Below are positions 1 through 64,000 of a stretch of 64,000 nt of DNA, in pieces (position 1 is the first letter of the stretch; each line of letters starts with the position of its first letter). Where the stretch lies: positions 2,852,001-2,916,000 of the forward strand of contig NZ_CP129212.1 of NCBI RefSeq assembly GCF_030413175.1, written 5' to 3'. The DNA comes from Bradyrhizobium roseum (GTDB taxonomy: Bacteria; Pseudomonadota; Alphaproteobacteria; Rhizobiales; Xanthobacteraceae). The notes under the pieces were generated by a model, which searched no databases, was not told where the DNA came from, and was given only the letters and a program-made list of their open reading frames with translations. The translations under genes and the position numbers were made by a program.

Positions 1-454
1 GCGAATGCTCGATCACCATCAGCGAAGCGCCGCCCCACTCGCCGCCAAGGCCGATGCCCTGAACGATGCGCAGCAGGATGAGGAGGATGGGAGCGAGCAC
101 GCCGATCGACGCGTAGTTCGGCAGCAGGCCGATGCAGAACGTGCTCAGCCCCATGATGAACATGGTCAGCACCAGCATCGATTTGCGGCCGAGCCGGTCG
201 CCGAAATGACCGAACAGCGCGCCGCCGAGCGGACGCGCGAGAAAACCGACGGCATAGGTCCCGAGCGCCGCCAGTGTTCCGGCGAGGGGGTCGACGGTCG
301 GAAAGAATGCCTTGTTGAACACCAGCGCCGCGGCCGTTGCATAGATCAGGAAATCATACCACTCGATGATGGTGCCGACGCTGCTCGCAAACACGATCGA
401 TCGCATTTTCGAGCCAGCCGTTCGGGTGTCAGTCATAGTCGCCGCGATGCTCAT
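1..454 (-). CDS. MFS transporter, metabolite:H+ symporter type (N-terminal part, cut by window edge)
   Basis: Translating the minus strand from the ATG at 454 gives an open frame running off the window, so only about 151 N-terminal residues are present. They include SSVGTIIEWYDFLIYATAAA in the first helix and GHFGDRLGRKSMLV, the MFS loop 2-3 signature (G-x-x-x-D-R-x-G-R-x-x). Both are typical of the metabolite:H+ symporter subfamily (ShiA, KgtP and ProP relatives), inner-membrane proteins importing organic acids or osmolytes. A purine-rich GGGAGTGGGGAA precedes the start. A perfect inverted repeat at 488-503 lies just upstream and matches an element in front of the XRE-cupin gene, suggesting shared control. 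The substrate cannot be given. Confidence 0.85.
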   Translation of the reverse strand, partial: MSIAATMTDTRTAGSKMRSIVFASSVGTIIEWYDFLIYATAAALVFNKAFFPTVDPLAGTLAALGTYAVGFLARPLGGALFGHFGDRLGRKSMLVLTMFIMGLSTFCIGLLPNYASIGVLAPILLILLRIVQGIGLGGEWGGASLMVIEHS

Positions 455-487
455 TTCCCCACTCCCGGTTGAAAGCCAGAGGAACAA

Positions 488-503
488 TTCCTCTTTAGAG
501 GAA
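488..503. promoter_or_regulatory. Inverted repeat, putative XRE-cupin operator upstream of the MFS gene
   Basis: TTCCTCT-TT-AGAGGAA is a perfect 7-bp inverted repeat 34 bp upstream of the MFS start. Its core CCTCTTTAGAGG recurs with one change at 1379-1390, in front of the XRE-cupin regulator gene. Binding is inferred. The rest of 455-760 holds no credible gene. Confidence 0.4.
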
Positions 504-742
504 GCTTTTCCAATGTAGTGGATGCAAGGGGCGTGCCGGGAATACCCTCTGCGCTTTCGGACTCACGCCGGTTCAATGATGAGTTTTGATGCGCCAGATG
601 CTCAAAATGAACGCATTGCGGCTGAAAAATCGGACGTGGAAGTTCTTAGCCGCTACAGCCGATGATCGGGTGAGACGTGTCCGGGCGGCTTGATCGCCGC
701 GCCGGGCTGTTGGTGTATGGGTGCGCTCATAGGGGAATAATT

Positions 743-757
743 TCCACTTTGAGTGGA
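743..757 (-). terminator. Small hairpin after the XRE-cupin gene, possibly also an operator
   Basis: TCCACT-TTG-AGTGGA is a 6-bp stem with a 3-nt loop immediately 3' of the minus-strand regulator gene. It could end that transcript, but it also resembles the repeat at 488-503 in layout (CC-A/T-CTTT-GAG/AGA-GG), so an operator role is possible. There is no strong T tract. Confidence 0.25.
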
Positions 758-760
758 GCG

Positions 761-1348
761 TCAGCGCACTTTCGAGGTGTCGATCACCAGAAAATACTCG
801 CACTGGGTCTTGCCGAGGTTCAGGAAGGAGTGGTCGGCGTCCGCCTGGAAATACAGCGAGTCGCCCTGGCTCAGCGTGACCCGCTGATCGCCGATCGTGG
901 CGCGCATCCGGCCGCGCAGGACGTAAATGTATTCCTCGACGCCGCGGCGATGCGCGACGAAATTGCCGGTCTCGGCCTCGGGCGGCAGCGTATTGAGCAC
1001 CCAGTCGATGCCGCGTCCCGGCAGTACCGGCGAAATGCATCGGCGCAGGAAACCGGATTCATCGTCCTTCAACACGGGCTGGCGCCCGGCCGGGATGTGA
1101 ACGATCTCGCGCTCTACCGCAGGCGCCATCAACTGCGAGAAAGTGACGCCCAATGCCTCCGCCAGCTTTGACAGGATCACGGTCGACGGGACCGTCTCGC
1201 AGCGCTCGATCTTGGATATCATCGAGCGGCTGACGCCCGACGCATCGGCCAGCATTTCGAGGGAGAAGTGGTTCTTCTTGCGAAAATGGCGGATCTCGTC
1301 GGCCAAGACCGAAAGCTGAGAATTATCGGGGATATGTTCAGTACTCAA
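761..1348 (-). CDS. XRE-family transcriptional regulator with C-terminal cupin domain
   Basis: The 195-residue protein has an N-terminal helix-turn-helix (about residues 10-70, with SLEMLADASGVSRSMISKIE as the helix-turn-helix core) and a C-terminal cupin (about 105-190, with the double-stranded beta-helix pattern ...HRRGVEEYIYVLRGRMR... and DADHSFLNLGK). This two-domain layout is typical of small regulators (PuuR and SutR type) that bind an effector in the cupin and control an adjacent catabolic or transport operon. It is divergent from the dipeptide ABC operon at 1595-6764 and lies beside an MFS gene on the same strand. Related inverted repeats upstream of itself and of the MFS gene suggest autoregulation and local control. 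The effector is unknown. Confidence 0.88.
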   Translation of the reverse strand: MSTEHIPDNSQLSVLADEIRHFRKKNHFSLEMLADASGVSRSMISKIERCETVPSTVILSKLAEALGVTFSQLMAPAVEREIVHIPAGRQPVLKDDESGFLRRCISPVLPGRGIDWVLNTLPPEAETGNFVAHRRGVEEYIYVLRGRMRATIGDQRVTLSQGDSLYFQADADHSFLNLGKTQCEYFLVIDTSKVR

Positions 1349-1378
1349 AGTCGCGAATCCCTTGATCCTTACGCATGC

Positions 1379-1390
1379 CCTTTTTAGAGG
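1379..1390. promoter_or_regulatory. Putative XRE-cupin operator in the divergent intergenic region
   Basis: CCTTTTTAGAGG lies 31 bp upstream of the XRE-cupin start and matches 11 of 12 positions of the core of the inverted repeat at 490-501. It is well placed to autoregulate the regulator and to influence the divergent ABC operon. Confidence 0.35.
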
Positions 1391-1527
1391 CTTTATAGGC
1401 CTCCGAGCAATCTGTGTGGCGATTTGCGATGCACGGCCGTCGCCCGGACAAGATTACCGTTCGGTTTCGGCCGCCAGATCGCAGTTGCAGACCGCGTGGC
1501 AACCTGCTGCACTGACGCCTGTCGGGT

Positions 1528-1543
1528 TGGCATATCCCTTGCT
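1528..1543 (+). promoter_or_regulatory. Candidate sigma-54 (RpoN) promoter of the dipeptide ABC operon
   Basis: TGGCATATCCCTTGCT matches the -24/-12 consensus TGGCAC-N5-TTGCW, with the invariant GG and GC separated by exactly 10 nt. Two positions, 6 and 7 of the motif, differ from consensus. It lies 51 bp upstream of the ATG at 1595, leaving room for a leader of about 40 nt. A sigma-54 promoter would need an enhancer-binding activator, and none is encoded in the window. Confidence 0.5.
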
Positions 1544-1594
1544 TTTAAGTTGATGTTCTCATTTGGAAAACTTGGCAAAACGAGGAATTGGTCG

Positions 1595-3211
1595 ATGAGC
1601 GTTACAGGATCCAGGCGTCTGCTTGCGGTGGTGGCCATCGCCGCGTGTTCACTGGCAGCCGGATCGGCACAGGCGCAAACGCGCGCCGAGACGTTGCGCT
1701 ACGTGACCGGGGCATCCGTCAACACGCTCGATCCGAACATTCCCGGCTCGACCCGCGAAGCCTTTGCCGTCAGTCTCAGCACCTACGACCGGCTGGTTTC
1801 GTTCGGCCGCAAGCAGCTCAACGGCAAATGGGTGTTCGATCTCGGCAAGATCACCGGCGAACTGGCGGAATCCTACGAGGTCAGTCCCGACGGACTAAAG
1901 ATGACGTTCCGCCTGCGCAAGGACGCCAAATTCCAGGACGGCTCGCCGGTCACGGCTGATGATGTCAAATGGTCGCTGGACCGGGTGGTTACCGCGCCGG
2001 TGCTCGGCAAGGCGCAACTGCTGACGGGATCGATGACCTCGGCCGACCAGTTCAAGGTGATTGATCCCCTGACCATCGAGGTGACGCTGCCGAAGCCGGA
2101 CAAGCTGGCGTTGCCCAATCTCGCCACGGTATATCCGATCATCATCAACTCGAAGGTTGCCAAGGCCCATGCGACGCCAGACGATCCCTGGGCGACGGCG
2201 TGGCTGAAGGAGAACACGGCGGGCAGCGGCGCCTACAAGATCGAGACCTTCAAGCCGGGCGAGCAGGTGATCATGGCGCGCAACGAGGCCTGGAATCGCG
2301 GCACGCCCGACAAGTCGGCGTTCTTCAAGCGCGTCATCGTGCAGTCGGTGCCGGAGCCGGCGACGCGCGCCAACCTGGTCGAGCGCGGCGACGCCGACAT
2401 CGTCGTCGATCTGCAGGCGAGTGACGTTCAGTCGCTTGAGGCCAAGGGCAAGTTGAAGGTGATTTCGACTCCCCAATACAACGCCGTCACCTTTATCTCC
2501 ATGAACAATCAGCTTCCGCCCTTCGACAACGTCAACATCCGTCGTGCCATCGCCTTCGCGTTGCCCTACGACGATATGTTCAAGGCGGCGCTGTTCGGCC
2601 GCGGTTCGCCGCTGTTCGGCGCGACATGGGCGGACGGCAAGCCGCCGAACGGCGTTTATCCGATCCCCCAGCCGGTGAAGCTCGATCTCGAGAAGGCCAA
2701 GGAGTATCTCAAGGCAGCAGGCATGCCGGATGGTTTCTCGACCACGTTCAGCTTCAATGTCGGGCAGGCCTCAACCGCCGAACCGATGGCGGCCTTGGTA
2801 AAGGAATCGCTTGCCAAGATCGGCATCAAGGTCGATATCCAGAAGCTGCCGGACGCCCAGATGTCGACGCAGATCAACGAGAAGAAGCTTCCGTTCTTTA
2901 CCGAAGGCATCGTCGCGTGGCTGCCGTCGACCGACTATTTCTACCGCAACTTCTACACGGGCAGTCAGCGTTGGAATTATTCGTCGATCAACAATTCGGA
3001 ATTGGGCGAAATCGCGCAGAAAGCCCGTTTCGAGTCCGATGCGGCCAAGTATGAGGAAGATGGCAAGAAGCTCAACGCCATCCATTTCAGCGAGATGCCG
3101 CAGATCCCGCTCTGGCAGCCCAGCCAGGATGCCGTCATGGCGTCCACGGTGGAGGGGTATACGTACCAGTTCCACCGCCAGGTGGATTATCGCGATCTCA
3201 ATCGCAAGTAA
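1595..3211 (+). CDS. ABC transporter substrate-binding protein, family 5 (dipeptide/oligopeptide type)
   Basis: This periplasmic binding protein of about 538 residues belongs to the SBP family 5 (DppA/OppA-like). The ATG at 1595 is preferred over the longer open frame from 1424 because GAGGA sits 8 nt upstream and a clean Sec signal peptide follows (MSVTGSRRLLAVVAIAACSL, cleavage near AQAQ). The mature part has the family core LRYVTGASVNTLDP near its start, and PVTADDVKWSLDRVV and FRLRKDAKFQDGSPV further on. It is the first gene of a four-gene operon with permeases and ATPase. A candidate sigma-54 promoter precedes it and an XRE-cupin gene is divergent. The ligand could be a peptide, glutathione or another amide. 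Confidence 0.92.
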   Translation: MSVTGSRRLLAVVAIAACSLAAGSAQAQTRAETLRYVTGASVNTLDPNIPGSTREAFAVSLSTYDRLVSFGRKQLNGKWVFDLGKITGELAESYEVSPDGLKMTFRLRKDAKFQDGSPVTADDVKWSLDRVVTAPVLGKAQLLTGSMTSADQFKVIDPLTIEVTLPKPDKLALPNLATVYPIIINSKVAKAHATPDDPWATAWLKENTAGSGAYKIETFKPGEQVIMARNEAWNRGTPDKSAFFKRVIVQSVPEPATRANLVERGDADIVVDLQASDVQSLEAKGKLKVISTPQYNAVTFISMNNQLPPFDNVNIRRAIAFALPYDDMFKAALFGRGSPLFGATWADGKPPNGVYPIPQPVKLDLEKAKEYLKAAGMPDGFSTTFSFNVGQASTAEPMAALVKESLAKIGIKVDIQKLPDAQMSTQINEKKLPFFTEGIVAWLPSTDYFYRNFYTGSQRWNYSSINNSELGEIAQKARFESDAAKYEEDGKKLNAIHFSEMPQIPLWQPSQDAVMASTVEGYTYQFHRQVDYRDLNRK

Positions 3212-3223
3212 CCGGGAGGTCAG

Positions 3224-4255
3224 ATGCCGGCCGTTGGAGCAACGCTGACACGGGCGGGCAAGCGATTCCTGTCCTCGCTGCCGGCCCTGTTTGGCGTGCT
3301 GGTGTTCACCTTCCTCCTGATGCGGGTGCTGCCGGGCGATCCGGCAGTGTTCTTTGCCTCCGGGCCGAACGCGGGCAAGGAGGAGATCGAGGTCATTCGC
3401 AAGCAGATGGGGCTCAACAAGCCGGTGCCTGAACAGCTGATGCTGTATCTCTACGATGTCGGCCGCGGCAATCTCGGCAGATCGATGATGACCGGCCAGA
3501 TGGTCACCAAGGATCTGCGCGAGCGGCTGCCGGCTTCGCTGGAGCTGACCTTCACGGCGCTGCTGATCGCGCTGGTGACGGCGGTGCCGCTCGGCGTGCT
3601 GGCGGCGTTGCGGCCGGGCTCGGCGATCGACCACGGGGTGCGGTTCTTCTGCGCGCTTGGTGTCTGCGTGCCGACCTTCGTATCGGGCCTGCTGCTGATC
3701 TATGTCTTCTATTACCTGCTCGGGCTCGCGCCCGATCCGACCGGCCGCGTCGATATCTTCGCGGCGTTGCCGCCACGGCAGACCGGGTTTCTGTTGATCG
3801 ACTTCCTGCTCGTCGGCGATTTCGATGGATGGTGGGCGGCCTTCCGGCAACTGATCCTGCCGGCGCTGAGCATGGCGCTGTTCGTAGTGGCACCGCTGGC
3901 GCGTATCACGCGGGCCTCGATGCTGGTGTCGCTGGGCAGTGATTTCGTGCGTACCGCGCGTTCGGTCGGGCTGCCCTGGTGGCGGGTCGTCGTCACCTAT
4001 GCGCTGCGGAATGCCATTCTGCCGGTGATCACCATCGCAGGCATCGTGTTCTCGACCATGCTCGGCGCCAATGTGCTGGTGGAAAAAGTATTCTCCTGGC
4101 CGGGCGTCGCGTCCTATGCGCTGGATGCGCTGCTGTCTTCGGATTATGCTCCGGTGCAGGGGTTTGTGCTGCTGATGGCGACCGTGTTCGTGATCGTCAA
4201 TCTGCTGGTGGATATCCTTTACGGCATTGCCGATCCACGGGTGACCATCGGATGA
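3224..4255 (+). CDS. ABC transporter permease, DppB type
   Basis: This inner-membrane permease of 343 residues is normal in length for DppB/OppB/GsiC proteins. It has the N-terminal helix with FGVLVFTFLLMRVLPGDPA, the hallmark DppB start, and a later cytoplasmic coupling segment (LVSLGSDFVRTARSVGLPWW...ALRNAILPVITIAG). AGGTCAG just upstream of the ATG is the likely ribosome site. It starts 12 nt after the binding-protein gene and its stop overlaps the next start as ATGA, so translation is probably coupled. It forms the pore with the product of the following gene. Confidence 0.93.
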   Translation: MPAVGATLTRAGKRFLSSLPALFGVLVFTFLLMRVLPGDPAVFFASGPNAGKEEIEVIRKQMGLNKPVPEQLMLYLYDVGRGNLGRSMMTGQMVTKDLRERLPASLELTFTALLIALVTAVPLGVLAALRPGSAIDHGVRFFCALGVCVPTFVSGLLLIYVFYYLLGLAPDPTGRVDIFAALPPRQTGFLLIDFLLVGDFDGWWAAFRQLILPALSMALFVVAPLARITRASMLVSLGSDFVRTARSVGLPWWRVVVTYALRNAILPVITIAGIVFSTMLGANVLVEKVFSWPGVASYALDALLSSDYAPVQGFVLLMATVFVIVNLLVDILYGIADPRVTIG

Positions 4256-5100
4256 CCTCAGCGACGCTTCGCCATGCCGGCTGGATTCTGCGCGGCAACC
4301 CGCTTACCGCGGTCGCCGCGACCGGCGTCGTTCTGCTGACGCTGATCGCCATCTTCGGGCCGTGGATCGTTCCGTATGATCCGATCGTCTCCAACGTGTC
4401 GCAGGCGCTGATGCCGCCGAGCGCGGCGCATATCGCCGGCACCGATCAACTTGGCCGCGACGTGTTCAGCCGCCTGATCGTCGCGGCACGGCTCGATCTT
4501 GCCATCGCGATCTCGGCGGTCGGGATCTCCTTTGCCATCGGCGCGGTGATCGGCGCGTTCTGCGGCTATACCGGCGGAAAGCTCGACCGCGGCGTCGGCC
4601 GCTTCGTCGACGTCGTGATGGCGTTTCCGCTGTTCGTGCTGGCGATGGCGATGGTCGCGGCGCTGGGTAACCGGGTCGAGAATATCGTGATCGCGACCGC
4701 GATCATCAACCTGCCGTTCTATATCCGCTTTGCGCGGGCGGAGGTGAACGTTCGCCGCAATGTCGGCTGGGTCGAAGCGGCGCGCGCCTGCGGCGACAGC
4801 CATCTTTCGGTGGTGCTGCGCTTCCTGCTTCCGAACGTGCTGCCAGCTATGGCGGTGCAGATATCGCTCAATCTTGGCTGGGCGATCCTCAACGCCGCCG
4901 GGCTCTCCTTCATCGGCCTCGGCGTCAAACCGCCGACGCCGGAATGGGGCATTATGGTGGCGGAGGGTGCGCGTTTCATTTCCACCGGCAAATGGTGGCT
5001 GGTCGCGTTTCCGGGCCTGGCGTTGATGCTGACGGTGCTGTGTTTCAACCTGCTCGGCGACGGCGTGCGCGACATTCTCGATCCCCGCATGCGAACATGA
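4252..5100 (+). CDS. ABC transporter permease, DppC type
   Basis: This is the second membrane subunit (282 residues) of the importer. The N-terminal PYDPIVSNVSQALMPPS...HIAGTDQLGRDVFSRLI motif is characteristic of DppC/OppC/GsiD, and the EAARACGDS...VLRFLLPN coupling loop is present. The ATG at 4252 overlaps the stop of the DppB-type gene by 4 nt, and its own stop overlaps the ATPase start by 4 nt. A much longer open frame upstream, from 3979, is only read-through of the neighbouring gene in another frame. Confidence 0.93.
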   Translation: MTSATLRHAGWILRGNPLTAVAATGVVLLTLIAIFGPWIVPYDPIVSNVSQALMPPSAAHIAGTDQLGRDVFSRLIVAARLDLAIAISAVGISFAIGAVIGAFCGYTGGKLDRGVGRFVDVVMAFPLFVLAMAMVAALGNRVENIVIATAIINLPFYIRFARAEVNVRRNVGWVEAARACGDSHLSVVLRFLLPNVLPAMAVQISLNLGWAILNAAGLSFIGLGVKPPTPEWGIMVAEGARFISTGKWWLVAFPGLALMLTVLCFNLLGDGVRDILDPRMRT

Positions 5101-6764
5101 CCAAATTGCTGCTGGAACTGAACGATCTGCATGTCAGCTTCTCGACGCGGCGCGGCCTGGTCGAGGCCGTGCGCGGGGTCACGCTGTCGCTCGGCGAGGG
5201 TGAGATGCTCGGCCTCGTCGGCGAAAGCGGCTCGGGAAAATCTGTCACCGGCTTTGCGATCACGCGGCTGCTCGATGCGGCCGGCCGGGTCACCGCAGGC
5301 AACATCCGGTTTCGCGGGCAGGACATCACGAAGATTTCCGCGGGCGACTTCCGCCATCTGCACGGCGCGGCGATGGCGATGATCTTCCAGAACCCGCGCG
5401 CCGCGCTCAATCCGATCCGCGCCGTCGGTGACCAGATTGCGGATGCGATCACCGCCCACAAGCGCATGCCCCGCGATGAAGCGCGGTCGCAGGCGCTGGA
5501 ACTCTTGCGCGCCGTGCAGATTCGCGATCCCGAAAAGCGCATGGCGGCGTATCCGCACGAACTCTCCGGCGGCATGTGCCAGCGGGTGATGATCGCGATG
5601 GCGATCTCCTGCAATCCGGCGCTGTTGATCGCCGACGAGCCGACCACCGGCCTCGACGTCACGACGCAGAAGGTGGTGATGGACCTTCTGACCGGGATCG
5701 CGGCCGAGCGCGGCATGGCGACCATCCTGATCACCCATGATCTCGGTCTTGCGGCGCGCTACTGTCGCCGTGTCGTGGTGATGGAGCAGGGCCGGCTGGT
5801 CGAGGAGGCTGAGCCGTTGCGGCTCTTCCACGCCCCGAAACATCCCTACACCAAGCGTCTGGTGGCGGCGTCGCCCACCGCGAGTTCGCGGATCGCGGAT
5901 CTGGTGCCGGCAGAGGAGGGAGGCCGGGAAATAGCGGTACTCGCCGCGTCGCGGCCGCCGCCCGCGCCGGGTACCCCGCCGCTGCTGGAAGTTCAGAAGC
6001 TGGTCAAACGGTTCGATCAGGGCGCGGCGGCGGTCGCGGATTTTTCGATGACGATCAGTGCCGGCGAGAGCGTCGGCCTGGTCGGCGAATCCGGCTCCGG
6101 CAAGAGCACGACCTCGCGCATCATCTGCCGGCTGATCGACCCGAGCGAGGGCGACATCGCGTTCGAGGGGCAGTCAATCGGGCATATCCCGGCGCGGGAT
6201 TTTCACCGCTCGCCGTTCCGCAAGGATATCCAGATCGTCTTTCAGGATCCGAACGATAGCCTCAATCCGCGCTTCACCGCGTTCGACTGCATCGCCCATC
6301 CGCTGCTGAGGATTGGCGGCATGCGTCCGGGCGACGCGTTGCGACGGCGGGTGGAGGAGTGCGCACAGCGCGTCGGACTGGGACTGGATTTGCTGACGCG
6401 CTTTCCGCATCAGCTTTCCGGCGGCCAGAAGGCCCGCGTCGGCATCGCCCGTGCCATCGCCTGCCGGCCGCGGCTGCTGGTATTGGACGAGCCGACGGCG
6501 GCGCTCGACGTCTCGGTGCAGGCGGTGGTGCTGCAACTGCTCGACCGGCTGCGGCGCGAGGACGATCTGGCGTTTCTGTTCGTCAGCCACGACCTCAACG
6601 TCGTGCGCATGATGTGCGACCGGACCATCGTGCTGCAAAGCGGCCGTATCGTCGAACAAGGCGAGAGCAGGGCGATGTTCGACAATCCGAAGACCGCTTA
6701 CACGCGCGAGCTGGTTGACGCCGTGCCGCATATCGAGCCCGAACTGATAGCGCTGGCGACCTGA
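5097..6764 (+). CDS. Fused double ABC ATPase (DppD-DppF type)
   Basis: One 555-residue chain carries two nucleotide-binding domains. The first has a Walker A at about residue 42 (GESGSGKS), signature LSGGMCQRVMIAMA and Walker B LLIADEPTTGLD. The second has a Walker A near residue 330, signature LSGGQKARVGIARA and Walker B LLVLDEPTAALD. Separate DppD and DppF subunits are fused here, which is common in alpha- and betaproteobacteria (GsiA-like). The protein would energise import through the two permeases encoded just upstream. ATG at 5097 overlaps the preceding stop. It is the last gene of the operon; the next 448 nt contain no clear gene. Confidence 0.93.
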   Translation: MTKLLLELNDLHVSFSTRRGLVEAVRGVTLSLGEGEMLGLVGESGSGKSVTGFAITRLLDAAGRVTAGNIRFRGQDITKISAGDFRHLHGAAMAMIFQNPRAALNPIRAVGDQIADAITAHKRMPRDEARSQALELLRAVQIRDPEKRMAAYPHELSGGMCQRVMIAMAISCNPALLIADEPTTGLDVTTQKVVMDLLTGIAAERGMATILITHDLGLAARYCRRVVVMEQGRLVEEAEPLRLFHAPKHPYTKRLVAASPTASSRIADLVPAEEGGREIAVLAASRPPPAPGTPPLLEVQKLVKRFDQGAAAVADFSMTISAGESVGLVGESGSGKSTTSRIICRLIDPSEGDIAFEGQSIGHIPARDFHRSPFRKDIQIVFQDPNDSLNPRFTAFDCIAHPLLRIGGMRPGDALRRRVEECAQRVGLGLDLLTRFPHQLSGGQKARVGIARAIACRPRLLVLDEPTAALDVSVQAVVLQLLDRLRREDDLAFLFVSHDLNVVRMMCDRTIVLQSGRIVEQGESRAMFDNPKTAYTRELVDAVPHIEPELIALAT

Positions 6765-7212
6765 GGTCGCTGGCGCAAGCGCGCTCGATGGCGAATTTTT
6801 TGCGCGCGATTTTCAAGCAGGCGATCGAGCAAATAGCCGTGTTGTCGGAACACATTAGCGGCGTAAAAAGTTTCGTTAACGCTGCCGGTGGCGAAGCGTC
6901 CGTTGCAAATAGTTGCTCGCTTGCCCTTGACGGACCTGGAAGTCTCGGTGCATAGGGCTGCCCCACGAAACGCCGTCGAATTCGCCGGCGCTCTTTAAGG
7001 ACCGAAACCGTGTTGCGATCACGCTCACATATCGTCGCGAAAGCTGCCGCCGCGCTGCCGTTTACTCGGCCGTGCGACTGGTCGCGCATGTCCGCGGCGG
7101 AATGCGGTCCGCGCACCCCGACGATGCCCGAATATCTCGGGACCAGCGGAATAGCAGGCAACACGTAACAGGCAGCGGGAATCCAACCTCTGCCAATCAG
7201 GCGGAGGGCAAC
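6765..7212. other. Gene-poor gap before the tRNA island
   Basis: No convincing coding frame or RNA gene is visible. Open frames here on the minus strand lack codon character. A possible promoter-like pair (TTGACG at 6927-6932 and CATAGG at 6951-6956, 18-nt spacing) precedes the small gene at 7213 and could drive it or the tRNA array; it is weak. Confidence 0.4.
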
Positions 7213-7413
7213 ATGGCCCGCAACAACACCACCAGGACAGGACTCGAGAAGCAGACCCGCGAGAGGATTTTTTCCTCGCCGGTCGCGCTTGCCTTCGTTC
7301 GCACCGTTGTGGCGCGCCGGGGCATCTCCGAGACCGAAGCCCGCCAGATCTATCTCGACTACATCAACCGGTCATGGTCGGCGGATCATTACCGCTGCAA
7401 TGACGTGAACTGA
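7213..7413 (+). CDS. Small uncharacterised protein (66 aa) at the head of the tRNA island
   Basis: The ATG at 7213 is chosen over the open frame beginning at 7072 because GGAGGG sits 5 nt upstream and the N terminus is then a compact polar stretch (MARNNTTRTGLEKQTRERIF). The product is basic at its start and ends SWSADHYRCNDVN. It has no membrane segment and no motif I recognise. The middle (SPVALAFVRTVVARRGISET, then EARQIYLDYINR) looks helical. It lies 190 nt before the first tRNA of the array, on the same strand, so it may belong to the island. Function unknown. Confidence 0.55.
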   Translation: MARNNTTRTGLEKQTRERIFSSPVALAFVRTVVARRGISETEARQIYLDYINRSWSADHYRCNDVN

Positions 7414-7523
7414 TTTCGAATACAGGACGTTCGCCCCTGCGAGGACATAAGGCGATCCGCTGACCGGTACCGGTCTCCTTTGGTGGAGCGGCAAACGGTG
7501 GTTTCAGGCAGCGATGATCTTTT

Positions 7524-7540
7524 GGCCGGGTTTTCCGGCC
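7524..7540 (+). terminator. Possible hairpin terminator after the 66-aa gene
   Basis: GGCCGG-GTTTT-CCGGCC forms a 6-bp GC stem followed by GTTTG. The T run is short, so termination is uncertain. Confidence 0.3.
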
Positions 7541-7603
7541 GTTTGTAGATTTCATGCCGGCGAAGCAATACGGACAGGTCCGATCTTCCGCCGGCACCAA
7601 TTC

Positions 7604-7680
7604 GCTCCACTGGCCCAATTGGCAGAGGCGACGGACTTAGAATCCGTGCGGTGGCGGTTCGAATCCGTCGTGGAGCACCA
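7604..7680 (+). tRNA. tRNA-Leu(UAG)-like, without long variable arm
   Basis: The acceptor stem GCTCCAC pairs with GTGGAGC; A73 and an encoded CCA follow. The anticodon stem-loop ACGGA-CTTAGAA-TCCGT gives anticodon TAG (Leu). The variable region is only 5 nt (GCGGT), whereas bacterial tRNA-Leu is class II with a long variable arm. The T arm GGCGG-TTCGAAT-CCGTC is intact. First tRNA of the array. Whether LeuRS charges it is open. Confidence 0.85.
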
Positions 7681-7690
7681 GACCCTCAAT

Positions 7691-7765
7691 GCGCGCTTAG
7701 CTCAGCGGTAGAGCGCCTGTTTTACACGCAGGATGTCGGCCGTTCGATCCGGTCAGCGCGTACCA
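7691..7765 (+). tRNA. tRNA-Val(UAC)
   Basis: The acceptor GCGCGCT/AGCGCGT, D arm GCTC...GAGC, anticodon arm CCTGT-TTTACAC-GCAGG (anticodon TAC) and T arm GGCCG-TTCGATC-CGGTC form a full cloverleaf. A73 and CCA are encoded. It lies 10 nt after the Leu-like tRNA. Confidence 0.88.
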
Positions 7766-7777
7766 AACCATCCATAT

Positions 7778-7851
7778 CCTCTCGTAGCTCAGTGGCAGAG
7801 CAATCGCTTGATAAGCGATCGACGGATGTTCGATTCATCGCGGGAGGACCA
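7778..7851 (+). tRNA. tRNA-Ile(GAU)
   Basis: The acceptor is CCTCTCG/CGGGAGG. The anticodon arm ATCGC-TTGATAA-GCGAT is perfectly paired and gives GAT (Ile). The T arm GGATG-TTCGATT-CATCG has one outer G-G mismatch. CCA is encoded. This is outside an rRNA operon, where alphaproteobacterial tRNA-Ile(GAU) normally sits. Confidence 0.8.
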
Positions 7852-7865
7852 AAGGCCAGGATGAC

Positions 7866-7948
7866 GGATCCGGAGCGTTAAACCTGAATGGAGATGGAGC
7901 GGATTTTTAACCCGTGCGCCAGTGGTTCGAAACCACCCGGATCCTCCA
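7866..7948 (+). tRNA. tRNA-Lys(UUU)-like with enlarged D region
   Basis: GGATCCG pairs with CGGATCC and TCCA follows. The anticodon loop TTTTTAA, between GCGGA and CCCGT, gives TTT (Lys). The stretch between acceptor and anticodon stem is about 26 nt instead of about 19, so the D arm is expanded or partly degraded. Anticodon-stem pair 31-39 and the outer T-stem pair are mismatched. It may be functional or decaying. Confidence 0.6.
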
Positions 7949-7956
7949 ACATGTCC

Positions 7957-7994
7957 GCGCTCGTGGCGAAACTGGTAGGCGCGCCGTCGCCTTT
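7957..7994 (+). pseudogene. 5' half of a tRNA-Leu-like gene, broken by a palindromic repeat
   Basis: GCGCTCGTGGCGAAACTGGT followed by AGGCGCGCC has the sequence and spacing of the acceptor and D arm of a tRNA-Leu. No matching 3' acceptor follows, because the palindromic element at 7995-8103 begins where the anticodon arm should be. CTTAAT and CCACCA appear after the element (about 8112-8140) and may be remnants, but they do not rebuild a cloverleaf. Confidence 0.5.
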
Positions 7995-8103
7995 CGTCAT
8001 TCCGCGGCGGGAGCGAAGCGAGCGAACCCGGAATCCAACGGGCCGCGAACGTTGTAGTGACATGGATTCCGGGTTCAGCCCTGCGGGCTGCCCCGGAATG
8101 ACG
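7995..8103. repeat. Palindromic intergenic repeat (REP/MITE-like)
   Basis: The left arm 7995-8036 begins CGTCATTCCGCGGC and ends GAACCCGGAATCC. The right arm 8064-8103 is its imperfect reverse complement (GGATTCCGGGTTC ... CCCCGGAATGACG). The whole is about 109 bp with a 27-nt centre. Elements of this sequence type are very common between genes in Bradyrhizobium and Rhodopseudomonas. This one has landed inside a tRNA gene. No clear target duplication was seen. Confidence 0.8.
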
Positions 8104-8154
8104 GAGGATAAACCTTAATTCAGTGGCGCCCACCACCAAGCAGAGGAGAGGACA

Positions 8155-8691
8155 ATGTTTGCCGCAAATCCAGCCCTTGTCCTCAACGCCGACTTCCAGC
8201 CGCTGAGCTATTTCCCGTTGTCGCTCTTCCATTGGGAAGACGCCATCAAGGCAGTGGTGAAGGGATCGCATGTCATCGTTGCGGAATACGACCAGGTGGT
8301 CCGCAGCCCGTCGACGGCGATGCGACTGCCGTCGGTCATCGCGTTGCGTGAGTACGTGCGGGCGCCGGTTCGCGTCGCCTTCACGCGGTTCAACGTTTTT
8401 CTTCGCGACCGCTTCCGTTGCCAGTACTGCGGCGACCAGCAGCTTCGGGGCGAACTGACGTTCGACCATGTCATCCCGCGTGCGGACGGCGGCCAGGCGT
8501 GCTGGACCAACATCGTGGCGGCCTGCAGTCCCTGCAACACGCGCAAGGACCGCTTCCACCTCAAGCCGCTGCGCAGGCCGTTCGAGCCGACGCGGCACGA
8601 CCTGATGGCGGCCCAGCGTCTGTTCCCGCCAAACTTTCTGCACGAGACCTGGCGGGACTATCTGTACTGGGACGTCGAACTCGAGAAGTAA
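8155..8691 (+). CDS. HNH endonuclease within the tRNA array
   Basis: The 178-residue protein has a C-terminal HNH nuclease domain. A zinc-binding pair C89-x2-C92 and C124-x2-C127 flank the beta-beta-alpha-metal core with D104-H105 (LTFDHVIPRADGG), N119 and N128. The N-terminal 80 residues (ALVLNADFQPLSYFPLSLFH) match the extended domain of a chromosomal HNH family widespread in alphaproteobacteria. GAGGAGAGG precedes the ATG. tRNA genes lie on both sides on the same strand. It could cleave DNA as a mobility or defence factor, or act on structured nucleic acid; the sequence does not decide. Confidence 0.88.
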   Translation: MFAANPALVLNADFQPLSYFPLSLFHWEDAIKAVVKGSHVIVAEYDQVVRSPSTAMRLPSVIALREYVRAPVRVAFTRFNVFLRDRFRCQYCGDQQLRGELTFDHVIPRADGGQACWTNIVAACSPCNTRKDRFHLKPLRRPFEPTRHDLMAAQRLFPPNFLHETWRDYLYWDVELEK

Positions 8692-8727
8692 CCGTGCCGG
8701 CGGCGAGGTTTTGCCGCCGGCGTCCAT

Positions 8728-8804
8728 CACCACGTAGCTCAACCGGATGAGCAGCGCGCTACGAACGCGAAGGTATGCAGGTTCGAGTCCTGCCGGGCAG
8801 GCCA
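8728..8804 (+). tRNA. tRNA-Arg(ACG)-like, acceptor stem poorly paired
   Basis: The D arm GCTCAACCGGATGAGC, anticodon arm with loop CTACGAA (anticodon ACG) and T arm GCAGG-TTCGAGT-CCTGC are good. The 3' strand CGGGCAG does not pair well with the 5' CACCACG; only about four of seven pairs form. This suggests a degenerate gene or one needing correction. G73 and CCA are encoded. Confidence 0.6.
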
Positions 8805-8810
8805 ATTCAT

Positions 8811-8889
8811 CTGGGTGTAGGGGAGCCTGGTCGTCCCCGCCGGCCTTGGAAGCTGGAGACCGCTGGTTCAAATCCAGCCACCTAGACCA
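8811..8889 (+). tRNA. tRNA-Pro(UGG)
   Basis: The acceptor is CTGGGTG/CACCTAG, the D stem GGGG...CCCC, the anticodon arm CCGGC-CTTGGAA-GCTGG (anticodon TGG) and the T arm GCTGG-TTCAAAT-CCAGC. A73 and CCA are encoded. It lies 6 nt after tRNA-Arg and 83 nt before rtcB. Confidence 0.85.
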
Positions 8890-8972
8890 GTTTTGCCGTT
8901 GATGGTGCCAGCAGACGCCCGACGGTCGAAGACGAGCGCGTACAAATGTTCTGCGTACCGATGGAGGAACCG

Positions 8973-10310
8973 ATGCGATCAGATCCATATCAGGAGCGAG
9001 CCCGTCAACTGGCGATCGAAGCCGGCGTCGATCCGGATTCCCGTGTCGGTGAGGGCCGCGGACAGCCGGCCTGGTGCCTTTACCGCGACGCCGCCCGCAA
9101 GGAACATCTGGCGCGCGAAACCGACGCGGCCGCTGCCGATATCGTCAACCTGCGTCCGCAGGACGAGCGGTACAAGAATTCGCCTCTCAAGATCTTTGGC
9201 CAGCACGAGGACGTCACCGTGGCGCAGATGCGCAATTGCATGTCGGTCGGCAATGTCGTCGCCGGCGTGATCTGTGCCGATGGTCATCTGGGCTACGCCC
9301 AGCCGGTCGGCGGCGTAATCGCCTATGAGAAGCAGGTCAGCATCTCCGGCGTCGGCTTCGATATCGGATGCGGCAATATGGCGGTTCGGCTTGATACGCC
9401 CTTCAGCGCGATCGAGGGCCGCGTCGGTGAGATCATCCACGACGTTCAGAAGGTGATCTCGTTTGGTGTCGGCCGCACAAACGACGAGCGCGTCGAGCAT
9501 GAACTGTTCGATGACGGCGACGCATGGCGGGAATCCGACATGGGCGCTTACCGGCAGAAAGCGGTCAGCCAACTCGGCACGGTCGGATCCGGCAATCACT
9601 ACGTCGATCTCATGCGTGACGAGGCCGGCCTTGTCTGGATAGGCGTCCACTTCGGCAGCCGCGGGCTGGGTCACACCAGCGCGACTCGCTATCTCAAGGC
9701 TGCCGGCGGCAAGGACGGCATGAACGTCCCGCCGGCGGTGGTCGACGAGGATAGCGAGCTTGGCCGGCGATACATCGCTGCGATGGAATTGGCCGGTCGC
9801 TACTCCTATGCCGGCCGTAAATGGGTCGTCGAGCGCGTCCGCAAGATCATCGGCGGCGCCGTCACCGACATGGTGCACAACCACCACAACTATGCATGGC
9901 GGGAGAACCATGGAGGCCGGGACCTCTGGGTGGTGCGGAAGGGTGCGACCCCCGCATTCCCCGGTCAGCGGGGCTTTGTCGGCGGCTCGATGGGCGATGA
10001 TGCCGTCATCCTCGAGGGTGTCGATAGCGCGGAAGCGCGGGCGTCGCTTTACTCGACGGTGCATGGCGCGGGCCGCCTGTTCGGCCGAAAGGAGGCCAAG
10101 CGCCGCTTCACCCGTGCCGAGATGGATGCGTGGCTCCAGCAGCGCGGAGTCACGCTGGTGGGCGCTGACCTCGACGAAAGTCCGATGGCCTACCGTCGCC
10201 TTCCGGAGGTGCTGGCGCAGCATGCCGGCAGCGTGAAGGTGCTGCATACGCTGCGGCCTTTCGCGGTGGCGATGGCCGGCGAGGGTGAGTTCGATCCATT
10301 CAAGGACTGA
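8973..10310 (+). CDS. rtcB: RtcB-family RNA-splicing ligase within the tRNA array
   Basis: RtcB joins RNA 2',3'-cyclic phosphate (or 3'-phosphate) ends to 5'-OH ends using GTP and Mn2+; it repairs or splices tRNA and other RNAs. This 445-residue protein shows GVGFDIGCGN with the metal ligands D130 and C133, GTVGSGNHYVDL, VHFGSRGLGH, DMVHNHHNYA, and VHGAGR with H364, which corresponds to the GMP-accepting histidine. The ATG at 8973 is preferred to the in-frame ATG at 8946 because GGAGGAA lies 3-4 nt upstream. No archease gene or RtcR-type sigma-54 activator is next to it, unlike classical rtcBA operons. tRNA genes flank it on both sides, which points to tRNA as its substrate (inference). Confidence 0.93.
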   Translation: MRSDPYQERARQLAIEAGVDPDSRVGEGRGQPAWCLYRDAARKEHLARETDAAAADIVNLRPQDERYKNSPLKIFGQHEDVTVAQMRNCMSVGNVVAGVICADGHLGYAQPVGGVIAYEKQVSISGVGFDIGCGNMAVRLDTPFSAIEGRVGEIIHDVQKVISFGVGRTNDERVEHELFDDGDAWRESDMGAYRQKAVSQLGTVGSGNHYVDLMRDEAGLVWIGVHFGSRGLGHTSATRYLKAAGGKDGMNVPPAVVDEDSELGRRYIAAMELAGRYSYAGRKWVVERVRKIIGGAVTDMVHNHHNYAWRENHGGRDLWVVRKGATPAFPGQRGFVGGSMGDDAVILEGVDSAEARASLYSTVHGAGRLFGRKEAKRRFTRAEMDAWLQQRGVTLVGADLDESPMAYRRLPEVLAQHAGSVKVLHTLRPFAVAMAGEGEFDPFKD

Positions 10311-10314
10311 GCGG

Positions 10315-10332
10315 CGGGGCGCACGCGCCCCG
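10315..10332 (+). terminator. GC hairpin after rtcB
   Basis: CGGGGCGC-AC-GCGCCCCG is a perfect 8-bp stem 5 nt after the rtcB stop. No T tract follows. It may separate the mRNA from the downstream tRNA transcript or serve as a processing site. Confidence 0.4.
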
Positions 10333-10340
10333 TCTGCCGA

Positions 10341-10417
10341 TGCCTCTTGGCTCAGTTGGTCAGAGCGCCGTCCTCTGAAGGGGGATGTCCCCGGTTCGAG
10401 TCCGGGAGAGGCTGCCA
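10341..10417 (+). tRNA. tRNA-Gln(CUG)
   Basis: The acceptor TGCCTCT/AGAGGCT has an open U1-U72 end, similar to the weak first pair typical of tRNA-Gln. The D arm is GCTC...GAGC, the anticodon loop CTCTGAA gives CTG, and the T arm is CCCGG-TTCGAGT-CCGGG. G73 and CCA are encoded. The anticodon stem has one G-G mismatch. Confidence 0.8.
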
Positions 10418-10422
10418 ATACT

Positions 10423-10496
10423 GGCGAGAGACCCAGGCGGCCAGGGTACGGTCTGCAAAACCGGACAGGCGGGTTCGACTCCCGTTCTCGCTTCCA
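10423..10496 (+). tRNA. tRNA-Cys(GCA)
   Basis: The acceptor GGCGAGA/TCTCGCT is followed by U73, the Cys identity base, and CCA. The anticodon arm ACGGT-CTGCAAA-ACCGG gives GCA, and the T arm is GCGGG-TTCGACT-CCCGT. It lies 5 nt after tRNA-Gln. Confidence 0.85.
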
Positions 10497-10497
10497 T

Positions 10498-10573
10498 GCG
10501 TTCGCGGACCAACTGGAGGGTCAGCCGTCTTCCAAACGGCCCCATGCTGGTTCGAGTCCAGACGAGCGCGCCA
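10498..10573 (+). tRNA. tRNA-Gly(UCC), first copy, with G73
   Basis: The acceptor GCGTTCG/CGAGCGC, D arm GACC...GGTC and perfect anticodon arm GCCGT-CTTCCAA-ACGGC (anticodon TCC) make a good cloverleaf. The discriminator is G, whereas bacterial GlyRS generally expects U73. Only 1 nt separates it from tRNA-Cys. Confidence 0.82.
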
Positions 10574-10581
10574 TTTGAACT

Positions 10582-10668
10582 GGAGAGTTGGCCGAGCGGC
10601 AAGGCAACGCGGTGCTAACGCGTCGAGTCCTTCGGGACGCACAGGTTCGATCCCTGTACTCTCCGCCA
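10582..10668 (+). tRNA. tRNA-Ser(GCU)
   Basis: A class II tRNA: the acceptor is GGAGAGT/ACTCTCC with G73 and CCA. The anticodon arm ACGCG-GTGCTAA-CGCGT gives GCT. The long variable arm GAGTCC-TTC-GGGACGC is present, and the T arm is ACAGG-TTCGATC-CCTGT. This is the most canonical member of the array. Confidence 0.92.
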
Positions 10669-10780
10669 TCGTGCGAAAGCGGGATGATCCGATCGCGATC
10701 GATCGGATGCTGCAAGAAGGATAGCGCCGGCCAGCCGCTGGAACGGTGCCTCCGTCTTCCATTGCGGCTGTTCCAATCTT

Positions 10781-10855
10781 GCGGGCGTGGCGTAGTGGGC
10801 TGCGTGCCTGTCTTCCAAAGAGGAGGTGCCGGTTCGATCCCGGCCGCCCGCGCCA
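10781..10855 (+). tRNA. tRNA-Gly(UCC), second copy, with G73
   Basis: The acceptor GCGGGCG/CGCCCGC is perfect. The anticodon arm CCTGT-CTTCCAA-AGAGG has one mismatch and gives TCC; the T arm is GCCGG-TTCGATC-CCGGC. Again G73 instead of U73, with CCA encoded. It differs from the first Gly copy in most stems, so it is not a recent duplicate. The 112 nt before it hold no clear gene. Confidence 0.8.
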
Positions 10856-10856
10856 G

Positions 10857-10934
10857 CCTGCCATCGCCTAGAGCCAAAGGGTACGGCGCTTTCAACGCCG
10901 GACGTCGCGGGTTGAACTCCCGCTGGCAGGACCA
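10857..10934 (+). tRNA. tRNA-Glu(UUC), with A73 and altered T loop
   Basis: The acceptor is CCTGCCA/TGGCAGG, and the anticodon arm CGGCG-CTTTCAA-CGCCG gives TTC. The T stem GCGGG/CCCGC encloses TTGAACT; the usual TTC at loop positions 54-56 is TTG, which would remove the conserved C56 contact with the D loop. The discriminator is A instead of the usual G. It lies 1 nt after the preceding tRNA-Gly. Confidence 0.78.
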
Positions 10935-10944
10935 GTTGTTTTTC

Positions 10945-11019
10945 CGCGGGGCCTCGGCAGGGAAGGGGTCGGCTCTCATAAGGCCGGCGTGGCGGGTTCG
11001 ACCCCCGCACCCGCGACCA
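10945..11019 (+). tRNA. tRNA with CAU anticodon (elongator Met or Ile2)
   Basis: The acceptor CGCGGGG/ACCCGCG has a mismatch at the inner pair. The anticodon arm CGGCT-CTCATAA-GGCCG gives CAT. The three G-C pairs that mark initiator tRNA are absent, so it is elongator Met or, if TilS acts on it, Ile2. T arm GCGGG-TTCGACC-CCCGC; A73; CCA encoded. Confidence 0.8.
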
Positions 11020-11023
11020 ATCT

Positions 11024-11098
11024 CCTGACTTCGTTCAATGGCAGGACGCCCGGTTGTGGACCGGGAGACGCGGAGTTCGATTCTCCCGGTCAGGACCA
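11024..11098 (+). tRNA. tRNA-His(GUG)
   Basis: The acceptor is CCTGACT/GGTCAGG, the D arm GTTC...GGAC, and the anticodon arm CCCGG-TTGTGGA-CCGGG gives GTG. There is A73 and no templated G-1; some alphaproteobacteria are known to use tRNA-His of this kind. CCA is encoded. Confidence 0.85.
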
Positions 11099-11101
11099 GA
11101 T

Positions 11102-11176
11102 ACCGGCTTAGTTCAGTGGCAGAACGCGGGCCTCCAAAACCCGATGTCGACTGTTCGATTCAGTCAGCCGGTGCCA
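11102..11176 (+). tRNA. tRNA-Trp(CCA)
   Basis: The acceptor ACCGGCT/AGCCGGT carries G73, the usual Trp discriminator. The D arm is GTTC...GAAC, the anticodon loop CTCCAAA gives CCA, and the T arm is GACTG-TTCGATT-CAGTC. The 3' CCA is encoded. Last tRNA of the array, 3 nt after tRNA-His. Confidence 0.87.
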
Positions 11177-11240
11177 GGATCAGGTGGTTACAAAATATGC
11201 AGGTGGACCCAAAAAGAGAGCAGTTGGCGCTCCGTGGTGC

Positions 11241-11759
11241 TCAGTCGAACAGGGCTGTGGCGCTGTCGCTGTCCGAATGCGCTGCGACAATCCGCTGCAT
11301 CATGTCGATGAATGCAGTCTGTTCCCGTTCACTTAGATTATCCAGCGTCGCGCGATGAGCGGCGCGCGCCGACGCCTCGATCTTTGCCAGAAGCGCCGCA
11401 CCCGCTGGTGTCAATTTGCAAAGCCGCGCGCGGCGATCCGTATCGTCAACGGCTATCTCGACAAAGCTGCGCGCAGCCAGCCGCTTCAGCGCGCCGGTCG
11501 TCGTTGTGCGGTCTAGCGCGATATCGGCCGCCAATGTGGTCTGATCAGCGGTTTTTCGCGCCGCCAGCGCGGAAAGCAGGCTGTATTGCAGCGGCGTGAT
11601 CTCGAAGGCGCCGCAGGCCTGCTGGAATAGTGCGACGTGAATCTGGTGCATTCGCCGGATCAGAAATCCCGGTCGCTGCGATAGCGGCCAGGGGCGGTGC
11701 TTGCTCTCACCGCGACGCTTTGTTGCCTTCCGCAACGCACTCTCCAAACCTCGACACAT
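11241..11759 (-). CDS. MarR-family transcriptional regulator
   Basis: A 172-residue winged-helix protein. The core ITPLQYSLLSALAARKTADQ, then TTLAADIALDRTTTTGALKR and the wing (VDDTDRRARLCKLTPAG) are standard MarR elements; the helical ends would form the dimer interface. It is divergent from the amidohydrolase/molybdenum hydroxylase/ABC operon, and a perfect 14-bp palindrome lies between them. It is probably a ligand-released repressor of that operon. Several in-frame ATG or GTG codons exist near the N terminus, so the exact start is uncertain. Confidence 0.9.
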   Translation of the reverse strand: MCRGLESALRKATKRRGESKHRPWPLSQRPGFLIRRMHQIHVALFQQACGAFEITPLQYSLLSALAARKTADQTTLAADIALDRTTTTGALKRLAARSFVEIAVDDTDRRARLCKLTPAGAALLAKIEASARAAHRATLDNLSEREQTAFIDMMQRIVAAHSDSDSATALFD

Positions 11760-11830
11760 CAGCGCGAATAGCTCGATTCGATCGGTCTCACCATGGCCTG
11801 ATCATGGCACGAAGTTTGCTTTTGTAAATA

Positions 11831-11844
11831 CGAAGTATACTTCG
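11831..11844. promoter_or_regulatory. Palindromic operator, probable MarR site
   Basis: CGAAGTATACTTCG is a perfect 14-bp palindrome in the 138-bp divergent region, 54 bp before the amidohydrolase start. It is AT-rich in context and of the size and symmetry typical of MarR sites. Confidence 0.6.
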
Positions 11845-11897
11845 CATTTTGGCTGGTGGCGCAAGCGCCGCCGGCGAGGATAGAGGAGAGATCGTTC

Positions 11898-13175
11898 ATG
11901 TCGATCAGCGCCACCTTCGACCAGCTGCTGCGCGGCGGCCGCGTGATCTGTCCGGCCTCCGGCATCGATGGCATCCGCGATGTTGCAATCCGCAACGGCA
12001 AGATCGCGGCCGTGCAGGGCGACATCCTGCCGACGAGCGCGAGGGAGGTGATCGACGTCAGCGGCAAGCTGGTGTTGCCCGGCCTCATCGATACCCATGC
12101 GCACGTCTATCAATATGTCAGTGGCCGCTTCGGCATGAATCCCGACATGGTCGGCGTGCAATCCGGCGTGACGACATTGGTCGACCAGGGCGGTCCGTCC
12201 TGCATGACGCTGCCCGGCTTCCGGCACTACATCGCCGAGCCGTCGAAGTCGCGCGTCTATGCGTTCCTGTCGGCTTACCTCGTCGGCGGACTGGAGGGCC
12301 ATTATTATCCGCAACTCTACAGTCCCGATGGCGTCGACATCGATGCCACCGTCAAGTCGGCCACGGCCAATCCCGACCTCGTGCGCGGCATCAAGGCCCA
12401 TGCCGAGATCGGCGGCTTCGCGCGCTGGGGCATTCGCGTCATCGAAATGGCGGCCGAGATCGGGCGCCGCACCGATCTGCCGGTCTATGTGCATTTCGGC
12501 CAGCTCTGGGGCCTGCCCGAAAGCGGCACCAATGGCGAAGACGTCGATACGATCTTGGAGCGCGTGATCCCGTTGCTGCGCGAGGGCGACGTGCTGGCGC
12601 ATCCGTTCACGCGCCATCCCGGTGGTTTTGTCAATCGCGAGGGCGAGGTGCATCCCGTGATCCGGGCGGCGCTCGATCGCGGCCTGAAGGTCGACGTCGG
12701 GCACGGCAGCCATTTCTCCTACCGGCTCGCCAAGAAGGCGATCGCCGCCGGCATCATTCCGACCACGCTCGGCGCCGACATTCACGGTTACAACACCCAT
12801 GTGCCGGCGCCCGCCGGCACGCCCGACCAGCACGAGGACGAGGAGAACCATCCTTTCGCCGGGCAGGCCAAGTTCAGCCTGGTCCAGGCGATGAGTTCGA
12901 TGATGGCGCTCGGCCTCACGCTCGAGCAGGTCGTGCCGATGGTCACATCGAACCCGGCCATGATGCTGGGCCGTGCCGATGAAATCGGCGCACTCAAGGT
13001 CGGCATGGATGCGGATGTCTCCGTGCTGGGAGAGAAAACCGGCAGGTTCGTCCTTGGCGACAACGAAAAGAACGAAGTCATCGCCGAGCGCCTTCTGCAG
13101 CCGGCATTCTGTCTCCGTGCGGGTGTGCGTTACGAGGCGGTGGCGCCCATTCTGCCGCAGGCCGTTGCGGCATAG
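11898..13175 (+). CDS. Amidohydrolase family metallohydrolase (dihydroorotase/deacetylase-like)
   Basis: This 425-residue TIM-barrel hydrolase has the binuclear metal set: H67-x-H69 (GLIDTHAHVY), candidate carboxylated lysine K166 (RGIKAHAEIG), H199 (VYVHFGQ), H235 (LAHPFTRHPGG) and D294 (LGADIHGYN). The layout matches the amidohydrolase/deacetylase branch near dihydroorotases and adenine deaminases. The start is set at 11898 instead of 11856 because GAGGAGAG lies 7 nt upstream. It heads an operon with a molybdenum hydroxylase and an ABC importer, so it probably opens a cyclic amide or cleaves an amide made from the imported compound; the substrate is not known. Confidence 0.85.
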   Translation: MSISATFDQLLRGGRVICPASGIDGIRDVAIRNGKIAAVQGDILPTSAREVIDVSGKLVLPGLIDTHAHVYQYVSGRFGMNPDMVGVQSGVTTLVDQGGPSCMTLPGFRHYIAEPSKSRVYAFLSAYLVGGLEGHYYPQLYSPDGVDIDATVKSATANPDLVRGIKAHAEIGGFARWGIRVIEMAAEIGRRTDLPVYVHFGQLWGLPESGTNGEDVDTILERVIPLLREGDVLAHPFTRHPGGFVNREGEVHPVIRAALDRGLKVDVGHGSHFSYRLAKKAIAAGIIPTTLGADIHGYNTHVPAPAGTPDQHEDEENHPFAGQAKFSLVQAMSSMMALGLTLEQVVPMVTSNPAMMLGRADEIGALKVGMDADVSVLGEKTGRFVLGDNEKNEVIAERLLQPAFCLRAGVRYEAVAPILPQAVAA

Positions 13176-13211
13176 GGAGGTCAGCGTCAGCTCGATCGGG
13201 AGAATGCTACC

Positions 13212-15593
13212 GTGCGCAACGAGCGCCAATTTCCTTCTGCAGGGGCGGGCGCCGGACAAGGCGTCGGCGTCCGGCTGCCGAGGAAGGAAGACGACCGGCT
13301 GATGCGTGGTCGCGGCCAGTTCGTGGCCGACATCCGCCTCGTCGGTCTGCAGGACGTCGCCTTCGTGCGCAGTCCTCTTGCGCATGCGCTGATCCGCGGC
13401 ATTCTGGTGCCGGAGCGCTATCGCGGCAGCGTCTTCACGGCGGCCGATCTCGCCGGTATCCATCCGATCCGCGCCGTCTCGGGGCTGCCGGGCTTCAAGA
13501 TTTCCGAGCAGCCGGTGCTTGCCACCGGCAAGGTGCGGCAGGTTGGTGAACTCGTCGCCATGTGCGTGGCGCCGACACGCGCCGAAGCCGAGGACATCGC
13601 GGCGGCGGTGACGCTAGATCTGGAGGAACTTCCCGCCGTCTACGACATGCGCAAGGCGCGCAAGCCGGGCTCGGCGCTGGTGCACGAGCATTGGGGCGAC
13701 AATGTCTTCCTCGAAACCAATTTCGAGGTCGACATCTCCAGCGCGCTGGATGCGCCGATCAAGGTGACGCGCGAGATATCGACGGCGCGGCAGTGCATGT
13801 CGCCGCTGGAAGGCCGTGGCGTGGTGGCGACCTTTGATCACCGCCTCGACCAGCTCACGCTCTATTCCTCGGCCCAGATGCCGCATATCACGCGCAGCGG
13901 GCTCGCCGAATGCCTCGGCATCGAGCACGGCCGCATCCGCATCGTGTCGCCCGATGTCGGCGGCGGTTTCGGGCACAAGGGCATCCTGCTGCCGGAGGAG
14001 GTCTGTCTTTCCTGGCTGACGATGCATCGCGGTCATCCGGTGCGATGGACCGAGGATCGCCGCGAGCATCTCACCGCCAGCTCCAATTGCCGCGAGCACC
14101 ACTACAGCATCACCGTGTATGCCGATCGCGATGGCCGATTGCGCGGCATCGACTGCGAAGCGACAGTCGATTCCGGCGCGTACTCGTCCTATCCGTTCTC
14201 GGCGTGCCTGGAGGCGGCGCAGGTCGCCAGCATCCTGCCGGGACCCTATCTGATGCCGGCCTATCGCTGCCGGACCTTTTCGGTCGCGACCAACAAGTGT
14301 CCCATTCTGCCTTACCGCGGCGTTGCCCGCACCGGGGTGTGCTTCGCGCTGGAACTGATGCTCGATCTGGTCGCGGCTGAAGCGGGGCTGGAGCCCGGGG
14401 AAGTGCGGCTGCGCAATCTGGTCCGCCCCGAACAGATGCCGTTCGACAACATCACCAACAAGCATTTTGACAGCGGCGACTATCCGGAGGCGATGCGGCG
14501 GGCGCTTGCGGCTATCGACGTTGACGGTGTCCGCGCGCGCCAGCGCAAGGGCGAAGCGGACGGTCGCCGGATCGGCGTCGGCGTCTCGATCTATTGCGAG
14601 CAGGCCGCGCACGGGACGTCGGTCTATTCTGGCTGGGGCATCCCGATGGTGCCGGGCCATGAACAGGCTTCCGCGCGGCTGACGCCGGATGGCGGCCTTG
14701 AGCTTAGGGTCGGCGTGCATTCGCACGGGCAGGGCATGGAGACGACGCTGGCCCAGGTCGCGCACGAAATGCTCGGCGTCGATGTCGCCAAAGTGCGCAT
14801 CATCCTCGGCGACACCGCGATGACGCCGTACTCCACCGGCACCTGGGGCTCGCGCTCGATGGTGATGGCGGGCGGCGCGGTCGCTACCGCCTGCGGCGAG
14901 TTGGGTGAACGCGTCAAGAAAATCGGCGCCAAGCTGCTGCAGCACGATTTTTCGGCGGTGGTGCTGCAGAACGGCGAGGTGCATGGCGTCAACGGCAGCG
15001 TCACCTTGCAGGCCATCGCACACACCTGGTATCGCCGTCCGCAGGACCTGCCGCCCGATGTCGATCCCGGTGGGTTGGAGGTGACGTCCGGCTATAAGCC
15101 GCAACGCGATACCGGCACCTTCAGCTATGCCGCCCATGCCGCGGTGGTCGCGGTCGATCCTGGCATCGGCGAGATCGAGATCCTCGATTATGTCATCGTC
15201 GAGGACGGCGGCGTGCTGGTCAATCCGATGGTGGTGGACGGCCAGATTTATGGCGGCCTCGCGCAGGGTATCGGCACCGCGCTGTACGAGGAGATGCCTT
15301 TCGACGCCTCCGGCCAGCCGCTCGCCACGACGCTTGCCGATTATCTGTTGCCGGGGCCGACGGAGGTGCCGTCGCCGCGTCTCGATCACATGGAGACGCC
15401 GTCGCCCTATACCCAGTTCGGCGTCAAGGGCATCGGCGAGGGCGGCGCGATCGCGCCGCCGGCCGCGATCGTCAACGCGCTCAACGACGCGCTACGGCCG
15501 CTCGGGGTCGAGTTGATGCAATCGCCCGTGACGCCATACCGCGTCGTCGAGGCGATCCTGGCCGCGCGCGATGCAGAAAGGCCTGCTGCATGA
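13212..15593 (+). CDS. Xanthine dehydrogenase-family molybdopterin-binding large subunit
   Basis: This 793-residue catalytic subunit of a molybdenum hydroxylase binds molybdenum-MCD cofactor. Signs are VSPDVGGGFGHKG, PYRGVARTGVCFALE, TGTWGSRSMVMAGGA, and GIGEGG near residue 740 with the catalytic glutamate. The active-site segment is PYRGVAR and not AYRCSFR, so it is not a form I CO dehydrogenase. Such enzymes hydroxylate N-heterocycles, aldehydes or aromatic acids. Start is a GTG at 13212 after GGGAGA. The two partner subunits follow with 4-nt overlaps. The flanking amidohydrolase suggests hydroxylation of a heterocycle before or after ring opening (inference). Confidence 0.9.
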   Translation: MRNERQFPSAGAGAGQGVGVRLPRKEDDRLMRGRGQFVADIRLVGLQDVAFVRSPLAHALIRGILVPERYRGSVFTAADLAGIHPIRAVSGLPGFKISEQPVLATGKVRQVGELVAMCVAPTRAEAEDIAAAVTLDLEELPAVYDMRKARKPGSALVHEHWGDNVFLETNFEVDISSALDAPIKVTREISTARQCMSPLEGRGVVATFDHRLDQLTLYSSAQMPHITRSGLAECLGIEHGRIRIVSPDVGGGFGHKGILLPEEVCLSWLTMHRGHPVRWTEDRREHLTASSNCREHHYSITVYADRDGRLRGIDCEATVDSGAYSSYPFSACLEAAQVASILPGPYLMPAYRCRTFSVATNKCPILPYRGVARTGVCFALELMLDLVAAEAGLEPGEVRLRNLVRPEQMPFDNITNKHFDSGDYPEAMRRALAAIDVDGVRARQRKGEADGRRIGVGVSIYCEQAAHGTSVYSGWGIPMVPGHEQASARLTPDGGLELRVGVHSHGQGMETTLAQVAHEMLGVDVAKVRIILGDTAMTPYSTGTWGSRSMVMAGGAVATACGELGERVKKIGAKLLQHDFSAVVLQNGEVHGVNGSVTLQAIAHTWYRRPQDLPPDVDPGGLEVTSGYKPQRDTGTFSYAAHAAVVAVDPGIGEIEILDYVIVEDGGVLVNPMVVDGQIYGGLAQGIGTALYEEMPFDASGQPLATTLADYLLPGPTEVPSPRLDHMETPSPYTQFGVKGIGEGGAIAPPAAIVNALNDALRPLGVELMQSPVTPYRVVEAILAARDAERPAA

Positions 15594-16426
15594 AACCGGC
15601 GCCGTTCGGCTATGAACGTCCCCGCGATCTGCCGGCCGCGCTCGCTGTGCTGAGCCAGGCGCACGATTCCGCCAAGATCATCGCCGGTGGCCAATCGCTG
15701 GGGCCGATGCTCAACCTGCGGCTGGTGGAGCCGCAAGTGATCGTCGACATCACCGCGCTTGCCGAACTCAAGCAGGCCGAGCGCCACGGCGACGAACTCG
15801 TGCTAGGGGCCTGCGTCACCCACGCCGATATCGAGGATGGACGTACGCCTGATGTCACGCGCGGCGCGATGCGGGCTGTTGCCGCCAATATCGCGTATCG
15901 CGCCGTTCGCAACCGCGGCACGGTTGGTGGATCGCTCAGCCATGCCGATCCAGCGGCAGACTGGGTTTCCGCACTCTCGGCGTTGGATGCAAAATTGACG
16001 CTGCGCAGCAGCGCTGGTCCGCGCACGCTCGCGATGGCGGATTTTGTCGTCGGCGCGCTCGAAAGCGCGTTGCGCGCCGGCGAGATTGTCGAGACGGTCC
16101 ACGTTCCGGCAAGGCCGGCGTCGGCGCATTGGGGCTACGTCAAGAGTTGCCGCAAGACCGGCGAGTTCGCACATGCGATCGGCGCGGTCCTGATCGACCC
16201 GAGCGCCGGCACGGCCCGCATCGTGATCGGCGCGATTGATGCCGCGCCGATCGTCATCACCGATGCCGCACAGCTGTTCGGTGGGCGCATCGCCGGTGAC
16301 TACAAGGATCGCTTCGATGCGCGCGTCGCCGACGGCATTTTGGCCAAGGCCGGCGTCTGCAACGCGGCCCACCGTCATATTCATGTGAGTGTGCTGAAGC
16401 GAGCCGTCCGCGAGGCTGTCGCATGA
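15590..16426 (+). CDS. FAD-binding medium subunit of the molybdenum hydroxylase (CoxM-like)
   Basis: This 278-residue flavoprotein of the vanillyl-alcohol-oxidase-type FAD domain moves electrons from the 2Fe-2S subunit. The two hallmark loops are present: AKIIAGGQSLGPMLNLRL near residue 35 and RNRGTVGGSLSHADPAAD near residue 105. Length is normal for CoxM/XdhB proteins. The ATG overlaps the large-subunit stop by 4 nt and its own stop overlaps the small-subunit start (ATGA), giving gene order L-M-S. Confidence 0.92.
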   Translation: MKPAPFGYERPRDLPAALAVLSQAHDSAKIIAGGQSLGPMLNLRLVEPQVIVDITALAELKQAERHGDELVLGACVTHADIEDGRTPDVTRGAMRAVAANIAYRAVRNRGTVGGSLSHADPAADWVSALSALDAKLTLRSSAGPRTLAMADFVVGALESALRAGEIVETVHVPARPASAHWGYVKSCRKTGEFAHAIGAVLIDPSAGTARIVIGAIDAAPIVITDAAQLFGGRIAGDYKDRFDARVADGILAKAGVCNAAHRHIHVSVLKRAVREAVA

Positions 16427-17595
16427 GCATGATTGAACTCAGCGTCAACCGGCGCCCGGTGCGGATAGCGGCGGAGCCGCGCACCAATCTCGCGGATTTC
16501 GTCCGCGACAAGCTCGACCTTACCGGGACGCATCTCGGGTGCGAACACGGCGTCTGCGGCGCGTGTACGGTGCTGGTCGACGGCGTGCCGGCGCGCTCGT
16601 GCATCACCTATGCCGTGGCCTGCGAAGGCGCAGATATCACCACGATCGAAGGCCTCGACGAGGACGGCGTGACGACGGAGCTTCGCGCGGCCTTCACCCG
16701 CGAGCATGCGTTGCAGTGCGGCTATTGCACGCCTGGAATGCTGGTCTCGGCGCGAGATCTCGTGCTGCGCCTGCCGGATGCCGATGAGCGCGCCATCAGG
16801 GTCGGATTGAGCGGGAATCTTTGCCGCTGCACCGGTTATGTCGGTATTGTGCGGGCGGTGCAGTCCGTGATCGAAGCGCGGCGTGCGCGCGATATCGCGC
16901 CCGAACCGGACGGTGGGCGAAAGATGTTGGGGCCGGTCGGCTCGGGTCGAAGCGTGCATCGCGGTGCGGACGGTGTCGGGCCGGCGCACGAACAGAGCCC
17001 GTCCGAGGCGGCCAGTTCGGTCAGCGCAATTGCGGACTTCATCCCGGCCACCGTTCTGGCGGAGCATTTCACCGTCGCGCATCCGCCCGAACGGGTGTTT
17101 GCGATGTTCGACGATATCGCCGCCGTCGCCGCCTGCCTTCCCGGCGCGTCGTTGAGGGGACCGCCGACGCCAGCGCGCGTCGAGGGGGCCATTCGCGTGA
17201 AGATGGGCCCGATTGCCGCGACGTTCCAGGGGGCTGCGCGCGTCGAGCGCAACGTGGCCGACATGTCGGGCCGCATCGTCGGCATCGGCAACGACCGGCG
17301 CAGCCGCTCCTCGACGCAAGGCGAAATCCGCTACCGGCTGGTGCCGGCCGGACAGGGGACGCGCGTCGATCTTTCGATCGGATACACGCTCACGGGCATG
17401 CTGGCGCAGGTCGGAAGGCCGGGGCTGGTGCGCGATCTCGCGGCGCGATTGATCGCGGAATTCGCCGGCAATCTCGATCGACGGCTGTCCGGTGCGCCGG
17501 CCAATGCCGTGCCGGCCGAACTGAATGGGATGGCGCTGGTGCTTGGCTCGCTGCGCGCGCAGTTCGCACGATGGCTTGGCCGCGAGGCGGGATGA
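16423..17595 (+). CDS. 2Fe-2S small subunit fused to a CoxG-like SRPBCC domain
   Basis: The first about 160 residues are a standard CoxS/XdhA small subunit: plant-type 2Fe-2S ligands C40, C45, C48, C60 (GCEHGVCGACTV) and the second cluster C99, C102, C134, C136 (CGYCTPGM, CRCTGY). After a linker of about 45 residues a second domain (about 205-355) starts FTVAHPPERVFAMFDDIAAV and has CLPGASL and VKMGPIAATFQG, the signature of the CoxG/SRPBCC family that helps mature or membrane-anchor CO-dehydrogenase-type enzymes. The two are usually separate genes; at 390 residues this is a fusion. Residue spacing shows no frameshift. Confidence 0.9.
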   Translation: MSMIELSVNRRPVRIAAEPRTNLADFVRDKLDLTGTHLGCEHGVCGACTVLVDGVPARSCITYAVACEGADITTIEGLDEDGVTTELRAAFTREHALQCGYCTPGMLVSARDLVLRLPDADERAIRVGLSGNLCRCTGYVGIVRAVQSVIEARRARDIAPEPDGGRKMLGPVGSGRSVHRGADGVGPAHEQSPSEAASSVSAIADFIPATVLAEHFTVAHPPERVFAMFDDIAAVAACLPGASLRGPPTPARVEGAIRVKMGPIAATFQGAARVERNVADMSGRIVGIGNDRRSRSSTQGEIRYRLVPAGQGTRVDLSIGYTLTGMLAQVGRPGLVRDLAARLIAEFAGNLDRRLSGAPANAVPAELNGMALVLGSLRAQFARWLGREAG

Positions 17596-17643
17596 CGAGG
17601 TTTGGACTGCGGTTGAACTAACAACGTGACAGTGGAGAAGAAT

Positions 17644-18798
17644 ATGAAACGGACCTTAAAAATTGTTCCGGCGATCGCGCTGGCGGTTGCCTTCATGGGC
17701 GGGGTGGCGGAGGCTCAGACCATCAAGATCGGCGTCAATGAGCCGCTCACCGGCGCATTCGCCGCGTCCGGCACCTACGTCGTCAACGGCGCAAAAATCG
17801 CTGCCGACGAGATCAACGCCAAGGGCGGCATCCTCGGCAAGAAGCTCGAACTCGTCATCGAAGACAACAAGAGCAACCCGACGGAGGCCGCCGCCGTCGC
17901 GGAAAAGCTGATCACCAGCGACAAGGTGCCGGTGATGATGGGCGCGTGGGGTTCCAGCCTGACGCTGGCCGTGATGCCCAAGTTGATGGAATATGAGGTG
18001 CCGATGGTGGTGGAGACCTCCTCGTCGGGCAAGATCACCACGACCGGCAATCCCTTCATCTTCCGCATCTCGCCGCCGTCGGCGATCGAGGCCGCGGCGT
18101 TCAAGGGGATCGTCGACAAGCTCGAGCTGAAAAAGGTCGATTTTCTGGTCATCAACAACGACTGGGGTCGCGGCACCGCCGAAGACTTCAGCAAGATGAT
18201 GAAGGAGAAGGGGATCACGGTCGGGTCCATCGAGACCATGGACCAGGGCGCCCAGGACATGAGCGCGCAGCTTTCGAAGCTGAAGGGCACCGATTCCGAG
18301 ACCATCATCGTGACGACCGCGGTTGATCAGTTGACGCTGATCTTCAAACAGGCCGCCGCCCTCGGCCTGAAGAAGCGCATCATCACCACGGGCGGCTCGC
18401 AGAATCCCGACCAGATCATCGCGCAGGCGGGGGCCGCCGCCAACGGCACCATGCACCTGACGACGTTCCTGCCCTGGTTCCCCGACAAGACCCCGAACCC
18501 GGAAGCGACCAACTACTTCATCGCCGAATGGAAGAAGCGCGGCTTCGACTTCGCCGGCTGCACCGAGAGTTTTCGCGGCTATGACGGCATCCGCACGGCG
18601 GCGGCAGCGATCGAGAAGGCGGGCAAGGCGGAGCCTGCCGCGATCAAGGCGGCGCTGTGGGACATCAACATCAAGGGCCTGAACGGTGACATCGTGTTCA
18701 AGAAATCCGGCCCTGCAGGCAAGGAAAGCGGCCAGAGCCAGCCCAACGTCTACCTGATCGAAATCACCGACGGCAAGATCGGCATGAAGACGCTTTGA
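17644..18798 (+). CDS. Branched-chain amino acid-type ABC substrate-binding protein
   Basis: This 384-residue periplasmic protein of the Peripla_BP_6/LivJ class has a Sec signal (MKRTLKIVPAIALAVAFMGG ... AEAQ). The mature start TIKIGVNEPLTGAFAASGTY and the lobe motif ADEINAKGGILGKKLELVIE are diagnostic. The ATG at 17644 is preferred over a GTG 18 nt upstream because of the GGAGAAG ribosome site and the position of the signal peptide. It lies 48 nt after the hydroxylase small subunit and leads the complete permease/ATPase set. Ligands of this class include amino acids, amides, urea and aromatic acids. Confidence 0.92.
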   Translation: MKRTLKIVPAIALAVAFMGGVAEAQTIKIGVNEPLTGAFAASGTYVVNGAKIAADEINAKGGILGKKLELVIEDNKSNPTEAAAVAEKLITSDKVPVMMGAWGSSLTLAVMPKLMEYEVPMVVETSSSGKITTTGNPFIFRISPPSAIEAAAFKGIVDKLELKKVDFLVINNDWGRGTAEDFSKMMKEKGITVGSIETMDQGAQDMSAQLSKLKGTDSETIIVTTAVDQLTLIFKQAAALGLKKRIITTGGSQNPDQIIAQAGAAANGTMHLTTFLPWFPDKTPNPEATNYFIAEWKKRGFDFAGCTESFRGYDGIRTAAAAIEKAGKAEPAAIKAALWDINIKGLNGDIVFKKSGPAGKESGQSQPNVYLIEITDGKIGMKTL

Positions 18799-18811
18799 CG
18801 TCACGCGACGT

Positions 18812-18849
18812 TCGGGCGAGGGCCGCGGAAACCCGCAGACCTCGCCCGA
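18812..18849 (+). promoter_or_regulatory. Stem-loop between binding-protein and permease genes
   Basis: TCGGGCGAGG (18812-18821) pairs with CCTCGCCCGA (18840-18849) as a perfect 10-bp stem with an 18-nt loop. In this position it probably stabilises or attenuates the transcript so that binding protein exceeds permease; there is no T tract. Confidence 0.5.
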
Positions 18850-18873
18850 TTCCTATGGATTTCGGGAGCCACC

Positions 18874-19746
18874 TTGAGCCAGTTTCTGCAACATCTGATC
18901 AACATGCTGGTGCTCGGCGGCACCTATGCGCTGCTCGGCATCGGGCTGACGTTGATCTTCGGCATCATGAACGTGGTGAATTTCACGCATGGGGTGCTGT
19001 ACACGTTCGGCGCCTACATCATGTTCATCGTGGTGCACCAGCTGGGCGTCAACTTCTTCCTGGCGCTGCCGCTTGCCGTCGTGGCCGGCTGGCTCCTCGG
19101 CGCGGCGATCGAACTGACCTTGTTGCGGCCGCTGCGGGGTTCGGACATCGACACGACTATGCTGGTCATGATCGGCGCCTGGATCGCGATGCAGTCCGGC
19201 GCGCTGTGGATTTGGGGCGGCGTGGCTAAATCGGTGGCGACGCCGTTTCCCGAAGCGCCGCTGGTGCTGGGGCCGGTCTCGGTGTCATGGCTGCGGCTGT
19301 TCGTGCTTGCTTCGGCGGCGATGCTGATCGTCGTGACCTATCTTTTGATCAACAAGACAAAACTCGGCGGAGCGATGCGGGCGACGTTCCAGGACCGGGA
19401 CACCGCCTCGCTGATGGGCGTTAACGTCGACCTCATCTACACCTCGACATTCGCAATCGGCTCCAGCCTTGCCGCTGCCGCCGGCGCGCTGCTGGGGCCG
19501 GTCTACGTCATCTTCCCGCAGATGGGCGATCTCGCCGCCGTCAAGGCGTTTGCGATCGTGATCCTCGGCGGGCTCGGAAATATCACCGGCGCCGTCATCG
19601 GCGGGTTCATCCTGGCGCTCGCTGAGGAACTGGGCGCTGGCTACGTCTCTTCCGGATACCGCGATGCCATGGGTTTCCTCATCATCATTGCGGTCCTGAT
19701 CTTCAAGCCGACCGGGCTTTTCGCGCGCTCGGAGCGCGTCGGATGA
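18874..19746 (+). CDS. Branched-chain-type ABC permease, LivH type
   Basis: This 290-residue inner-membrane permease carries the LivH pattern: GGTYALLGIGLTLIFGIMNV near the start and ILGGLGNITGAVIGGFILAL near the end. The start is a TTG at 18874 with GGGAG 5 nt upstream; no in-frame ATG is better placed. The stop overlaps the LivM start (GATGA). It pairs with the next gene product to form the channel. Confidence 0.9.
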   Translation: MSQFLQHLINMLVLGGTYALLGIGLTLIFGIMNVVNFTHGVLYTFGAYIMFIVVHQLGVNFFLALPLAVVAGWLLGAAIELTLLRPLRGSDIDTTMLVMIGAWIAMQSGALWIWGGVAKSVATPFPEAPLVLGPVSVSWLRLFVLASAAMLIVVTYLLINKTKLGGAMRATFQDRDTASLMGVNVDLIYTSTFAIGSSLAAAAGALLGPVYVIFPQMGDLAAVKAFAIVILGGLGNITGAVIGGFILALAEELGAGYVSSGYRDAMGFLIIIAVLIFKPTGLFARSERVG

Positions 19747-20792
19747 AGACTGCCGTCGGCATTCTCTCCGTCGTCGCGCTGGCTTCCGTGCCGCTGTGGC
19801 TGCGCGACCCGTATCTGATGAACGCGCTGATCACGACCGGCATCTTCATCATCGGCGCGATGAGCCTCAATCTGCTGCTCGGGTTCACCGGCCAGCTCAG
19901 CCTCGGCCATATCGCGTTCTTCGGCATCGGCGCCTATGTCAGCGCGTTGACCTCGCTCGGCTTCGATGTCGGCCTGCCCTTCGGCCTGCGCATCGTCCAC
20001 GTTCCCTGGCCGCCGATTGTCGGCTTCGTGCTGGCGATCGTGATCGCCGGATTTTGCGGATATCTCGTTGGCCTGCTGTCGTTCCGCGTGCGTGGCGCCT
20101 ATTTCGTGATCGTGACGATATCCTTCGCCGAAGTGGTGCGGCTGGTGGCGCTGAACTGGGTCGAACTCACGCAGGGTCCGCTGGCGCTGACCAACATTCC
20201 ATCCATCACCGTCGGACTGCCTTGGCTGGGAGAACTGACGCTTCGCACCAAGTTGCAGAACTATTACCTCGTTCTGACGGTCGCGGTTGTCACCTATCTC
20301 CTGATCTCGCGGCTGGTTCATTCGCATTTCGGGCGTTCCATGCGTGGGCTGATGGAGAACGAGACGCTGGCGGTGTCCGTAGGCATCGACGTGACGAGGA
20401 CCCTGACGCTGGCGGCGGTGATCTCGGCGGGAATCGCTGGCGCAGCCGGCAGTCTCTATGCGCATTACATCCGCATCATCGATCCCGAGGTGTTCGCCTT
20501 CATCAATACCGTGACGATGGTGATCATGGTGATCACCGGGGGCAAGGGCTCGCTGGCCGGTCCGGTCGTCGGCGGTTTGATCTTCGGGCTGCTGCCGGTG
20601 TTCCTGCGGCCGATCATGGCGCCGGAGGCGCAATGGATCGCCTATGGCGGCGTGCTGATCGTCATCCTGTTCGTCCTGCCGCGCGGCATCGTGCCGTCGC
20701 TGGCGCTGCGGTTTGCAAGGCCGCAGCAGCGGATCGACGTACGTGCCCCGGCCGCTTTCGCGGAAGGCGACGCCAAGGAGCACGCATCATGA
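19743..20792 (+). CDS. Branched-chain-type ABC permease, LivM type
   Basis: This 349-residue second permease shows LNLLLGFTGQLSLGHIAFFG, the LivM signature, and GGKGSLAGPVVGGLIFGLLP. Its ATG overlaps the LivH stop and its stop overlaps the LivG start (ATGA). The hydrophobic N terminus is the first membrane helix and not a cleaved signal. Confidence 0.92.
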   Translation: MKTAVGILSVVALASVPLWLRDPYLMNALITTGIFIIGAMSLNLLLGFTGQLSLGHIAFFGIGAYVSALTSLGFDVGLPFGLRIVHVPWPPIVGFVLAIVIAGFCGYLVGLLSFRVRGAYFVIVTISFAEVVRLVALNWVELTQGPLALTNIPSITVGLPWLGELTLRTKLQNYYLVLTVAVVTYLLISRLVHSHFGRSMRGLMENETLAVSVGIDVTRTLTLAAVISAGIAGAAGSLYAHYIRIIDPEVFAFINTVTMVIMVITGGKGSLAGPVVGGLIFGLLPVFLRPIMAPEAQWIAYGGVLIVILFVLPRGIVPSLALRFARPQQRIDVRAPAAFAEGDAKEHAS

Positions 20793-21565
20793 GCACAGCT
20801 GCCTTGACGGTCGAGAAGGTTGCCGTGCAGTTCGGCGGGCTGGTGGCCCTCTCGGACATGAATTTTACGGTCGGCGAGGGCGAGATCGTCAGCCTGATCG
20901 GGCCCAACGGGGCCGGCAAGACCACGGCCTTCAACGTCGTCACGGGCTTTCTGCAGCCGACCCGCGGTGCTGTGAGCTATCGTGGCACGGCGCTCAACGG
21001 ACTGAAGCCGCACCAGATCGCCGGCCTCGGCCTGGCTCGAACGTTCCAGCGCACCAGCGTCTTTCCCAACGACACCGTCTACGACAATCTGCTGATCGGG
21101 CTGCATCGGCAAAGCAGGGTCAATCTTTTCGAAGGCATTCTGGGTCTGCCCCGTGCGCGGTCCACCGAACGCCGCCTGCGGGAACGCGCCGGCGAACTGG
21201 TCGAATGGGTCGGCCTCGAACGGCGTGCCTGCGATCTTGCCGGCTCGTTGTCCTATGGCGAGCAGCGACTGGTCGGCGTGGCGCTGGCGCTCGCCGCCGA
21301 GCCATCGATGCTGCTGCTCGATGAACCCGTTTCCGGCATGAACGCCTCGGAAACCCACACCTTCGTACAACTGGTCCGCAACATCAGGGATCGTGGCGTC
21401 ACCATCCTGCTGGTCGAGCACGACATGCCGATGGTGATGAGCGTCTCCGACCGGATCGTCGTGCTGAACTACGGACGGATCATCGCCGAGGGTCCACCGG
21501 ACGTGATCCGCAGCAACCCGGCCGTCATCGAGGCCTATCTCGGGCAGGGGGCGACACGTGCTTGA
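20789..21565 (+). CDS. Branched-chain-type ABC ATPase, LivG type
   Basis: This 258-residue ATPase has Walker A GPNGAGKT, the LivG-specific segment IAGLGLARTFQRTSVFPN, signature SLSYGEQRLVGVALAL and Walker B MLLLDEPVSGMN, followed by LVEHDMPMVMSVSDRI. The ATG at 20789 is fixed by the 4-nt overlap with LivM; the longer open frame from 19796 is read-through of the LivM region in another frame. It works with the LivF-type ATPase that overlaps its end. Confidence 0.93.
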   Translation: MSTAALTVEKVAVQFGGLVALSDMNFTVGEGEIVSLIGPNGAGKTTAFNVVTGFLQPTRGAVSYRGTALNGLKPHQIAGLGLARTFQRTSVFPNDTVYDNLLIGLHRQSRVNLFEGILGLPRARSTERRLRERAGELVEWVGLERRACDLAGSLSYGEQRLVGVALALAAEPSMLLLDEPVSGMNASETHTFVQLVRNIRDRGVTILLVEHDMPMVMSVSDRIVVLNYGRIIAEGPPDVIRSNPAVIEAYLGQGATRA

Positions 21566-22262
21566 GATCCGTGACATGGTATGCGGCTATGGCGGCGTCA
21601 CCGCGTTGCGCGGCATATCGCTGGAGGTCAAGGCCGGGCAGCTCGTCGCCCTGATCGGCGCCAACGGCGCCGGCAAGAGCACGACGCTGCGCGCGATCTC
21701 CGGGCTTGTCGTGCCGCGTTCGGGGTCGATGCGCTTCGAGGGTAAGGACATCGCGGGCGCCAAACCGCCGCGCGTGGTCGCGTCGGGCATCGCGCATTGT
21801 CCCGAGGGGCGAAAAGTGTTTCCGCACATGACCGTCGAGGAGAATCTCGACATGGGCGCCTATCTGCGCAGCGGCGCGGCGGAGATCGCCGCCGACCGCG
21901 CGCGGATCTATGCCGAGTTTCCGCGCCTGGCCGAGCGGCGAAAGCAGGCGGCGGGCACGCTGTCGGGTGGCGAGCAGCAAATGCTGGCGATCGGCCGGGC
22001 GCTGATGTCGCGGCCACGCCTGATCATGTTCGACGAGCCGTCGCTGGGGCTCGCGCCCAACATCGTCGAGCGGACCTTTGCGATCATCCGCGGCATCCGC
22101 GAGGCCGGAACGACGGTGCTGCTGGTCGAGCAGAACGCGTTCGCCGCGCTCGAGATGTGCGATTACGCCTATCTGCTGGAGGGCGGCCGCATCGTGCTGT
22201 CCGGACCGGGCGCGGACATGATCGAGAATGAGCATGTGCGAAAAGCCTACCTTGGCGGATAA
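21558..22262 (+). CDS. Branched-chain-type ABC ATPase, LivF type
   Basis: This 234-residue ATPase has Walker A GANGAGKST, the LivF segment GIAHCPEGRKVFPHMTVEEN, signature TLSGGEQQMLAIGRAL and Walker B LIMFDEPSLGLAP. It starts with GTG at 21558, 8 nt inside the LivG gene. The 3' end overlaps the Rieske gene by 35 nt. Confidence 0.93.
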   Translation: MLEIRDMVCGYGGVTALRGISLEVKAGQLVALIGANGAGKSTTLRAISGLVVPRSGSMRFEGKDIAGAKPPRVVASGIAHCPEGRKVFPHMTVEENLDMGAYLRSGAAEIAADRARIYAEFPRLAERRKQAAGTLSGGEQQMLAIGRALMSRPRLIMFDEPSLGLAPNIVERTFAIIRGIREAGTTVLLVEQNAFAALEMCDYAYLLEGGRIVLSGPGADMIENEHVRKAYLGG

Positions 22263-22623
22263 GCGGTCAGAGACGGCGGAGGTGTCCGGCGACGGGCAAT
22301 GGATTCCGGTCTGCGGTCTCAGCCGGCTGATTTCGCAGACCATCGTCTGCGTCCGCGTCACCGGTATCGATGCGATCCTGATCTGGAGCGAAGGCCGCGT
22401 GGTCGCCTGCGAACGGATCTGTCCGCACGAGCAAGCGGATCTCAGCCTTGGCCATTTGGCGGGAGGACGCTTGTTCTGCCCTCGTCACGCGGCCTCGTTT
22501 GATCTCCGCAGCGGCCGGATGTCCTATGGCTGGCCGGGCCGGCCGTTGCGGCTGTTCCCGGTCCGGATCAGGGACGATCAGGTCTGGATGGATGCGAACG
22601 CGATCAAGCCGCAGGTAAATTAA
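22228..22623 (+). CDS. Rieske 2Fe-2S ferredoxin-like protein
   Basis: A 131-residue soluble Rieske protein. It has both cluster motifs, C-P-H (ERICPHEQADLSLG) and C-P-R-H (RLFCPRHAASFDL), then a C-terminal beta-strand block as in small ferredoxin components of oxygenases or nitrite reductase NirD-like proteins. It begins inside the end of the LivF gene and is the last gene of the operon, so it may supply electrons to, or accept them from, the molybdenum hydroxylase or a missing oxygenase. Its stop overlaps the convergent hydrolase stop by 4 nt. Confidence 0.85.
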   Translation: MSMCEKPTLADKRSETAEVSGDGQWIPVCGLSRLISQTIVCVRVTGIDAILIWSEGRVVACERICPHEQADLSLGHLAGGRLFCPRHAASFDLRSGRMSYGWPGRPLRLFPVRIRDDQVWMDANAIKPQVN

Positions 22624-23495
22624 ACCAGCTGTCGAGCGATCTCGACCAGCGCGCCGTCAGGCCGCCGCAGGTGCTCCAGGATGCTGAAATGGTTCGCACC
22701 TTCGATCGGGAACAGGCCGCCCGGCGCGTTCGCGGCCGTGCGCGCTTCGTGGAGCCTGATCGAGTCGAAGACCAGCGCCGGCAGTTCGGCCGCGCCGTAG
22801 GCGATGGCAAGCCGCTTGTGGACCACAGGCAGGCGCAGCGGCGAAAGCGTTTCGATTTCGCGGTCGGTCAGCTTCAGCGCGTTGTTCAGGCCGGTATCGC
22901 GGATCGGCGCCAGGTCGTACACGCCTGAGATCGCCAGCCCCGCGGCGACGCGCGGGTGGTCGAGCGCCATCGCGACGAGGTGGCCGCCGGCCGACCAGCC
23001 AGAGAGCACGACCGGCCCCGCGATGCCGTAAGATACGCCGTTCCGGTCCAGCCAGTCGAGCGACTGCGATATCTCCTTCACGATCTCGGTCAATGAAACC
23101 TCCGGCGCCAGCGAATATCCGGGAATGGCAACCGACCAGCCATGCGCGGCGACGCCCTCGACCAGCATGGCGAACACGTCGCGCGAGTTGCGCTGCCAGT
23201 AGCCGCCATGCAGGAACACCAGGCAGGGTGCGGCCTTGTCGGCGGCCGGATAGAGATCGATTTTCGTCCTGTCGCGGTCGCCATAGGGAATATCGAGAAA
23301 GGCCTTGCGGCTGGCGCGCAGCGCTTCGGATCGCTGGTTCCTCTCGGCGATCAGCGCCGCGCTGTTTTTCACTGCCGCATTGTTGTCATAGGCGGCGTCG
23401 CGCTCAGCCTGCGAAAGGGCGCCCCAGTTCAGCCGGGGGTCGAGCGTTTTGTCCTTCGAGATATCAGTCACGTCCAGTACTCCCGCGGAAGCCAA
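22620..23495 (-). CDS. Alpha/beta hydrolase, kynurenine formamidase/carboxylesterase-like
   Basis: This 291-residue alpha/beta hydrolase has the oxyanion motif HGGYW (residues 96-100) and the nucleophile elbow SGWSAGGH with S168. The H-G-G-Y-W form is typical of arylformamidase (KynB-like BNA7) and HSL-type esterases. A late D-x-x-R segment and H (EGANHFSIL) supply the rest of the triad. The N-terminal 60 residues (DPRLNWGALSQAERDAAYDN) match the cap region of this subgroup. It converges on the Rieske gene and is divergent from an SDR gene. Substrate probably a formamide or ester. Confidence 0.85.
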   Translation of the reverse strand: MASAGVLDVTDISKDKTLDPRLNWGALSQAERDAAYDNNAAVKNSAALIAERNQRSEALRASRKAFLDIPYGDRDRTKIDLYPAADKAAPCLVFLHGGYWQRNSRDVFAMLVEGVAAHGWSVAIPGYSLAPEVSLTEIVKEISQSLDWLDRNGVSYGIAGPVVLSGWSAGGHLVAMALDHPRVAAGLAISGVYDLAPIRDTGLNNALKLTDREIETLSPLRLPVVHKRLAIAYGAAELPALVFDSIRLHEARTAANAPGGLFPIEGANHFSILEHLRRPDGALVEIARQLV

Positions 23496-23662
23496 AGTGT
23501 ATCGTTACCAGTGCGCTGCCCAGCGACGATCGCCGGCGTCGCCTGTCCGGATGGCTCCATGCAATTCCGGGGCCTCAACGGCTTGAATCCGGACGCCAGG
23601 TTCTATCTTTTCCCGGACTGTTCTGCTTTTGTGGGGGTGGGGACAGCCGGATGAATCGTTAA

Positions 23663-24430
23663 ATGGCATTTGAACTATTCGACTTGACGGGCAAGCGGGT
23701 GCTGGTCACCGGATCGTCGCAAGGCATCGGTTTTGCGCTTGCACAAGGGCTCGCTGAACACCGCGCCGAAATCGTCCTCAACGGCCGCGACGCCGACAAG
23801 CTCGGCAAGGCCGCGGCCAGACTGACCGACGCCGGGCACAAGGTGTCGGTGGCCGGTTTTGATGTGACGAACGCGCAAGCGGCAAAAGAAGGCGTCGATG
23901 GGATCGAGCAGACCATCGGCGCGATCGATATTCTCGTCAACAACGCCGGCATGCAGTTCCGTTCCCCGCTGGAGGATTTTCCGGTCGAGAAGTGGGAGCA
24001 ATTGCTCGCCACCAATATCTCCAGCGCGTTCTATGTCGGCCAGGCCGTTGCCCGGCACATGATCCCGCGCGGCCGGGGCAAGATCATCAATATCGCTTCC
24101 GTGCAAAGCGAACTGGCGCGACCGGGTATCGCGCCTTACACGGCGACCAAAGGTGCGATCAAGAACCTGACCCGCGGCATGTGCACCGACTGGGCGAAAT
24201 ACGGCCTGCAGGTCAACGCCATCGCGCCGGGCTACTTCAAGACGCCGCTCAACCAGGCGCTGGTCGACAACCCGGAGTTCTCGACCTGGCTGGAAAAGCG
24301 CACCCCGGCCGCCCGATGGGGCGATGTCGAGGAACTGGTCGGTGCGGCCGTGTTTCTGTCCGGCAAGGCGTCGTCCTTCGTCAACGGCCACACGCTCTAT
24401 GTCGATGGCGGGATCACCGTCAGTCTTTGA
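23663..24430 (+). CDS. SDR oxidoreductase, gluconate 5-dehydrogenase-like
   Basis: This 255-residue classical short-chain dehydrogenase has the cofactor motif TGSSQGIG (residues 16-23), NNAG near 94, and catalytic S146, Y159 and K163 (YTATK). The stretch TRGMCTDWAKYGLQVNAIAP followed by GYFKTPLN resembles gluconate 5-dehydrogenase/IdnO proteins. The NADP/NAD preference is not decided by the visible residues. The start ATG has little Shine-Dalgarno. It converges with a Bug-family binding-protein gene 12 nt away. Confidence 0.88.
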   Translation: MAFELFDLTGKRVLVTGSSQGIGFALAQGLAEHRAEIVLNGRDADKLGKAAARLTDAGHKVSVAGFDVTNAQAAKEGVDGIEQTIGAIDILVNNAGMQFRSPLEDFPVEKWEQLLATNISSAFYVGQAVARHMIPRGRGKIINIASVQSELARPGIAPYTATKGAIKNLTRGMCTDWAKYGLQVNAIAPGYFKTPLNQALVDNPEFSTWLEKRTPAARWGDVEELVGAAVFLSGKASSFVNGHTLYVDGGITVSL

Positions 24431-24442
24431 CGCCGCGGATCG

Positions 24443-25414
24443 TTACTGCGGCGTGATGCCGGCGTCCTTGATGATCTTGTCCCACTTCACGATTTCGGCC
24501 TTGAGAAAGCTTTCCAGCGCCGCGGGCGTGGCGCGCTCTTCCTCGACCGGCGCCATGCTGAGTTCGGCGAAACGGTTGACCAGCGGAGGGTCCTTCAGCG
24601 CCTTCTGCAGGGCGCCGACCAGCGCATCGACGATCGGTTTGGGCGTGTTCTTCGGCGCGTACAGCCCATACCAGGTTGTGACGTCGAACTTGGGAACGCC
24701 GGCCTCGGCCGCAGTCGGGAGGTTCGGCAAGGTCGGCACCCGCTTCTTGCTGGTGATGGCGTAACCAGGGATGGTGCCGGCCTGGATATAGGGCGTCGGC
24801 CCGGTGGCGGGATCGCAATAGACGTCGATGTGGCCGGCGATGATGTCGTTCAGCGCGGGGCCGCCGCCCTTGTAGTAAATTGGCGTCAGTTTGCTTTCGA
24901 TCGCGCTCATGAACATCAGGCCGCACAGATGCGACGCCGAGCCGAGCCCGACATTGCCGTAGGTCACCTTGTCGCCTTGCGTGCGCACATAGGAGACCAA
25001 CTCCTTCAAATCCTTGGCCGGGAAATTGGCGCGCGCGACCAAAATCATCGGCACGTCGGTGACGAGACCGATCGGGGCAAAATCGCCGACCGGATCGAAC
25101 GGCAGTTTGGCGTAAAGCGCGGGCGCGGTCGCCTGGCCGACATGCATCAGCAGGATGGTGTAGCCGTCGGGCGCCGCCTTGGCGACGCGGTTGGTTCCGA
25201 GCGTGCCGCCGGCGCCGACGACGTTTTCGACCACGATGCTTTGCTTCAGCGTCGCGCTCATCGACGTTCCGAGCAGGCGGGCGATGACGTCACCCGGGCC
25301 ACCGGCGGAGAAGGGGACGACCATCGTGATCGGCCGGCTCGGAAAATCCTGGGCGTGCGCCGGCAGTGCCGGCAAAAGCAACAGCATCAACAAAACGCGT
25401 TTTACAAAATTCAT
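24443..25414 (-). CDS. Bug-family tripartite tricarboxylate (TTT) substrate-binding protein
   Basis: This 323-residue periplasmic receptor has a signal peptide (MNFVKRVLLMLLLLPALPAH, AQ). The Bug hallmark motifs are FPSRPITMVVPFSAGGPGD near the mature start and VVENVVGAGGTLGTNRVAKA. Such proteins bind carboxylates and usually feed TctAB-type permeases, which are often elsewhere in the genome; none is in the window. The ATG at 25414 follows AGGAAA, and the longer frame to 25477 lacks a better start. An inverted repeat lies just upstream, between this gene and the GntR gene on the same strand. Confidence 0.9.
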   Translation of the reverse strand: MNFVKRVLLMLLLLPALPAHAQDFPSRPITMVVPFSAGGPGDVIARLLGTSMSATLKQSIVVENVVGAGGTLGTNRVAKAAPDGYTILLMHVGQATAPALYAKLPFDPVGDFAPIGLVTDVPMILVARANFPAKDLKELVSYVRTQGDKVTYGNVGLGSASHLCGLMFMSAIESKLTPIYYKGGGPALNDIIAGHIDVYCDPATGPTPYIQAGTIPGYAITSKKRVPTLPNLPTAAEAGVPKFDVTTWYGLYAPKNTPKPIVDALVGALQKALKDPPLVNRFAELSMAPVEEERATPAALESFLKAEIVKWDKIIKDAGITPQ

Positions 25415-25454
25415 GGCCGTTTCCTGTCGCCTCCCTGGCGCTTTTTGTTTAGTT

Positions 25455-25468
25455 CGACCGAACGGTCG
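25455..25468. promoter_or_regulatory. Palindrome between the GntR gene and the Bug-protein gene
   Basis: CGACCG-AA-CGGTCG is a perfect 6-bp inverted repeat, 41 bp upstream of the Bug-protein start and 5 bp after the GntR gene stop. It may be a GntR (FadR-type) operator or a short terminator. Confidence 0.4.
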
Positions 25469-25473
25469 TCGGG

Positions 25474-26190
25474 TCATTCATCCGCCGTCGCCTTTTCGTT
25501 CGACGCGGACGACTGCTCGATCATGCTGAGCGCGGCGACCGCCGCCGCATTGATATGATCGACGCAGCATTTCTCGGCGAGATCGGGATCGCCGCTCTGG
25601 ATCGCGCGCCAGATCGCGGTGACCTCGCGCAGGCTCTTGTTGATCCGTTTGGGCTGCGACATCGAGGTGATGCGCAGCAGCGTGATCCGGTCGTGCAGTG
25701 GCCTGAGCATTCGCTCGATGAAGGCGTTCTGGCAGCCACCGATCAGCGCGGCGTAAAACTCGGTCTTGGCCTCCAGCGCCGTCATCAGGTCGCCGTCGGC
25801 AAACGCGGCCTTTAATTTGGTCAGCGCGTCGCCGATCCGGCGTACGACGGCCGGATCGTGCAGCCGTGCGCATTCCCGGCCGGCAAAGCCCTCCAGAACG
25901 GCGCGCGCCGCATAGAGCTGCTTGGCTTCCTCGAGGCTGATGGTGCTGACGACGGGGCCGCGGTGGGGGACGGTGTTGACCAGCCCGTCGGCCTCCAGCA
26001 GCCGGAGCGCCTCGCGGATCGAGGGGCGGCTGACGCCGGTCATCTCGCAGAGCTCGCGCTCGATCAGTCGCTGGCCCGGCTTCAGGGTACCGGACATGAT
26101 CGCCTCGCGCAGTTTTTGCGCGACCATCGAGCGGACGGTCGGAACGTCCTCGATCCGGAGCGTGGATTGCAGTTCACCGCGTTTGTCCAT
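25474..26190 (-). CDS. GntR-family transcriptional regulator (FCD/FadR subfamily)
   Basis: This 238-residue regulator has an N-terminal winged helix (about 18-85: KLREAIMSGTLKPGQRLIER, then ELCEMTGVSRPSIREALRLL) and a C-terminal all-helical FCD domain (about 95-220). The latter has the metal-ligand pattern of the family, including E/D near EAKTEFYAALIGG and H near CCVDHINAA. It lies between the Bug protein and an SDR/CMD/ABC cluster, all on the minus strand. It probably responds to an organic acid and controls one or both groups. Confidence 0.9.
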   Translation of the reverse strand: MDKRGELQSTLRIEDVPTVRSMVAQKLREAIMSGTLKPGQRLIERELCEMTGVSRPSIREALRLLEADGLVNTVPHRGPVVSTISLEEAKQLYAARAVLEGFAGRECARLHDPAVVRRIGDALTKLKAAFADGDLMTALEAKTEFYAALIGGCQNAFIERMLRPLHDRITLLRITSMSQPKRINKSLREVTAIWRAIQSGDPDLAEKCCVDHINAAAVAALSMIEQSSASNEKATADE

Positions 26191-26322
26191 TGTCTACCGC
26201 CTTGGTCCCGCCATGGGTTCAACAGCGATTTACGGGCAGAATCATCATCCCGGCAATCTGAACATGGGCGACTGGTCCAATGGGAGGCGCTCGACCGCGC
26301 CATGTGAGACGGGCGTCGATCT

Positions 26323-27102
26323 TCATGCGACAGACCAGCCCCCATCGATCGGCAGCGTCGCGCCGGTGATGTCCTGCCCAGCCGGGCTGCACAGGAATAC
26401 CGCCATCGCGCCGACGGCCTGCAGCGGGATGAACCGCCGGGTCGGCTGGCGGCTGGCCAGATAGTCGCTGGTGGTATCCTCGATGGCGCGGCCTTCGCGG
26501 GCGGCGATGTCTGCGATCTTTCCCTGGATGGCCGGGGTCGGCAGCGTGCCCGGGCAGAGCGCGTTGCAGGTGACTCCGGTTCTTGCCGTCTCGATCGCTA
26601 CCGCGCGGGTGACGCCGAGGATGGCCGTCTTGGTGGTCACGTAATCGATACGGTCGGCGACGGCGCGGGTCGAATAGATCGAGGCCATGTTGATGATGCG
26701 GCCCCAGCCTCGCGCCTTCATGCCGGGCACAGCGAGGCGGATCAGGTGGAACGGGGCCGACAGATTGACGGCAAGCGCCTCGTCCCATCGTTCCGGAGGG
26801 AAGTCTTCGACCGGTGAGAAATGCCGCACCACCGCATTGTTCACGAGGATATCGACGCCGCCGATGCGGGTGAGCAGGTCCGCCATCATGGTCTCGATGG
26901 CGGAGCGCTGCGACAGGTCGGCGGCGACGCTGATCGCCTCGACGCCAAACTGCGCGCGAAGACGATCCCGCGCCGCGGCCGGTTCGACCAGATCGTGCAG
27001 GACAATATTGGCGCCCGCGCCGGCAAGGCTTTCGGCCATGGCGAGGCCGAGACCTGCCGTTGCCCCGGTCACGAGCGCCCATCTGTCCTTCAGCATCGGC
27101 AT
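26323..27102 (-). CDS. SDR oxidoreductase, 3-hydroxybutyrate dehydrogenase-like
   Basis: This 259-residue short-chain dehydrogenase has the cofactor loop TGATAGLG (13-20), catalytic S141, Y154 and K158 (YVTTK), and NNAV in place of the usual NNAG at about 88-91. The EDTTSDYLASRQPTRRFIPL segment and C-terminal DGGWSVA resemble D-3-hydroxybutyrate dehydrogenases. It is followed on the minus strand by the GntR gene and preceded, 9 nt away, by the CMD gene, so the two are probably co-transcribed. Physiological substrate unknown. Confidence 0.88.
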   Translation of the reverse strand: MPMLKDRWALVTGATAGLGLAMAESLAGAGANIVLHDLVEPAAARDRLRAQFGVEAISVAADLSQRSAIETMMADLLTRIGGVDILVNNAVVRHFSPVEDFPPERWDEALAVNLSAPFHLIRLAVPGMKARGWGRIINMASIYSTRAVADRIDYVTTKTAILGVTRAVAIETARTGVTCNALCPGTLPTPAIQGKIADIAAREGRAIEDTTSDYLASRQPTRRFIPLQAVGAMAVFLCSPAGQDITGATLPIDGGWSVA

Positions 27103-27111
27103 GCGTCCCGG

Positions 27112-27492
27112 TTACTTCTTGTCCAGTTCGGCGAACACTTCCTTGGCATTCCGGAAGGCATCGACGCCGGCCGGGACGCCGCAATAGATCGCAACCTGCA
27201 TGAACACCTCGCGGATTTCTTCGCGCGTCGCGCCGTTGGTCAGCGCGCCCTTGATATGGGTCTTGAGTTCCTGCGGCCGGTTCAGCGCGCACAGCATCGC
27301 GAGGTTGAGGAAGCTGCGGGTCTTGTGCGTGATGCCGTCGCGGCCCCAGACGTAGCCCCAGCAATATTCCGTCGTCAGGTCCTGCATCGGCCGGTTGAAG
27401 TCGTCGGCCGAGGCGATCGCCTTGTCGACGAATTCGTTACCGAGCACGCTCTTGCGGATTTCGAGGCCGCGATCGTAAGTCGCCTTGTCCAT
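27112..27492 (-). CDS. Carboxymuconolactone decarboxylase (CMD)-family protein, copy 1
   Basis: This 126-residue protein is of normal length for PcaC-type CMD proteins and carries EYCWGYVWGRDGITHKTRSF, LNLAMLCALNRPQELKTHIK, and EIREVFMQVAIYCGVPAGVD. True PcaC decarboxylates gamma-carboxymuconolactone in protocatechuate breakdown. The absence of other pca genes here suggests a related activity on a different lactone or hydroxy acid. A clear paralogue lies at 37451-37828. It sits 12 nt downstream of the ABC binding-protein gene on the same strand. Confidence 0.88.
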   Translation of the reverse strand: MDKATYDRGLEIRKSVLGNEFVDKAIASADDFNRPMQDLTTEYCWGYVWGRDGITHKTRSFLNLAMLCALNRPQELKTHIKGALTNGATREEIREVFMQVAIYCGVPAGVDAFRNAKEVFAELDKK

Positions 27493-27504
27493 GCTGCTTT
27501 CCTT

Positions 27505-28740
27505 CTAGTTTTTCGGCCAGAACGGCTGGGACAGCGCCAGTTGCGGCGGGAACACCGTGACTGGAACGCCGGTCTGCCACTGCACGATGGTCATGCCGGC
27601 GCCGACGCGGCGGCCTTTTTCGTCGAACTTGATTTCGCCGAGCGGGTAGTATTTCGAGGGACCGGCATCCAAGGTGCGCAGCGCTTCGCCCACCGCGACG
27701 CGATCGGCCTTGCCGGCCTTTTCAAGCGCGTCCTTGATCACCCACATGTCGCCATAGGTGGAGATCGCGTTCTGCGTCATCCACGGCTCCTTGTAGCGGG
27801 TCTTCAGTTCGGCGATCAGCGCCTCGTGCCCCTTGGCGCCCCAGCTGGCGACGCAGGTGAGAAGTCCCTGCAGCAATTCCGGGCTGACGGTCTGCAGCAT
27901 GTCGGGCTCGGCGATGGCGATGCCGAACGAGATCGTCGGAATCTTGCCCTGGCCGAGGCCGAACTCGTTCATCTTTTCCAGCAGCAGTTTGGCGTCGGAA
28001 ATCACGGTCGGCAGGAAGAACAGCAGGTCGGGCCGGGCCGAGCGGACTTTCTGCACCAGCGAGGTGGCGTCGGCGAGCGGCGGGGTGAAGGTTTCGTCGA
28101 CAATCAGCTGCAGTCCGTTTTCTGCGAGCAGGCCGTCGCGCATCGCCTTGGCCGAGGACACCGAGGCCGCGGTGTTGTCGGTGACGATGGCAACGGTTTT
28201 GGGCCGCTTGCCGGAAGCCGTTTCCGCAAGCTTGACAATCTGGGGCAGGGCCTGCCTCGCCTGCGAGCCCGCGGTGGCCGAAGTCTGGAACACGTATTTG
28301 AAGCCGCGATCGGTGATCGCGTCCGAGTAGGAGAGGGTGAGCACCGGCAGGTTGGCCCGCTCCGTGACTTCGGTAACCGCCAGTGTGAACGAACTCAGAT
28401 AGGCGCCGCTGGCGGCGACCATATCGGTTTCCTGCGCCACCATGCGCTGCGCGGCGTTCTTGGCCTTTTCGGTGGTGTCGCCGGAATCCAGCACCACCAG
28501 TTTCATCTTGGCGCCGCCGAGCGCCTTGATGCCGCCCTGGGCGTTGATGTGATCGACCGCCATCTCCGCGCCGTGGCGCATCACGGTGCCCGGGCGCGTG
28601 TAGAGGCCGGAGACCGGCACCAGCAATCCGACCTTCACTTCTGCCGGCTGTTGCGCCCAGGCGCGGGTCGCGAGCAGGCCGGCGGATGCGCCGGCCAGCA
28701 GGCTGCGCCGCGTCAAGGCGGCCTTGGTAATTTTCGTCAT
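27505..28740 (-). CDS. Branched-chain-type ABC substrate-binding protein, Tat-like signal (copy A)
   Basis: A 411-residue Peripla_BP_6 protein. The N terminus ALTRRSLLAGASAGLLATRA carries a twin-arginine motif and ends in AWAQ, so export as a folded protein is likely. The mature start VKVGLLVPVSGLYTRPGTVM is typical. A close paralogue is encoded immediately upstream at 28780-30036. The pair could give one importer two ligand ranges. The CMD gene follows on the same strand. Confidence 0.9.
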   Translation of the reverse strand: MTKITKAALTRRSLLAGASAGLLATRAWAQQPAEVKVGLLVPVSGLYTRPGTVMRHGAEMAVDHINAQGGIKALGGAKMKLVVLDSGDTTEKAKNAAQRMVAQETDMVAASGAYLSSFTLAVTEVTERANLPVLTLSYSDAITDRGFKYVFQTSATAGSQARQALPQIVKLAETASGKRPKTVAIVTDNTAASVSSAKAMRDGLLAENGLQLIVDETFTPPLADATSLVQKVRSARPDLLFFLPTVISDAKLLLEKMNEFGLGQGKIPTISFGIAIAEPDMLQTVSPELLQGLLTCVASWGAKGHEALIAELKTRYKEPWMTQNAISTYGDMWVIKDALEKAGKADRVAVGEALRTLDAGPSKYYPLGEIKFDEKGRRVGAGMTIVQWQTGVPVTVFPPQLALSQPFWPKN

Positions 28741-28779
28741 GACACTTCCTCCCTTTATGTTTTTTGAGACGATCGGTAG

Positions 28780-30036
28780 TCAGGACTTCTTCGGCCAAAA
28801 CGGAGATGCCTGGGCGAGGTCGGACGGATAGACCGTGACCGGCACGCCGTTCTGCCACTGCACGATGACGACGCCGGCGCCGACACGCCGGCCCTTTTCG
28901 TCGAACTTCAACTGGCCGCCGGGATAGTATTTGGCGGGGCCGCCATCCATGGTGCGGAACGCCTCGGCGACGGCGAGGCGATCGGCCTTGCCCGCCTTTT
29001 CAAGCGCTTCCTTCATCAGCCACATGTCGCCATAGGTCGAGATGACGTTCTGCGTCGCCCACGGCTCTTTGTACTTGGTCTTCAGTTCGGCGATGATGTC
29101 CTCATGCCCCTTGCAGCCCCAGTTGGCGACGATGGTCATGATGCCCTGGACGACTTCGGGCGTGACGCTTTGCAGCATGTCCGGCTCGGCAATGGTGATG
29201 CTGAAGGACACCGTCGGGATCTTGCCTTGGCCGAGGCCGAACTCGTTGATCTTCTCAAGGCCGAGCTTGGCGTCGGAGACCGCGTTCGGCATGAACAGCA
29301 GCAAATCGGGCCTTGCCGACCTGACCTTCTGGATCAGTGGCGTGGCGTCGGCCAGCGGCGGAGTCCAGACTTCCTCGACGACGAGCTGAAGGCCTTCCTG
29401 TGCGAGCAGCTTTTCCTTCAGCGCCTTGGCGGTCGCGACCGAAGTCGCGGTGTTGTCCATCAGCATCGCCACCGTCTTCGGCCGCTTGCCGGAAGCCTTT
29501 TCCGCAAGCTTCATCAACTCGGGCAGACCGAGCTGGGACTGCACGCTGGCGGGCGCGGCGGTCTGGAAGATGAACTTGAAGCCGCGATCGGTCAGCAGAT
29601 CCGAATAGGACAGGGTGAGCACCGGCAGTTGCGCGCGTTCCGTCACCTCGGTGACGGCGAGCGTGAACGAGCTCAGATAGGAGCCCGTCGCTGCCACGAG
29701 GTCGGTCTCCTGCGCGACCATGCGCTGCGCGGCATTCTTGGCCTTCTCCGTGGTGTCACCGCAGTCGATCACGACCAGCTTCATCTTGGCGCCGCCGAGC
29801 GACTTGATGCCGCCCTGCGCGTTGATGTGCTCGATGCCCATCTCGGCGCCCATCTTCATCACCTGGCCGGGGCGGGTGTAGATGCCGGACAGCGGCACGA
29901 TCAATCCGACCTTGACCTCGGCCGGGGCTTGCGCGCGCGCCACCGTCGACAGTCCCATCGCGGCGGCGCCGGAGAGCACGGTTCGCCGCGTCAGCGACGT
30001 CTTCGAGATTTTTCCGGATGAATTATCCTGGCCCAT
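28780..30036 (-). CDS. Branched-chain-type ABC substrate-binding protein, Tat-like signal (copy B)
   Basis: This 418-residue paralogue of the neighbouring protein has the same layout: twin-arginine N terminus (SKTSLTRRTVLSGAAAMGLS), AQ cleavage, then VKVGLIVPLSGIYTRPGQVM. The central DPxW-rich lobe and the QWQNGVPVTVYPSDLAQASP C terminus align with copy A. The ATG at 30036 is chosen over the open frame from 30162 because GGGAGAACG lies directly upstream. It belongs to the import operon that ends at 27505. Confidence 0.9.
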   Translation of the reverse strand: MGQDNSSGKISKTSLTRRTVLSGAAAMGLSTVARAQAPAEVKVGLIVPLSGIYTRPGQVMKMGAEMGIEHINAQGGIKSLGGAKMKLVVIDCGDTTEKAKNAAQRMVAQETDLVAATGSYLSSFTLAVTEVTERAQLPVLTLSYSDLLTDRGFKFIFQTAAPASVQSQLGLPELMKLAEKASGKRPKTVAMLMDNTATSVATAKALKEKLLAQEGLQLVVEEVWTPPLADATPLIQKVRSARPDLLLFMPNAVSDAKLGLEKINEFGLGQGKIPTVSFSITIAEPDMLQSVTPEVVQGIMTIVANWGCKGHEDIIAELKTKYKEPWATQNVISTYGDMWLMKEALEKAGKADRLAVAEAFRTMDGGPAKYYPGGQLKFDEKGRRVGAGVVIVQWQNGVPVTVYPSDLAQASPFWPKKS

Positions 30037-30070
30037 TTTTCGTTCTCCCAATTTTGTTGTTTGTCGTTGG

Positions 30071-30778
30071 TTACATGCCGAGATAGGCCTTGCGGATGCG
30101 GTCGTCCGCCCGCAGGGTCTGGTTATTGCCTTCGAGCGCGACACGGCCGGCTTCGAGCACATAGCCGTGATCGGCGGATTCGAGCGCCTCCGCCACGCGC
30201 TGTTCGACCAAGAGGATCGTCAACTTCGATTGGCGGCGGATTTCGATCAGCCGCTCGAAGATGAAATCGGCGGTGGTGGGTGCCAATCCCATCGAGGGTT
30301 CATCGAGCATCAGCAGCTTTGGCGACGAGGCGAGGCCGCGGCCGATCGCCAGCATCTGCTGCTGTCCACCCGACAATGTGCCGGCGAACTGGCCGCGGCG
30401 TTCGGCCAGGATCGGAAGCCATTCGAAGATGCGCTGAATGTTGTGCTTCCAGTCGCGTCGTCCCGCCTCGGTCATCGCGCCCATTTCGAGGTTTTCCATC
30501 ACGGTGAGCGACGGAAACACCTGGCGGCCTTCCGGCACGTGGGCGATGCCGAGATGGGCGCGTTGTGCGGGCTGGATCGACAGCAGGTCGTGGTCCCCGA
30601 AGGTGATCTTCCCCGCGCTGGGGCGCACGATTCCCGAGATGGTCTTGAACAGCGTGGTCTTGCCGGCGCCGTTCGGGCCGACGATGGCGACGAACTGGCC
30701 TTCCTCGACCTTGATCGAAACGCCGTTCAGGACGGGAATGGCCGAGTAGCCGGATGTCAGCCCTTCAATGCGGAGCAT
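30071..30778 (-). CDS. Branched-chain-type ABC ATPase, LivF type
   Basis: This 235-residue ATPase has Walker A GPNGAGKTT, GIAHVPEGRQVFPSLTVMEN, signature TLSGGQQQMLAIGRGL and Walker B LLMLDEPSMGLAP. It overlaps the end of the upstream LivM-LivG fusion gene by 14 nt, so translation is probably coupled. It would work with the ATPase half of that fusion. Confidence 0.93.
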   Translation of the reverse strand: MLRIEGLTSGYSAIPVLNGVSIKVEEGQFVAIVGPNGAGKTTLFKTISGIVRPSAGKITFGDHDLLSIQPAQRAHLGIAHVPEGRQVFPSLTVMENLEMGAMTEAGRRDWKHNIQRIFEWLPILAERRGQFAGTLSGGQQQMLAIGRGLASSPKLLMLDEPSMGLAPTTADFIFERLIEIRRQSKLTILLVEQRVAEALESADHGYVLEAGRVALEGNNQTLRADDRIRKAYLGM

Positions 30779-32543
30779 GGGCCACCCATTTTTTGCCGAG
30801 ATACGCCTCGATGACGCGGCTGTCGCGCGTCACCGCTTCGGGCTCGCCCTCGACGATGACGGCGCCGTGGTCGAGCACCAGAAAACTGTCGACCAGGCGG
30901 ACCATCGCCTGCATCGTGTGTTCGATGATCGCAATCGTTATGCCGTCGCGGGCCAGCCGCTGGATCACCGCTACGACCTCGTTGGCTTCGTCATGCCCGA
31001 GGCCCGCGAGCGTTTCGTCGAGCAGCAAAATGCGCGGCTGCCCGGCGAGCGCGCGAGCCAGCTCCATCAGCCGTAGTTCCTTGGTCGTGAGTTCGCCGGC
31101 GATACGATCAGCAATTTCCGAGAGGCCGACACGGGCGATCGCATCCGCCGCCAGTCGCTTTGCCTCGTCGTCGGTCCTGGCGCTGACATAGGCCCCGACG
31201 ACGACATTGTCCGAGATCGACATGCGCAGGAATGGGCGCATGATCTGGAACGTGCGGCCGATGCCGGCCTCGCACAGTTCATGCGGCTTGCGGCCGGACA
31301 TCTCGCGACCGTCGAGCAGGACTTGCCCGGTGTCGGGCCGCAAAAATCCGTTCAGCAGGTTGAACAGCGTGGTCTTGCCGGCGCCATTGGGGCCGATGAT
31401 GCCGAGGATCTCGTTCTGCCGTAGTTTGAAGCTGACATCCTGCACGGCCTTGAGCCCGCCGAAGGAGCGCGACAGGTTACGTACTTCGAGGACGACATCG
31501 CCTGTCCCGGCGGACCGTGTGGGGCGGAGAGGCACGAGTTCGGCGGAAGCGGCGGGGAGATTCGTCGTGGGCGCGCTGGTGACCGGCGTTGCAGACCGTT
31601 TGCGCCAGAAATCGCGAATCTTCCAGTACAGGCCTTCCGGCGCCAGCAGGATGACGCAGATGATGGCGAGTCCGTAGATCACGCCCTGGATGCCGGGAAA
31701 GCGTGAGCCCGCTTCGGCATTAAGCGTTTCGGCCAGCGGGATCAGGATGACGGATCCGATCACCGGACCCCAGACCGTTCCGACGCCGCCGAACATCGCG
31801 ACCGTCAGCGCCTGTGCCGACACCAGCATGCCGAACACGGATTGCGGGGTGACCACCAGCAGCACGACCGCGTAGAATCCGCCGATCGCGCCGGCGATGG
31901 CGCCGCTGAGGGTGACGGCGCGCAGTTTCCAGGCCAGCGTGTTGATCCCGGCGGCTTCCGCGGCAGCTTCGTTCTGCTTGATCGCCAGCAGCGCCATGCC
32001 GAAGCGCGATCGTTCGACCGCCCGCGTCAAGAGAATGGTGGCAAGCATCATCGCCAGCGCCAGCAGTGTGTAGAGCCGGTGATCGGCGAATTGCATATAG
32101 GCGGCGGCATTTTCGCGCTTGATCGGCAGCGTCACTTCCTGCAGGCCGAGCCATTCGAACACGTAGAGAATGGCGAGCGGGTAGGCGAGCATTGCCAGCG
32201 CAAAGTAGTGACCCTGCAGGCGGAACGTCGGAAACCCGATCAACAGGCCAGCAATGCCGCCCAGCACGGCCGCGATCGGGATCATGATCCACGGCGAGAG
32301 GTCGAAATGGATCTGGCCGAGCACGACGGCATAGGCGCCGACGCCGAAGAACGCGGCGTGGCCGAACGAGATCAGCCCGGTGTAGCCGCTGAGCAGGTTC
32401 CACGACAGGCCGAAGATCGCCCAGACCGGGACCAGCGTCATCACGAGTTGGTAGTAGGAATTGGTCACGCTCAGCGACAGCGCGGCATAGAGCGCGGTGA
32501 AGACGATGATGGGCAGCAGCGAGCGCCATTCGCGCATGATCAT
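30765..32543 (-). CDS. Fused LivM-type permease and LivG-type ATPase
   Basis: One 592-residue chain. Residues 1 to about 315 are a LivM permease (LSWNLLSGYTGLISFGHAAF; MFGGVGTVWGPVIGSVILIP). After a linker rich in T, A and P comes a LivG ATPase with Walker A GPNGAGKTT near residue 380, EAGIGRTFQIMRPFLRMSIS and Walker B ILLLDETLAGLGHDEANEVV. The usual DEP of Walker B is DET here. The upstream and downstream neighbours (LivH, LivF) complete the importer. The first cluster in this window keeps LivM and LivG separate, so the fusion is not universal in this genome. Confidence 0.92.
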   Translation of the reverse strand: MIMREWRSLLPIIVFTALYAALSLSVTNSYYQLVMTLVPVWAIFGLSWNLLSGYTGLISFGHAAFFGVGAYAVVLGQIHFDLSPWIMIPIAAVLGGIAGLLIGFPTFRLQGHYFALAMLAYPLAILYVFEWLGLQEVTLPIKRENAAAYMQFADHRLYTLLALAMMLATILLTRAVERSRFGMALLAIKQNEAAAEAAGINTLAWKLRAVTLSGAIAGAIGGFYAVVLLVVTPQSVFGMLVSAQALTVAMFGGVGTVWGPVIGSVILIPLAETLNAEAGSRFPGIQGVIYGLAIICVILLAPEGLYWKIRDFWRKRSATPVTSAPTTNLPAASAELVPLRPTRSAGTGDVVLEVRNLSRSFGGLKAVQDVSFKLRQNEILGIIGPNGAGKTTLFNLLNGFLRPDTGQVLLDGREMSGRKPHELCEAGIGRTFQIMRPFLRMSISDNVVVGAYVSARTDDEAKRLAADAIARVGLSEIADRIAGELTTKELRLMELARALAGQPRILLLDETLAGLGHDEANEVVAVIQRLARDGITIAIIEHTMQAMVRLVDSFLVLDHGAVIVEGEPEAVTRDSRVIEAYLGKKWVAHAPH

Positions 32544-33490
32544 GTCCTCTCGACCATGCGTCCGAAGAAGCCTTGCGGACGGAAGAAGACGATCAGGAGA
32601 AACACGACGAATATGGCGGCGTTCTGCAATTGCGTCGGCAGGATCAGCGTCGACATCTGCTGGACCAGCCCGATCGTCATGCCGCCCCAGAAGGCGCCGA
32701 TGATGCTGCCCATGCCGCCGAGCACGACGCCGGCATACATCACGATGACGTATTCGACGCCGACAAAGGGATGGAAGGGATAGTTGGTGGCGAGCAGGCC
32801 GCCCGCAATCGCGGTGATGCCGGTGCCGAGCGCAAACGCGATGCGGTGCGCGCGGTCGACGTCGATTCCCATATAGGTAGCGGCCGTCGGATTGTCGGCA
32901 GCGGCGCGCAGCGATTTCCCGAGCCGCGACCGCGTGATCATCAGCGTCAGCAGGATCATCGTCACCAGCGAGAGAATGGCGTCGATGCCACGGGCCTTGT
33001 TGACGAAGACGCTGATGTCATTGAACATCGGTCCAAGTTCCCAGGCCGAACTCGACAGCGGGGTGCGGATCGAGGCCAGCACCGAACCGAATACCAGCAG
33101 GCCGCCATTCTGCAGGATGAGCGCGATCCCCAGCGTCAGGATGAGCTGGGCATAATGGCCTTCGCCCTCGAGCGAAGAGGTGCGCGTCCCGGATACCCGT
33201 GAAATCAGGGTGAGGTGGACGAAGTAGCCGAACACGGCGAGCACCGGGCCGGCCAGCACGATGGCGACGAACGGCCCGATGGTGTTGCCGAACGCGGCCT
33301 GCACGCCGAACGCGGTGAAGAAGTAAAATGCCGCGTACATGCCGAGCATCATGAAATCGCCCTGGGCGAAGTTGATGACCCGCATGACGCCGAAGATCAG
33401 CCCGAGCCCGACGCACATCAGGCCGTAGACCGCGCCGATCAGGAGACCGGCGGAGAGCGCCTGCAAAAAGCCTTCCAGCGCCTGGGTCAC
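32540..33490 (-). CDS. Branched-chain-type ABC permease, LivH type
   Basis: This 316-residue permease has the LivH start region GAVYGLMCVGLGLIFGVMRV, INFAQGDFMMLGMY, and GGMGSIIGAFWGGMTIGLVQ near the end. The most probable start is a GTG at 33490 (V-T-Q-A-L-E-G-F-L-Q) with GAGG just upstream; the open frame to 33619 has a poor, charged N terminus. Its stop overlaps the fusion-gene ATG by 4 nt. First gene of the importer operon in transcript order. Confidence 0.9.
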   Translation of the reverse strand: MTQALEGFLQALSAGLLIGAVYGLMCVGLGLIFGVMRVINFAQGDFMMLGMYAAFYFFTAFGVQAAFGNTIGPFVAIVLAGPVLAVFGYFVHLTLISRVSGTRTSSLEGEGHYAQLILTLGIALILQNGGLLVFGSVLASIRTPLSSSAWELGPMFNDISVFVNKARGIDAILSLVTMILLTLMITRSRLGKSLRAAADNPTAATYMGIDVDRAHRIAFALGTGITAIAGGLLATNYPFHPFVGVEYVIVMYAGVVLGGMGSIIGAFWGGMTIGLVQQMSTLILPTQLQNAAIFVVFLLIVFFRPQGFFGRMVERT

Positions 33491-33557
33491 CGCTGACCTC
33501 GCCCGGCTGTTTTTGGCTTCAACATTGTTTCCCCCATCTTTGTTTTGTCGTTGTCGG

Positions 33558-34952
33558 TCATGAAGCCGGCCGCAGCCTTTGTTCGGCCGGTTCAGGCCGG
33601 CACCGCGCAGCGATGACACGGCAGTCCGGAAGCGACACGCAATTATCGACCAGCTCTTCCAGATCGCGTGCGCCGTCGCCGATCACGCCGGACGCTGCCT
33701 GCCGAAATCGGACGCGGATTTCATCCGGCGTGGCGGCAATGACATCGTCGAGGCGGTGCCGGACCGTCGCGCCATTGCGCAGCCCGACGAGAATTTCGGC
33801 ACCCTGCCTCGACGGAAAAGCGGCGGTGAGATCGGGGGCGCTCTGCAGGTCGATCCGTTCGATGAGGCCTAGAATGCTGGCTTCGCCGATATCAGCATAG
33901 TTCTCTTCTTCGAGCGCACCGAGCGCCAGCACGGCCGCGACGCTGAAGGGAATGCTCATCTTCGCCTGCAGCGCGTTGTGGAACGGTCCCTTGGAATCGC
34001 AGCCGGGGTAGCGGGCGGCCGCCTCCGGGACACGGATCGAGATTGTTGCGATGTCTTCTGATGACCTGAGTTCGCGCGCGACCCGCAAGGCTGCCTGCGC
34101 GGCGGTCTGCGCGAAATTGCAGGCGGGAGCCGGCTTGTTGTAGACGGCCATGATCTCCGGCCCGGCGCCGGCAAACAGCCGGATATCCGCGGGAGCGGGC
34201 CGGCGGCCGAAGGCAGCGAACAATCCGGCCTCGCCTTCCAGAATCGTTTCCGAGGCGCGGGCGCCGGCCTCGGCGAGTTCGATCGCGGCGATCGCGTTGC
34301 GAGCAGCAAAACCGGGATGGAAATACATTTCGGAGCCGCCGGCGCGCGGCCATTCGTTCAGGCCCGAGGATGTGTTGGCGGCGATGGCCATCGCGCTGGT
34401 GGCGGCATCTTCGCCAAGCCCGAGCGCAAAACTTCCCGCCAGCGCGGCGCCGAGCGGTGCCACCAGGCCGGTCGGTCGGTAGAGGCGGGCGAGGTCGGCG
34501 TTGAAGAGTGCGCGTCCGATCTGCGCGCCGGTCTCGTAGCCGATGATGGCGGCGGCCAGGAACGTCGCGCCTGATAGTTGTGTCCGTTCCGACAGCGCGA
34601 GCAGCGTCGGCCAGATCACCACGCCATGATGGCAGATGCTGGCGGCGTGCATGTCCTCGCGCACCAGGCCATGGCCCATCACGGCATTGGCAAAGGCCGC
34701 ATCGCCGGGTGAGGCGAGGGCGCGGTTGCCGATGATGGTCGCGCCGTCCTTGGCCTCGCGCGCAATGGCGGTTGCCTGCCGGCTCCACGGGTGGTTTCGT
34801 GCTTCGAAAGCACAGGACAGGAAATCCAGCAGGCAGATTTTCGCCTTGGCGATGACGTCGGCATCGAAGCGGCCGGGATCGACGGAGAGCGCGGAGCGGG
34901 CCAACGCCCGCGCCAGCGATGCCTCGCTCGATCCGGTCGATCCGATGATCAT
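33558..34952 (-). CDS. MmgE/PrpD-family protein, copy 1
   Basis: This 464-residue MmgE/PrpD fold protein is related to 2-methylcitrate dehydratase, cis-aconitate decarboxylase and iminodisuccinate epimerase. Family cues are DFLSCAFEARNHPWSRQ, VMGHGLVREDMHA, AAAIIGYETGAQIGRAL and the helical RPTGLVAPLGAALAGSFALG. The ATG at 34952 is chosen over the frame to 35012. A second family member is encoded at 36059-37402 in the opposite direction, with a beta-hydroxyacid dehydrogenase gene between them. Reaction not assigned. Confidence 0.87.
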   Translation of the reverse strand: MIIGSTGSSEASLARALARSALSVDPGRFDADVIAKAKICLLDFLSCAFEARNHPWSRQATAIAREAKDGATIIGNRALASPGDAAFANAVMGHGLVREDMHAASICHHGVVIWPTLLALSERTQLSGATFLAAAIIGYETGAQIGRALFNADLARLYRPTGLVAPLGAALAGSFALGLGEDAATSAMAIAANTSSGLNEWPRAGGSEMYFHPGFAARNAIAAIELAEAGARASETILEGEAGLFAAFGRRPAPADIRLFAGAGPEIMAVYNKPAPACNFAQTAAQAALRVARELRSSEDIATISIRVPEAAARYPGCDSKGPFHNALQAKMSIPFSVAAVLALGALEEENYADIGEASILGLIERIDLQSAPDLTAAFPSRQGAEILVGLRNGATVRHRLDDVIAATPDEIRVRFRQAASGVIGDGARDLEELVDNCVSLPDCRVIAARCRPEPAEQRLRPAS

Positions 34953-34984
34953 GGCGATGTCCCTTGCGTGCCGGTGGGGTCGCG

Positions 34985-35878
34985 TTAGCCGCGCATTTCC
35001 ACGCCGGCCCATTCCTCCAGCACTTTCGCGATCGATGTGAAGTCGGATGACGCGCCGAATTTGGCGTTGGTGATTGCGAGCATCTGCCGCACCGCGGCGC
35101 CGCAGACCATCGGCACGCCCATCGCTTCGGCTTCATCGACGCAGAGCCGGACGTCCTTGTAGGAAAGGCCGGTGGCGAAGCCGAAATCGAAGGTGCCGGG
35201 AAGCACGGCGCGGGGGAATTTGTCTTCCGAGGCGCTGTTGCGCCCGCTGCTGGCGTTGATGATGTCGATCAGGACTTTGGCGTTGACGCCGCCCTTGACC
35301 CCCATCGCGACTGCTTCGGATGTGATGACGAGCGCAGCCGCCGCCATCAGGTTGTTGGCGAGCTTGGCCGTTTGCGCCGTGCCCGGCTTGTCGCCGGTAT
35401 AAAACAGCTTTCCAAAGTGCTTCAGGATCGGCTCGACCTTGTCATAGGTGGCCTTCGGGCAGGAGACCATTACCGCGAGCGTGCCGTTCACCGCGCCCTT
35501 GATGCCGCCGCTGACCGGGGCATCGACCAGCGTGATGTTGCGCGGCTCAAATCCTGCTGCGATCAGCTTGGCAGCGCCGGGGCCGGTGGTGGAGAGATCG
35601 ATCATGACGGTGGCGCGATTTCCGGCAATGACGCCATCGGGCCCCAGCGCGACCGCCTTGACGATGTCCGGCGTCGGCAGGCTGGCGAGCACGATATCCG
35701 CGGCGGAAGCAACCTCGGCCGGCGATTTCGCCAGCCGAGCGCCGCGCGCCACCAGCGCCGTGGTCGCGTCGGGCTGCGCATCGTAGATGCACAGCGAATA
35801 GCCAGCGTCGAGCAGGCGGCTGGCCATCGGTCCGCCCATGCGGCCCGTTCCGACAAAGCCGATTGTTTCTCCTGCCAT
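34985..35878 (-). CDS. NAD(P)-dependent beta-hydroxyacid dehydrogenase (3-hydroxyisobutyrate dehydrogenase family)
   Basis: This 297-residue dehydrogenase has the N-terminal Rossmann motif IGFVGTGRMGGPMASRLLDA, the substrate loop DAPVSGGIKGAVNGTLAVMV, and the catalytic lysine segment KLANNLMAAAALVITSEAVA. These define the beta-HAD family (3-hydroxyisobutyrate, tartronate-semialdehyde and 2-hydroxy-3-oxopropionate reductases). The start at 35878 follows GGGAGCGAACC; the frame to 35962 is less plausible. It sits between two MmgE/PrpD genes, so the substrate may be a hydroxyacid from the same pathway. Confidence 0.9.
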   Translation of the reverse strand: MAGETIGFVGTGRMGGPMASRLLDAGYSLCIYDAQPDATTALVARGARLAKSPAEVASAADIVLASLPTPDIVKAVALGPDGVIAGNRATVMIDLSTTGPGAAKLIAAGFEPRNITLVDAPVSGGIKGAVNGTLAVMVSCPKATYDKVEPILKHFGKLFYTGDKPGTAQTAKLANNLMAAAALVITSEAVAMGVKGGVNAKVLIDIINASSGRNSASEDKFPRAVLPGTFDFGFATGLSYKDVRLCVDEAEAMGVPMVCGAAVRQMLAITNAKFGASSDFTSIAKVLEEWAGVEMRG

Positions 35879-35954
35879 GGTTCGCTCCCTGTCGCGCCGC
35901 GAGAGCGGGCGCATGTTGTTCTTGCCGCGCCGGGTTCCCAGTCGCGTTTCGCCG

Positions 35955-35983
35955 AATTTCAAGATTGTCAGTCAATCTGTCAA
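35955..35983 (-). promoter_or_regulatory. Putative sigma-70-type promoter of the dehydrogenase gene
   Basis: On the minus strand TTGACA (35983-35978) is followed after 17 nt by GAAATT (35960-35955). The spacing is ideal and the -35 is a consensus match; the -10 is weak. Transcripts would start about 70 nt before the ATG at 35878. Confidence 0.3.
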
Positions 35984-36058
35984 GCATAAGATTCCTGTCG
36001 ACAGCCGGTGGCGCGCCGGAATAGGGTCGCCAAAACAGGGTCCCGAGGAATTCGCTCA

Positions 36059-37402
36059 GTGCGGCAAGTTGAAGCGCAAGGCGCCGGCACGACATTCGCC
36101 GATTTCGTCGCCGGCACGGCGTGGGCGGATGTCGCCGCGCAAGAACACGAAGCGAAACGCTCGATCCTGAACTTTTTCGCGACCGCGCTGGGGTCGGCAA
36201 ACGATCCGGCCGTCACCGCCGCGTTGCGTACGCTGCTGCCGTTCAGCGGCGCCGCGACGTCAGCGGTGATCGGCCGCCCCGAGCGGCTCGATGCGATGGG
36301 CGCATCGTTCCTCAACGCGGTATCGGCCAACCTGCTCGATTTCGACGACACCCATCCGGACACCATCATCCATCCGGCGGCCCCGGTCGCCGCACCAGTG
36401 CTGGCATTGGCGCAGGCGCGCGGGTTTTCCGGGCGCGCCGTGCTGACGGCATTCATTCTCGGCGTCGAGATCGAATGCCGCGTCGGCAATGCGGTGTCTC
36501 CACTGCATTATGCACGCGGCTGGCACATCACCTCGACCTGCGGCGTGTTCGGCGCGGCGGTGGCCTGCGCGAAACTGCTGGAATTGCCGGCGGACCAGAT
36601 CTCGAATGCGATCGGGATCGCCGCCAGCCAGTCGGCCGGCATCGTCGAAAATCTTCCCAGCGCCGCCAAGAATGTCAGCGTCGGCAACGCGGCGCGCAAC
36701 GGCCTGTTCGCAGCCTTGCTGGCGGCGGAAGGCTATTCCGCCTCGCCCCGGGCCATTGAAGGGCCGCTCGGCTGGGCCCGCGCCATGGGCGACGAGCCCG
36801 ACATGGCGCGACTGACGGGAGGCCTCGGCAAGAGCTGGGAGATCGCGAAAAATACCTACAAGCCCTATCCGGCGGGCATCGTGTTTCATGCGGTGATCGA
36901 CGCCTGCTTCAAGTTGCGGACGAAACTGAAGCGGCGGATCGACGATATCGAATCCATCACGGTGCAGGGCTCAGCGCTGCTGCTGGCGCGGGGCGACCGG
37001 CCGGTTCGCAACGAGCGCGACGCCCGGGTCAGCATTCATCACTGCGCGGCTATCGCGCTGCTGCTGGGTGCGGCCGGCGTGCCCGAATTCGCTGAAGCCA
37101 CCGTGTTTCGGCCCGACATCGTATCCTTGCGCCAGAAGGTGACGGCCGCGCTTGACGCTTCGCTTCCGGATGGCGTCGCGCGGCTCATCGTCCGGCTCCA
37201 TTCGGGTGAAGCGTTCGAGGAGATCGTGATGGATGCGAAAGGCAGCCTTGCCGATCCGCTGTCGGACCGCGACATCGAGGCGAAACTGCGCGATGGTGCA
37301 CGGCTGGGTGGAGCCGATTGGGACGCCGACCGTGTCATCGACCATGTCTGGCGGCTTGACACGCTTGCTGACGTATCGAACCTGATGAAGTCGCACGGCT
37401 AA
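36059..37402 (+). CDS. MmgE/PrpD-family protein, copy 2
   Basis: A 447-residue MmgE/PrpD fold protein. It shows NFFATALGSANDPAV, LLDFDDTHPDTIIHPAAPVA, and GIAASQSAGIVENLPSAAKN, where the D-D-T-H-P-D-T segment is the conserved family core. A GTG at 36059 with GAGGA 9 nt upstream is preferred to the GTG at 36008, which lacks a ribosome site. It is divergent from the dehydrogenase gene and starts a plus-strand group with CMD copy 2 and a metallo-hydrolase. Confidence 0.86.
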   Translation: MRQVEAQGAGTTFADFVAGTAWADVAAQEHEAKRSILNFFATALGSANDPAVTAALRTLLPFSGAATSAVIGRPERLDAMGASFLNAVSANLLDFDDTHPDTIIHPAAPVAAPVLALAQARGFSGRAVLTAFILGVEIECRVGNAVSPLHYARGWHITSTCGVFGAAVACAKLLELPADQISNAIGIAASQSAGIVENLPSAAKNVSVGNAARNGLFAALLAAEGYSASPRAIEGPLGWARAMGDEPDMARLTGGLGKSWEIAKNTYKPYPAGIVFHAVIDACFKLRTKLKRRIDDIESITVQGSALLLARGDRPVRNERDARVSIHHCAAIALLLGAAGVPEFAEATVFRPDIVSLRQKVTAALDASLPDGVARLIVRLHSGEAFEEIVMDAKGSLADPLSDRDIEAKLRDGARLGGADWDADRVIDHVWRLDTLADVSNLMKSHG

Positions 37403-37450
37403 AGTTCGCCGTCCTGAAAACACTGCTAAAACAAACGAAAGGAACCGAAG

Positions 37451-37828
37451 ATGAGCGAGTTGTTCGACAAGGGATTGAAGGTCCGCAAGGAAGTGCTCGG
37501 TGAAGACTACGTCAACAAGTCGATCGCTGGAGCCGACGAATTCACCCGGACCATGGCGGAGTGGTCCACAGAATTCTGCTGGGGCGCGTTGTGGACCCGG
37601 CCGGGCATGGACCGGCGCACCCGCAGCATCGTCAACCTGGCCATGCTCGGCGCACTGAACCGGCCCCACGAATTGAAACTGCACGTCAAGGGCGCGCTGA
37701 AGAACGGCGTCACCAAGGAAGAAATCAAGGAGATCCTGCTGCAGGTGGCGGTCTATTGCGGCGTACCGGCCGGCATCGACGCGTTCCGCAACGCGCGCGA
37801 GGCGCTCAACGAAGCCGAATCGAAGTAG
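37451..37828 (+). CDS. Carboxymuconolactone decarboxylase (CMD)-family protein, copy 2
   Basis: A 125-residue paralogue of the protein at 27112-27492, with the same blocks: EFCWGALWTRPGMDRRTRSI, VNLAMLGALNRPHELKLHVK, and EIKEILLQVAVYCGVPAGID. The conserved C-x-x-x-x-x-x-x-R segment and E/H positions are kept. It lies 48 nt after MmgE/PrpD copy 2 and 17 nt before the metallo-hydrolase, so the three genes form one operon. AGGAACCGAAG is the ribosome site. Confidence 0.88.
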   Translation: MSELFDKGLKVRKEVLGEDYVNKSIAGADEFTRTMAEWSTEFCWGALWTRPGMDRRTRSIVNLAMLGALNRPHELKLHVKGALKNGVTKEEIKEILLQVAVYCGVPAGIDAFRNAREALNEAESK

Positions 37829-37845
37829 CGCGAACAGGCAGTCGC

Positions 37846-38679
37846 ATGGCCGAGCCGGAATACGAACTCTTCGCCATCCGCTATGCGACCCGCGAGGCGC
37901 GGCGCAGCGATCATTTCATCGGCGGCGACCCGCATGACGGGCCGATGCCGATGGACTATTTTATGTGGGTGGCGAGGGGCGGCGGGCGCACCTTTGTCAT
38001 CGACACCGGCTTCAATGCGGAAGTCTCAAAGAAGCGAAGCCGCACGTTTCTGCGTTGTCCGGTCGAGACGCTTGGCGCGTTCGACATCGATGTAAATGCG
38101 GTCGAGGACGTGATCCTGACCCATCTGCATTACGACCACGCCGGGAATTTCGACCGCTTTCCGAAGGCGCGTTTCCATCTCCAGGAGCGCGAAATGGCCT
38201 ACGCCACGGGCCGTTACATGCGGTATCCGAGACTGTCGCATTCCTTCGAGGTCGAGGATATCTGCGGACTGGTGCGGCTGAATTATGCGCGCCGCGTGAT
38301 GTTCTACAACGGCGATGCCGAACTGGCGCCCGGCCTGACGATCCATGCGGCCGGCGGCCATTCGGCCGGACTGCAATTCGTACGCGTCCGGACCCGCCGC
38401 GGCTTTGTCGTGCTCGCCTCCGATGTCAGCCATTTCTACGAGAACATGGCGAGCGAACGGCCATTCACGACGGCGCTGCATATCGGGGAGATGCTCGAGG
38501 GTTTTGATAAATTAATCGCGCTGGCTCCGGACGAGAGCCATATCGTGCCGGGCCATGACCCGCTGGTGATGAAGCTCTATCCCGCGCCCAGCCCGGCGTT
38601 CGAGGGCATCGCGGTCCGCCTTGACGTGCCGCCGTCGGGGTCCGCGCCAGTGCGCGCGGATTTCTCGCGGGGGCATTAG
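37846..38679 (+). CDS. Metallo-beta-lactamase fold hydrolase, AHL lactonase-like
   Basis: This 277-residue MBL-fold protein has the dinuclear metal motif H93-x-H95-x-D97-H98 (LTHLHYDHAGN), a later H in AGGHSAGLQ, D in LASDVSHFYEN and H in IVPGHDPLV. The N-terminal GPMPMDYFMWVARGGGRTFV pattern is shared with N-acyl-homoserine lactonase (AttM/AiiA) family proteins. In this operon a lactone from the CMD pathway is a more likely substrate than a quorum signal, but both are possible. Start is the ATG at 37846. Confidence 0.85.
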   Translation: MAEPEYELFAIRYATREARRSDHFIGGDPHDGPMPMDYFMWVARGGGRTFVIDTGFNAEVSKKRSRTFLRCPVETLGAFDIDVNAVEDVILTHLHYDHAGNFDRFPKARFHLQEREMAYATGRYMRYPRLSHSFEVEDICGLVRLNYARRVMFYNGDAELAPGLTIHAAGGHSAGLQFVRVRTRRGFVVLASDVSHFYENMASERPFTTALHIGEMLEGFDKLIALAPDESHIVPGHDPLVMKLYPAPSPAFEGIAVRLDVPPSGSAPVRADFSRGH

Positions 38680-38685
38680 CGAATT

Positions 38686-38714
38686 GCGGTCCCCGTGCTC
38701 GGCGAGGGGACCGC
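38686..38714. terminator. Hairpin between convergent genes
   Basis: GCGGTCCCC (38686-38694) pairs with GGGGACCGC (38706-38714), a perfect 9-bp stem in the 46-bp gap between the convergent MBL and Bug-protein genes. It can serve both strands; no long T run. Confidence 0.5.
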
Positions 38715-38725
38715 TTCCGCAGCGT

Positions 38726-39703
38726 CTATTTCTCCTTCTCCGCCGCCGCCTTCAGGATAGGCATCAGCCGTGCGGTCTCGGCCTTGATCAGCTCGGTCAG
38801 CGCCTTGGGTCCGCGACGGTCCTGTTCCGCGCTCTCGGCGCCGAGTTCTGCCAGCCGCTTCTTCACCGCGTCCTCGTTGAGGCCTCTGTTCAGCGCGTCG
38901 ACGAGCTTGTCGACGATCGGCTGCGGCGTGCCGGTCGGCACGAACACGGCGTAGAACGGCGCGATGTCGAATTCGGGCAGGCCTTGCTCGTGGGACGTCG
39001 GCACATCAGGTAACAATGGACTGCGCTTCTTGGCGGCGACCGCCAGGGCCTTGATGTTGCCGGCCTGGACCTGGCTCAGCGTGCCCAGCACGGGATCGCA
39101 TTCATAATCGACCTGGCCCGCCAGCATAGCATTTAGCACCGGGGCGGTGCCGGTGAAGGGAATCATCGTCGGCTTGATGCCGAGCGCCGAATGCAGCAAG
39201 AGGCAACCGATATAGGAGACCGAGCCGAGGCCGGCGTGTCCGACATTGAGCTTTTCCGGATTGGCCTTGGCATAGGCGACGAATTCCTTGAGATTGTTGG
39301 CCGGGAATTCCTTTCGGACGGCCAGCACTTCCGGATATTCGGCGGTCAGGCCGACCGGCGCAAAATCCTTTTGCGGATCGTAGGCGAGGTTCGGATAGAA
39401 CGCCGGCGCCAGCGCATTGGTGCCAAGATGTCCGGACAGGATGGTATATCCATCCGCCGGCGCGCGGGCCGCGCGGATCGCCCCTGTGGTTCCGCCGGCG
39501 CCGACGACATTCTCCACCACGAACTTCTGGCCGAGGTAGCGGGAGAAGATGTCGGCGACGATCCTCCCGGTAATGTCGGCCGGGCCGCCGGCCGCAAAGG
39601 GAACGATGACCGTCGCCGTCCGCGTCGGATAATCCTGCGCATGTACGCCATTCGTTCCGGCCAACGCCAGAAATATGCCTGCCGCGATCCACTGCTTGGC
39701 CAA
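38726..39703 (-). CDS. Bug-family TTT substrate-binding protein, copy 2
   Basis: A 325-residue periplasmic receptor with a signal peptide (LAKQWIAAGIFLALAGTNGV, HAQ) and Bug motifs YPTRTATVIVPFAAGGPADI and VVENVVGAGGTTGAIRAARA. The start is taken as the TTG at 39703, which has GGGAGGGAGAG directly upstream; the ATG-initiated longer frame has a charged N terminus unlike a signal. It is a paralogue of the Bug protein at 24443-25414. No TctA/TctB permease gene is in the window. Confidence 0.87.
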   Translation of the reverse strand: MAKQWIAAGIFLALAGTNGVHAQDYPTRTATVIVPFAAGGPADITGRIVADIFSRYLGQKFVVENVVGAGGTTGAIRAARAPADGYTILSGHLGTNALAPAFYPNLAYDPQKDFAPVGLTAEYPEVLAVRKEFPANNLKEFVAYAKANPEKLNVGHAGLGSVSYIGCLLLHSALGIKPTMIPFTGTAPVLNAMLAGQVDYECDPVLGTLSQVQAGNIKALAVAAKKRSPLLPDVPTSHEQGLPEFDIAPFYAVFVPTGTPQPIVDKLVDALNRGLNEDAVKKRLAELGAESAEQDRRGPKALTELIKAETARLMPILKAAAEKEK

Positions 39704-39811
39704 CTGCGCTCTCCCTCCCTTTGTTGTTTTCTCCAACCATAGGCAGGTTCGGGCGGCAGACAAGCCGGTTTGGTGCAGAGCTGGCAGGGACTTTCGTCGG
39801 GGAAGTGCGGC

Positions 39812-40447
39812 TCAGTACAGCCGCGTCCGGTAAGCTTCCTCCATGGTCTTTTCGGCGTCGTCTACCGACACCGCCGCGGTCTGCTCGGAGATGATGCGGC
39901 CCAGCGTCGGAAAGCTGTGGCGCTCGACCTGCGCCGCGGGATTCCAAAGTTTCGAGCGCATCAACGCCTTGCCGCAATGGAAATAGCATTCGTCGACGGT
40001 CACCTTGAGGCCGATGACCGGGGTGACGTTCTGCACCGCGAGCGGCGTCAGCAGCGCCGGATCCTGGGTGATCTCGGCCCGGCCGTTGATACGCAGCGTC
40101 TCGTTGATACCCGGCACCAGAAAGATCAGACCAACGCCGGGTGAGGCCAGGATGTTGCCGAACGTATCGACCCGGTTGTTGCCGCGCCGGTCCGGAATCA
40201 ACAGCGTCTTCTCGTCGAGCACGGCGACGAAGCCCGGCCCGTCACCGCGCGGGCTCGCATCGGCATTGCCCTTGCCGTCGCTCGACGCGAGCACCAGGAA
40301 CGGGGAGAGGGCGATGAAGTCGCGACAGAACTTGTCGAGATGGTGCAGCACCTTCTTTTCGGCGAGCGGGTTGATCTGTCCGAAATGCGCACGCAGATCG
40401 TTCGGCGTCTGCACCAGGGGCTTTCCGCCCGCACCGCTGCCTTCCAT
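39812..40447 (-). CDS. Pyridoxamine 5'-phosphate oxidase-family FMN protein (MSMEG_1061-like)
   Basis: This 211-residue split-barrel flavoprotein of the PPOX superfamily shows FLVLASSDGKGNADASPRGD near residues 50-70, LLIPDRRGNNRVDTFGNILA and GLIFLVPGINETLRINGRAE, the core FMN/F420-binding strands. This subgroup is usually annotated as an FMN-dependent oxidoreductase of unknown substrate. It lies 18 nt downstream of the M20 deacylase on the minus strand and may be co-transcribed with it. Probably a redox enzyme, not vitamin B6 synthesis. Confidence 0.82.
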   Translation of the reverse strand: MEGSGAGGKPLVQTPNDLRAHFGQINPLAEKKVLHHLDKFCRDFIALSPFLVLASSDGKGNADASPRGDGPGFVAVLDEKTLLIPDRRGNNRVDTFGNILASPGVGLIFLVPGINETLRINGRAEITQDPALLTPLAVQNVTPVIGLKVTVDECYFHCGKALMRSKLWNPAAQVERHSFPTLGRIISEQTAAVSVDDAEKTMEEAYRTRLY

Positions 40448-40465
40448 CGCAAGCCTCCCTTGTCG

Positions 40466-41776
40466 TTATTGTGATTGCGTTTCCTCGACCCCGCACCAGC
40501 CGGCGATGAACAGCGCCAGCGTCTTGGTGACCTTCTTGACGGATTCGATATCGACGCGCTCATTGAAGCCGTGGGCGCCTTCCATTGTCGCACCGAAGCA
40601 GAACGCCGGCACGTCGTAATCGAGCCCGTAGAACCGCGTGTCGGTGAGGCCGGTGAAACTCGCTTCCTCGAGTTGGCTTCCGAAAATCTGCTCATACGCC
40701 GCCGCGAGCACCGCCTCGCTGTCCTGCGCGCCGGTCACCTCATAGCCCGGCGACAGGAAGCCGGACCACACGACTTCTGGCGGGTTGTCGGCGAGGAACG
40801 GATGGGTTTTGGCGGCCTTCTCGACGCAGGCTGTGATCTCGGCCTGGCAGTCGGGGATCTTCCAGCCCGGCAAAATGCCGATACGGCAATCGACGTCGCA
40901 CCAGGCTGGAACGCTGGAAGCCCAATCGCCGCCCTTGATGATGCCGGGGTTGAAATTGAGGGGATGGTTGAGCTTGCCGAAATAGCGATGCGATTTGGCG
41001 CGCTCGTTCCACTCGGCCTCCAGCCCTTCGATCGCCTGGACCAGATGATAGGCCGCCTTGATCGCATTTGAGCCGGTGCCGGCGCGCGCGACGTGAACCG
41101 GCACGCCCTTCACCTTGAGGCGGAACCAGATCACGCCGACCTGGGCGCGCATTAGCTTGCCGTCGGTCGGCTCCGGGATCAGGCAGGCATCGGCGCGATA
41201 GCCGCGCTGCAGCGTGGAGAGCGCGCCGACCCCGGTGCTTTCCTCCTCGATCACCGACTGCAGGTGGATACGGCCCTTCGGCTTCAGTCCCGCGGCCTTC
41301 AGCGCATCGAGTGCATAAAGTGCGGCGATGGTGCCGGACTTCATGTCGCCGGCGCCGCGGCCATAGAGCCAGCCATCCTCGACGGTGGGCTTGAACGGCG
41401 GATATTTCCACATGTCGAGCGGGCCGGCGGGCACGACGTCGCAATGGCCCTGCAGGATCAGCGAGCGCCCGGTTTCCTCGGCGGGCCGATAGGTGCCGAC
41501 CACGGTGCGGGCGCGCGTAAAATCGGTCTCGACCGGGCCGTAGCCCGGCAGGTCCTTGAGGTCGTCCTGGTTGATGATCCAGTCGTCGACCTCGTAGCCG
41601 CGCTCGCGCAGCAGCCGCGCCATCATGTCCTGGCACGGCGCTTCCTGGCTGCGCGTGCTGGGGATTGCCGAGAAGGCGATCGTGGTCGCCAGCTGCGCTT
41701 CGAAGGCGGCATCGACCGCGGCTTCGATGCGCTCGCGGGCGCCGGCGGGAAGGGGCATGATGTTGCTTTGCGGCAC
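40466..41776 (-). CDS. M20-family deacylase/peptidase (ArgE/DapE type)
   Basis: This 436-residue zinc metallohydrolase has the metal and catalytic set: H111-x-D113 (LQGHCDVVPAG), D144 (GRGAGDMKSG), the catalytic and metal glutamates near E177-E179 (VIEEESTGVG), and a late H (GAHGFNERV). A dimerisation lid lies between. It removes an acyl group from an amino-acid or related amide. It is immediately upstream, in transcript order, of the PPOX gene and downstream of the dipeptide-type ABC operon, which could import its substrate. Confidence 0.88.
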   Translation of the reverse strand: MPQSNIMPLPAGARERIEAAVDAAFEAQLATTIAFSAIPSTRSQEAPCQDMMARLLRERGYEVDDWIINQDDLKDLPGYGPVETDFTRARTVVGTYRPAEETGRSLILQGHCDVVPAGPLDMWKYPPFKPTVEDGWLYGRGAGDMKSGTIAALYALDALKAAGLKPKGRIHLQSVIEEESTGVGALSTLQRGYRADACLIPEPTDGKLMRAQVGVIWFRLKVKGVPVHVARAGTGSNAIKAAYHLVQAIEGLEAEWNERAKSHRYFGKLNHPLNFNPGIIKGGDWASSVPAWCDVDCRIGILPGWKIPDCQAEITACVEKAAKTHPFLADNPPEVVWSGFLSPGYEVTGAQDSEAVLAAAYEQIFGSQLEEASFTGLTDTRFYGLDYDVPAFCFGATMEGAHGFNERVDIESVKKVTKTLALFIAGWCGVEETQSQ

Positions 41777-41850
41777 GGATCAATCCTTGCGGGGTTTTCT
41801 AACGGAAGTGCGACCGGCGGAGCGCGCCAAGCTTATGCGGAGCGTCCGCG

Positions 41851-43521
41851 TCATGCCAGCGCCTCGTGTTTCTGCGCAAAGCCCGGCTGATCGAAGAAAC
41901 GCCGCCCCGGGATCGCGTCAAGCAGGTCGCGCGTATAGGCCTCACGCGGGTTGGTAAACACGGCCGAGGTCGGGCCTTCTTCGACGATGCGGCCATGCTG
42001 CAGCACGATCACGCGGTCGGCGATTTCGGCGGCGATGCGCAGGTCGTGCGTGATGAAGATCATCGCCAGCCGCATCTCGCGCCGCAGCTCGGCGAGCAGT
42101 GCCAGCACCTGCGCCTGGACCGACACGTCGAGCGCTGATACCGCCTCGTCGGCGATCAGCACTTTCGGCCGCAGCGCGAGCGCGCGGGCAATACAGATGC
42201 GCTGGCGCTGGCCGCCGGAGAATTCGTGCGGATAGCGATCCGCGGCCGAAGGTGTCAGCCCGACACGGGCCAGCAATTGCCGCGCCTGCGCCATCGCCTC
42301 CGTGCGCGGGGTGCCGTAGGCCATCGGGCCACGCGCCACGGCATCGCCGACTTTCTGGCGCGGATCGAGGCTGGAAAACGGGTCCTGAAAGATGATCTGC
42401 AGCCCGCGACGCGCCAGCCGCAGCGCCTCGCCGTGCAACTGCCGCAGGTCCTCGTTGCCGAGCCGGATCGCGCCGGAATCCGGCTCCGTCAGCCGCATCA
42501 CCATGCGGCCCAGCGTCGATTTGCCGGAACCGGATTCGCCGACAACAGCCAGCGTTTCGCCCTCGTGCAGCGTCAGCGAGATGCCGTCGGCGGCGACCAC
42601 TTCGCGCGGCGGCTGAAACCAGCCGCGCTTGACGCGAAAGGTCTTGCGCAGGTCCACGATGTCGAGCAGCGGCGCGGTCTGCGCGGCGGTCTCCCGATGT
42701 TTTACCCGCGCTTTAGGTACCGCATCGATCAGTTCGCGCGTATAGGCCTCGCGCGGGTGGCGCAGCACTTCCTCGACGGTGCCGTGCTCGACCACCTTGC
42801 CGTGGCGCAGCACGACGACGCGATCGGCGACGTCGGCCACGACGCCGAAATCATGGGTGATCAGCAGCACGCCCATGCCGCGGTCGCGCCGGAGATCGTC
42901 GATCAGACGCAGGATCTGGCGCTGGGTGGTGACGTCGAGCGCCGTCGTCGGCTCGTCCGCAATCAGCAGCGCGGGCTGGTTCGACATTGCCATCGCAATC
43001 ATGACGCGCTGGCGCTGGCCGCCGGAGAGTTCGAACGGATAGCTGTTGGCGAGCTGCGGCGGGTTCGGCAGTCCAACCTGGGTCAGGAGCTCCAGCACCC
43101 GGGCCTTGATCTCGGCGGTGGACGGTGCCGGGCTCTGATGCGTGAGGATTGTCTCCTCGATCTGTTCGCCGACGCGCTTCAATGGATTGAGCGACGACAG
43201 CGGTTCCTGAAATATCATGGCAGCCTCGCCACCGCGCAGCCGGCGCAGCGCGCGGCGGTCGAGCTTGGCCGTATCATGCCCTGCAACCTTCACGGCGCCG
43301 GATACGATGTCGACGCCCTTCGGCAACAGCGAGAGGATCGCATGGGCGATCATCGATTTGCCCGAGCCGGATTCGCCGACCAGGCAGACGACTTCGTTGC
43401 GCTGGATCGCGAACGAGACCTGCTCGACCGCGAACGGCCGGTCGCCGCCCTCGGGCAGCGCGATGGAGAGATTTTCGACGGAGAGCACGGATGGGGAGGG
43501 CTGCATGCCTTTGTCCGTCAT
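41851..43521 (-). CDS. Fused double ABC ATPase (DppD-DppF type), second system
   Basis: A 556-residue ATPase with two nucleotide-binding domains: Walker A GESGSGKS at residues 49-56 and again near 328; signatures LSGGQRQRVMIAMA and FSGGQRQRICIARA; Walker B LLIADEPTTALD and VLIADEAVSALD. The second Walker B has DEA where DEP is usual. It is the same fusion type as the protein at 5097-6764 but clearly a separate lineage. Its start overlaps the stop of the DppC-type gene by 4 nt, and it is the last gene of its operon. Confidence 0.93.
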   Translation of the reverse strand: MTDKGMQPSPSVLSVENLSIALPEGGDRPFAVEQVSFAIQRNEVVCLVGESGSGKSMIAHAILSLLPKGVDIVSGAVKVAGHDTAKLDRRALRRLRGGEAAMIFQEPLSSLNPLKRVGEQIEETILTHQSPAPSTAEIKARVLELLTQVGLPNPPQLANSYPFELSGGQRQRVMIAMAMSNQPALLIADEPTTALDVTTQRQILRLIDDLRRDRGMGVLLITHDFGVVADVADRVVVLRHGKVVEHGTVEEVLRHPREAYTRELIDAVPKARVKHRETAAQTAPLLDIVDLRKTFRVKRGWFQPPREVVAADGISLTLHEGETLAVVGESGSGKSTLGRMVMRLTEPDSGAIRLGNEDLRQLHGEALRLARRGLQIIFQDPFSSLDPRQKVGDAVARGPMAYGTPRTEAMAQARQLLARVGLTPSAADRYPHEFSGGQRQRICIARALALRPKVLIADEAVSALDVSVQAQVLALLAELRREMRLAMIFITHDLRIAAEIADRVIVLQHGRIVEEGPTSAVFTNPREAYTRDLLDAIPGRRFFDQPGFAQKHEALA

Positions 43522-44351
43522 GCCCGCCGCCTTGAGATTCGCGGGTTGAGCACGTCAGACAGTCCTTCACCGAACAAGTTGATCGCAAGCACGGTGAACA
43601 GGATCGCGAGGCCGGGAAAGACGCTCATCCACCAGGCCTGCCGTATCACGGTGCGCCCGGCGCCGATCATGAAACCCCAGGACATCAGGTTGGGATCGCC
43701 AAGTCCCATGAAGGAGAGGGCGCTTTCCAGCAGGATCGCCGTCGCCACCGTCAGCGATACCACGACCAGAATCGGCGAGATCGCGTTCGGCAGGATGTGA
43801 CCGAGCACGATGCGGGCCGTGCTCTCACCCTGGCACAAGGCGGCCTCGACGAACTCGCGCCCGCGCAGTTTCAGGAATTCGGCGCGCGTCAGCCGTGCCA
43901 GCGGCGGCCAGCTCACTGCGCCGATGGTGAGGATGATGGTGAGCAGCGAAGGGCTGAAGGTCGCAACCAGCAGGATCGCCAGGATGAAGGCGGGAACGGT
44001 CTGGAACATCTCCGTCACCCGCATCAGCACCAGATCGACCTTGCCGCCGAAATAGCCGGAGATAGCGCCGATCACGACGCCGATCGTCATGGCGGCCAGT
44101 GCGGACGCAACGCCGATCAGCAGCGAGACGCGCGCGCCGTGGGCCACGCCCGCCGCGACGTCGCGGCCGAGCGTATCGCCGCCGAGCCACATGCCGTCCT
44201 CGCCGGGCGGCGCAAAGGGCGTGCCGCTCATTTCCCACGGCGAGACCGGGAAGACCCAGGGCGCCGTGATCGCAACGACCAGCACGATGATCAACAGGAC
44301 GAGTCCCGCCATTCCGCTCGGGTGCCGCAAGAAGGCTCTGAGGGCGTCCAT
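43518..44351 (-). CDS. ABC permease, DppC type, second system
   Basis: This 277-residue permease carries FAPPGEDGMWLGGDTLGRDV, the DppC family's start motif, and the coupling loop EAALCQGESTARIVLGHILP. It has about six membrane segments. Its ATG abuts the stop of the DppB-type gene. Pairs with that permease and with the fused ATPase. Confidence 0.92.
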   Translation of the reverse strand: MDALRAFLRHPSGMAGLVLLIIVLVVAITAPWVFPVSPWEMSGTPFAPPGEDGMWLGGDTLGRDVAAGVAHGARVSLLIGVASALAAMTIGVVIGAISGYFGGKVDLVLMRVTEMFQTVPAFILAILLVATFSPSLLTIILTIGAVSWPPLARLTRAEFLKLRGREFVEAALCQGESTARIVLGHILPNAISPILVVVSLTVATAILLESALSFMGLGDPNLMSWGFMIGAGRTVIRQAWWMSVFPGLAILFTVLAINLFGEGLSDVLNPRISRRRA

Positions 44352-45352
44352 CAGGCGGCTTCCGTCGTCATGCGGGGATCGATCAGGCGGTAGATCAGGT
44401 CGGTCACGAGGTTGAGCGCGATGACAATGATCGACAAGATCAGGAAGATGCCGAGCAGCACCGGATAGTCGCGCTGCAGCACGGCCTCGAAGGTGAGCCG
44501 GCCGAGGCCCGGCCAGGCGAACACGGTCTCGATCACCACCGCGCCGCCGACGAGCGCGCCCGCCTGCATGCCGGCCACCGTCACCACCGGCACCAGCGCG
44601 TTGCGCAGCATGTGGCCGACGACGATCCGAGCCGGGGCGAGCCCCTTGGCCCGCGCCGTCTTGATGAAATCCTGGTGCGATACCTCGATGATCGAGGAGC
44701 GCATCAGGCGGGCGTAGATCGCGAGATAGATCGCGGCAAGCGACATGACCGGCATGATCATGTGTTTGGCGATATCGAGTACGCGCTCGATCGACGTCAT
44801 CTTCGCGTTGATCGTCTCGTATCCGAATGGCGGCAACCAGCCGAGCGTCACCGAGAAGACGAGCACGAGCATCAGCCCCAGCCAGAAGACCGGCGTGGCG
44901 TAGAGCAGCAGCGATAGCACGGTGAACAGCGTGTCGACGATGCTGCCGGCTGCCAGCCCCGCCAGCGCGCCGAGCGTCGTGCCGATCAGCAGCGCGAGGC
45001 AGAACGCGGTGAGCGTGAGCAGCAGCGTCGCCGGCAGCCGCTCCAGGATGAGGTCGAGGACCGGCCGGCGCTGGCGATAGGAATAGCCGAGGTCCAGCGT
45101 AAGCACGCGCCCGAGATGGCTGGCGAGTTGCACCAGATACGGCTTATCGAGCCCGTATTCCTTGCGCAGATCGTCGAGGATCTTCGGGTCAGCGCCGCCC
45201 GACTGCCCGGCCATCACCATGGCCGGATCGCCCGGTGCTGCGCGGACCAGCACGAAGTTGAAGGTGGCGATGACAAGGATCACGGCGACGAGCCGCGCCA
45301 CCCACGTGACGATCAAGAGCGCGATCCGCGCGGCGCTCCTGGTCCCCGTCAC
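44351..45352 (-). CDS. ABC permease, DppB type, second system
   Basis: This 333-residue permease carries FNFVLVRAAPGDPAMVMAGQ in its first helix and FIKTARAKGLAPARIVVGHM as coupling loop. A GTG at 45352 overlaps the binding-protein stop by 4 nt (GTGA). Normal length for DppB/OppB. Confidence 0.92.
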   Translation of the reverse strand: MTGTRSAARIALLIVTWVARLVAVILVIATFNFVLVRAAPGDPAMVMAGQSGGADPKILDDLRKEYGLDKPYLVQLASHLGRVLTLDLGYSYRQRRPVLDLILERLPATLLLTLTAFCLALLIGTTLGALAGLAAGSIVDTLFTVLSLLLYATPVFWLGLMLVLVFSVTLGWLPPFGYETINAKMTSIERVLDIAKHMIMPVMSLAAIYLAIYARLMRSSIIEVSHQDFIKTARAKGLAPARIVVGHMLRNALVPVVTVAGMQAGALVGGAVVIETVFAWPGLGRLTFEAVLQRDYPVLLGIFLILSIIVIALNLVTDLIYRLIDPRMTTEAA

Positions 45353-46926
45353 GATTTGTAGACCGCGCCGAAGGTCTCGTGTGAGCCGATCCCCGTTGTC
45401 ACGATGTTCTTGAACGCCTTGTCGTAGATGATCGGGTATTCGAGCTCCAGCGTCCAGGCGACCGGCACGTCCTCGACGAGGATCTGCTGGACCTTGGAAT
45501 AGAGTTCCTGCCGCTTGGCCTCGTCGAGCGCGACGGCGGCTTCTTCGAACAGCTTGTCGACCTCGGGGTTGGAATAGCCCTGGGTGTTCGAGAACAGAAT
45601 GCCCTTCTTGATGTTCGACGAGATATAGGTTCGGGCGACGCCGAGCGCGGGATCGCCGAGCTGATAGAGCAGGTTCTGGGTCATCTCGTAGTCCCAGTTG
45701 CCGACCTTCTCGGCCCAGCCGGCCATGTCGGTGCCGACCAGAACCAGATCAATGCCGGCCTTGGAAAAACTCTGGCGGAAGAATTCGCCGGCGCGCTGAT
45801 AGACCTCGCCATAGGGTGGTACCAGGTACTTGATCTCGGCCCGCTTGCCGTTGGCGCCGGGCTTCAGGCCCATCTCGTCGAGCAGCTTGGTGGCCTTTTC
45901 AACCGAAAATTCGTAGCGCTTGACCTTGCCGTCATAGAAACGGGTCTTCGACGAGATCGGACCGGTAGCGATCTTGGCGTTGCCGAAATAGATCCGCTTG
46001 TTCATCGCTTCGCGGTCGATCAGGTGCATGATCGCCTGCCGGAAGCGCTTGTCATTCATGGGAGCTATGCGGTTGTTCATCTCGAGCCACTGATGCGGCG
46101 CGAAATACTCATAACCCTTGGTGGTGAATTCGAGATTCTTCTGTGACTTGAAGCGCTGGACATCGAAGAACTCGATGTCGGACCATTGCACGAGTTGCAC
46201 GGTACCGTTCTCGAGCGCCAGCGCGCGCGAGGCGCCGTCCGGGATGATACGGTAGACGATCTCGTCGAGATAGGGCTCGTCCTTGCGGTAGTAGCCGTCG
46301 TGACGGACGAGATGCACATGCGAGCCGCGCACCCATTCCTTCAGCTTGAACGGGCCGGTGCCGATCGCCTTGTCGTTCATCGGGTTCTTGCGGAATTCCG
46401 TGCCCTCGTAGATGTGCTTGGGCACGATCGGCGCCGAGGTGCAGTCGAAGCAGCCGAGGAACGGCGCAAAAGGCTGCTTCAGCTTGAAGACGACCGTCAG
46501 CGGGTCGGGCGCCTCGGCCGATGCGACGCGGGCAAAGTTCTGCCGCGCGCGCGGATGGGTTTCCGTCAGCACCTTCATGCAGCTGAACACCACGTCCTCC
46601 GACGTCATCGGCTTGCCATCGTGGAAGGTGATCCCCGGGAACAGCTTGAACGTATAGGTCAGGCCGTCGGGCGAAATTTCCCAGGATTGCGCCAGGCCCG
46701 GCATCGGCTTCAGGTCGGCGCCGTATTTCAAAAGGCTCTCGTAGATCTTGCCACCGAGCGTCAGCGTCGGCTGCTGCTGGTTGAACGCCGTGACGAGGAT
46801 CGGCGGTTCGGGCTGGATGATGGTGTTGAGCGTGCCGCCCCTGGTCTGACCGGCCGCCCTGGTGATGCCGAGCGGGATGGCCGCACCCGCAGCCAGCATC
46901 GCAGCAGTGAATTCGCGCCTGTTCAT
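45349..46926 (-). CDS. ABC substrate-binding protein, family 5, Tat-like signal
   Basis: This 525-residue SBP family 5 receptor has the N terminus MNRREFTAAMLAAGAAIPLG, a twin-arginine-type signal, followed by GGTLNTIIQPEPPILVTAFN. Later family motifs are YTFKLFPGITFHDGKPMTSE, GTGPFKLKEWVRGSHVHLVR and QAIMHLIDREAMNK. The ATG at 46926 is preferred; the much longer open frame to 47757 is read through the AraC gene region. First gene of the second dipeptide-type operon and divergent from an AraC regulator. The ligand is not known. Confidence 0.92.
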   Translation of the reverse strand: MNRREFTAAMLAAGAAIPLGITRAAGQTRGGTLNTIIQPEPPILVTAFNQQQPTLTLGGKIYESLLKYGADLKPMPGLAQSWEISPDGLTYTFKLFPGITFHDGKPMTSEDVVFSCMKVLTETHPRARQNFARVASAEAPDPLTVVFKLKQPFAPFLGCFDCTSAPIVPKHIYEGTEFRKNPMNDKAIGTGPFKLKEWVRGSHVHLVRHDGYYRKDEPYLDEIVYRIIPDGASRALALENGTVQLVQWSDIEFFDVQRFKSQKNLEFTTKGYEYFAPHQWLEMNNRIAPMNDKRFRQAIMHLIDREAMNKRIYFGNAKIATGPISSKTRFYDGKVKRYEFSVEKATKLLDEMGLKPGANGKRAEIKYLVPPYGEVYQRAGEFFRQSFSKAGIDLVLVGTDMAGWAEKVGNWDYEMTQNLLYQLGDPALGVARTYISSNIKKGILFSNTQGYSNPEVDKLFEEAAVALDEAKRQELYSKVQQILVEDVPVAWTLELEYPIIYDKAFKNIVTTGIGSHETFGAVYKS

Positions 46927-47079
46927 GGACCAACCCCTTCGGTTTCGGATGGCGTATCGTGACCGAGGCGCGGGTTCCGTGCTACAGGGAAGGGGACAGC
47001 GATCATCGCGATCGGGCCAAGTGGCCCGGAAGATGCATAAGGCCATGAGAAGAACAGGCACCTCCGATCCAGAGTTCAG

Positions 47080-47955
47080 ATGAATATCAACGTAAGAGTA
47101 CCTGCGACGCCAGCCGCCGACGCCAGTTTCGAACGCCTTTGCCATAAGCGGTGCGGGCCGCAGGCCGCGGCCACCTATGCCGGACATTTGCAGACCCAGA
47201 AGCGGCCCGTCGTGGCGATGGCGGCGACTTACCCGTCCGAGAGCATGAGCACGCGGCATGCGCACCGGCGCGGCCAGTTCATCCTGCAGACCACCGGTGT
47301 CACCTCGATGATGACCGAGCGCGGCAATTTCGTCATTCCGCCGGGCCATGGCCTGTGGATTCCCGCAGGCGTTGTGCATCAGTCGCGCGCCTGGGGCGAC
47401 GCTGATGTCCAGACCATCTATGTTGAGCCGGACCGGGTGCCGAGCTACCCGGCGACCTGCCGGCTGATCCGCACGTCGTCGCTGCTTGACGCATTGATGG
47501 ACGAGACGGTCCGGATGCCGGTAGATTACGACGAGGGGGGGCGCGACGGACGGTTGGTCGATCTCCTGCTCGGCGAGATCGCCCGCATGCCCGAGATATT
47601 GCTGCACGTGCCGATCCCGCAGGATCCAAGGCTCGCCAGGATTTGCGAGGCCGTCATCGCCGACACCAGTGCAGACCTTACGCTCGACGATTGGGCCGAC
47701 CGCAGCGGCATCAGCCGGCGCACGTTGACGCGGATGTTCCGCCGCGAAACCGGCCAAAGCTTTTCGGCCTGGCGCCAGCGCGTCCGGTTGCTGGAAGCGC
47801 TCGCCCGCCTCGGTGCAGGCGAGTCCGTCACCAACGTTGCGCTCGATGTCGGCTATGAGAGCCCGAGCGCCTTCACGGCGATGTTCCGCCGCGAACTTGG
47901 CGCCGCGCCACGCCGCTATCTGCGCTGGACCGAGACCGAGGTCGTGCTGCGATAA
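47080..47955 (+). CDS. AraC-family transcriptional regulator with cupin sensor
   Basis: This 291-residue regulator has an N-terminal cupin-type half (about 50-130: STRHAHRRGQFILQTTGV, then FVIPPGHGLWIPAGVVHQSR) and a C-terminal double helix-turn-helix (about 195-285: DWADRSGISRRTLTRMFRRE, and VALDVGYESPSAFTAMFRRE). It is divergent from the second dipeptide-type ABC operon, so it most likely controls that operon. The 153-bp gap between them would hold both promoters. Confidence 0.9.
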   Translation: MNINVRVPATPAADASFERLCHKRCGPQAAATYAGHLQTQKRPVVAMAATYPSESMSTRHAHRRGQFILQTTGVTSMMTERGNFVIPPGHGLWIPAGVVHQSRAWGDADVQTIYVEPDRVPSYPATCRLIRTSSLLDALMDETVRMPVDYDEGGRDGRLVDLLLGEIARMPEILLHVPIPQDPRLARICEAVIADTSADLTLDDWADRSGISRRTLTRMFRRETGQSFSAWRQRVRLLEALARLGAGESVTNVALDVGYESPSAFTAMFRRELGAAPRRYLRWTETEVVLR

Positions 47956-48317
47956 CCGTCAGACCGGCAGTTGAGCGAGTATCCGCGCAATTTCAACCGA
48001 TGCGTAGACTAGGCCATCGATGCAATGCGGCTCGCGGCATTTGCGGGCGCCTGGTTGTGGCGTAATTGTTGCGATGTCAGGGCGGGCACAACGAGAGATA
48101 TCGCTTGCCGGGCAGAGACTCGCTCAGGCGCTGAATTGCGCATGGTAATGATGCAATTGCGGCGCTCGCTGCATGGCGCAATTCATAATCTCGCCCGATT
48201 GGCGCACCAGTTGTTCTGCGACAAAACCGTGTTTGGCGGCGAAAGTGGCCGACTCGGGAAGACCGCAGTCTCTGACCGTTCGACTGTCATGGATCGGCTG
48301 TTTGTCAGGGGAAAGTC
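47956..48317. other. Gene-free gap with distant inverted repeat
   Basis: No convincing gene. A perfect 10-bp inverted repeat TGAATTGCGC (48132-48141) and GCGCAATTCA (48176-48185), 34 nt apart, lies about 130 bp upstream of the sigma-factor gene and may be a regulatory site. Confidence 0.4.
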
Positions 48318-49532
48318 ATGTGGTCGCGCAGCCTGCTGGTCCTGAATCCATTGATTCCGAAAAAGGCCAAGCCGCGCGACAGCGACGCTGATGGCGATGC
48401 GGCCGCCGAAAAGCCGGTCGCGTCGGAAACGCAGACGGCGCCGCTGCCCGGTGCTAACTTCGAACGCACGCTCGTCAATGCCGTTCTCTCCGGCGAGGCG
48501 GGGGCGGCCAACCGATTTCTCGAACACGTCTCGACGGCCCTGTGGTCGATCGTCGTCAAACTGGTCGGCGATGGTGCGGATGGGGAAGCCGCGTTCCTTC
48601 ACATCGTCGCTTCGCTGAAGGCTGAAGATTACGCGCGGCTGCGCGGCTTCGACGGCCGCTCCCGGCTTACGACGTATTTGTCGCTCGTCGTTCGCGATGT
48701 TCTCGCCGACCAACTGGCGGGACAATTCAGCAGGGCTCCGCATGAGGCATGGCAGCGATTTTCACGTTACTTCGAGACCGACATTCGAAGCCGCATTGGC
48801 AGGCAATGGCCGAGCAAACTCGGCAGGGCCAGTCGGGAGGACGCCTATCAAGAGGTATGCCTCAAGCTGATCGAGGATGATTTTCGCCGCATTCGCGCCT
48901 ACGGAGGCCGCGGCAGCTTCACCGGCTATATCCTGACCGTGGTCGATCGTATCCTAATCGATCTCGTGCGCCGGGAACTGCCGCGACGGCGCCTGCCGGC
49001 GTTGGTCGCGAGGTCGGCGCCGCTCGACCAGGCGATCTATGCAGCCGTGGTGTGGGAGGGATGTCCGCAGGACGCCGTTCGCCTTGCCGAAGCCTTGCGC
49101 GGCAGGCTGGAACAACATCCCACGATCGCTGAGATCGCCGGATCGGTCGCGCGACTTGCAAATATGGTGAGGCTGGAACGCGCGCCCCCCGCCACCGAGG
49201 CCATCTCGCTGGATATGCTGCTTGGGGAAGGCGGCGCCCTTTCAATTTCAGAGTCGTCGCCGACGCCTGAGGACTATTTGCTCCTCTTCGAGGAAGAACA
49301 GCGTCGCTCGGCGTTCGTCGCTGCCGTCAACGCGGCGGCGGAGAAGCTCCCGACCGACGAACGATTATACCTTCAGATCCTGTTTTCGGCGAATGAGCCA
49401 TTGCCGGCACGCGGCGTTGCCAAGCTGATGGGCTGTCCGGTCGAGGAAGTCTATCGTTTGAAGCAGCGTAGCCAAAAGTGGTTGAAAGAAATTACGCTAC
49501 AAACGCAAAAAAACTCCGATATGTCCGTCTAG
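48318..49532 (+). CDS. Atypical sigma-70-family factor with two region-2-like segments
   Basis: A 404-residue protein. Residues about 50-135 (AANRFLEHVSTALWSIVVKL ... LRGFDGRSRLTTYLSLVVRD) and about 145-230 (YFETDIRSRIGRQWP ... AYQEVCLKLIEDDFRR ... GSFTGYILTVVDRILIDLVR) both follow the sigma region 2 plan, ending in a T/S-Y-hydrophobic-D pattern. The C-terminal part (about 325-400: LPTDERLYLQILFSANEPLP, then GVAKLMGCPVEEVYRLKQRS) is a region 4-like helix-turn-helix. A normal ECF factor is about 180-200 residues, so this is double length. A putative membrane anti-sigma gene follows 25 nt later. Confidence 0.7.
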   Translation: MWSRSLLVLNPLIPKKAKPRDSDADGDAAAEKPVASETQTAPLPGANFERTLVNAVLSGEAGAANRFLEHVSTALWSIVVKLVGDGADGEAAFLHIVASLKAEDYARLRGFDGRSRLTTYLSLVVRDVLADQLAGQFSRAPHEAWQRFSRYFETDIRSRIGRQWPSKLGRASREDAYQEVCLKLIEDDFRRIRAYGGRGSFTGYILTVVDRILIDLVRRELPRRRLPALVARSAPLDQAIYAAVVWEGCPQDAVRLAEALRGRLEQHPTIAEIAGSVARLANMVRLERAPPATEAISLDMLLGEGGALSISESSPTPEDYLLLFEEEQRRSAFVAAVNAAAEKLPTDERLYLQILFSANEPLPARGVAKLMGCPVEEVYRLKQRSQKWLKEITLQTQKNSDMSV

Positions 49533-49557
49533 ACATGGGTACTGGGACCCTCACCCG

Positions 49558-50292
49558 ATGATCGAACGCCTCAGTCAGGAATCGGCGTCTGTGCCGGACG
49601 AGGACGACGGCCGTTCGGCCCGGCGCCAGATGCTTGAGCTGCTTCGCGCGCATCTATCGCAGGCCGTTTCGGAGGGCTTGGAGCCTTCTTCCGTTTCAGC
49701 TCAATGGAGCGAGATCGACAACGCACAAATCGCCGCGTTTCTCGACGGTTCTCTGCCGCGAGCGGAGTGGGATGCCGTTGTCGCAAGACTGGTGAACGAT
49801 CCGGCGTCCCGCGCGGAGCTGTCTGCCGCGGTGGCATTGCTCGATGATATCCAGGCGCAGCCGGCGACAGTCCCGGCGGGCTTGATGGGGCGGGCCGCCA
49901 GCATGCTTGCCGAGCCGGCGCAGGACCGGCCCTCCGTTTCGGCGGCGACGATTGCGCCCGCCTCCTGGTATCGGCGCACGCTTGTGTGGCCCGGATTTGC
50001 GCTCGCGATCCTGGTCGTTACGGCGGTGCCGACGGTCTGGAACGTGGTCGGCGGCCGGACGACCGCGGTCGAGCAGGGCGGATCAGGTGACACATTCGGC
50101 CGCGGGATCGCGGTGGCTCCACCCAGTCCGACCCGGAAAAAAGATGCGCAGTCGTGCGTCGACGCGAACGACACACCCACACCGGGAGCCGAGCGTCGGA
50201 GCGAAACGTCGGCCGAAAATGATGATCGATGCCGGCCGAAGCCGCCGGGAGCCGGCCAGCCGGAGCGCGCCGCTCCGGCGCGATCGAACTGA
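49558..50292 (+). CDS. Putative membrane anti-sigma factor
   Basis: A 244-residue protein. A cytoplasmic N-terminal region (about 1-135) includes IAAFLDGSLPRAEWDAVVAR, resembling the zinc-free anti-sigma or FecR-like N terminus. One membrane helix (TLVWPGFALAILVVTAVPTV) is followed by a short polar C terminus rich in D, E, P and R. Position 25 nt after the sigma-like gene and topology suggest that it controls that factor. No zinc H-x3-C-x2-C motif is present. Start ATG at 49558. Confidence 0.6.
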   Translation: MIERLSQESASVPDEDDGRSARRQMLELLRAHLSQAVSEGLEPSSVSAQWSEIDNAQIAAFLDGSLPRAEWDAVVARLVNDPASRAELSAAVALLDDIQAQPATVPAGLMGRAASMLAEPAQDRPSVSAATIAPASWYRRTLVWPGFALAILVVTAVPTVWNVVGGRTTAVEQGGSGDTFGRGIAVAPPSPTRKKDAQSCVDANDTPTPGAERRSETSAENDDRCRPKPPGAGQPERAAPARSN

Positions 50293-50467
50293 TCCGCAGT
50301 TCAAACGAAAGTGGTTCTTGCCGCAGTGCGTTGCGAGGGCGGTTTGGGCACGAGAGCGGCGGAAGCGACTTCAGATCAGAAATAGTTGGCGACCTGCCAA
50401 AACTGAAATCCTGTCCGTCTGCTCCAGTGTGCCACACAAGCACTCACCCTGTAAGGAGCAAGAGATA

Positions 50468-50824
50468 ATGCGTTATACAATGACGAAGGCCGTGGTCGGA
50501 TCGCGCTTGAGCACGCGTAAGGCGCTGCTTGTCGTGCATCTGACGGCCGCGGCTTTGTTCGTGATCGCCATGACCGGGACTGCGCGCGCGCAGAGCACCG
50601 GGGTAGCTGCCTGCGACGATTTCCTGCAGAAATACGATACCTGCGTCACGTCGAAACTTCCCGAGGCGCAGCGTGCGACCTACAAGGCGCAGCTCGACCA
50701 GACGCGGAAGATGTGGGTCGATATGGCAAAAAATCCATCCGCGAAGGCGACCATGGAAGGGTCGTGCAAGCAGACGATGGACGCGATCAAGGCCTCGCTG
50801 CAAAGTTTCGGCTGCTCGTTCTGA
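50468..50824 (+). CDS. Small secreted cysteine-containing protein (118 aa)
   Basis: The ATG at 50468 has AAGGAGCAAGAG just upstream. A signal peptide (KALLVVHLTAAALFVIAMTG, cleavage near ARAQ) leads to a short mature domain with paired cysteines C-x9-C (CDDFLQKYDTC) and C-x15-C near the end (CKQTMDAIK...FGC). The pairs would form disulfides in the periplasm. Downstream of the sigma/anti-sigma pair, so it may be one of its targets. No known family recognised; a second small secreted protein with cysteine pairs is encoded at 54335. Confidence 0.75.
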   Translation: MRYTMTKAVVGSRLSTRKALLVVHLTAAALFVIAMTGTARAQSTGVAACDDFLQKYDTCVTSKLPEAQRATYKAQLDQTRKMWVDMAKNPSAKATMEGSCKQTMDAIKASLQSFGCSF

Positions 50825-50875
50825 AGTAGCCGCGAAGAACCTGCATTCATTCAGCTGAAGCATGATCCGGAAAAG

Positions 50876-50899
50876 CCCATCGGACTACGGTCCGGTGGG
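50876..50899. terminator. Hairpin between convergent genes
   Basis: CCCATCGGAC-TACG-GTCCGGTGGG is a 10-bp stem (one G-U pair) with a 4-nt loop, between the secreted-protein gene and the convergent caspase-like gene. Bidirectional terminator candidate. Confidence 0.5.
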
Positions 50900-50941
50900 T
50901 GAATGCCGCATTTCAGAAATCGTGCGCCCCGATGGCGCGGC

Positions 50942-52573
50942 CTATCGTGACGTAATCTCCCGGCAACGCGCCTCACGCAATCCCGTCAAGGCATCGCGCT
51001 TCAGCAGTATCGGGCAGGTGTTGCCAAGGTAGTAGCTGTCGCCAGTCTCGCGCGCGACCTGGGCCACGACCGAAGGGCCGAGGGTTTTCCAGCAGGCTTC
51101 GGTCAGCGCGCCCGCCGCCTTCGCCTCATTCCAGTCGGGCGGCCTGCCGAGGGCGGCAATGACGGCGGTCGAAAGGTCCGGGTCGGTGCAGACCGCGGCA
51201 TCCGTGTTGGCCGGTGCTTCGATCGCTATGGCGAAAAACGGCGCGGCGGCCGAGCGGTTGAGCTTGCGTCCGATGAGGCGGGCGGCATCGCGCGCGAGGT
51301 CGGCGCGCGCCGTGCCGACGCTATTGGGCGTCGCGCGCACGAAATCCTCTAGTCCCCGGCGGCAGTCGGCGAGCGTTGTTCCGTACGCCTGCTCGAGGCA
51401 GTCGCCGAATGCCGACAGGCCGATCGACGCGCGCACGGTCTGGAATTTCGGGTTCTCGCTCAAGACCTGAAACGTCGTGGTATAGTGATCGAGCGCTGCG
51501 AGCCGATCGCCGAACGGGCGCGCCGACGTGGCCAGCGGCGTCAGTTCGCCGATCGCGGCCTGTTCGGCCAGTGAAGCCCAGTGTGCGTCGCGCGCCGTCG
51601 GTTTTACATTCGTCAGCTGGCCGCGGAGTTCGCTCCAGCTCTTTGCAGCTGCCAACGCGTCTAGCTCCGCGAACACGGGATCGGTCGAAGGCGCCGGCAG
51701 GGCCTCCGTGGCGCGCTTGTCGACATCGCCGAGCAGGGCCGCGGTTGCCGCTGGCGCTGGGTCCACGGGCTTGATGCGTCCGCTCGGGTTGAGAACGATC
51801 TCGCCGACAACCTGGTCGTAATAGGCCGGCGTCTGGTCGCTGCCGGCGCTCGCCGCCATTTGCCGCACGTCGATTTGCATACGCTTGGCGATCTGCACCA
51901 GCGTCAGGTCCGGCTCGGCCAGCCGGCGGATGAAGTTTCGCGTGAACACGGAGTTCGAGGCTTTGTCCGCGTTGGAGAGCCGGTCGAGCGCGACCTGCTT
52001 GGAGCCGGCGGAGAACATGATGAACACGCCCTCGGCGGGCGTCATCGCGGCGAGTCCGCCGCTGCCCCTGATGCCGCGCCCGCCCGCCCGGTCGAACGGG
52101 TTGTTGCGGCAGGCGTCGAGCACGAGCACGGCGGTGCGGGCGCCGCGTTCCTGCAGCCGGTCGATGACCCGACTGGCTGGAAATGCGGAATCGCGGATCA
52201 ATTCCTCCTGCCCCTCGCGCACCTCCGGGATGTCGGTCGGCAGCAAATAGTTCTGTCCGCGGATCTCAAAACCGTGGCCGGCGAAGAAGAACAGCGCGAT
52301 ATCGCCCGGCTCGATCGCCTTGTCGAAGGCGAGCAGGGCCTCGCTCATGGCGCGCCGCGACTGGTTCTCGGCGATGATCACCGAGAAGCCCAGCCCGCGC
52401 AGCGCAGCGCCGACCGCGCGCGCGTCGTTGACGGCGGTCTGCAGCCGCCCGACGTTCTGATAGGCGTTGTTGCCGATCAGGAGGGCGACGCGCTTTTCCG
52501 CGTGGGCGGCCGTGGCGAAGCCTAACGTGACGCCCAGCGCCAGGATCGCGAGGCATGAACTTATTCTCAACAT
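50942..52573 (-). CDS. Caspase-like (peptidase C14) secreted protein
   Basis: This 543-residue protein has a signal peptide (MLRISSCLAILALGVTLGFA ... AHAE) and a p20-type caspase fold at about 27-260: RVALLIGNNAYQNVGRLQTA, catalytic H100 (FFFAGHGFE) and C155 (LVLDACRNNPF). The dyad is intact. The C-terminal half (about 300-543) is less conserved and contains paired cysteines; repeats are not obvious. Proteins of this type in rhizobia are annotated as caspase-family or metacaspase-like and are exported. The ATG at 52573 gives the signal peptide directly. Proteolytic targets unknown; might act on secreted neighbours. Confidence 0.87.
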   Translation of the reverse strand: MLRISSCLAILALGVTLGFATAAHAEKRVALLIGNNAYQNVGRLQTAVNDARAVGAALRGLGFSVIIAENQSRRAMSEALLAFDKAIEPGDIALFFFAGHGFEIRGQNYLLPTDIPEVREGQEELIRDSAFPASRVIDRLQERGARTAVLVLDACRNNPFDRAGGRGIRGSGGLAAMTPAEGVFIMFSAGSKQVALDRLSNADKASNSVFTRNFIRRLAEPDLTLVQIAKRMQIDVRQMAASAGSDQTPAYYDQVVGEIVLNPSGRIKPVDPAPAATAALLGDVDKRATEALPAPSTDPVFAELDALAAAKSWSELRGQLTNVKPTARDAHWASLAEQAAIGELTPLATSARPFGDRLAALDHYTTTFQVLSENPKFQTVRASIGLSAFGDCLEQAYGTTLADCRRGLEDFVRATPNSVGTARADLARDAARLIGRKLNRSAAAPFFAIAIEAPANTDAAVCTDPDLSTAVIAALGRPPDWNEAKAAGALTEACWKTLGPSVVAQVARETGDSYYLGNTCPILLKRDALTGLREARCREITSR

Positions 52574-52712
52574 GGATGCTCTCGTCGATCCGCTGGGGGA
52601 AATCATGGAGGGGCCGGCTTTTCAGCAAGCGGCAGGGGCAGGGTGCGTCCGCAATGGCGCGTCATCGCGCTCCAGTCTGCTGTCGAATATGGCTTTTCTG
52701 AAACATCGGTGT

Positions 52713-52738
52713 ACCCATCGGGGCAGGGCCCGATGGGT
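52713..52738 (-). terminator. Hairpin after the four-helix membrane protein gene
   Basis: ACCCATCGGG (52713-52722) pairs with CCCGATGGGT (52729-52738), a 10-bp stem with a 6-nt loop. It lies just downstream of the minus-strand gene ending at 52757. Confidence 0.5.
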
Positions 52739-52756
52739 GTGGTTTCCGATCTCGCC

Positions 52757-53191
52757 CTAGGCGATGCGATAGAGAAACGTGGCAACGATCGTCCATACGC
52801 CGAGAACGATCGCGGCATAGCCGAGCATGGTCTGATAAGGGACGATGGCGACCCTGATCTGCTCGCCGCGCTGCGCGGCGCTGTCATTGTGGCTGAATAT
52901 GAACTTCGTCAGCAGGGCATAGCCGAGTAGCAGGCCGAGCGTCGCATTGATGACGCCTGTCGCGAGGTAGGTCAGCCACCAGACCGGCACATAGGTGAAC
53001 CAGTTCAGGTTGATGATCGCATTGATGATGATCCAGGCGCCCCACAGGCAGGTGATGAATCCGAACCATCCCTGGTAAGGCACCATCTTGTCGATATACG
53101 CCTGCGCGTCCGGACGCCTCGCAACGATGCTCGAAGCGGCCGCCAGCGCGCCGAGTGCGAGCAAAATCAGACCAGTGATCAGACCTGACAT
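52757..53191 (-). CDS. Small integral membrane protein (144 aa)
   Basis: Translation from the ATG at 53191 (GAAAGAGAGGA upstream) gives four hydrophobic segments: GLITGLILLALGALAAASSI, FITCLWGAWIIINAIINL, LTYLATGVINATLGLLLGYA and MLGYAAIVLGVWTIVATFLY. Short charged loops separate them. The longer open frame to 53590 lacks a start with a ribosome site. No catalytic motif seen; function unknown. It lies beside the caspase-like and sigma-related genes on the same strand as the former. Confidence 0.75.
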   Translation of the reverse strand: MSGLITGLILLALGALAAASSIVARRPDAQAYIDKMVPYQGWFGFITCLWGAWIIINAIINLNWFTYVPVWWLTYLATGVINATLGLLLGYALLTKFIFSHNDSAAQRGEQIRVAIVPYQTMLGYAAIVLGVWTIVATFLYRIA

Positions 53192-53349
53192 GGGAATCCT
53201 CTCTTTCTTGACAACATATTGCACCGTGTTGCTGTGATACTTCGAGACGGCCCGCGGCCGCCGACACCACATCACGATAGAAGGACGGACGGCCGGGCAG
53301 TTTTCTGCGCGCCGGCCTGCAATCAAAACGCGCTTCGGAATTGAGTTGG

Positions 53350-54078
53350 TTACAAAAGATCTCCGATGGCGGATTTCAGCCGCGTCGAGGACGGCCGGCC
53401 GGTGATGGCCTCGCCGGCGTCGATCTCCACGATCAGCCTGTCGCCGTCGAGGCGGATGCCGGACTGGTCGGCGGCGCGGATGACGACGTGCCGCAGTTTC
53501 GCCGCGATGACCTCGCGGGCGATCGGCGAGGTGAGCATTTCGGTCAGCGTTATCCCGGTGACGGCGACCGCGTCCGCCAGGCCGGACCATTCGGCAGCCT
53601 CGGCCGCCAGGCCGGGCGCTTCGAGCGAGACCTTGAGGTCAGGCGCGCCCGCGCGCTCCAGCTTGCGCCCGAGCGAATCGGCCGCGCTCTCGGCCTGCTC
53701 TTTGGTCGCCTTCTTGACGGCGAGCGGCGCGGCGTCCTGGTCGCGAATGGCATCCGCCGAGCCGCCAGATAACTTGTCGCTGAATATCAGGATGCGGCCA
53801 GTTTCGTAGATCCTGAGAACCGAGACGCCGTCGTCGCGCTTGAGCGTCACCGAATTGTAGGGCGCGGGCTCCGTGGTCAGGGCCAGGATTTCGTCGGAGC
53901 CGTCGAAGCGCAGCTTGATCGGCGTGCCCATGCGGTCGATCACAAAGCCGACCAGTCCGTTGCCGGTGCTGTAGTGCCCGATGCGAAGCGGGGGGCCGGT
54001 CTCGGCGGCAAGGGCGGCATGGTTGACGATCAAACCGAGAATGGCGCCGCCGACGATCGCGCGGAAACGTCCGGACAT
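53350..54078 (-). CDS. Secreted hypothetical protein (242 aa)
   Basis: The ATG at 54078 directly precedes a signal peptide (MSGRFRAIVGGAILGLIVNH, AALAAE). The mature part starts PPLRIGHYSTGNGLVGFVID and has a beta-rich first half followed by an E/A-rich helical stretch (KKATKEQAESAADSLGRKLE). The open frame continues upstream to 54336 but without signal-like character. No family recognised. Minus strand, and divergent from the small secreted protein at 54335. Confidence 0.65.
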   Translation of the reverse strand: MSGRFRAIVGGAILGLIVNHAALAAETGPPLRIGHYSTGNGLVGFVIDRMGTPIKLRFDGSDEILALTTEPAPYNSVTLKRDDGVSVLRIYETGRILIFSDKLSGGSADAIRDQDAAPLAVKKATKEQAESAADSLGRKLERAGAPDLKVSLEAPGLAAEAAEWSGLADAVAVTGITLTEMLTSPIAREVIAAKLRHVVIRAADQSGIRLDGDRLIVEIDAGEAITGRPSSTRLKSAIGDLL

Positions 54079-54334
54079 TGCAGACCTCACGGCATCGCGA
54101 CAAGCCGCGGAATGCGGTGTCCTGATGGGCGCGGCGAGAAATGGGAAGCAAATGCGGAGGTTTTGCGGCCTGCGCGCATGCTGAACGCGGCGCATTGTTG
54201 TCGAGAATATTTTCGGAAGGCGGCCGCGGGAAAATGGCCGCCGCTGTCCGTCTATCCCTAGGTTCGCCACAGTGGCCGGACACGTCAGTGCATGCGGGAT
54301 GTGCATACGAACATCCAATTCGGAGTCATTCGCC

Positions 54335-54766
54335 ATGAATTTTCACGTCGGCGGCGCCCTTGTCGCGCTCTTGATCATCTCCTCGGTCGCGGTCGCGCAA
54401 ACGCTGAAGGACAAGGAATATTTCGCGGAGCAGGAGAAGCATCTCGCGGGAGAGGTGACCTTCACCAACGAGCGCTGCGGCAACGCTCTCACAGCGAAGT
54501 TCGACTGGTCGAGACCGCCGGCGCCTGAGGACCGGAAGACCTACAGCGCCTATGGCTATTGCAGCGCGGCGCTCGAAGCCATGCGACGCGTCTGTGAGTC
54601 CAAGGCCGGGAAAGAGGCCGTCCAGCAGAAGATCAAGAGCCTGACCTGCAGCTTCGGACCGCAGCGCACGGTCATCTTGAAGGACAGCGCGGTCGAGTAC
54701 GAGGTCAATTTCAATTCGAGCAACGACGCCGATTACGTATTCGAGTATCTGCAGAATAATTTGTAA
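54335..54766 (+). CDS. Small secreted cysteine-containing protein (143 aa)
   Basis: The ATG at 54335 is followed by a signal peptide (MNFHVGGALVALLIISSVAV, AQ). The mature domain has four cysteines (NERCGNALTAKF, GYCSAALEAM, RVCESKAG, LTCSFGPQRT), which would pair in the periplasm, and ends EVNFNSSNDADYVFEYLQNN. It could be a periplasmic stress or envelope protein. No recognised family. Start chosen for the signal peptide over the frame opening at 54272. Nothing is seen in the following 200 nt. Confidence 0.72.
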   Translation: MNFHVGGALVALLIISSVAVAQTLKDKEYFAEQEKHLAGEVTFTNERCGNALTAKFDWSRPPAPEDRKTYSAYGYCSAALEAMRRVCESKAGKEAVQQKIKSLTCSFGPQRTVILKDSAVEYEVNFNSSNDADYVFEYLQNNL

Positions 54767-54972
54767 GCGCCTGGAGTCTGCCTGGTAGCGAAGCAGTTCG
54801 TCTCACAACCTTTGACGCATTGACGAGCATGAGGTTCGCGATGTCGTCCGGCGACGCGCGGGCGCGGCGGCAGCTTCCGAGGCATGGAGGATGGGCTTCG
54901 CATAAAGATATCGCCGGCTAGTTCCGGATGATGCCGAGTATATGGACGCCCACCTCGGCAACGGCCTGCCGC

Positions 54973-55155
54973 TCAGCGCTCGTTTCGCATATACGGACTT
55001 CGCTCGGACGCAATTTTCAATGCGGGATCATCGGCGAGGAGACGCAGGGTTTCTGTTGTCTGCGGGCTCGCGCCAGGCGGATGGCCGCGCAGGCCCCACA
55101 TCCCGACGCCGATCGTGAGCGTGGCGGCGCAAATTGCGATGAAGTCTTTTGTCAT
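54973..55155 (-). CDS. Small membrane-anchored or secreted protein (60 aa)
   Basis: The minus-strand ATG at 55155 has GGAGG 7 nt upstream and begins MTKDFIAICAATLTIGVGMW, a single hydrophobic segment, then a polar tail (HPPGASPQTTETLRLLADDP ... SPYMRNER). The combination of ribosome site, helix and compact length supports a real gene, although it is short. It lies 98 nt downstream of the helicase gene on the same strand. Function unknown. Confidence 0.5.
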   Translation of the reverse strand: MTKDFIAICAATLTIGVGMWGLRGHPPGASPQTTETLRLLADDPALKIASERSPYMRNER

Positions 55156-55253
55156 TGCCGGCCTCCATGAAGGCAGCCGTGCTGATAAGATGCCAATGTT
55201 GCGGTTCCCGCCACAGGCAAATGCCGATGGCAGGGGTGCCCGGGGCGAATGCG

Positions 55254-57404
55254 CTATCGCCACATCCCGCGCATGCGGGCGCCGATATCGAGCTTCGGTC
55301 CCTGGCTGGCGGCACGTGCCGCGGCACCGACCGGTGCCAGAGGCCAGGCCGTGCGCTCGAACAGTCCGAGCAGTTTTTCGGGGATGAAGCGCGTCCTGGA
55401 GGCATAGAGGTGGCGATCGCCGTTGGCGTGCTGGCCGTGGACGAAGAAGCGCTGTGGAACGATCAGGTGCAAGTCGTCCTTGGCGCGGGTCATGGCGACG
55501 TAGAGCAGGCGGCGTTCCTCCTCGATCTCGGCGGAGGTGCCGGCGCCGAGATCGGACGGCATGCAGCCGTCGACGGCGTTGAGCAGATAGACCGACTTCC
55601 ACTCCTGGCCCTTGGCGGAGTGGATCGTCGACAGGATCAGGTAATCCTCGTCGAGCAGCGGCACGCCGGCCTGGTCGCTGGTGGCGTCCGGCGGATCGAG
55701 CGTCAATTCGGTGAGGAAGCGTTCGCGCGAGGGATAGCCGGACGCGATCATTTCGAGCTGGATCAGGTCGGCCCGCCGCGTCTCGGCGTCCTCGTGGATG
55801 CGGTCGAGATGCGGTTCGTACCAGAGGCGGGCGCGCTCGAGATCGACCGGCCATTCCGAATAACGCAGATTGCCCAAGGCTTCGACGAAGTTTTTCCAGC
55901 TTTCGCCGGTGCGCGCGGGGGTTGCCAGCGCTGCGAGGGCGCCGATCGGATCGGCCGCCTCGGCCATATGGTCGAGCACGCGCTGCGCGGTGGCCGACCC
56001 GATGCCGGGCAGCAGGTGCAACAACCGGAAACCCGCGACGCGGTCGCGCGGATTTTCGACGAAGCGCAGCAAGGCCAGCATGTCCTTGATATGGGCGGCA
56101 TCGAGAAATTTCAGCCCGCCGAATTTGACGAACGGAATGTTCCGGCGCGTCAGTTCGATTTCGAGCGGGCCGGAGTGGCTCGAGGTCCGGAACAGCACCG
56201 CCTGTTCCTTGAAGCGCGTGCCCGACTCGCGGTTCTCCAGAATGCGCTCGACGATGAAGCGCGCCTGGTCGGCCTCGTCGCGCACGGTGACGAGTTGCGG
56301 TTTTGCGGCGGACGTCCGTTCGGTCCAGAGGTTTTTGGTAAAGCGCTCTCTGGCCAGGCCGATGACGCCGTTGGCAGCGGCGAGAATGGTTTGCGTCGAG
56401 CGATAATTGCGGTCCAGCGTGATGATGCTGGCGGGCGGCGAAAACTGACCGGGAAAGTCCAGAATGTTGCGCACGGTCGCGGCGCGGAACGAATAGATCG
56501 ATTGGGCATCGTCGCCCACGACGGTGAGGCCACGGCCTCCGGGCTTCAGCGCCAAGAGGATTGAGGATTGCAGGCGGTTGGTGTCCTGATATTCGTCGAC
56601 CAGGACGTGGTCGAAGCGGCCGCCGATATCATCGGCCAAAGCGGCGTCGCCGACCATCTGCGCCCAATAGAGCAGCAGGTCGTCGTAATCGAGCACGTTC
56701 TGCTTCAGCTTGGCCTCGACATAGCAAGCGAACAGCTCCTTGAGTTCGGCGGCCCAGCCGGAACACCATGGATAGGATGCGCCGATGACCTGCTCGATCG
56801 GCATCTCGGCGTTGACGCAGCGCGAGTAGATCGAGAGGCAGGTGCCTTTGGTCGGGAACCGGCTCTCGGTTTTCGAAAAACCTTTCTCATGCCTGACCAG
56901 GTTCATCAGGTCGGCGGAGTCTTCGCGGTCGTGAATCGTAAACGCAGGGTCGATGCCGATCTGCTCGGCATATTCGCGCAGCAGCCGGGCGCCGATGCCG
57001 TGATAGGTGCCGGCCCAGCTCAGCGCGTCGGTCATCACGCCGGCATTGTCGCCCATCACCTTGCGCGCGATGCGTTCGACGCGCCGCGTCATCTCGGAAG
57101 CGGCGCGGCGGGAAAACGTCATCAGCAGGATCCGCCTGGGATCGGCGCCCTGAACGATTAGATGGGCGACCCGATGGGCGAGGGTGTTGGTTTTGCCCGA
57201 TCCCGCGCCCGCAATCACCAGCAGCGGCGCCGCCGCCAATCCGCCCGCAGCGCCGTGTTCGACGGCGCGGCGCTGCTCGGGATTGAGCGTGTCGAGGTAG
57301 GTGGCTGCTGTTAGCACCGTGCGCGTCCGTTCATGATCCGAATCGGAGAGACGGTCGGTGATTCCCGCCTTGGTCGCAACCTGCGAAATGCCGTTTGAAA
57401 TCAA
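55254..57404 (-). CDS. UvrD/Rep-family ATP-dependent DNA helicase
   Basis: This 716-residue superfamily 1A helicase has Walker A AGAGSGKT (residues 65-72), motif Ia TFSRRAASEM, motif II VDEYQDTNRLQ, motif III VGDDAQSIYSFR, motif IV RNYRSTQTIL and motif VI YVAMTRAKDDLHL. Length is typical for UvrD/PcrA-like enzymes, which unwind DNA 3' to 5' in repair or replication restart. The N-terminal Q-motif region is present (LNPEQRRAV). It is divergent from the M20 peptidase gene, 51 nt away. It is probably one of several UvrD-like helicases in the genome. Confidence 0.92.
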   Translation of the reverse strand: MISNGISQVATKAGITDRLSDSDHERTRTVLTAATYLDTLNPEQRRAVEHGAAGGLAAAPLLVIAGAGSGKTNTLAHRVAHLIVQGADPRRILLMTFSRRAASEMTRRVERIARKVMGDNAGVMTDALSWAGTYHGIGARLLREYAEQIGIDPAFTIHDREDSADLMNLVRHEKGFSKTESRFPTKGTCLSIYSRCVNAEMPIEQVIGASYPWCSGWAAELKELFACYVEAKLKQNVLDYDDLLLYWAQMVGDAALADDIGGRFDHVLVDEYQDTNRLQSSILLALKPGGRGLTVVGDDAQSIYSFRAATVRNILDFPGQFSPPASIITLDRNYRSTQTILAAANGVIGLARERFTKNLWTERTSAAKPQLVTVRDEADQARFIVERILENRESGTRFKEQAVLFRTSSHSGPLEIELTRRNIPFVKFGGLKFLDAAHIKDMLALLRFVENPRDRVAGFRLLHLLPGIGSATAQRVLDHMAEAADPIGALAALATPARTGESWKNFVEALGNLRYSEWPVDLERARLWYEPHLDRIHEDAETRRADLIQLEMIASGYPSRERFLTELTLDPPDATSDQAGVPLLDEDYLILSTIHSAKGQEWKSVYLLNAVDGCMPSDLGAGTSAEIEEERRLLYVAMTRAKDDLHLIVPQRFFVHGQHANGDRHLYASRTRFIPEKLLGLFERTAWPLAPVGAAARAASQGPKLDIGARMRGMWR

Positions 57405-57455
57405 TAGCGACCGTTGGCTATGATTGGCGGAACCAATTTTGAAGAAAGTGCCATC

Positions 57456-58649
57456 ATGCCCGTCGATACCTCCGCCGCCACCGACCGTCTCATGCGTTTC
57501 CTCGCCGTCGAAGGCGTCACCGGCAAGGAGGCGACGATCGGGCAGGACCTCCGCGCGACGCTACAGGAGGTCGGTGTACCGGCGGAGGCGATCCGGCTCG
57601 ACGACGCCAACACCCGGATCCCGGTGCCGACCGAGACCGGCAACCTGATCGTCGATCTGCCGGGGAAGGGGGCCATGCACAACCAGCCGCGTATCATGTT
57701 CATGACCCACATGGACACCGTGCCGCTGTGCGCCGGCGCCAGGCCGAAGGTAAAGGGCCGCAAGATCGTCAACGAGGCCAAGACCGCGCTCGGCGGCGAC
57801 AACCGCTGCGGCTGCGGTGTGCTGGTCACGCTGGCGGCGGAACTGGCGAAGCAGAACCTCGATCATCCGCCGATCACCCTGCTGTTCTGCGTACGCGAGG
57901 AGAGCGGGCTCTATGGGGCACGGTACGTCAAGACCGAAGAACTCGGCTCGCCGACCATGGCGTTCAACTACGACGGCGGCGCCGCCTCCAACGTCACGAT
58001 CGGCGCCGTCGGCGCGGACCGCTGGGAGGTCGAGATCTTCGGCCGCGCCTCGCATGCCGGCGTCGCGCCGGAGCGCGGCATCAGTTCGACGATGATTCTG
58101 GCGCTGGCGCTGGCTGATGTGAAGGCGGGCGGCTGGTTCGGCAAAGTGGTCAAGCGCAAGCTGCAGGGCACCAGCAATGTCGGTCCCGTCACCGGCGGCG
58201 AGGGAAGGCCGGCTGGCGACGCCACCAATGTCGTGACCGACTATGTCCATGTCCGCGGCGAAAGCCGCAGTCATGACAGCAAGTTCTTCAGGGAAATCAC
58301 CAAAGCCTACAAGGCGGCGTTCGAGAAGGCAGCCAAGCGCGTCACCAACAGCGACGGCAAGCCGGGCAAGGTCAAGTTCAAGGCCGAGACCGACTATCAT
58401 CCGTTCCGCATGAAGGAGAACCTGCCGGTGGTCAAACGCGCGGTCGCGGCGGTGTCCGAAATCGGGGCCAGGCCGAACATCCGCGCCGCCAATGGCGGGC
58501 TGGACGCCAACTGGATGGTCCGCCATGGCGTTCCCACGGTGACGTTCGGTGCGGGGCAGAATGAGCCGCACACGATCGACGAGTGGATCAATCTCGATGA
58601 GTACGACCGTGCCTGCGCGCTGGCGGTCCAACTCGCGACGATGCGATAG
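57456..58649 (+). CDS. M20/PepT-like metallopeptidase
   Basis: This 397-residue zinc peptidase has metal and catalytic positions H85-x-D87 (FMTHMDTVPL), D115 (LGGDNRCGCG), E148-E149 (VREESGLYGA) and a dimerisation lid beginning GADRWEVEIFGRASHAGVAP. It resembles peptidase T and the M20/M28-type tripeptidase-like enzymes. The ATG at 57456 is favoured over a TTG at 57414, because family proteins begin near this site. Divergent from the helicase gene. Confidence 0.88.
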   Translation: MPVDTSAATDRLMRFLAVEGVTGKEATIGQDLRATLQEVGVPAEAIRLDDANTRIPVPTETGNLIVDLPGKGAMHNQPRIMFMTHMDTVPLCAGARPKVKGRKIVNEAKTALGGDNRCGCGVLVTLAAELAKQNLDHPPITLLFCVREESGLYGARYVKTEELGSPTMAFNYDGGAASNVTIGAVGADRWEVEIFGRASHAGVAPERGISSTMILALALADVKAGGWFGKVVKRKLQGTSNVGPVTGGEGRPAGDATNVVTDYVHVRGESRSHDSKFFREITKAYKAAFEKAAKRVTNSDGKPGKVKFKAETDYHPFRMKENLPVVKRAVAAVSEIGARPNIRAANGGLDANWMVRHGVPTVTFGAGQNEPHTIDEWINLDEYDRACALAVQLATMR

Positions 58650-58656
58650 GCGCGCC

Positions 58657-58674
58657 GCGCGAGTCGGCTCGCGC
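58657..58674 (+). terminator. Hairpin after the M20/PepT-like gene
   Basis: GCGCGAG-TCGG-CTCGCGC is a perfect 7-bp stem with a 4-nt loop, 8 nt after the stop. No T tract. The remaining gap to 58916 holds nothing recognisable. Confidence 0.45.
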
Positions 58675-58916
58675 CGCAACAGGATGGGAAGCGATCGACG
58701 TCGCTGCACTCAATGATTGCAGAGGGATAAATTTCGCGCAGATTTTTCGGAAGAAGACGTCGTTGGTAACCATGTTGCGACGTGCGCGCGGATTCGCCAC
58801 AAAAAGACTCAGATTAAAGCGCAATATCGGCGAGCAGGGTTGAAACCCTGCGCGTCTGCGCGCATAGCGCACAAAAAAATCAAAAAAATGGGCATGGACA
58901 CACAAGGGGGACCGCA

Positions 58917-61265
58917 ATGCGGGCAATCAACGATTCACGTCGGTACTTCATAGAAGAAGCACGTTCCCGTTCGGGAGAAGCCGTACGCCGGCTTTTGGGC
59001 GCGCCTAGTGCGGCAACCGTGCTGCTGCTTGCCGCGATGGCAGGACCGGCTTTCGCGCAGGGCGCTCCGGCGTCGAGTGCCAACGAGATCCGGATCGGCA
59101 ACACCGTGCCCTATACCGGCCCGGCTTCTGCCTATGGCGTGATCGGCAAGGTGCTGGCGGCCTATTTCGACAAGGTCAACGCCGAGGGTGGCATCAACGG
59201 CCGCAAGATCAACTTCATTTCCTATGACGACGCCTACAATCCCACCAAGACGATGGAGCTGACGCGAAAGCTCGTCGAGGAAGACAATGTTCTCTTTATT
59301 CTCGCGAGCCTCGGCACCAACACCAGCCAGGCCGTCCATCCCTATCTGAACGCGAAGAAGGTGCCGCAGCTTTTCGTCGCTTCGGGAGCGACGATGTGGG
59401 ACCAGCCGCGCGAGTTTCCCTGGACCATGGGCTTCCTGCCCAGCTACCAGACCGAAGCGCACATCTATTCGCAATACATCCTGGAGAACCATCCGCGCGG
59501 CAAGATCGCGGTGCTCTATCAGGACGACGGCTTCGGCAAGGACTATCTGAAAGGTCTCAGGGACGGCCTCGGCGGCAAGGTGCCGATCGTGGCGGAGGCG
59601 CCCTACAAGGTGACCGACGCCAGCATCGACGCCCAGATCGCCAAGCTGAAGGCCTCGGGCGCCGACATCTTCATGCAGTTCACGACGCCGAAATTCGCCA
59701 CCATGGCGATCAAGCGGAATGCCGAAATCGGCTGGAAGCCGGTGCATTTCCTGGCCTCGGTGTCGGAATCGGTTTCGTCTGTCATGGCGCCGGCCGGCAT
59801 CGAGAACGCCGAAGGCATCATGTCGGCGATGTACCGTCTCGAAGGCGAGGATGCGCAGGCCGCAGGGCCCGCGGTGTTCCGCGAGTGGAGCGCCTTCATG
59901 GAGCGCTACGTGCCGAGCGTCAGCAAGGCGAACGGCCAGGCGGTCTACGCCTATCTCAACGCCCGGCTGGTCATGGAGGTGCTGAAGATGTGCGGCGACG
60001 ACCTGTCGCGCGAGAACATCATGAAGCAGGCCCGCTCGATCAAGGGTCTGCAGATTCCGATGATGGTGCCGGGCATCCTGATCAACACCAGCCCTTCCGA
60101 CCACGCGACCATCGAGCAGATGCGCATGATGCGCTTCACCAACGGCCACTGGCAGTTCTTCGGGCCGGTGCGCAGCGGCATCGATCCGGGGACGGTCAGC
60201 GATTCCTTCAAGACGCTGTTCAAGTACGGCACGGCCACCAAGCGCGATCTGGCCAACCAGCTCAACGCCAACACGGTGAGCCTGATGACCGGCTCGTTCG
60301 GCTCGACCTACGCGCAGGTCGGCGCCGATCTGGCCTCGGTGCTCGACAACGGGACGGCGCTGCGAATCCTGCCGGTGATGGGCCGCGGCTCGGTGCAGGC
60401 GGTGTCCGACATCCTGCTGCTGCGCGGCGTCGACGCCGGCATCGTGCGCAAGGACACGCTGTCCTATCTGGACCGCAAGGACTTTGCCAAGGACATCCGC
60501 AACCAGTTCGTCTATGTCGCCAAGATGTTCAACGAGGAGATGCACGTTCTCGCGCCGAGGACGATCAAGAGCGTGCGCGATCTCGACGGCAAGACCGTGG
60601 TGGTCGATCTGCCCGACAGTTCGACCTTCGTGACGGCGATCAACGTGTTCGAGCAACTCGGCATCCGTCCGCACCTCGTCTATCAGGAGCCGCGGCTGGC
60701 GATCGACCAATTGCGCAAGGGGGAGGTCGACGCGATCGTGGCGATCGAAGGCAAGCCGGTGCAATGGCTGAACCAGATCACGGACCGCAATCTGCATCTG
60801 GTGCCGGTCGAGTACGCCAAGAACCTGCAGGAGGAATATCTGCCCTCCAAGCTCTCGTCGCAGGACTATCCGAACCTGGTGGCGGATGGCGCCTTGATCG
60901 AGACGATTGCGGCCGAAGCCGTACTGGCGTCGTATAACTGGGCGCCGAACAGCGACCGCTATCGCCGGCTCGCGCTGCTGGTGGACACCATGTTCGATAA
61001 GGTGACGCAGCTGCAGCGTCCGCCGTTCCATCCGAAGTGGAAGGAAATGGCGCCGCGCGCCACGGTATCGGGGTGGACACGCTTCAAAGCGGCGCAGGAA
61101 TGGCTCGATCGCAACATGCCCGCGAGCGCGTCGGTGTCGGCCGCATCCGGCGCCGTATCGCAACAGCCGCCAGCTGCCATCCTCGCCCCGCAGGACCGCG
61201 ATCCGCTGTACCGCGAATTCCTGGAGTGGCGCGCCAGCCGCGCCAAGGCGGCTGGCAGCCGCTAA
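58917..61265 (+). CDS. Fusion of ABC-type (LivJ-like) and TAXI-type substrate-binding domains, copy 1
   Basis: This 782-residue periplasmic protein has a basic N terminus, a hydrophobic segment (AATVLLLAAMAGPAFAQ) and two binding domains. Residues about 55-425 form a Peripla_BP_6 domain (IRIGNTVPYTGPASAYGVIG; NAEGGINGRKINFISYDDAY). Residues about 450-720 resemble the TAXI subfamily of TRAP receptors (VSLMTGSFGSTYAQVGADLA; LRILPVMGRGSVQAVSDILL; RGVDAGIVRKDTLSYLDRKD). A proline/alanine/serine tail follows. ABC receptors and TRAP receptors normally serve different transporters, so the fusion is odd. AGGGGG precedes the ATG. No permease gene is nearby. A paralogue follows at 61614. Confidence 0.85.
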   Translation: MRAINDSRRYFIEEARSRSGEAVRRLLGAPSAATVLLLAAMAGPAFAQGAPASSANEIRIGNTVPYTGPASAYGVIGKVLAAYFDKVNAEGGINGRKINFISYDDAYNPTKTMELTRKLVEEDNVLFILASLGTNTSQAVHPYLNAKKVPQLFVASGATMWDQPREFPWTMGFLPSYQTEAHIYSQYILENHPRGKIAVLYQDDGFGKDYLKGLRDGLGGKVPIVAEAPYKVTDASIDAQIAKLKASGADIFMQFTTPKFATMAIKRNAEIGWKPVHFLASVSESVSSVMAPAGIENAEGIMSAMYRLEGEDAQAAGPAVFREWSAFMERYVPSVSKANGQAVYAYLNARLVMEVLKMCGDDLSRENIMKQARSIKGLQIPMMVPGILINTSPSDHATIEQMRMMRFTNGHWQFFGPVRSGIDPGTVSDSFKTLFKYGTATKRDLANQLNANTVSLMTGSFGSTYAQVGADLASVLDNGTALRILPVMGRGSVQAVSDILLLRGVDAGIVRKDTLSYLDRKDFAKDIRNQFVYVAKMFNEEMHVLAPRTIKSVRDLDGKTVVVDLPDSSTFVTAINVFEQLGIRPHLVYQEPRLAIDQLRKGEVDAIVAIEGKPVQWLNQITDRNLHLVPVEYAKNLQEEYLPSKLSSQDYPNLVADGALIETIAAEAVLASYNWAPNSDRYRRLALLVDTMFDKVTQLQRPPFHPKWKEMAPRATVSGWTRFKAAQEWLDRNMPASASVSAASGAVSQQPPAAILAPQDRDPLYREFLEWRASRAKAAGSR

Positions 61266-61287
61266 CCACAGGTATCTTCCACGCGCG

Positions 61288-61314
61288 ACGGCCCGCCGCA
61301 TGGCGGGCCGTTTT
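61288..61314 (+). terminator. Rho-independent terminator after copy 1
   Basis: ACGGCCCGCC-GCAT-GGCGGGCCGT forms a perfect 10-bp GC stem with a 4-nt loop and is followed by TTT. It lies 23 nt after the stop at 61265. This is the clearest intrinsic terminator in the window. Confidence 0.85.
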
Positions 61315-61384
61315 GCTGGTGCGGAGGCGCGATTTGCTTGTCTGTGGTGCGACCGCATTGTCGGATTTGCCTGACCCAGGGAAA

Positions 61385-61531
61385 AATTGCATTGGTGAAA
61401 AAATGCAATTAGGCCGTGTCTCAATGTTCGTGCCTTCCACGCAAATGTCGTAAAATTGTCGCGGTTGGGCACATGTTCGAATAACCGGGCAAAACACTTG
61501 GCCTTGACACAAAATCAATCCAATTGAGACA
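61385..61531. promoter_or_regulatory. Intergenic region with two inverted repeats upstream of copy 2
   Basis: AATTGCAT (61385-61392) and ATGCAATT (61403-61410) form a perfect 8-bp inverted repeat. TGTCTCAA (61417-61424) and TTGAGACA (61524-61531) form a second, about 100 nt apart. TTGACA at 61504-61509 may be a -35 box. The 348-nt gap before copy 2 therefore probably carries its own promoter and regulatory sites. Confidence 0.4.
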
Positions 61532-61613
61532 CATTGTCAGCGACTAGTGCTGAAACGGTGGCGGCTCGCTGCTAAAAATCTCACAAACGTATCTTTAAAA
61601 AAGGGGCAAGCGG

Positions 61614-63992
61614 ATGCGGCTTCTCGTCGATACTCATTGGGCAAAGGCGCCATATTTCGGGCTTGCCGCCCGTCGCGGTCTGAGCCGGTTATTGACTGCG
61701 CCTCTGCGCAGCACCGCGCTGGCGCTGGCGGCGATGGCCGGTCTGGCAATGGGTGACCGCGCGCATGCAGCTCCGCCGGCTGCCAACGAAATCCGCATCG
61801 GCATTACGTCGCCTCTCACCGGGCCGGCGACGGCCTACGGCGTCATCGGCAAGGTCATCGCGGCCTATTTCGACAAGATCAACGCCGAAGGCGGCATCAA
61901 CGGCCGCAGGGTCAACGCGATCATCTATGACGATGCCTATGACCCGATCAAGGTCATGGAGGTGACCCGCAAGCTGGTCGAGGACGACCAGGTTCTGTTC
62001 ACCATGGGCACCGTGGGCACCAACACCAATGCGGCGATCCAGCCTTATCTGAACTCGAAGAAGGTACCGCAGCTCTTTGCCTTGACGGGCGCAGCGGCGT
62101 GGGACCAGCCGCAGGAGTTTCCCTGGACCATGGGCTTCCTGCCGACCTACATCGCCGAAGCCACGATCTATGCGCAATATATTCTCGAGAACCACCCCCG
62201 CAGCCGGATCGCTGTCCTCTACCAGGACGACGGCATGGGCAAGGAATATCTCAAGGGCCTGAAGGACGGTCTTGGCGGCAAGGTGCCGATCATCGCCGAA
62301 GCCGCCTACAAGGTGAGCGACCCCAACATCGAGACTCAGCTGGCCAAGCTGAAGGCCTCGGGCGCCGATGTCTTCGTCCAGTTCACCACGCCGAAATTCG
62401 CCACCATGGCGATCAAGCGAAACGCCGAACTCGGCTGGCGGCCGAACCATTTCGTCGCCTCGGTCTCCAATTCCTATACCGCCGTGATGCAGCCGGCCGG
62501 TCCGCAAAACGCGGAAGGCGTGATGTCGGCGGCCTACCGGCTCGAGGGCGAGGACGCGGCCGGTGCCGGCGAGGCGGCGTTCCGGGAATGGAACGCCTTT
62601 ATGCAGCGCTACGTGCCGAGCATCAGCAAGACCAACGGCCAGGCCGTGCTCGGCTACCTCGTCAGTCGGACGGTCGTCGAGGTGCTGAAGAACTGCGGCG
62701 ACGACCTGTCGCGCGAGAACATCATGAAGCAGGCCCGTCTGCTCAAGGGCCTCCAGCTGCCGATGATGGTGCAGGGCATTTTGCTCAACACCAGCCCGTC
62801 GGACCATGCCCCGATCGAGCAGATGCGGATGATGCGCTTCACCAACGGCCAGTGGCAGCATTTCGGCCCGGTGCGCAGCGGCATCGATCCAGGCGCGGTC
62901 AGCGATTCCTTCAAGACCATCTTCAAATACGGCACCGCCACCAAGAAGGACCTCGCCAACCAGCTCAACGCCAACACGGTCAGCCTGGTGACCGGCTCGT
63001 TCGGCTCGACCTACGCCCAGGTCGGGGCCGATCTGGCCTCGGTGCTCGACAACGGCACCAACCTGCGGATCCTGCCGGTGATGGGCCGCGGCTCGGTGCA
63101 GGCGGTGTCGGACATCCTGCTGCTGCGCGGCGTCGACGCCGGCATCGTGCGCAAGGACACGCTGTCCTATCTGGACCGCAAGGACTTTGCCAAGGACATC
63201 CGCAACCAGTTCGTCTATGTCGCCAAGATGTTCAACGAGGAGATGCACGTTCTCGCGCCGAGGACGATCCAGAGCATCCGCGATCTCGACGGCAAGACCG
63301 TGGTGGTGGACTTGCCCGACAGCTCGACCTTCGTGACGGCGATCAACGTGTTCGAGCGGCTCGGCATCCGTCCGCACCTCGTCTACCAGGAGCCGCGGCT
63401 CGCCGTGGACCAGCTTCGCAAGGGCGAGGTCGACGCGATCGTGGCGATCGAGGGCAAGCCGCTGCAATGGCTGAGCCAGATCAACGATCGCAATCTGCAT
63501 CTGGTGCCGGTCGAATACGCCAAGAACCTGCAGGACGAATATCTGCCCTCCAAGCTGTCGTCGCAGGACTATCCGAACCTGGTGGCGGACGGCAGCTCGG
63601 TCGAGACGATTGCTGCCGAAGCGGTGCTTGCCGCCTACAACTGGCCTGCGAACAGCGACCGCTATCGCCGGCTCGCGCTCCTGGTGGACACCATGTTCGA
63701 CAAGGTCGCGCAGCTGCAGCGTCCGCCGTTCCATCCCAAGTGGAAGGAAATGGCGTTGCGGGCAACCGTCACCGGCTGGACCCGCTTCGCAGCGGCGCAG
63801 CAATGGCTCGACCGCAACATGCCGATGCCGGGGAGCCCGGCCATATCGGCGGCGTCTGGCGCTGTACTGTCGCCTCAGCCGTCGGCGGCGCCGGCTCCCA
63901 CCGCCTTCCAATCACAGGAGCGCAGCGATCCGCTGTATCGCGAATTCCTGGAGTGGCGGGCCGGCCGCGCCAAGGCCAGCCCCAACCGCTGA
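61614..63992 (+). CDS. Fusion of ABC-type (LivJ-like) and TAXI-type substrate-binding domains, copy 2
   Basis: A 792-residue tandem paralogue of copy 1 with the same order: signal region (LTAPLRSTALALAAMAGLAM ... HAAP), Peripla_BP_6 domain (IRIGITSPLTGPATAYGVIG), TAXI-like domain (VSLVTGSFGSTYAQVGADLA; RGVDAGIVRKDTLSYLDRKD) and a P/A/S-rich linker before a conserved end (DPLYREFLEWR). AAGGGG lies 7 nt upstream of the ATG. Part of the C-terminal domain, 63111-63269, is identical at nucleotide level to copy 1. The terminator after copy 1 and the repeat-bearing gap suggest separate expression. Confidence 0.85.
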   Translation: MRLLVDTHWAKAPYFGLAARRGLSRLLTAPLRSTALALAAMAGLAMGDRAHAAPPAANEIRIGITSPLTGPATAYGVIGKVIAAYFDKINAEGGINGRRVNAIIYDDAYDPIKVMEVTRKLVEDDQVLFTMGTVGTNTNAAIQPYLNSKKVPQLFALTGAAAWDQPQEFPWTMGFLPTYIAEATIYAQYILENHPRSRIAVLYQDDGMGKEYLKGLKDGLGGKVPIIAEAAYKVSDPNIETQLAKLKASGADVFVQFTTPKFATMAIKRNAELGWRPNHFVASVSNSYTAVMQPAGPQNAEGVMSAAYRLEGEDAAGAGEAAFREWNAFMQRYVPSISKTNGQAVLGYLVSRTVVEVLKNCGDDLSRENIMKQARLLKGLQLPMMVQGILLNTSPSDHAPIEQMRMMRFTNGQWQHFGPVRSGIDPGAVSDSFKTIFKYGTATKKDLANQLNANTVSLVTGSFGSTYAQVGADLASVLDNGTNLRILPVMGRGSVQAVSDILLLRGVDAGIVRKDTLSYLDRKDFAKDIRNQFVYVAKMFNEEMHVLAPRTIQSIRDLDGKTVVVDLPDSSTFVTAINVFERLGIRPHLVYQEPRLAVDQLRKGEVDAIVAIEGKPLQWLSQINDRNLHLVPVEYAKNLQDEYLPSKLSSQDYPNLVADGSSVETIAAEAVLAAYNWPANSDRYRRLALLVDTMFDKVAQLQRPPFHPKWKEMALRATVTGWTRFAAAQQWLDRNMPMPGSPAISAASGAVLSPQPSAAPAPTAFQSQERSDPLYREFLEWRAGRAKASPNR

Positions 63993-64000
63993 TCGGAACG

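Follow-up and report, generated by a model that had tools for sequence, protein, structure and literature searches.

Arrays of tRNA genes that carry an HNH endonuclease gene are already known. A tRNA array unit, as defined by Tran et al. 2016, has at least 20 tRNA genes at a density of at least 2 per kb, and an HNH gene is common in such units without being required (PMC5966550). The trn operon of Anabaena sp. PCC 7120 is a silent tRNA array that is induced by translation stress; it is controlled by the RHH repressor TrcR, whose regulon includes rtcB, and deletion of TrcR also raises rtcB and the HNH gene all8564 (PMC10272220). The RNA ligase RtcB has been tied to cut tRNAs in Salmonella, where its gene belongs to the rsr-yrlBA-rtcBA operon, with YrlA, Rsr and, as activator, the CARF-domain protein RtcR (PMC7790460). 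Finally, phages can carry anti-nuclease tRNAs, spares with altered anticodon loops, and some of these phages also have an RNA ligase (PMC10264068).

The locus described here lies in a window of 64,000 nucleotides, the whole stretch of DNA analysed, from Bradyrhizobium roseum. Like the Anabaena trn operon it is long, its tRNAs are redundant, and an HNH gene and rtcB are associated with it; however, the Anabaena rtcB (all3526) is chromosomal and apart from the plasmid-borne trn operon, whereas the rtcB of the window is inside the array, the head protein here is predicted to be all-helical and gave no RHH family match, and the small ORF, pseudoknot leader and hairpin switch found here do not appear in the cited account of the trn operon (PMC10272220). 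It resembles the units of Mycobacterium and of its plasmids and phages in its dense, redundant and divergent tRNAs, its HNH gene and its link to mobile DNA, but the word rtcB is absent from the main text of the two reports cited on the Mycobacterium arrays (PMC5966550, PMC12803027), and the tRNA order of a Mycobacterium-type array (L210) differs from that of the window. Spare tRNAs with altered loops and an RNA ligase recall the phage systems, and in contrast with the tRNA ligase system of phage T4 we find a bacterial chromosome, RtcB and a structured leader (PMC10264068). RtcB is also what the locus shares with the Salmonella operon, yet its neighbours here are tRNA genes (PMC7790460); neither rtcA nor RtcR lies beside it, the flanks being the tRNA-Pro that ends at 8889 and the tRNA that starts at 10341.

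Results

Extent and conservation of the module

The locus is a shrunken, partly decayed copy of a travelling, conserved spare-tRNA cassette with an RNA-repair ligase inside (Table 1). The true unit exceeds the region 7213..11176 that was first noted: blastn homology begins at 6816-6832 in the 8 closest arrays and stops at exactly 11176, the last base of the tRNA-Trp CCA, in the 8 arrays with an aligned tRNA-Trp. With array L249, which occupies the same site as the window's, homology picks up again at 11180.

The array HNH gene is present in 35 of 265 Bradyrhizobium genomes. In each of the 34 array-HNH loci elsewhere in the genus a homologue of the small ORF precedes it, and at least 7 tRNAs surround it in 24 of them. 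These arrays span from 33 tRNAs, in largely one order, down to none; ten eroded loci have lost nearly all tRNAs and kept the small ORF and HNH, eight of them also with rtcB. A largely fixed tRNA order with HNH was likewise found in the 9 best of 62 HNH loci from IMG/VR, with 18-37 tRNAs each in records of 90-132 kb. The clustering of these tRNAs is not due to chance, since many genomes repeat it in largely the same order. Identity to 8 close arrays is 95% for the leader RNA, 92% for the tRNAs, 88% for HNH, 87% for the small ORF and 80% for the spacers. Of the 16 tRNA units of this array, a repeat has halved one and another three have decayed, so that this copy may be dying.

Table 1. Features of the module in the window.
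Feature	Positions	Strand	Evidence
Whole module	6816..11176	+	blastn homology with arrays at other genomic sites
Promoter-like CTTGACG-N16-TGCATA	6926..6954	+	conserved in aligned arrays; putative promoter
Three-strand hairpin, putative switch	7171..7208	+	covariation across leaders
Small ORF, 66 aa, without known family	7213..7413	+	homologues ahead of HNH in other arrays
Structured leader RNA with H-type pseudoknot, ~95 nt	7423..7513	+	covariation, 26 sequences
Terminator-like hairpin GGCCGG-GTTTT-CCGGCC	7524..7540	+	conserved in A3; putative terminator
tRNA-Leu(tag)	7604..7680	+	ARAGORN
tRNA-Val(tac)	7691..7765	+	ARAGORN
tRNA-Ile(gat)	7778..7851	+	ARAGORN; compensatory stem changes
tRNA-Lys, decayed, limits approximate	~7866..7949	+	similarity to array tRNAs
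tRNA-Leu(gag), 5' half, cut by repeat	7957..7988	+	31/32 bases match L247
MITE-like dispersed palindromic repeat, took the place of part of the array	7990..8112		72 own-genome matches (one place may match on both strands)
tRNA-Met(cat), 19-nt 3' end	8117..8135	+	array comparison
HNH endonuclease gene, 178 aa	8155..8691	+	PF14279 and PF01844; phrog_16726
tRNA-Arg(acg), decayed, acceptor stem broken	8728..8804	+	97% to L251 over 72 nt
tRNA-Pro(tgg)	8811..8889	+	ARAGORN
rtcB, RNA ligase, 454 aa, intact	8946..10310	+	PF01139, phrog_1075, solved RtcB relatives
tRNA-Gln(ctg)	10341..10417	+	position and similarity; ARAGORN reads Phe(gaa)
tRNA-Cys(gca)	10423..10496	+	ARAGORN
Arg(tct)-type tRNA, anticodon reading TCC	10498..10573	+	92% to L251
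tRNA-Ser(gct)	10582..10668	+	ARAGORN
tRNA-Gly(tcc)	10781..10855	+	ARAGORN
tRNA-Glu(ttc)	10857..10934	+	ARAGORN
tRNA-Met(cat), decayed	~10945..11020	+	array comparison
tRNA-His(gtg)	11024..11098	+	ARAGORN
tRNA-Trp(cca), last gene, module right end	11102..11176	+	ARAGORN and blastn array homology

tRNA genes

As the earlier note had observed, the tRNA genes are all on one strand, from 7604 to 11176, with gaps down to 1 nt (10496/10498 and 10855/10857) and with HNH and rtcB placed between them. The 17 tRNA genes that it counted become 12 well-formed genes in ARAGORN, or 15 with three decayed ones (Lys, Arg(acg) and Met(cat)); there are also two fragments, the Leu(gag) 5' half and a Met 3' end. 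Its 14 amino-acid types are reached if decayed genes are counted. The Rfam tRNA model gave 11 sites over threshold in one run and 12 in another; compared with ARAGORN, the 11-site run gained 8733-8795 and missed 10423 and 10498. Two ARAGORN readings are doubtful: 'Phe(gaa)' at 10342-10413, whose position and best match (82%) are those of the array's Gln(ctg), and 'Gly(tcc)' at 10498-10573, which is a gene of Arg(tct) type. CCA is encoded in all 12 ARAGORN tRNAs, but it is no special trait, as it is also encoded in each of the 46 other complete tRNA genes that were read in the genome. With 12 genes in 3.57 kb (3.4 per kb) the array has the density of a Tran et al. 2016 unit and, as is common in such units, an HNH gene; its tRNA number, even at 15, is under their minimum of 20, and related arrays have up to 33 in the genus and up to 37 in IMG/VR.

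Comparison with the chromosomal set, which had been proposed as a check, revealed that the array tRNAs are not sole isoacceptor copies: each array anticodon is also present among the 46 other tRNA genes. The array tRNA-Ile has compensatory stem changes, with double changes in 5 pairs. The commonest array discriminator base equals the housekeeping base in 33 of 37 isoacceptor types; it often differs in the Gly, Lys(ctt) and Glu(ttc) tRNAs, and some array tRNAs may consequently not be charged. Identity between array tRNAs and host isoacceptors is 58% in the acceptor stem, 45% in the anticodon stem and 61% in the T stem, and anticodon-loop positions 32, 37 and 38 often differ.

Leader region

The earlier description lacked the leader, made up of the promoter-like element, the putative switch hairpin, the small ORF and the pseudoknot RNA. 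That RNA is better conserved than any other part of the module, the tRNAs included. This leader, with its structured RNA and small protein family, is undescribed. In all 16 aligned arrays the promoter-like element has an identical CTTGACG and retains GCATA. The putative switch comprises strands A (GGCAG, 7171-7175), B (CCTCTGCC, 7187-7194) and C (GGCGGAGGG, 7200-7208); B is able to pair with A or with C, and C contains the Shine-Dalgarno sequence of the small ORF. At the covarying position the letters are compatible in 41 of 41 leaders, 7 of these judged by eye. The small ORF has 270 homologues, with a Pfam domain in none among the matches listed, and its own protein gave no Pfam match over cut-off, RHH families included. 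A paralogous small ORF has 43-46% identity.

In the leader RNA the pseudoknot is formed by P1 (7423-7426/7436-7439) and P2 (7429-7435/7451-7457), followed by P3 (7458-7462/7509-7513) and P4 (7475-7478/7485-7488). Over 26 sequences 99.5% of cells are paired and both sides have changed in 34 cells; the window's copy has one U-U mismatch, in P2. This RNA is present in 24 of 25 non-eroded arrays. It also precedes the first tRNA in two distant arrays, L150 (E=4.3e-5) and G307, the latter from another genus (E=1.5e-8); the search gave no copy of it in four further arrays, L069, L125, L149 and L151. A search of 7413-7556 with covariance models of 4227 Rfam families gave no match at E<=1. Fifteen exact copies of a palindrome of the GGCCGG-hairpin kind occur in the genome.

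HNH and rtcB genes

Across the 35 genomes the array HNH is 75-100% identical and holds one place in the tRNA order, so in Bradyrhizobium-type arrays it looks like a fixed component; the suggestion that it mobilises the cluster finds no support in this. Throughout the genus there are relatives of about 61%, and 263 of 265 genomes have some match; a Nostoc plasmid array with 20 tRNAs (L211) has a related HNH (37%) at its head.

The RtcB translation scores 220.6 bits against PF01139 (family cut-off 27) and contains, read by eye, DIGCG, GNH, HFGSRGLGH, HNHH and HGAGR, which we take to be the metal and guanylate ligand motifs of RtcB (Asp, Cys, Asn-His and three His). Scored per genome on 6 first-look candidates, rtcB is present in 26 of 35 array genomes and in 82 of 230 others (Fisher p=2.7e-5, kinship ignored); without the 10 eroded loci the figure is 18 of 25 (p=8e-4). 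The stretches fetched around the 24 non-eroded other arrays of the genus, some on truncated contigs, contained no rtcB, and neither did the 9 IMG/VR array records. Of 77 rtcB loci that lack a large array, 51 have relics of array-type tRNAs next to the gene; 88 relics share its strand and 5 lie on the opposite one, and most of the relics are weak and shared by descent. These relics beside standalone rtcB genes suggest that rtcB long rode in tRNA arrays; the array-linked RtcBs are not one clade. The proposed tRNA reserve fits the redundancy of the tRNAs, the compensatory changes in tRNA-Ile, the mostly kept discriminators and the Anabaena parallel. The proposed link with rtcB is supported by co-occurrence and relics, but most arrays lack rtcB in the fetched stretch. 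The window's rtcB is the only full-length copy found in the genome, which agrees with one part of the second outcome that the earlier note had named as speaking against its proposal.

Discussion

We lean towards a reserve-tRNA cassette that is inducible, carries a repair ligase and works like Anabaena's silent trn operon; it was probably spread by phage and is partly decayed here. The promoter near 6926 would drive one long transcript of leader, 66-aa ORF, pseudoknot RNA, hairpin, tRNAs, HNH and RtcB. Under favourable conditions the leader would hold array expression low; upon translation failure, when tRNAs are cut or scarce, it would let transcription or processing of the array continue, the spare, sequence-divergent tRNAs would stand in for lost ones, and RtcB would rejoin cut tRNAs.

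The array might instead be phage cargo that serves prophages against host anticodon nucleases, with tRNAs that resist cutting or take the place of cut ones, the chromosomal copies, including the window's, being stranded relics of little import for the host; we regard this as possible, though rather unlikely. The module ends on the right with a tRNA 3' end, a common site of phage integration, two array flanks contain a phage-type DNA ligase, and in the 9 IMG/VR array records an integrase is over cut-off in one and below it in two. However, terminase is over cut-off in none of the nine, and their viral label therefore rests on IMG/VR. Array tRNAs are unlike host isoacceptors throughout, often at the three loop positions given above, and altered anticodon loops have been argued to protect phage tRNAs (PMC10264068), but the divergence is general and not centred on the anticodon arm. 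Several arrays are also located among ordinary metabolic genes, and chromosomal copies show strong conservation of the leader.

Decay could have gone so far that this genome has no more use for the tRNAs and keeps rtcB alone, for general RNA repair. The decayed and cut tRNAs and the repeat insertion in the window, the ten eroded loci and the standalone rtcB genes with tRNA relics fit such a course; we nevertheless judge it improbable, with 12 tRNAs still well formed and with leader RNA and tRNAs closer to other arrays than the spacers are. It would be most surprising if the array boosted translation capacity or suited codon use, unconnected with tRNA damage: anticodons and mostly discriminators are kept, but all anticodons are already in the genome, rtcB is linked to the arrays, and the structured leader suggests conditional use. 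Hardly more credible is a homing HNH that carries or reshuffles the cluster, as the term applied to the nucleases of mycobacterial arrays would have it (PMC5966550), given its fixed place, its high identity and its genus-wide relatives.

Within the inducible cassette that we favour, the leader may, as a tentative and rather doubtful proposal, sense translation failure by itself: where ribosomes stall on the switch and small ORF, or are missing from them, the pseudoknot would refold and the terminator-like hairpin open, and a shortage of charged tRNAs would thereby directly release a complete set of divergent spare tRNAs together with RtcB. If true, this would add a new class of tRNA-supply attenuators, governing a whole decoding set and not one amino-acid operon. 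The locus offers a handle on the purpose and switching of bacterial and phage tRNA arrays: its small leader lends itself to mutation at single bases, and soil bacteria provide a graded set of natural arrays that runs from 33 tRNAs to zero, some with rtcB and some lacking it. Should the leader prove to be a switch, damage to tRNAs, their replacement and the repair of RNA would be joined in one testable unit.

Results

Content of the cassette

The window sits at 2,852,001-2,916,000 within a 7.32-Mb genome assembled as a single contig, whose closest relatives with a name belong to Bradyrhizobium. Beyond the ARAGORN calls, comparison with 760 ARAGORN-called tRNAs from 46 related loci revealed three decayed genes (Lys, Arg(acg), Met(cat)) and two remnants, the 5' half of Leu(gag) and a Met 3' end. 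Leu(gag) is cut where a 123-bp palindromic repeat sits, which is matched 72 times in the same genome (a single place may match both strands). Beyond the cut, the remainder of Leu(gag), Asp, Pro(cgg) and most of Met, present in relatives, have been lost. By the numeric definition of a tRNA array unit, 20 tRNAs (Tran et al. 2016, as quoted in PMC5966550), the window copy falls short and so is itself no such unit, while relatives qualify; having lost part of its tRNAs, it may be waning. A C-terminal rtcB fragment lies at 5.067 Mb. The Arg-type tRNA with a glycine anticodon would, if charged with arginine, misread GGA.

Features of the cassette, in window coordinates
Feature	Position	Strand	Remark
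Whole module	6816-11176	+
Promoter-like CTTGACG...TGCATA	6926	+	kept in 16/16 aligned arrays
Putative three-strand switch	7171-7208	+	directly ahead of small ORF
Small ORF	7213-7413	+	66 aa
Structured leader RNA	7423-7513	+	helices P1-P4
GGCCGG hairpin	7524-7540	+	after leader RNA
tRNA genes	7604-11176	+	12 genes (ARAGORN)
tRNA-Leu(tag)	7604-7680	+	A37
HNH gene	8155-8691	+	178 aa, family match
tRNA-Pro(tgg)	8811-8889	+	A37
rtcB	8946-10310	+	454 aa, family match; only full-length copy found in genome
Arg-type tRNA	10498-10573	+	TCC (Gly) anticodon, G73

A conserved module at varying sites

The array HNH (75-100% identity) occurs in at least 35 of 265 genomes of the genus, the window genome counted; some HNH match was found in 263 of them, mostly a relative of about 61% among the matches listed. 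The 34 other array-HNH loci that we fetched comprise 24 with at least 7 tRNAs and 10 eroded loci with 0-2 (named strains: BTAi1, STM 3809, SSBR45G, SRS-191 and B. aeschynomenes). A homologue of the small ORF precedes HNH in all 34; the eroded loci retain both, and 8 of these 10 have rtcB (83-86%) downstream. In IMG/VR, the best 9 of 62 HNH loci carry 18-37 tRNAs each in largely shared order, and the remaining 53 carry 0-6.

Homology to arrays at other sites starts at 6816-6832 in the closest 8 loci and stops at 11176, exactly where tRNA-Trp ends, in the 8 loci that align over this gene. Two loci (L249 and L273) occupy the same genomic site as the window; among the loci scanned the neighbours vary (dehydrogenases, a NUDIX gene, a response regulator or a TctC gene), and a phage-type DNA ligase adjoins the array in two further loci. 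One 11-tRNA array (L333) has leader and small ORF with no HNH detected, and is interrupted by ORFs, transposases as read by eye. At plasmid loci L205, L207 and L215, in Rhizobium, Sphingomonas and Sinorhizobium, an HNH relative (55-60%) with no array stands near gluQRS, which constitutes a second tRNA-linked setting.

The leader

The strands GGCAG, CCTCTGCC (middle) and GGCGGAGGG (third) can form two mutually exclusive hairpins, one of which conceals the Shine-Dalgarno sequence. Of the 41 leaders compared (34 distinct), 17 have T in the middle strand, always with A in the first strand, and 24 have C, which faces G in 17; in the other 7 the search pattern matched GCAG, with GGCGG directly ahead as read by eye. 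The third strand keeps pairing or wobble in every leader.

An RNA of about 95 nt follows the stop of the small ORF. In 26 distinct sequences its structure, which includes an H-type pseudoknot, is paired in 99.5% of cells, compared with 34-50% when slid, and 34 cells are changed on both sides, P1 contributing 8 and three pairs of P2 contributing 6 each; P3 is invariant and thus outside this covariation test, and the window's own P2 has a single U-U mismatch. The observed values for paired cells, both-side changes and covariation score were attained in none of 500 shuffles, that for double-change pairs in 75 and that for pair types in 498. No Rfam family matched at E<=1. With nhmmer, 24 of 25 non-eroded arrays, that of the window among them, yielded the RNA; the 10 eroded loci yielded none. 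A covariance model placed it before the first tRNA in two further arrays: the distant L150 (E=4.3e-5), and one from another genus (E=1.5e-8) that has 23 tRNAs, an HNH of 59.5% and no small ORF detected; the model gave none in L065 (contig cut), L069, L125, L149 or L151. Against 8 close arrays, the leader RNA is 95% identical, tRNAs 92% (78% aligned), HNH 88%, the small ORF 87%, the upstream region 83% and spacers 80% (67% aligned). The GGCCGG hairpin resembles a palindrome with 15 exact genome copies, which also stands behind several ORFs; the hairpin is a putative terminator.

At L311-L313, L330, L331 and L334, where tRNAs are absent nearby, the leader RNA has weak paralogues (E 4e-7 to 4e-5); a small-ORF relative (43-46%) precedes them in 3 of 4 genomes, and a large ORF lies downstream in L331. 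The pair of small ORF and leader RNA may therefore control other genes too.

The tRNAs are redundant and divergent

The earlier note had proposed that these tRNAs are spares, and the chromosomal set fits this: 46 complete tRNA genes elsewhere in the genome, all with CCA, cover every array anticodon, so that none is the sole bearer of its own. Across arrays, for isoacceptor types with at least 4 copies, the commonest discriminator base is the housekeeping one in 33 of 37 types, the others being Gly(gcc), Gly(tcc), Lys(ctt) and Glu(ttc). Parsing and matching succeeded for 340 of 760 library tRNAs (420 were dropped). In these, identity to the housekeeping isoacceptor, against that between unrelated housekeeping tRNAs, is 58% versus 44% in the acceptor stem, 45% versus 34% in the anticodon stem and 61% versus 53% in the T stem. 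Divergence is general, and the anticodon arm is not its centre. In array tRNA-Ile (15 of 17 loci found, 8 distinct rows), 5 pairs have both sides changed and pairing holds in 92.9% of cells, compared with 33-44% when slid; the observed values for paired cells, double-change cells and covariation score were attained in 0 of 500 shuffles, that for double-change pairs in 179 and that for pair types in 396. Together, this divergence and covariation make the array tRNAs look old, separate and held to shape, and recent copying unlikely. Array Leu(tag) and Pro(tgg) carry A37; their housekeeping counterparts carry G37, a position usually modified to m1G37.

Discussion

rtcB (E<1e-100), scored on 6 candidates per genome, is present in 108 of 265 genomes, a few copies being split or partial. 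It occurs in 26 of 35 genomes with the array HNH versus 82 of 230 without (p=2.7e-5, in a test that ignores kinship). It was absent from the regions retrieved around the 24 further non-eroded arrays of the genus, where some contigs are cut short, and from 9 viral array records. Arrays were found at 3 of 80 rtcB loci taken from genome contigs: L065 (5 tRNAs, short contig), L069 (24) and L125 (25). Array-type tRNA relics occur in 51 of the remaining 77, 88 on the rtcB strand and 5 opposite, a count in which many are weak and shared by descent and whose library includes tRNA-like genes from eroded loci. A good Cys(gca) lies 27-105 nt behind rtcB in five loci, and the window's own Cys stands near the equivalent spot. 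In the RtcB tree the four array-linked proteins form four separate branches, and the window's RtcB branches outside a supported clade (100/95) that joins 44 standalone RtcBs with L065 and L069, its exact placement being weakly supported. Repeated capture of rtcB by arrays is the alternative account; we read these data as rtcB having long been carried in arrays and then outlived them.

In L299 (5,063,000-5,069,500 of the window genome) and in L063, L064, L066, L067, L113, L116, L120 and L122, rtcB or what remains of it is followed at 1.9-4.1 kb by two tandem tRNA-like genes. Among the pairs inspected, the first has no proper anticodon loop and the second no acceptor stem; a Band 7/SPFH gene follows them in L066, and a distant second RtcB (~30%) lies near them in some genomes. 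These pairs resemble tRNA mimics associated with RNA repair.

tRNA arrays with HNH are already known, as is co-regulation of rtcB with a tRNA operon in Anabaena; our searches found no precedent for the leader, its small protein or rtcB within an array. The Anabaena trn operon is reported to stay silent unless translation is inhibited; TrcR, which represses it, represses rtcB as well, TrcR deletion raises the HNH gene all8564, and trn expression is reported to favour survival under translation-inhibiting antibiotics (PMC10272220). It has been proposed that phage tRNAs stand in for tRNAs that anticodon nucleases have cut, assisted in some phages by RNA ligases (PMC10264068). The window genome has three PIN-domain genes (VapC fold), whose products are possible tRNA cutters. 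By analogy with the trn operon and phage tRNAs, the cassette is probably a reserve that the leader would release when translation fails, with RtcB mending whatever tRNA is mendable.
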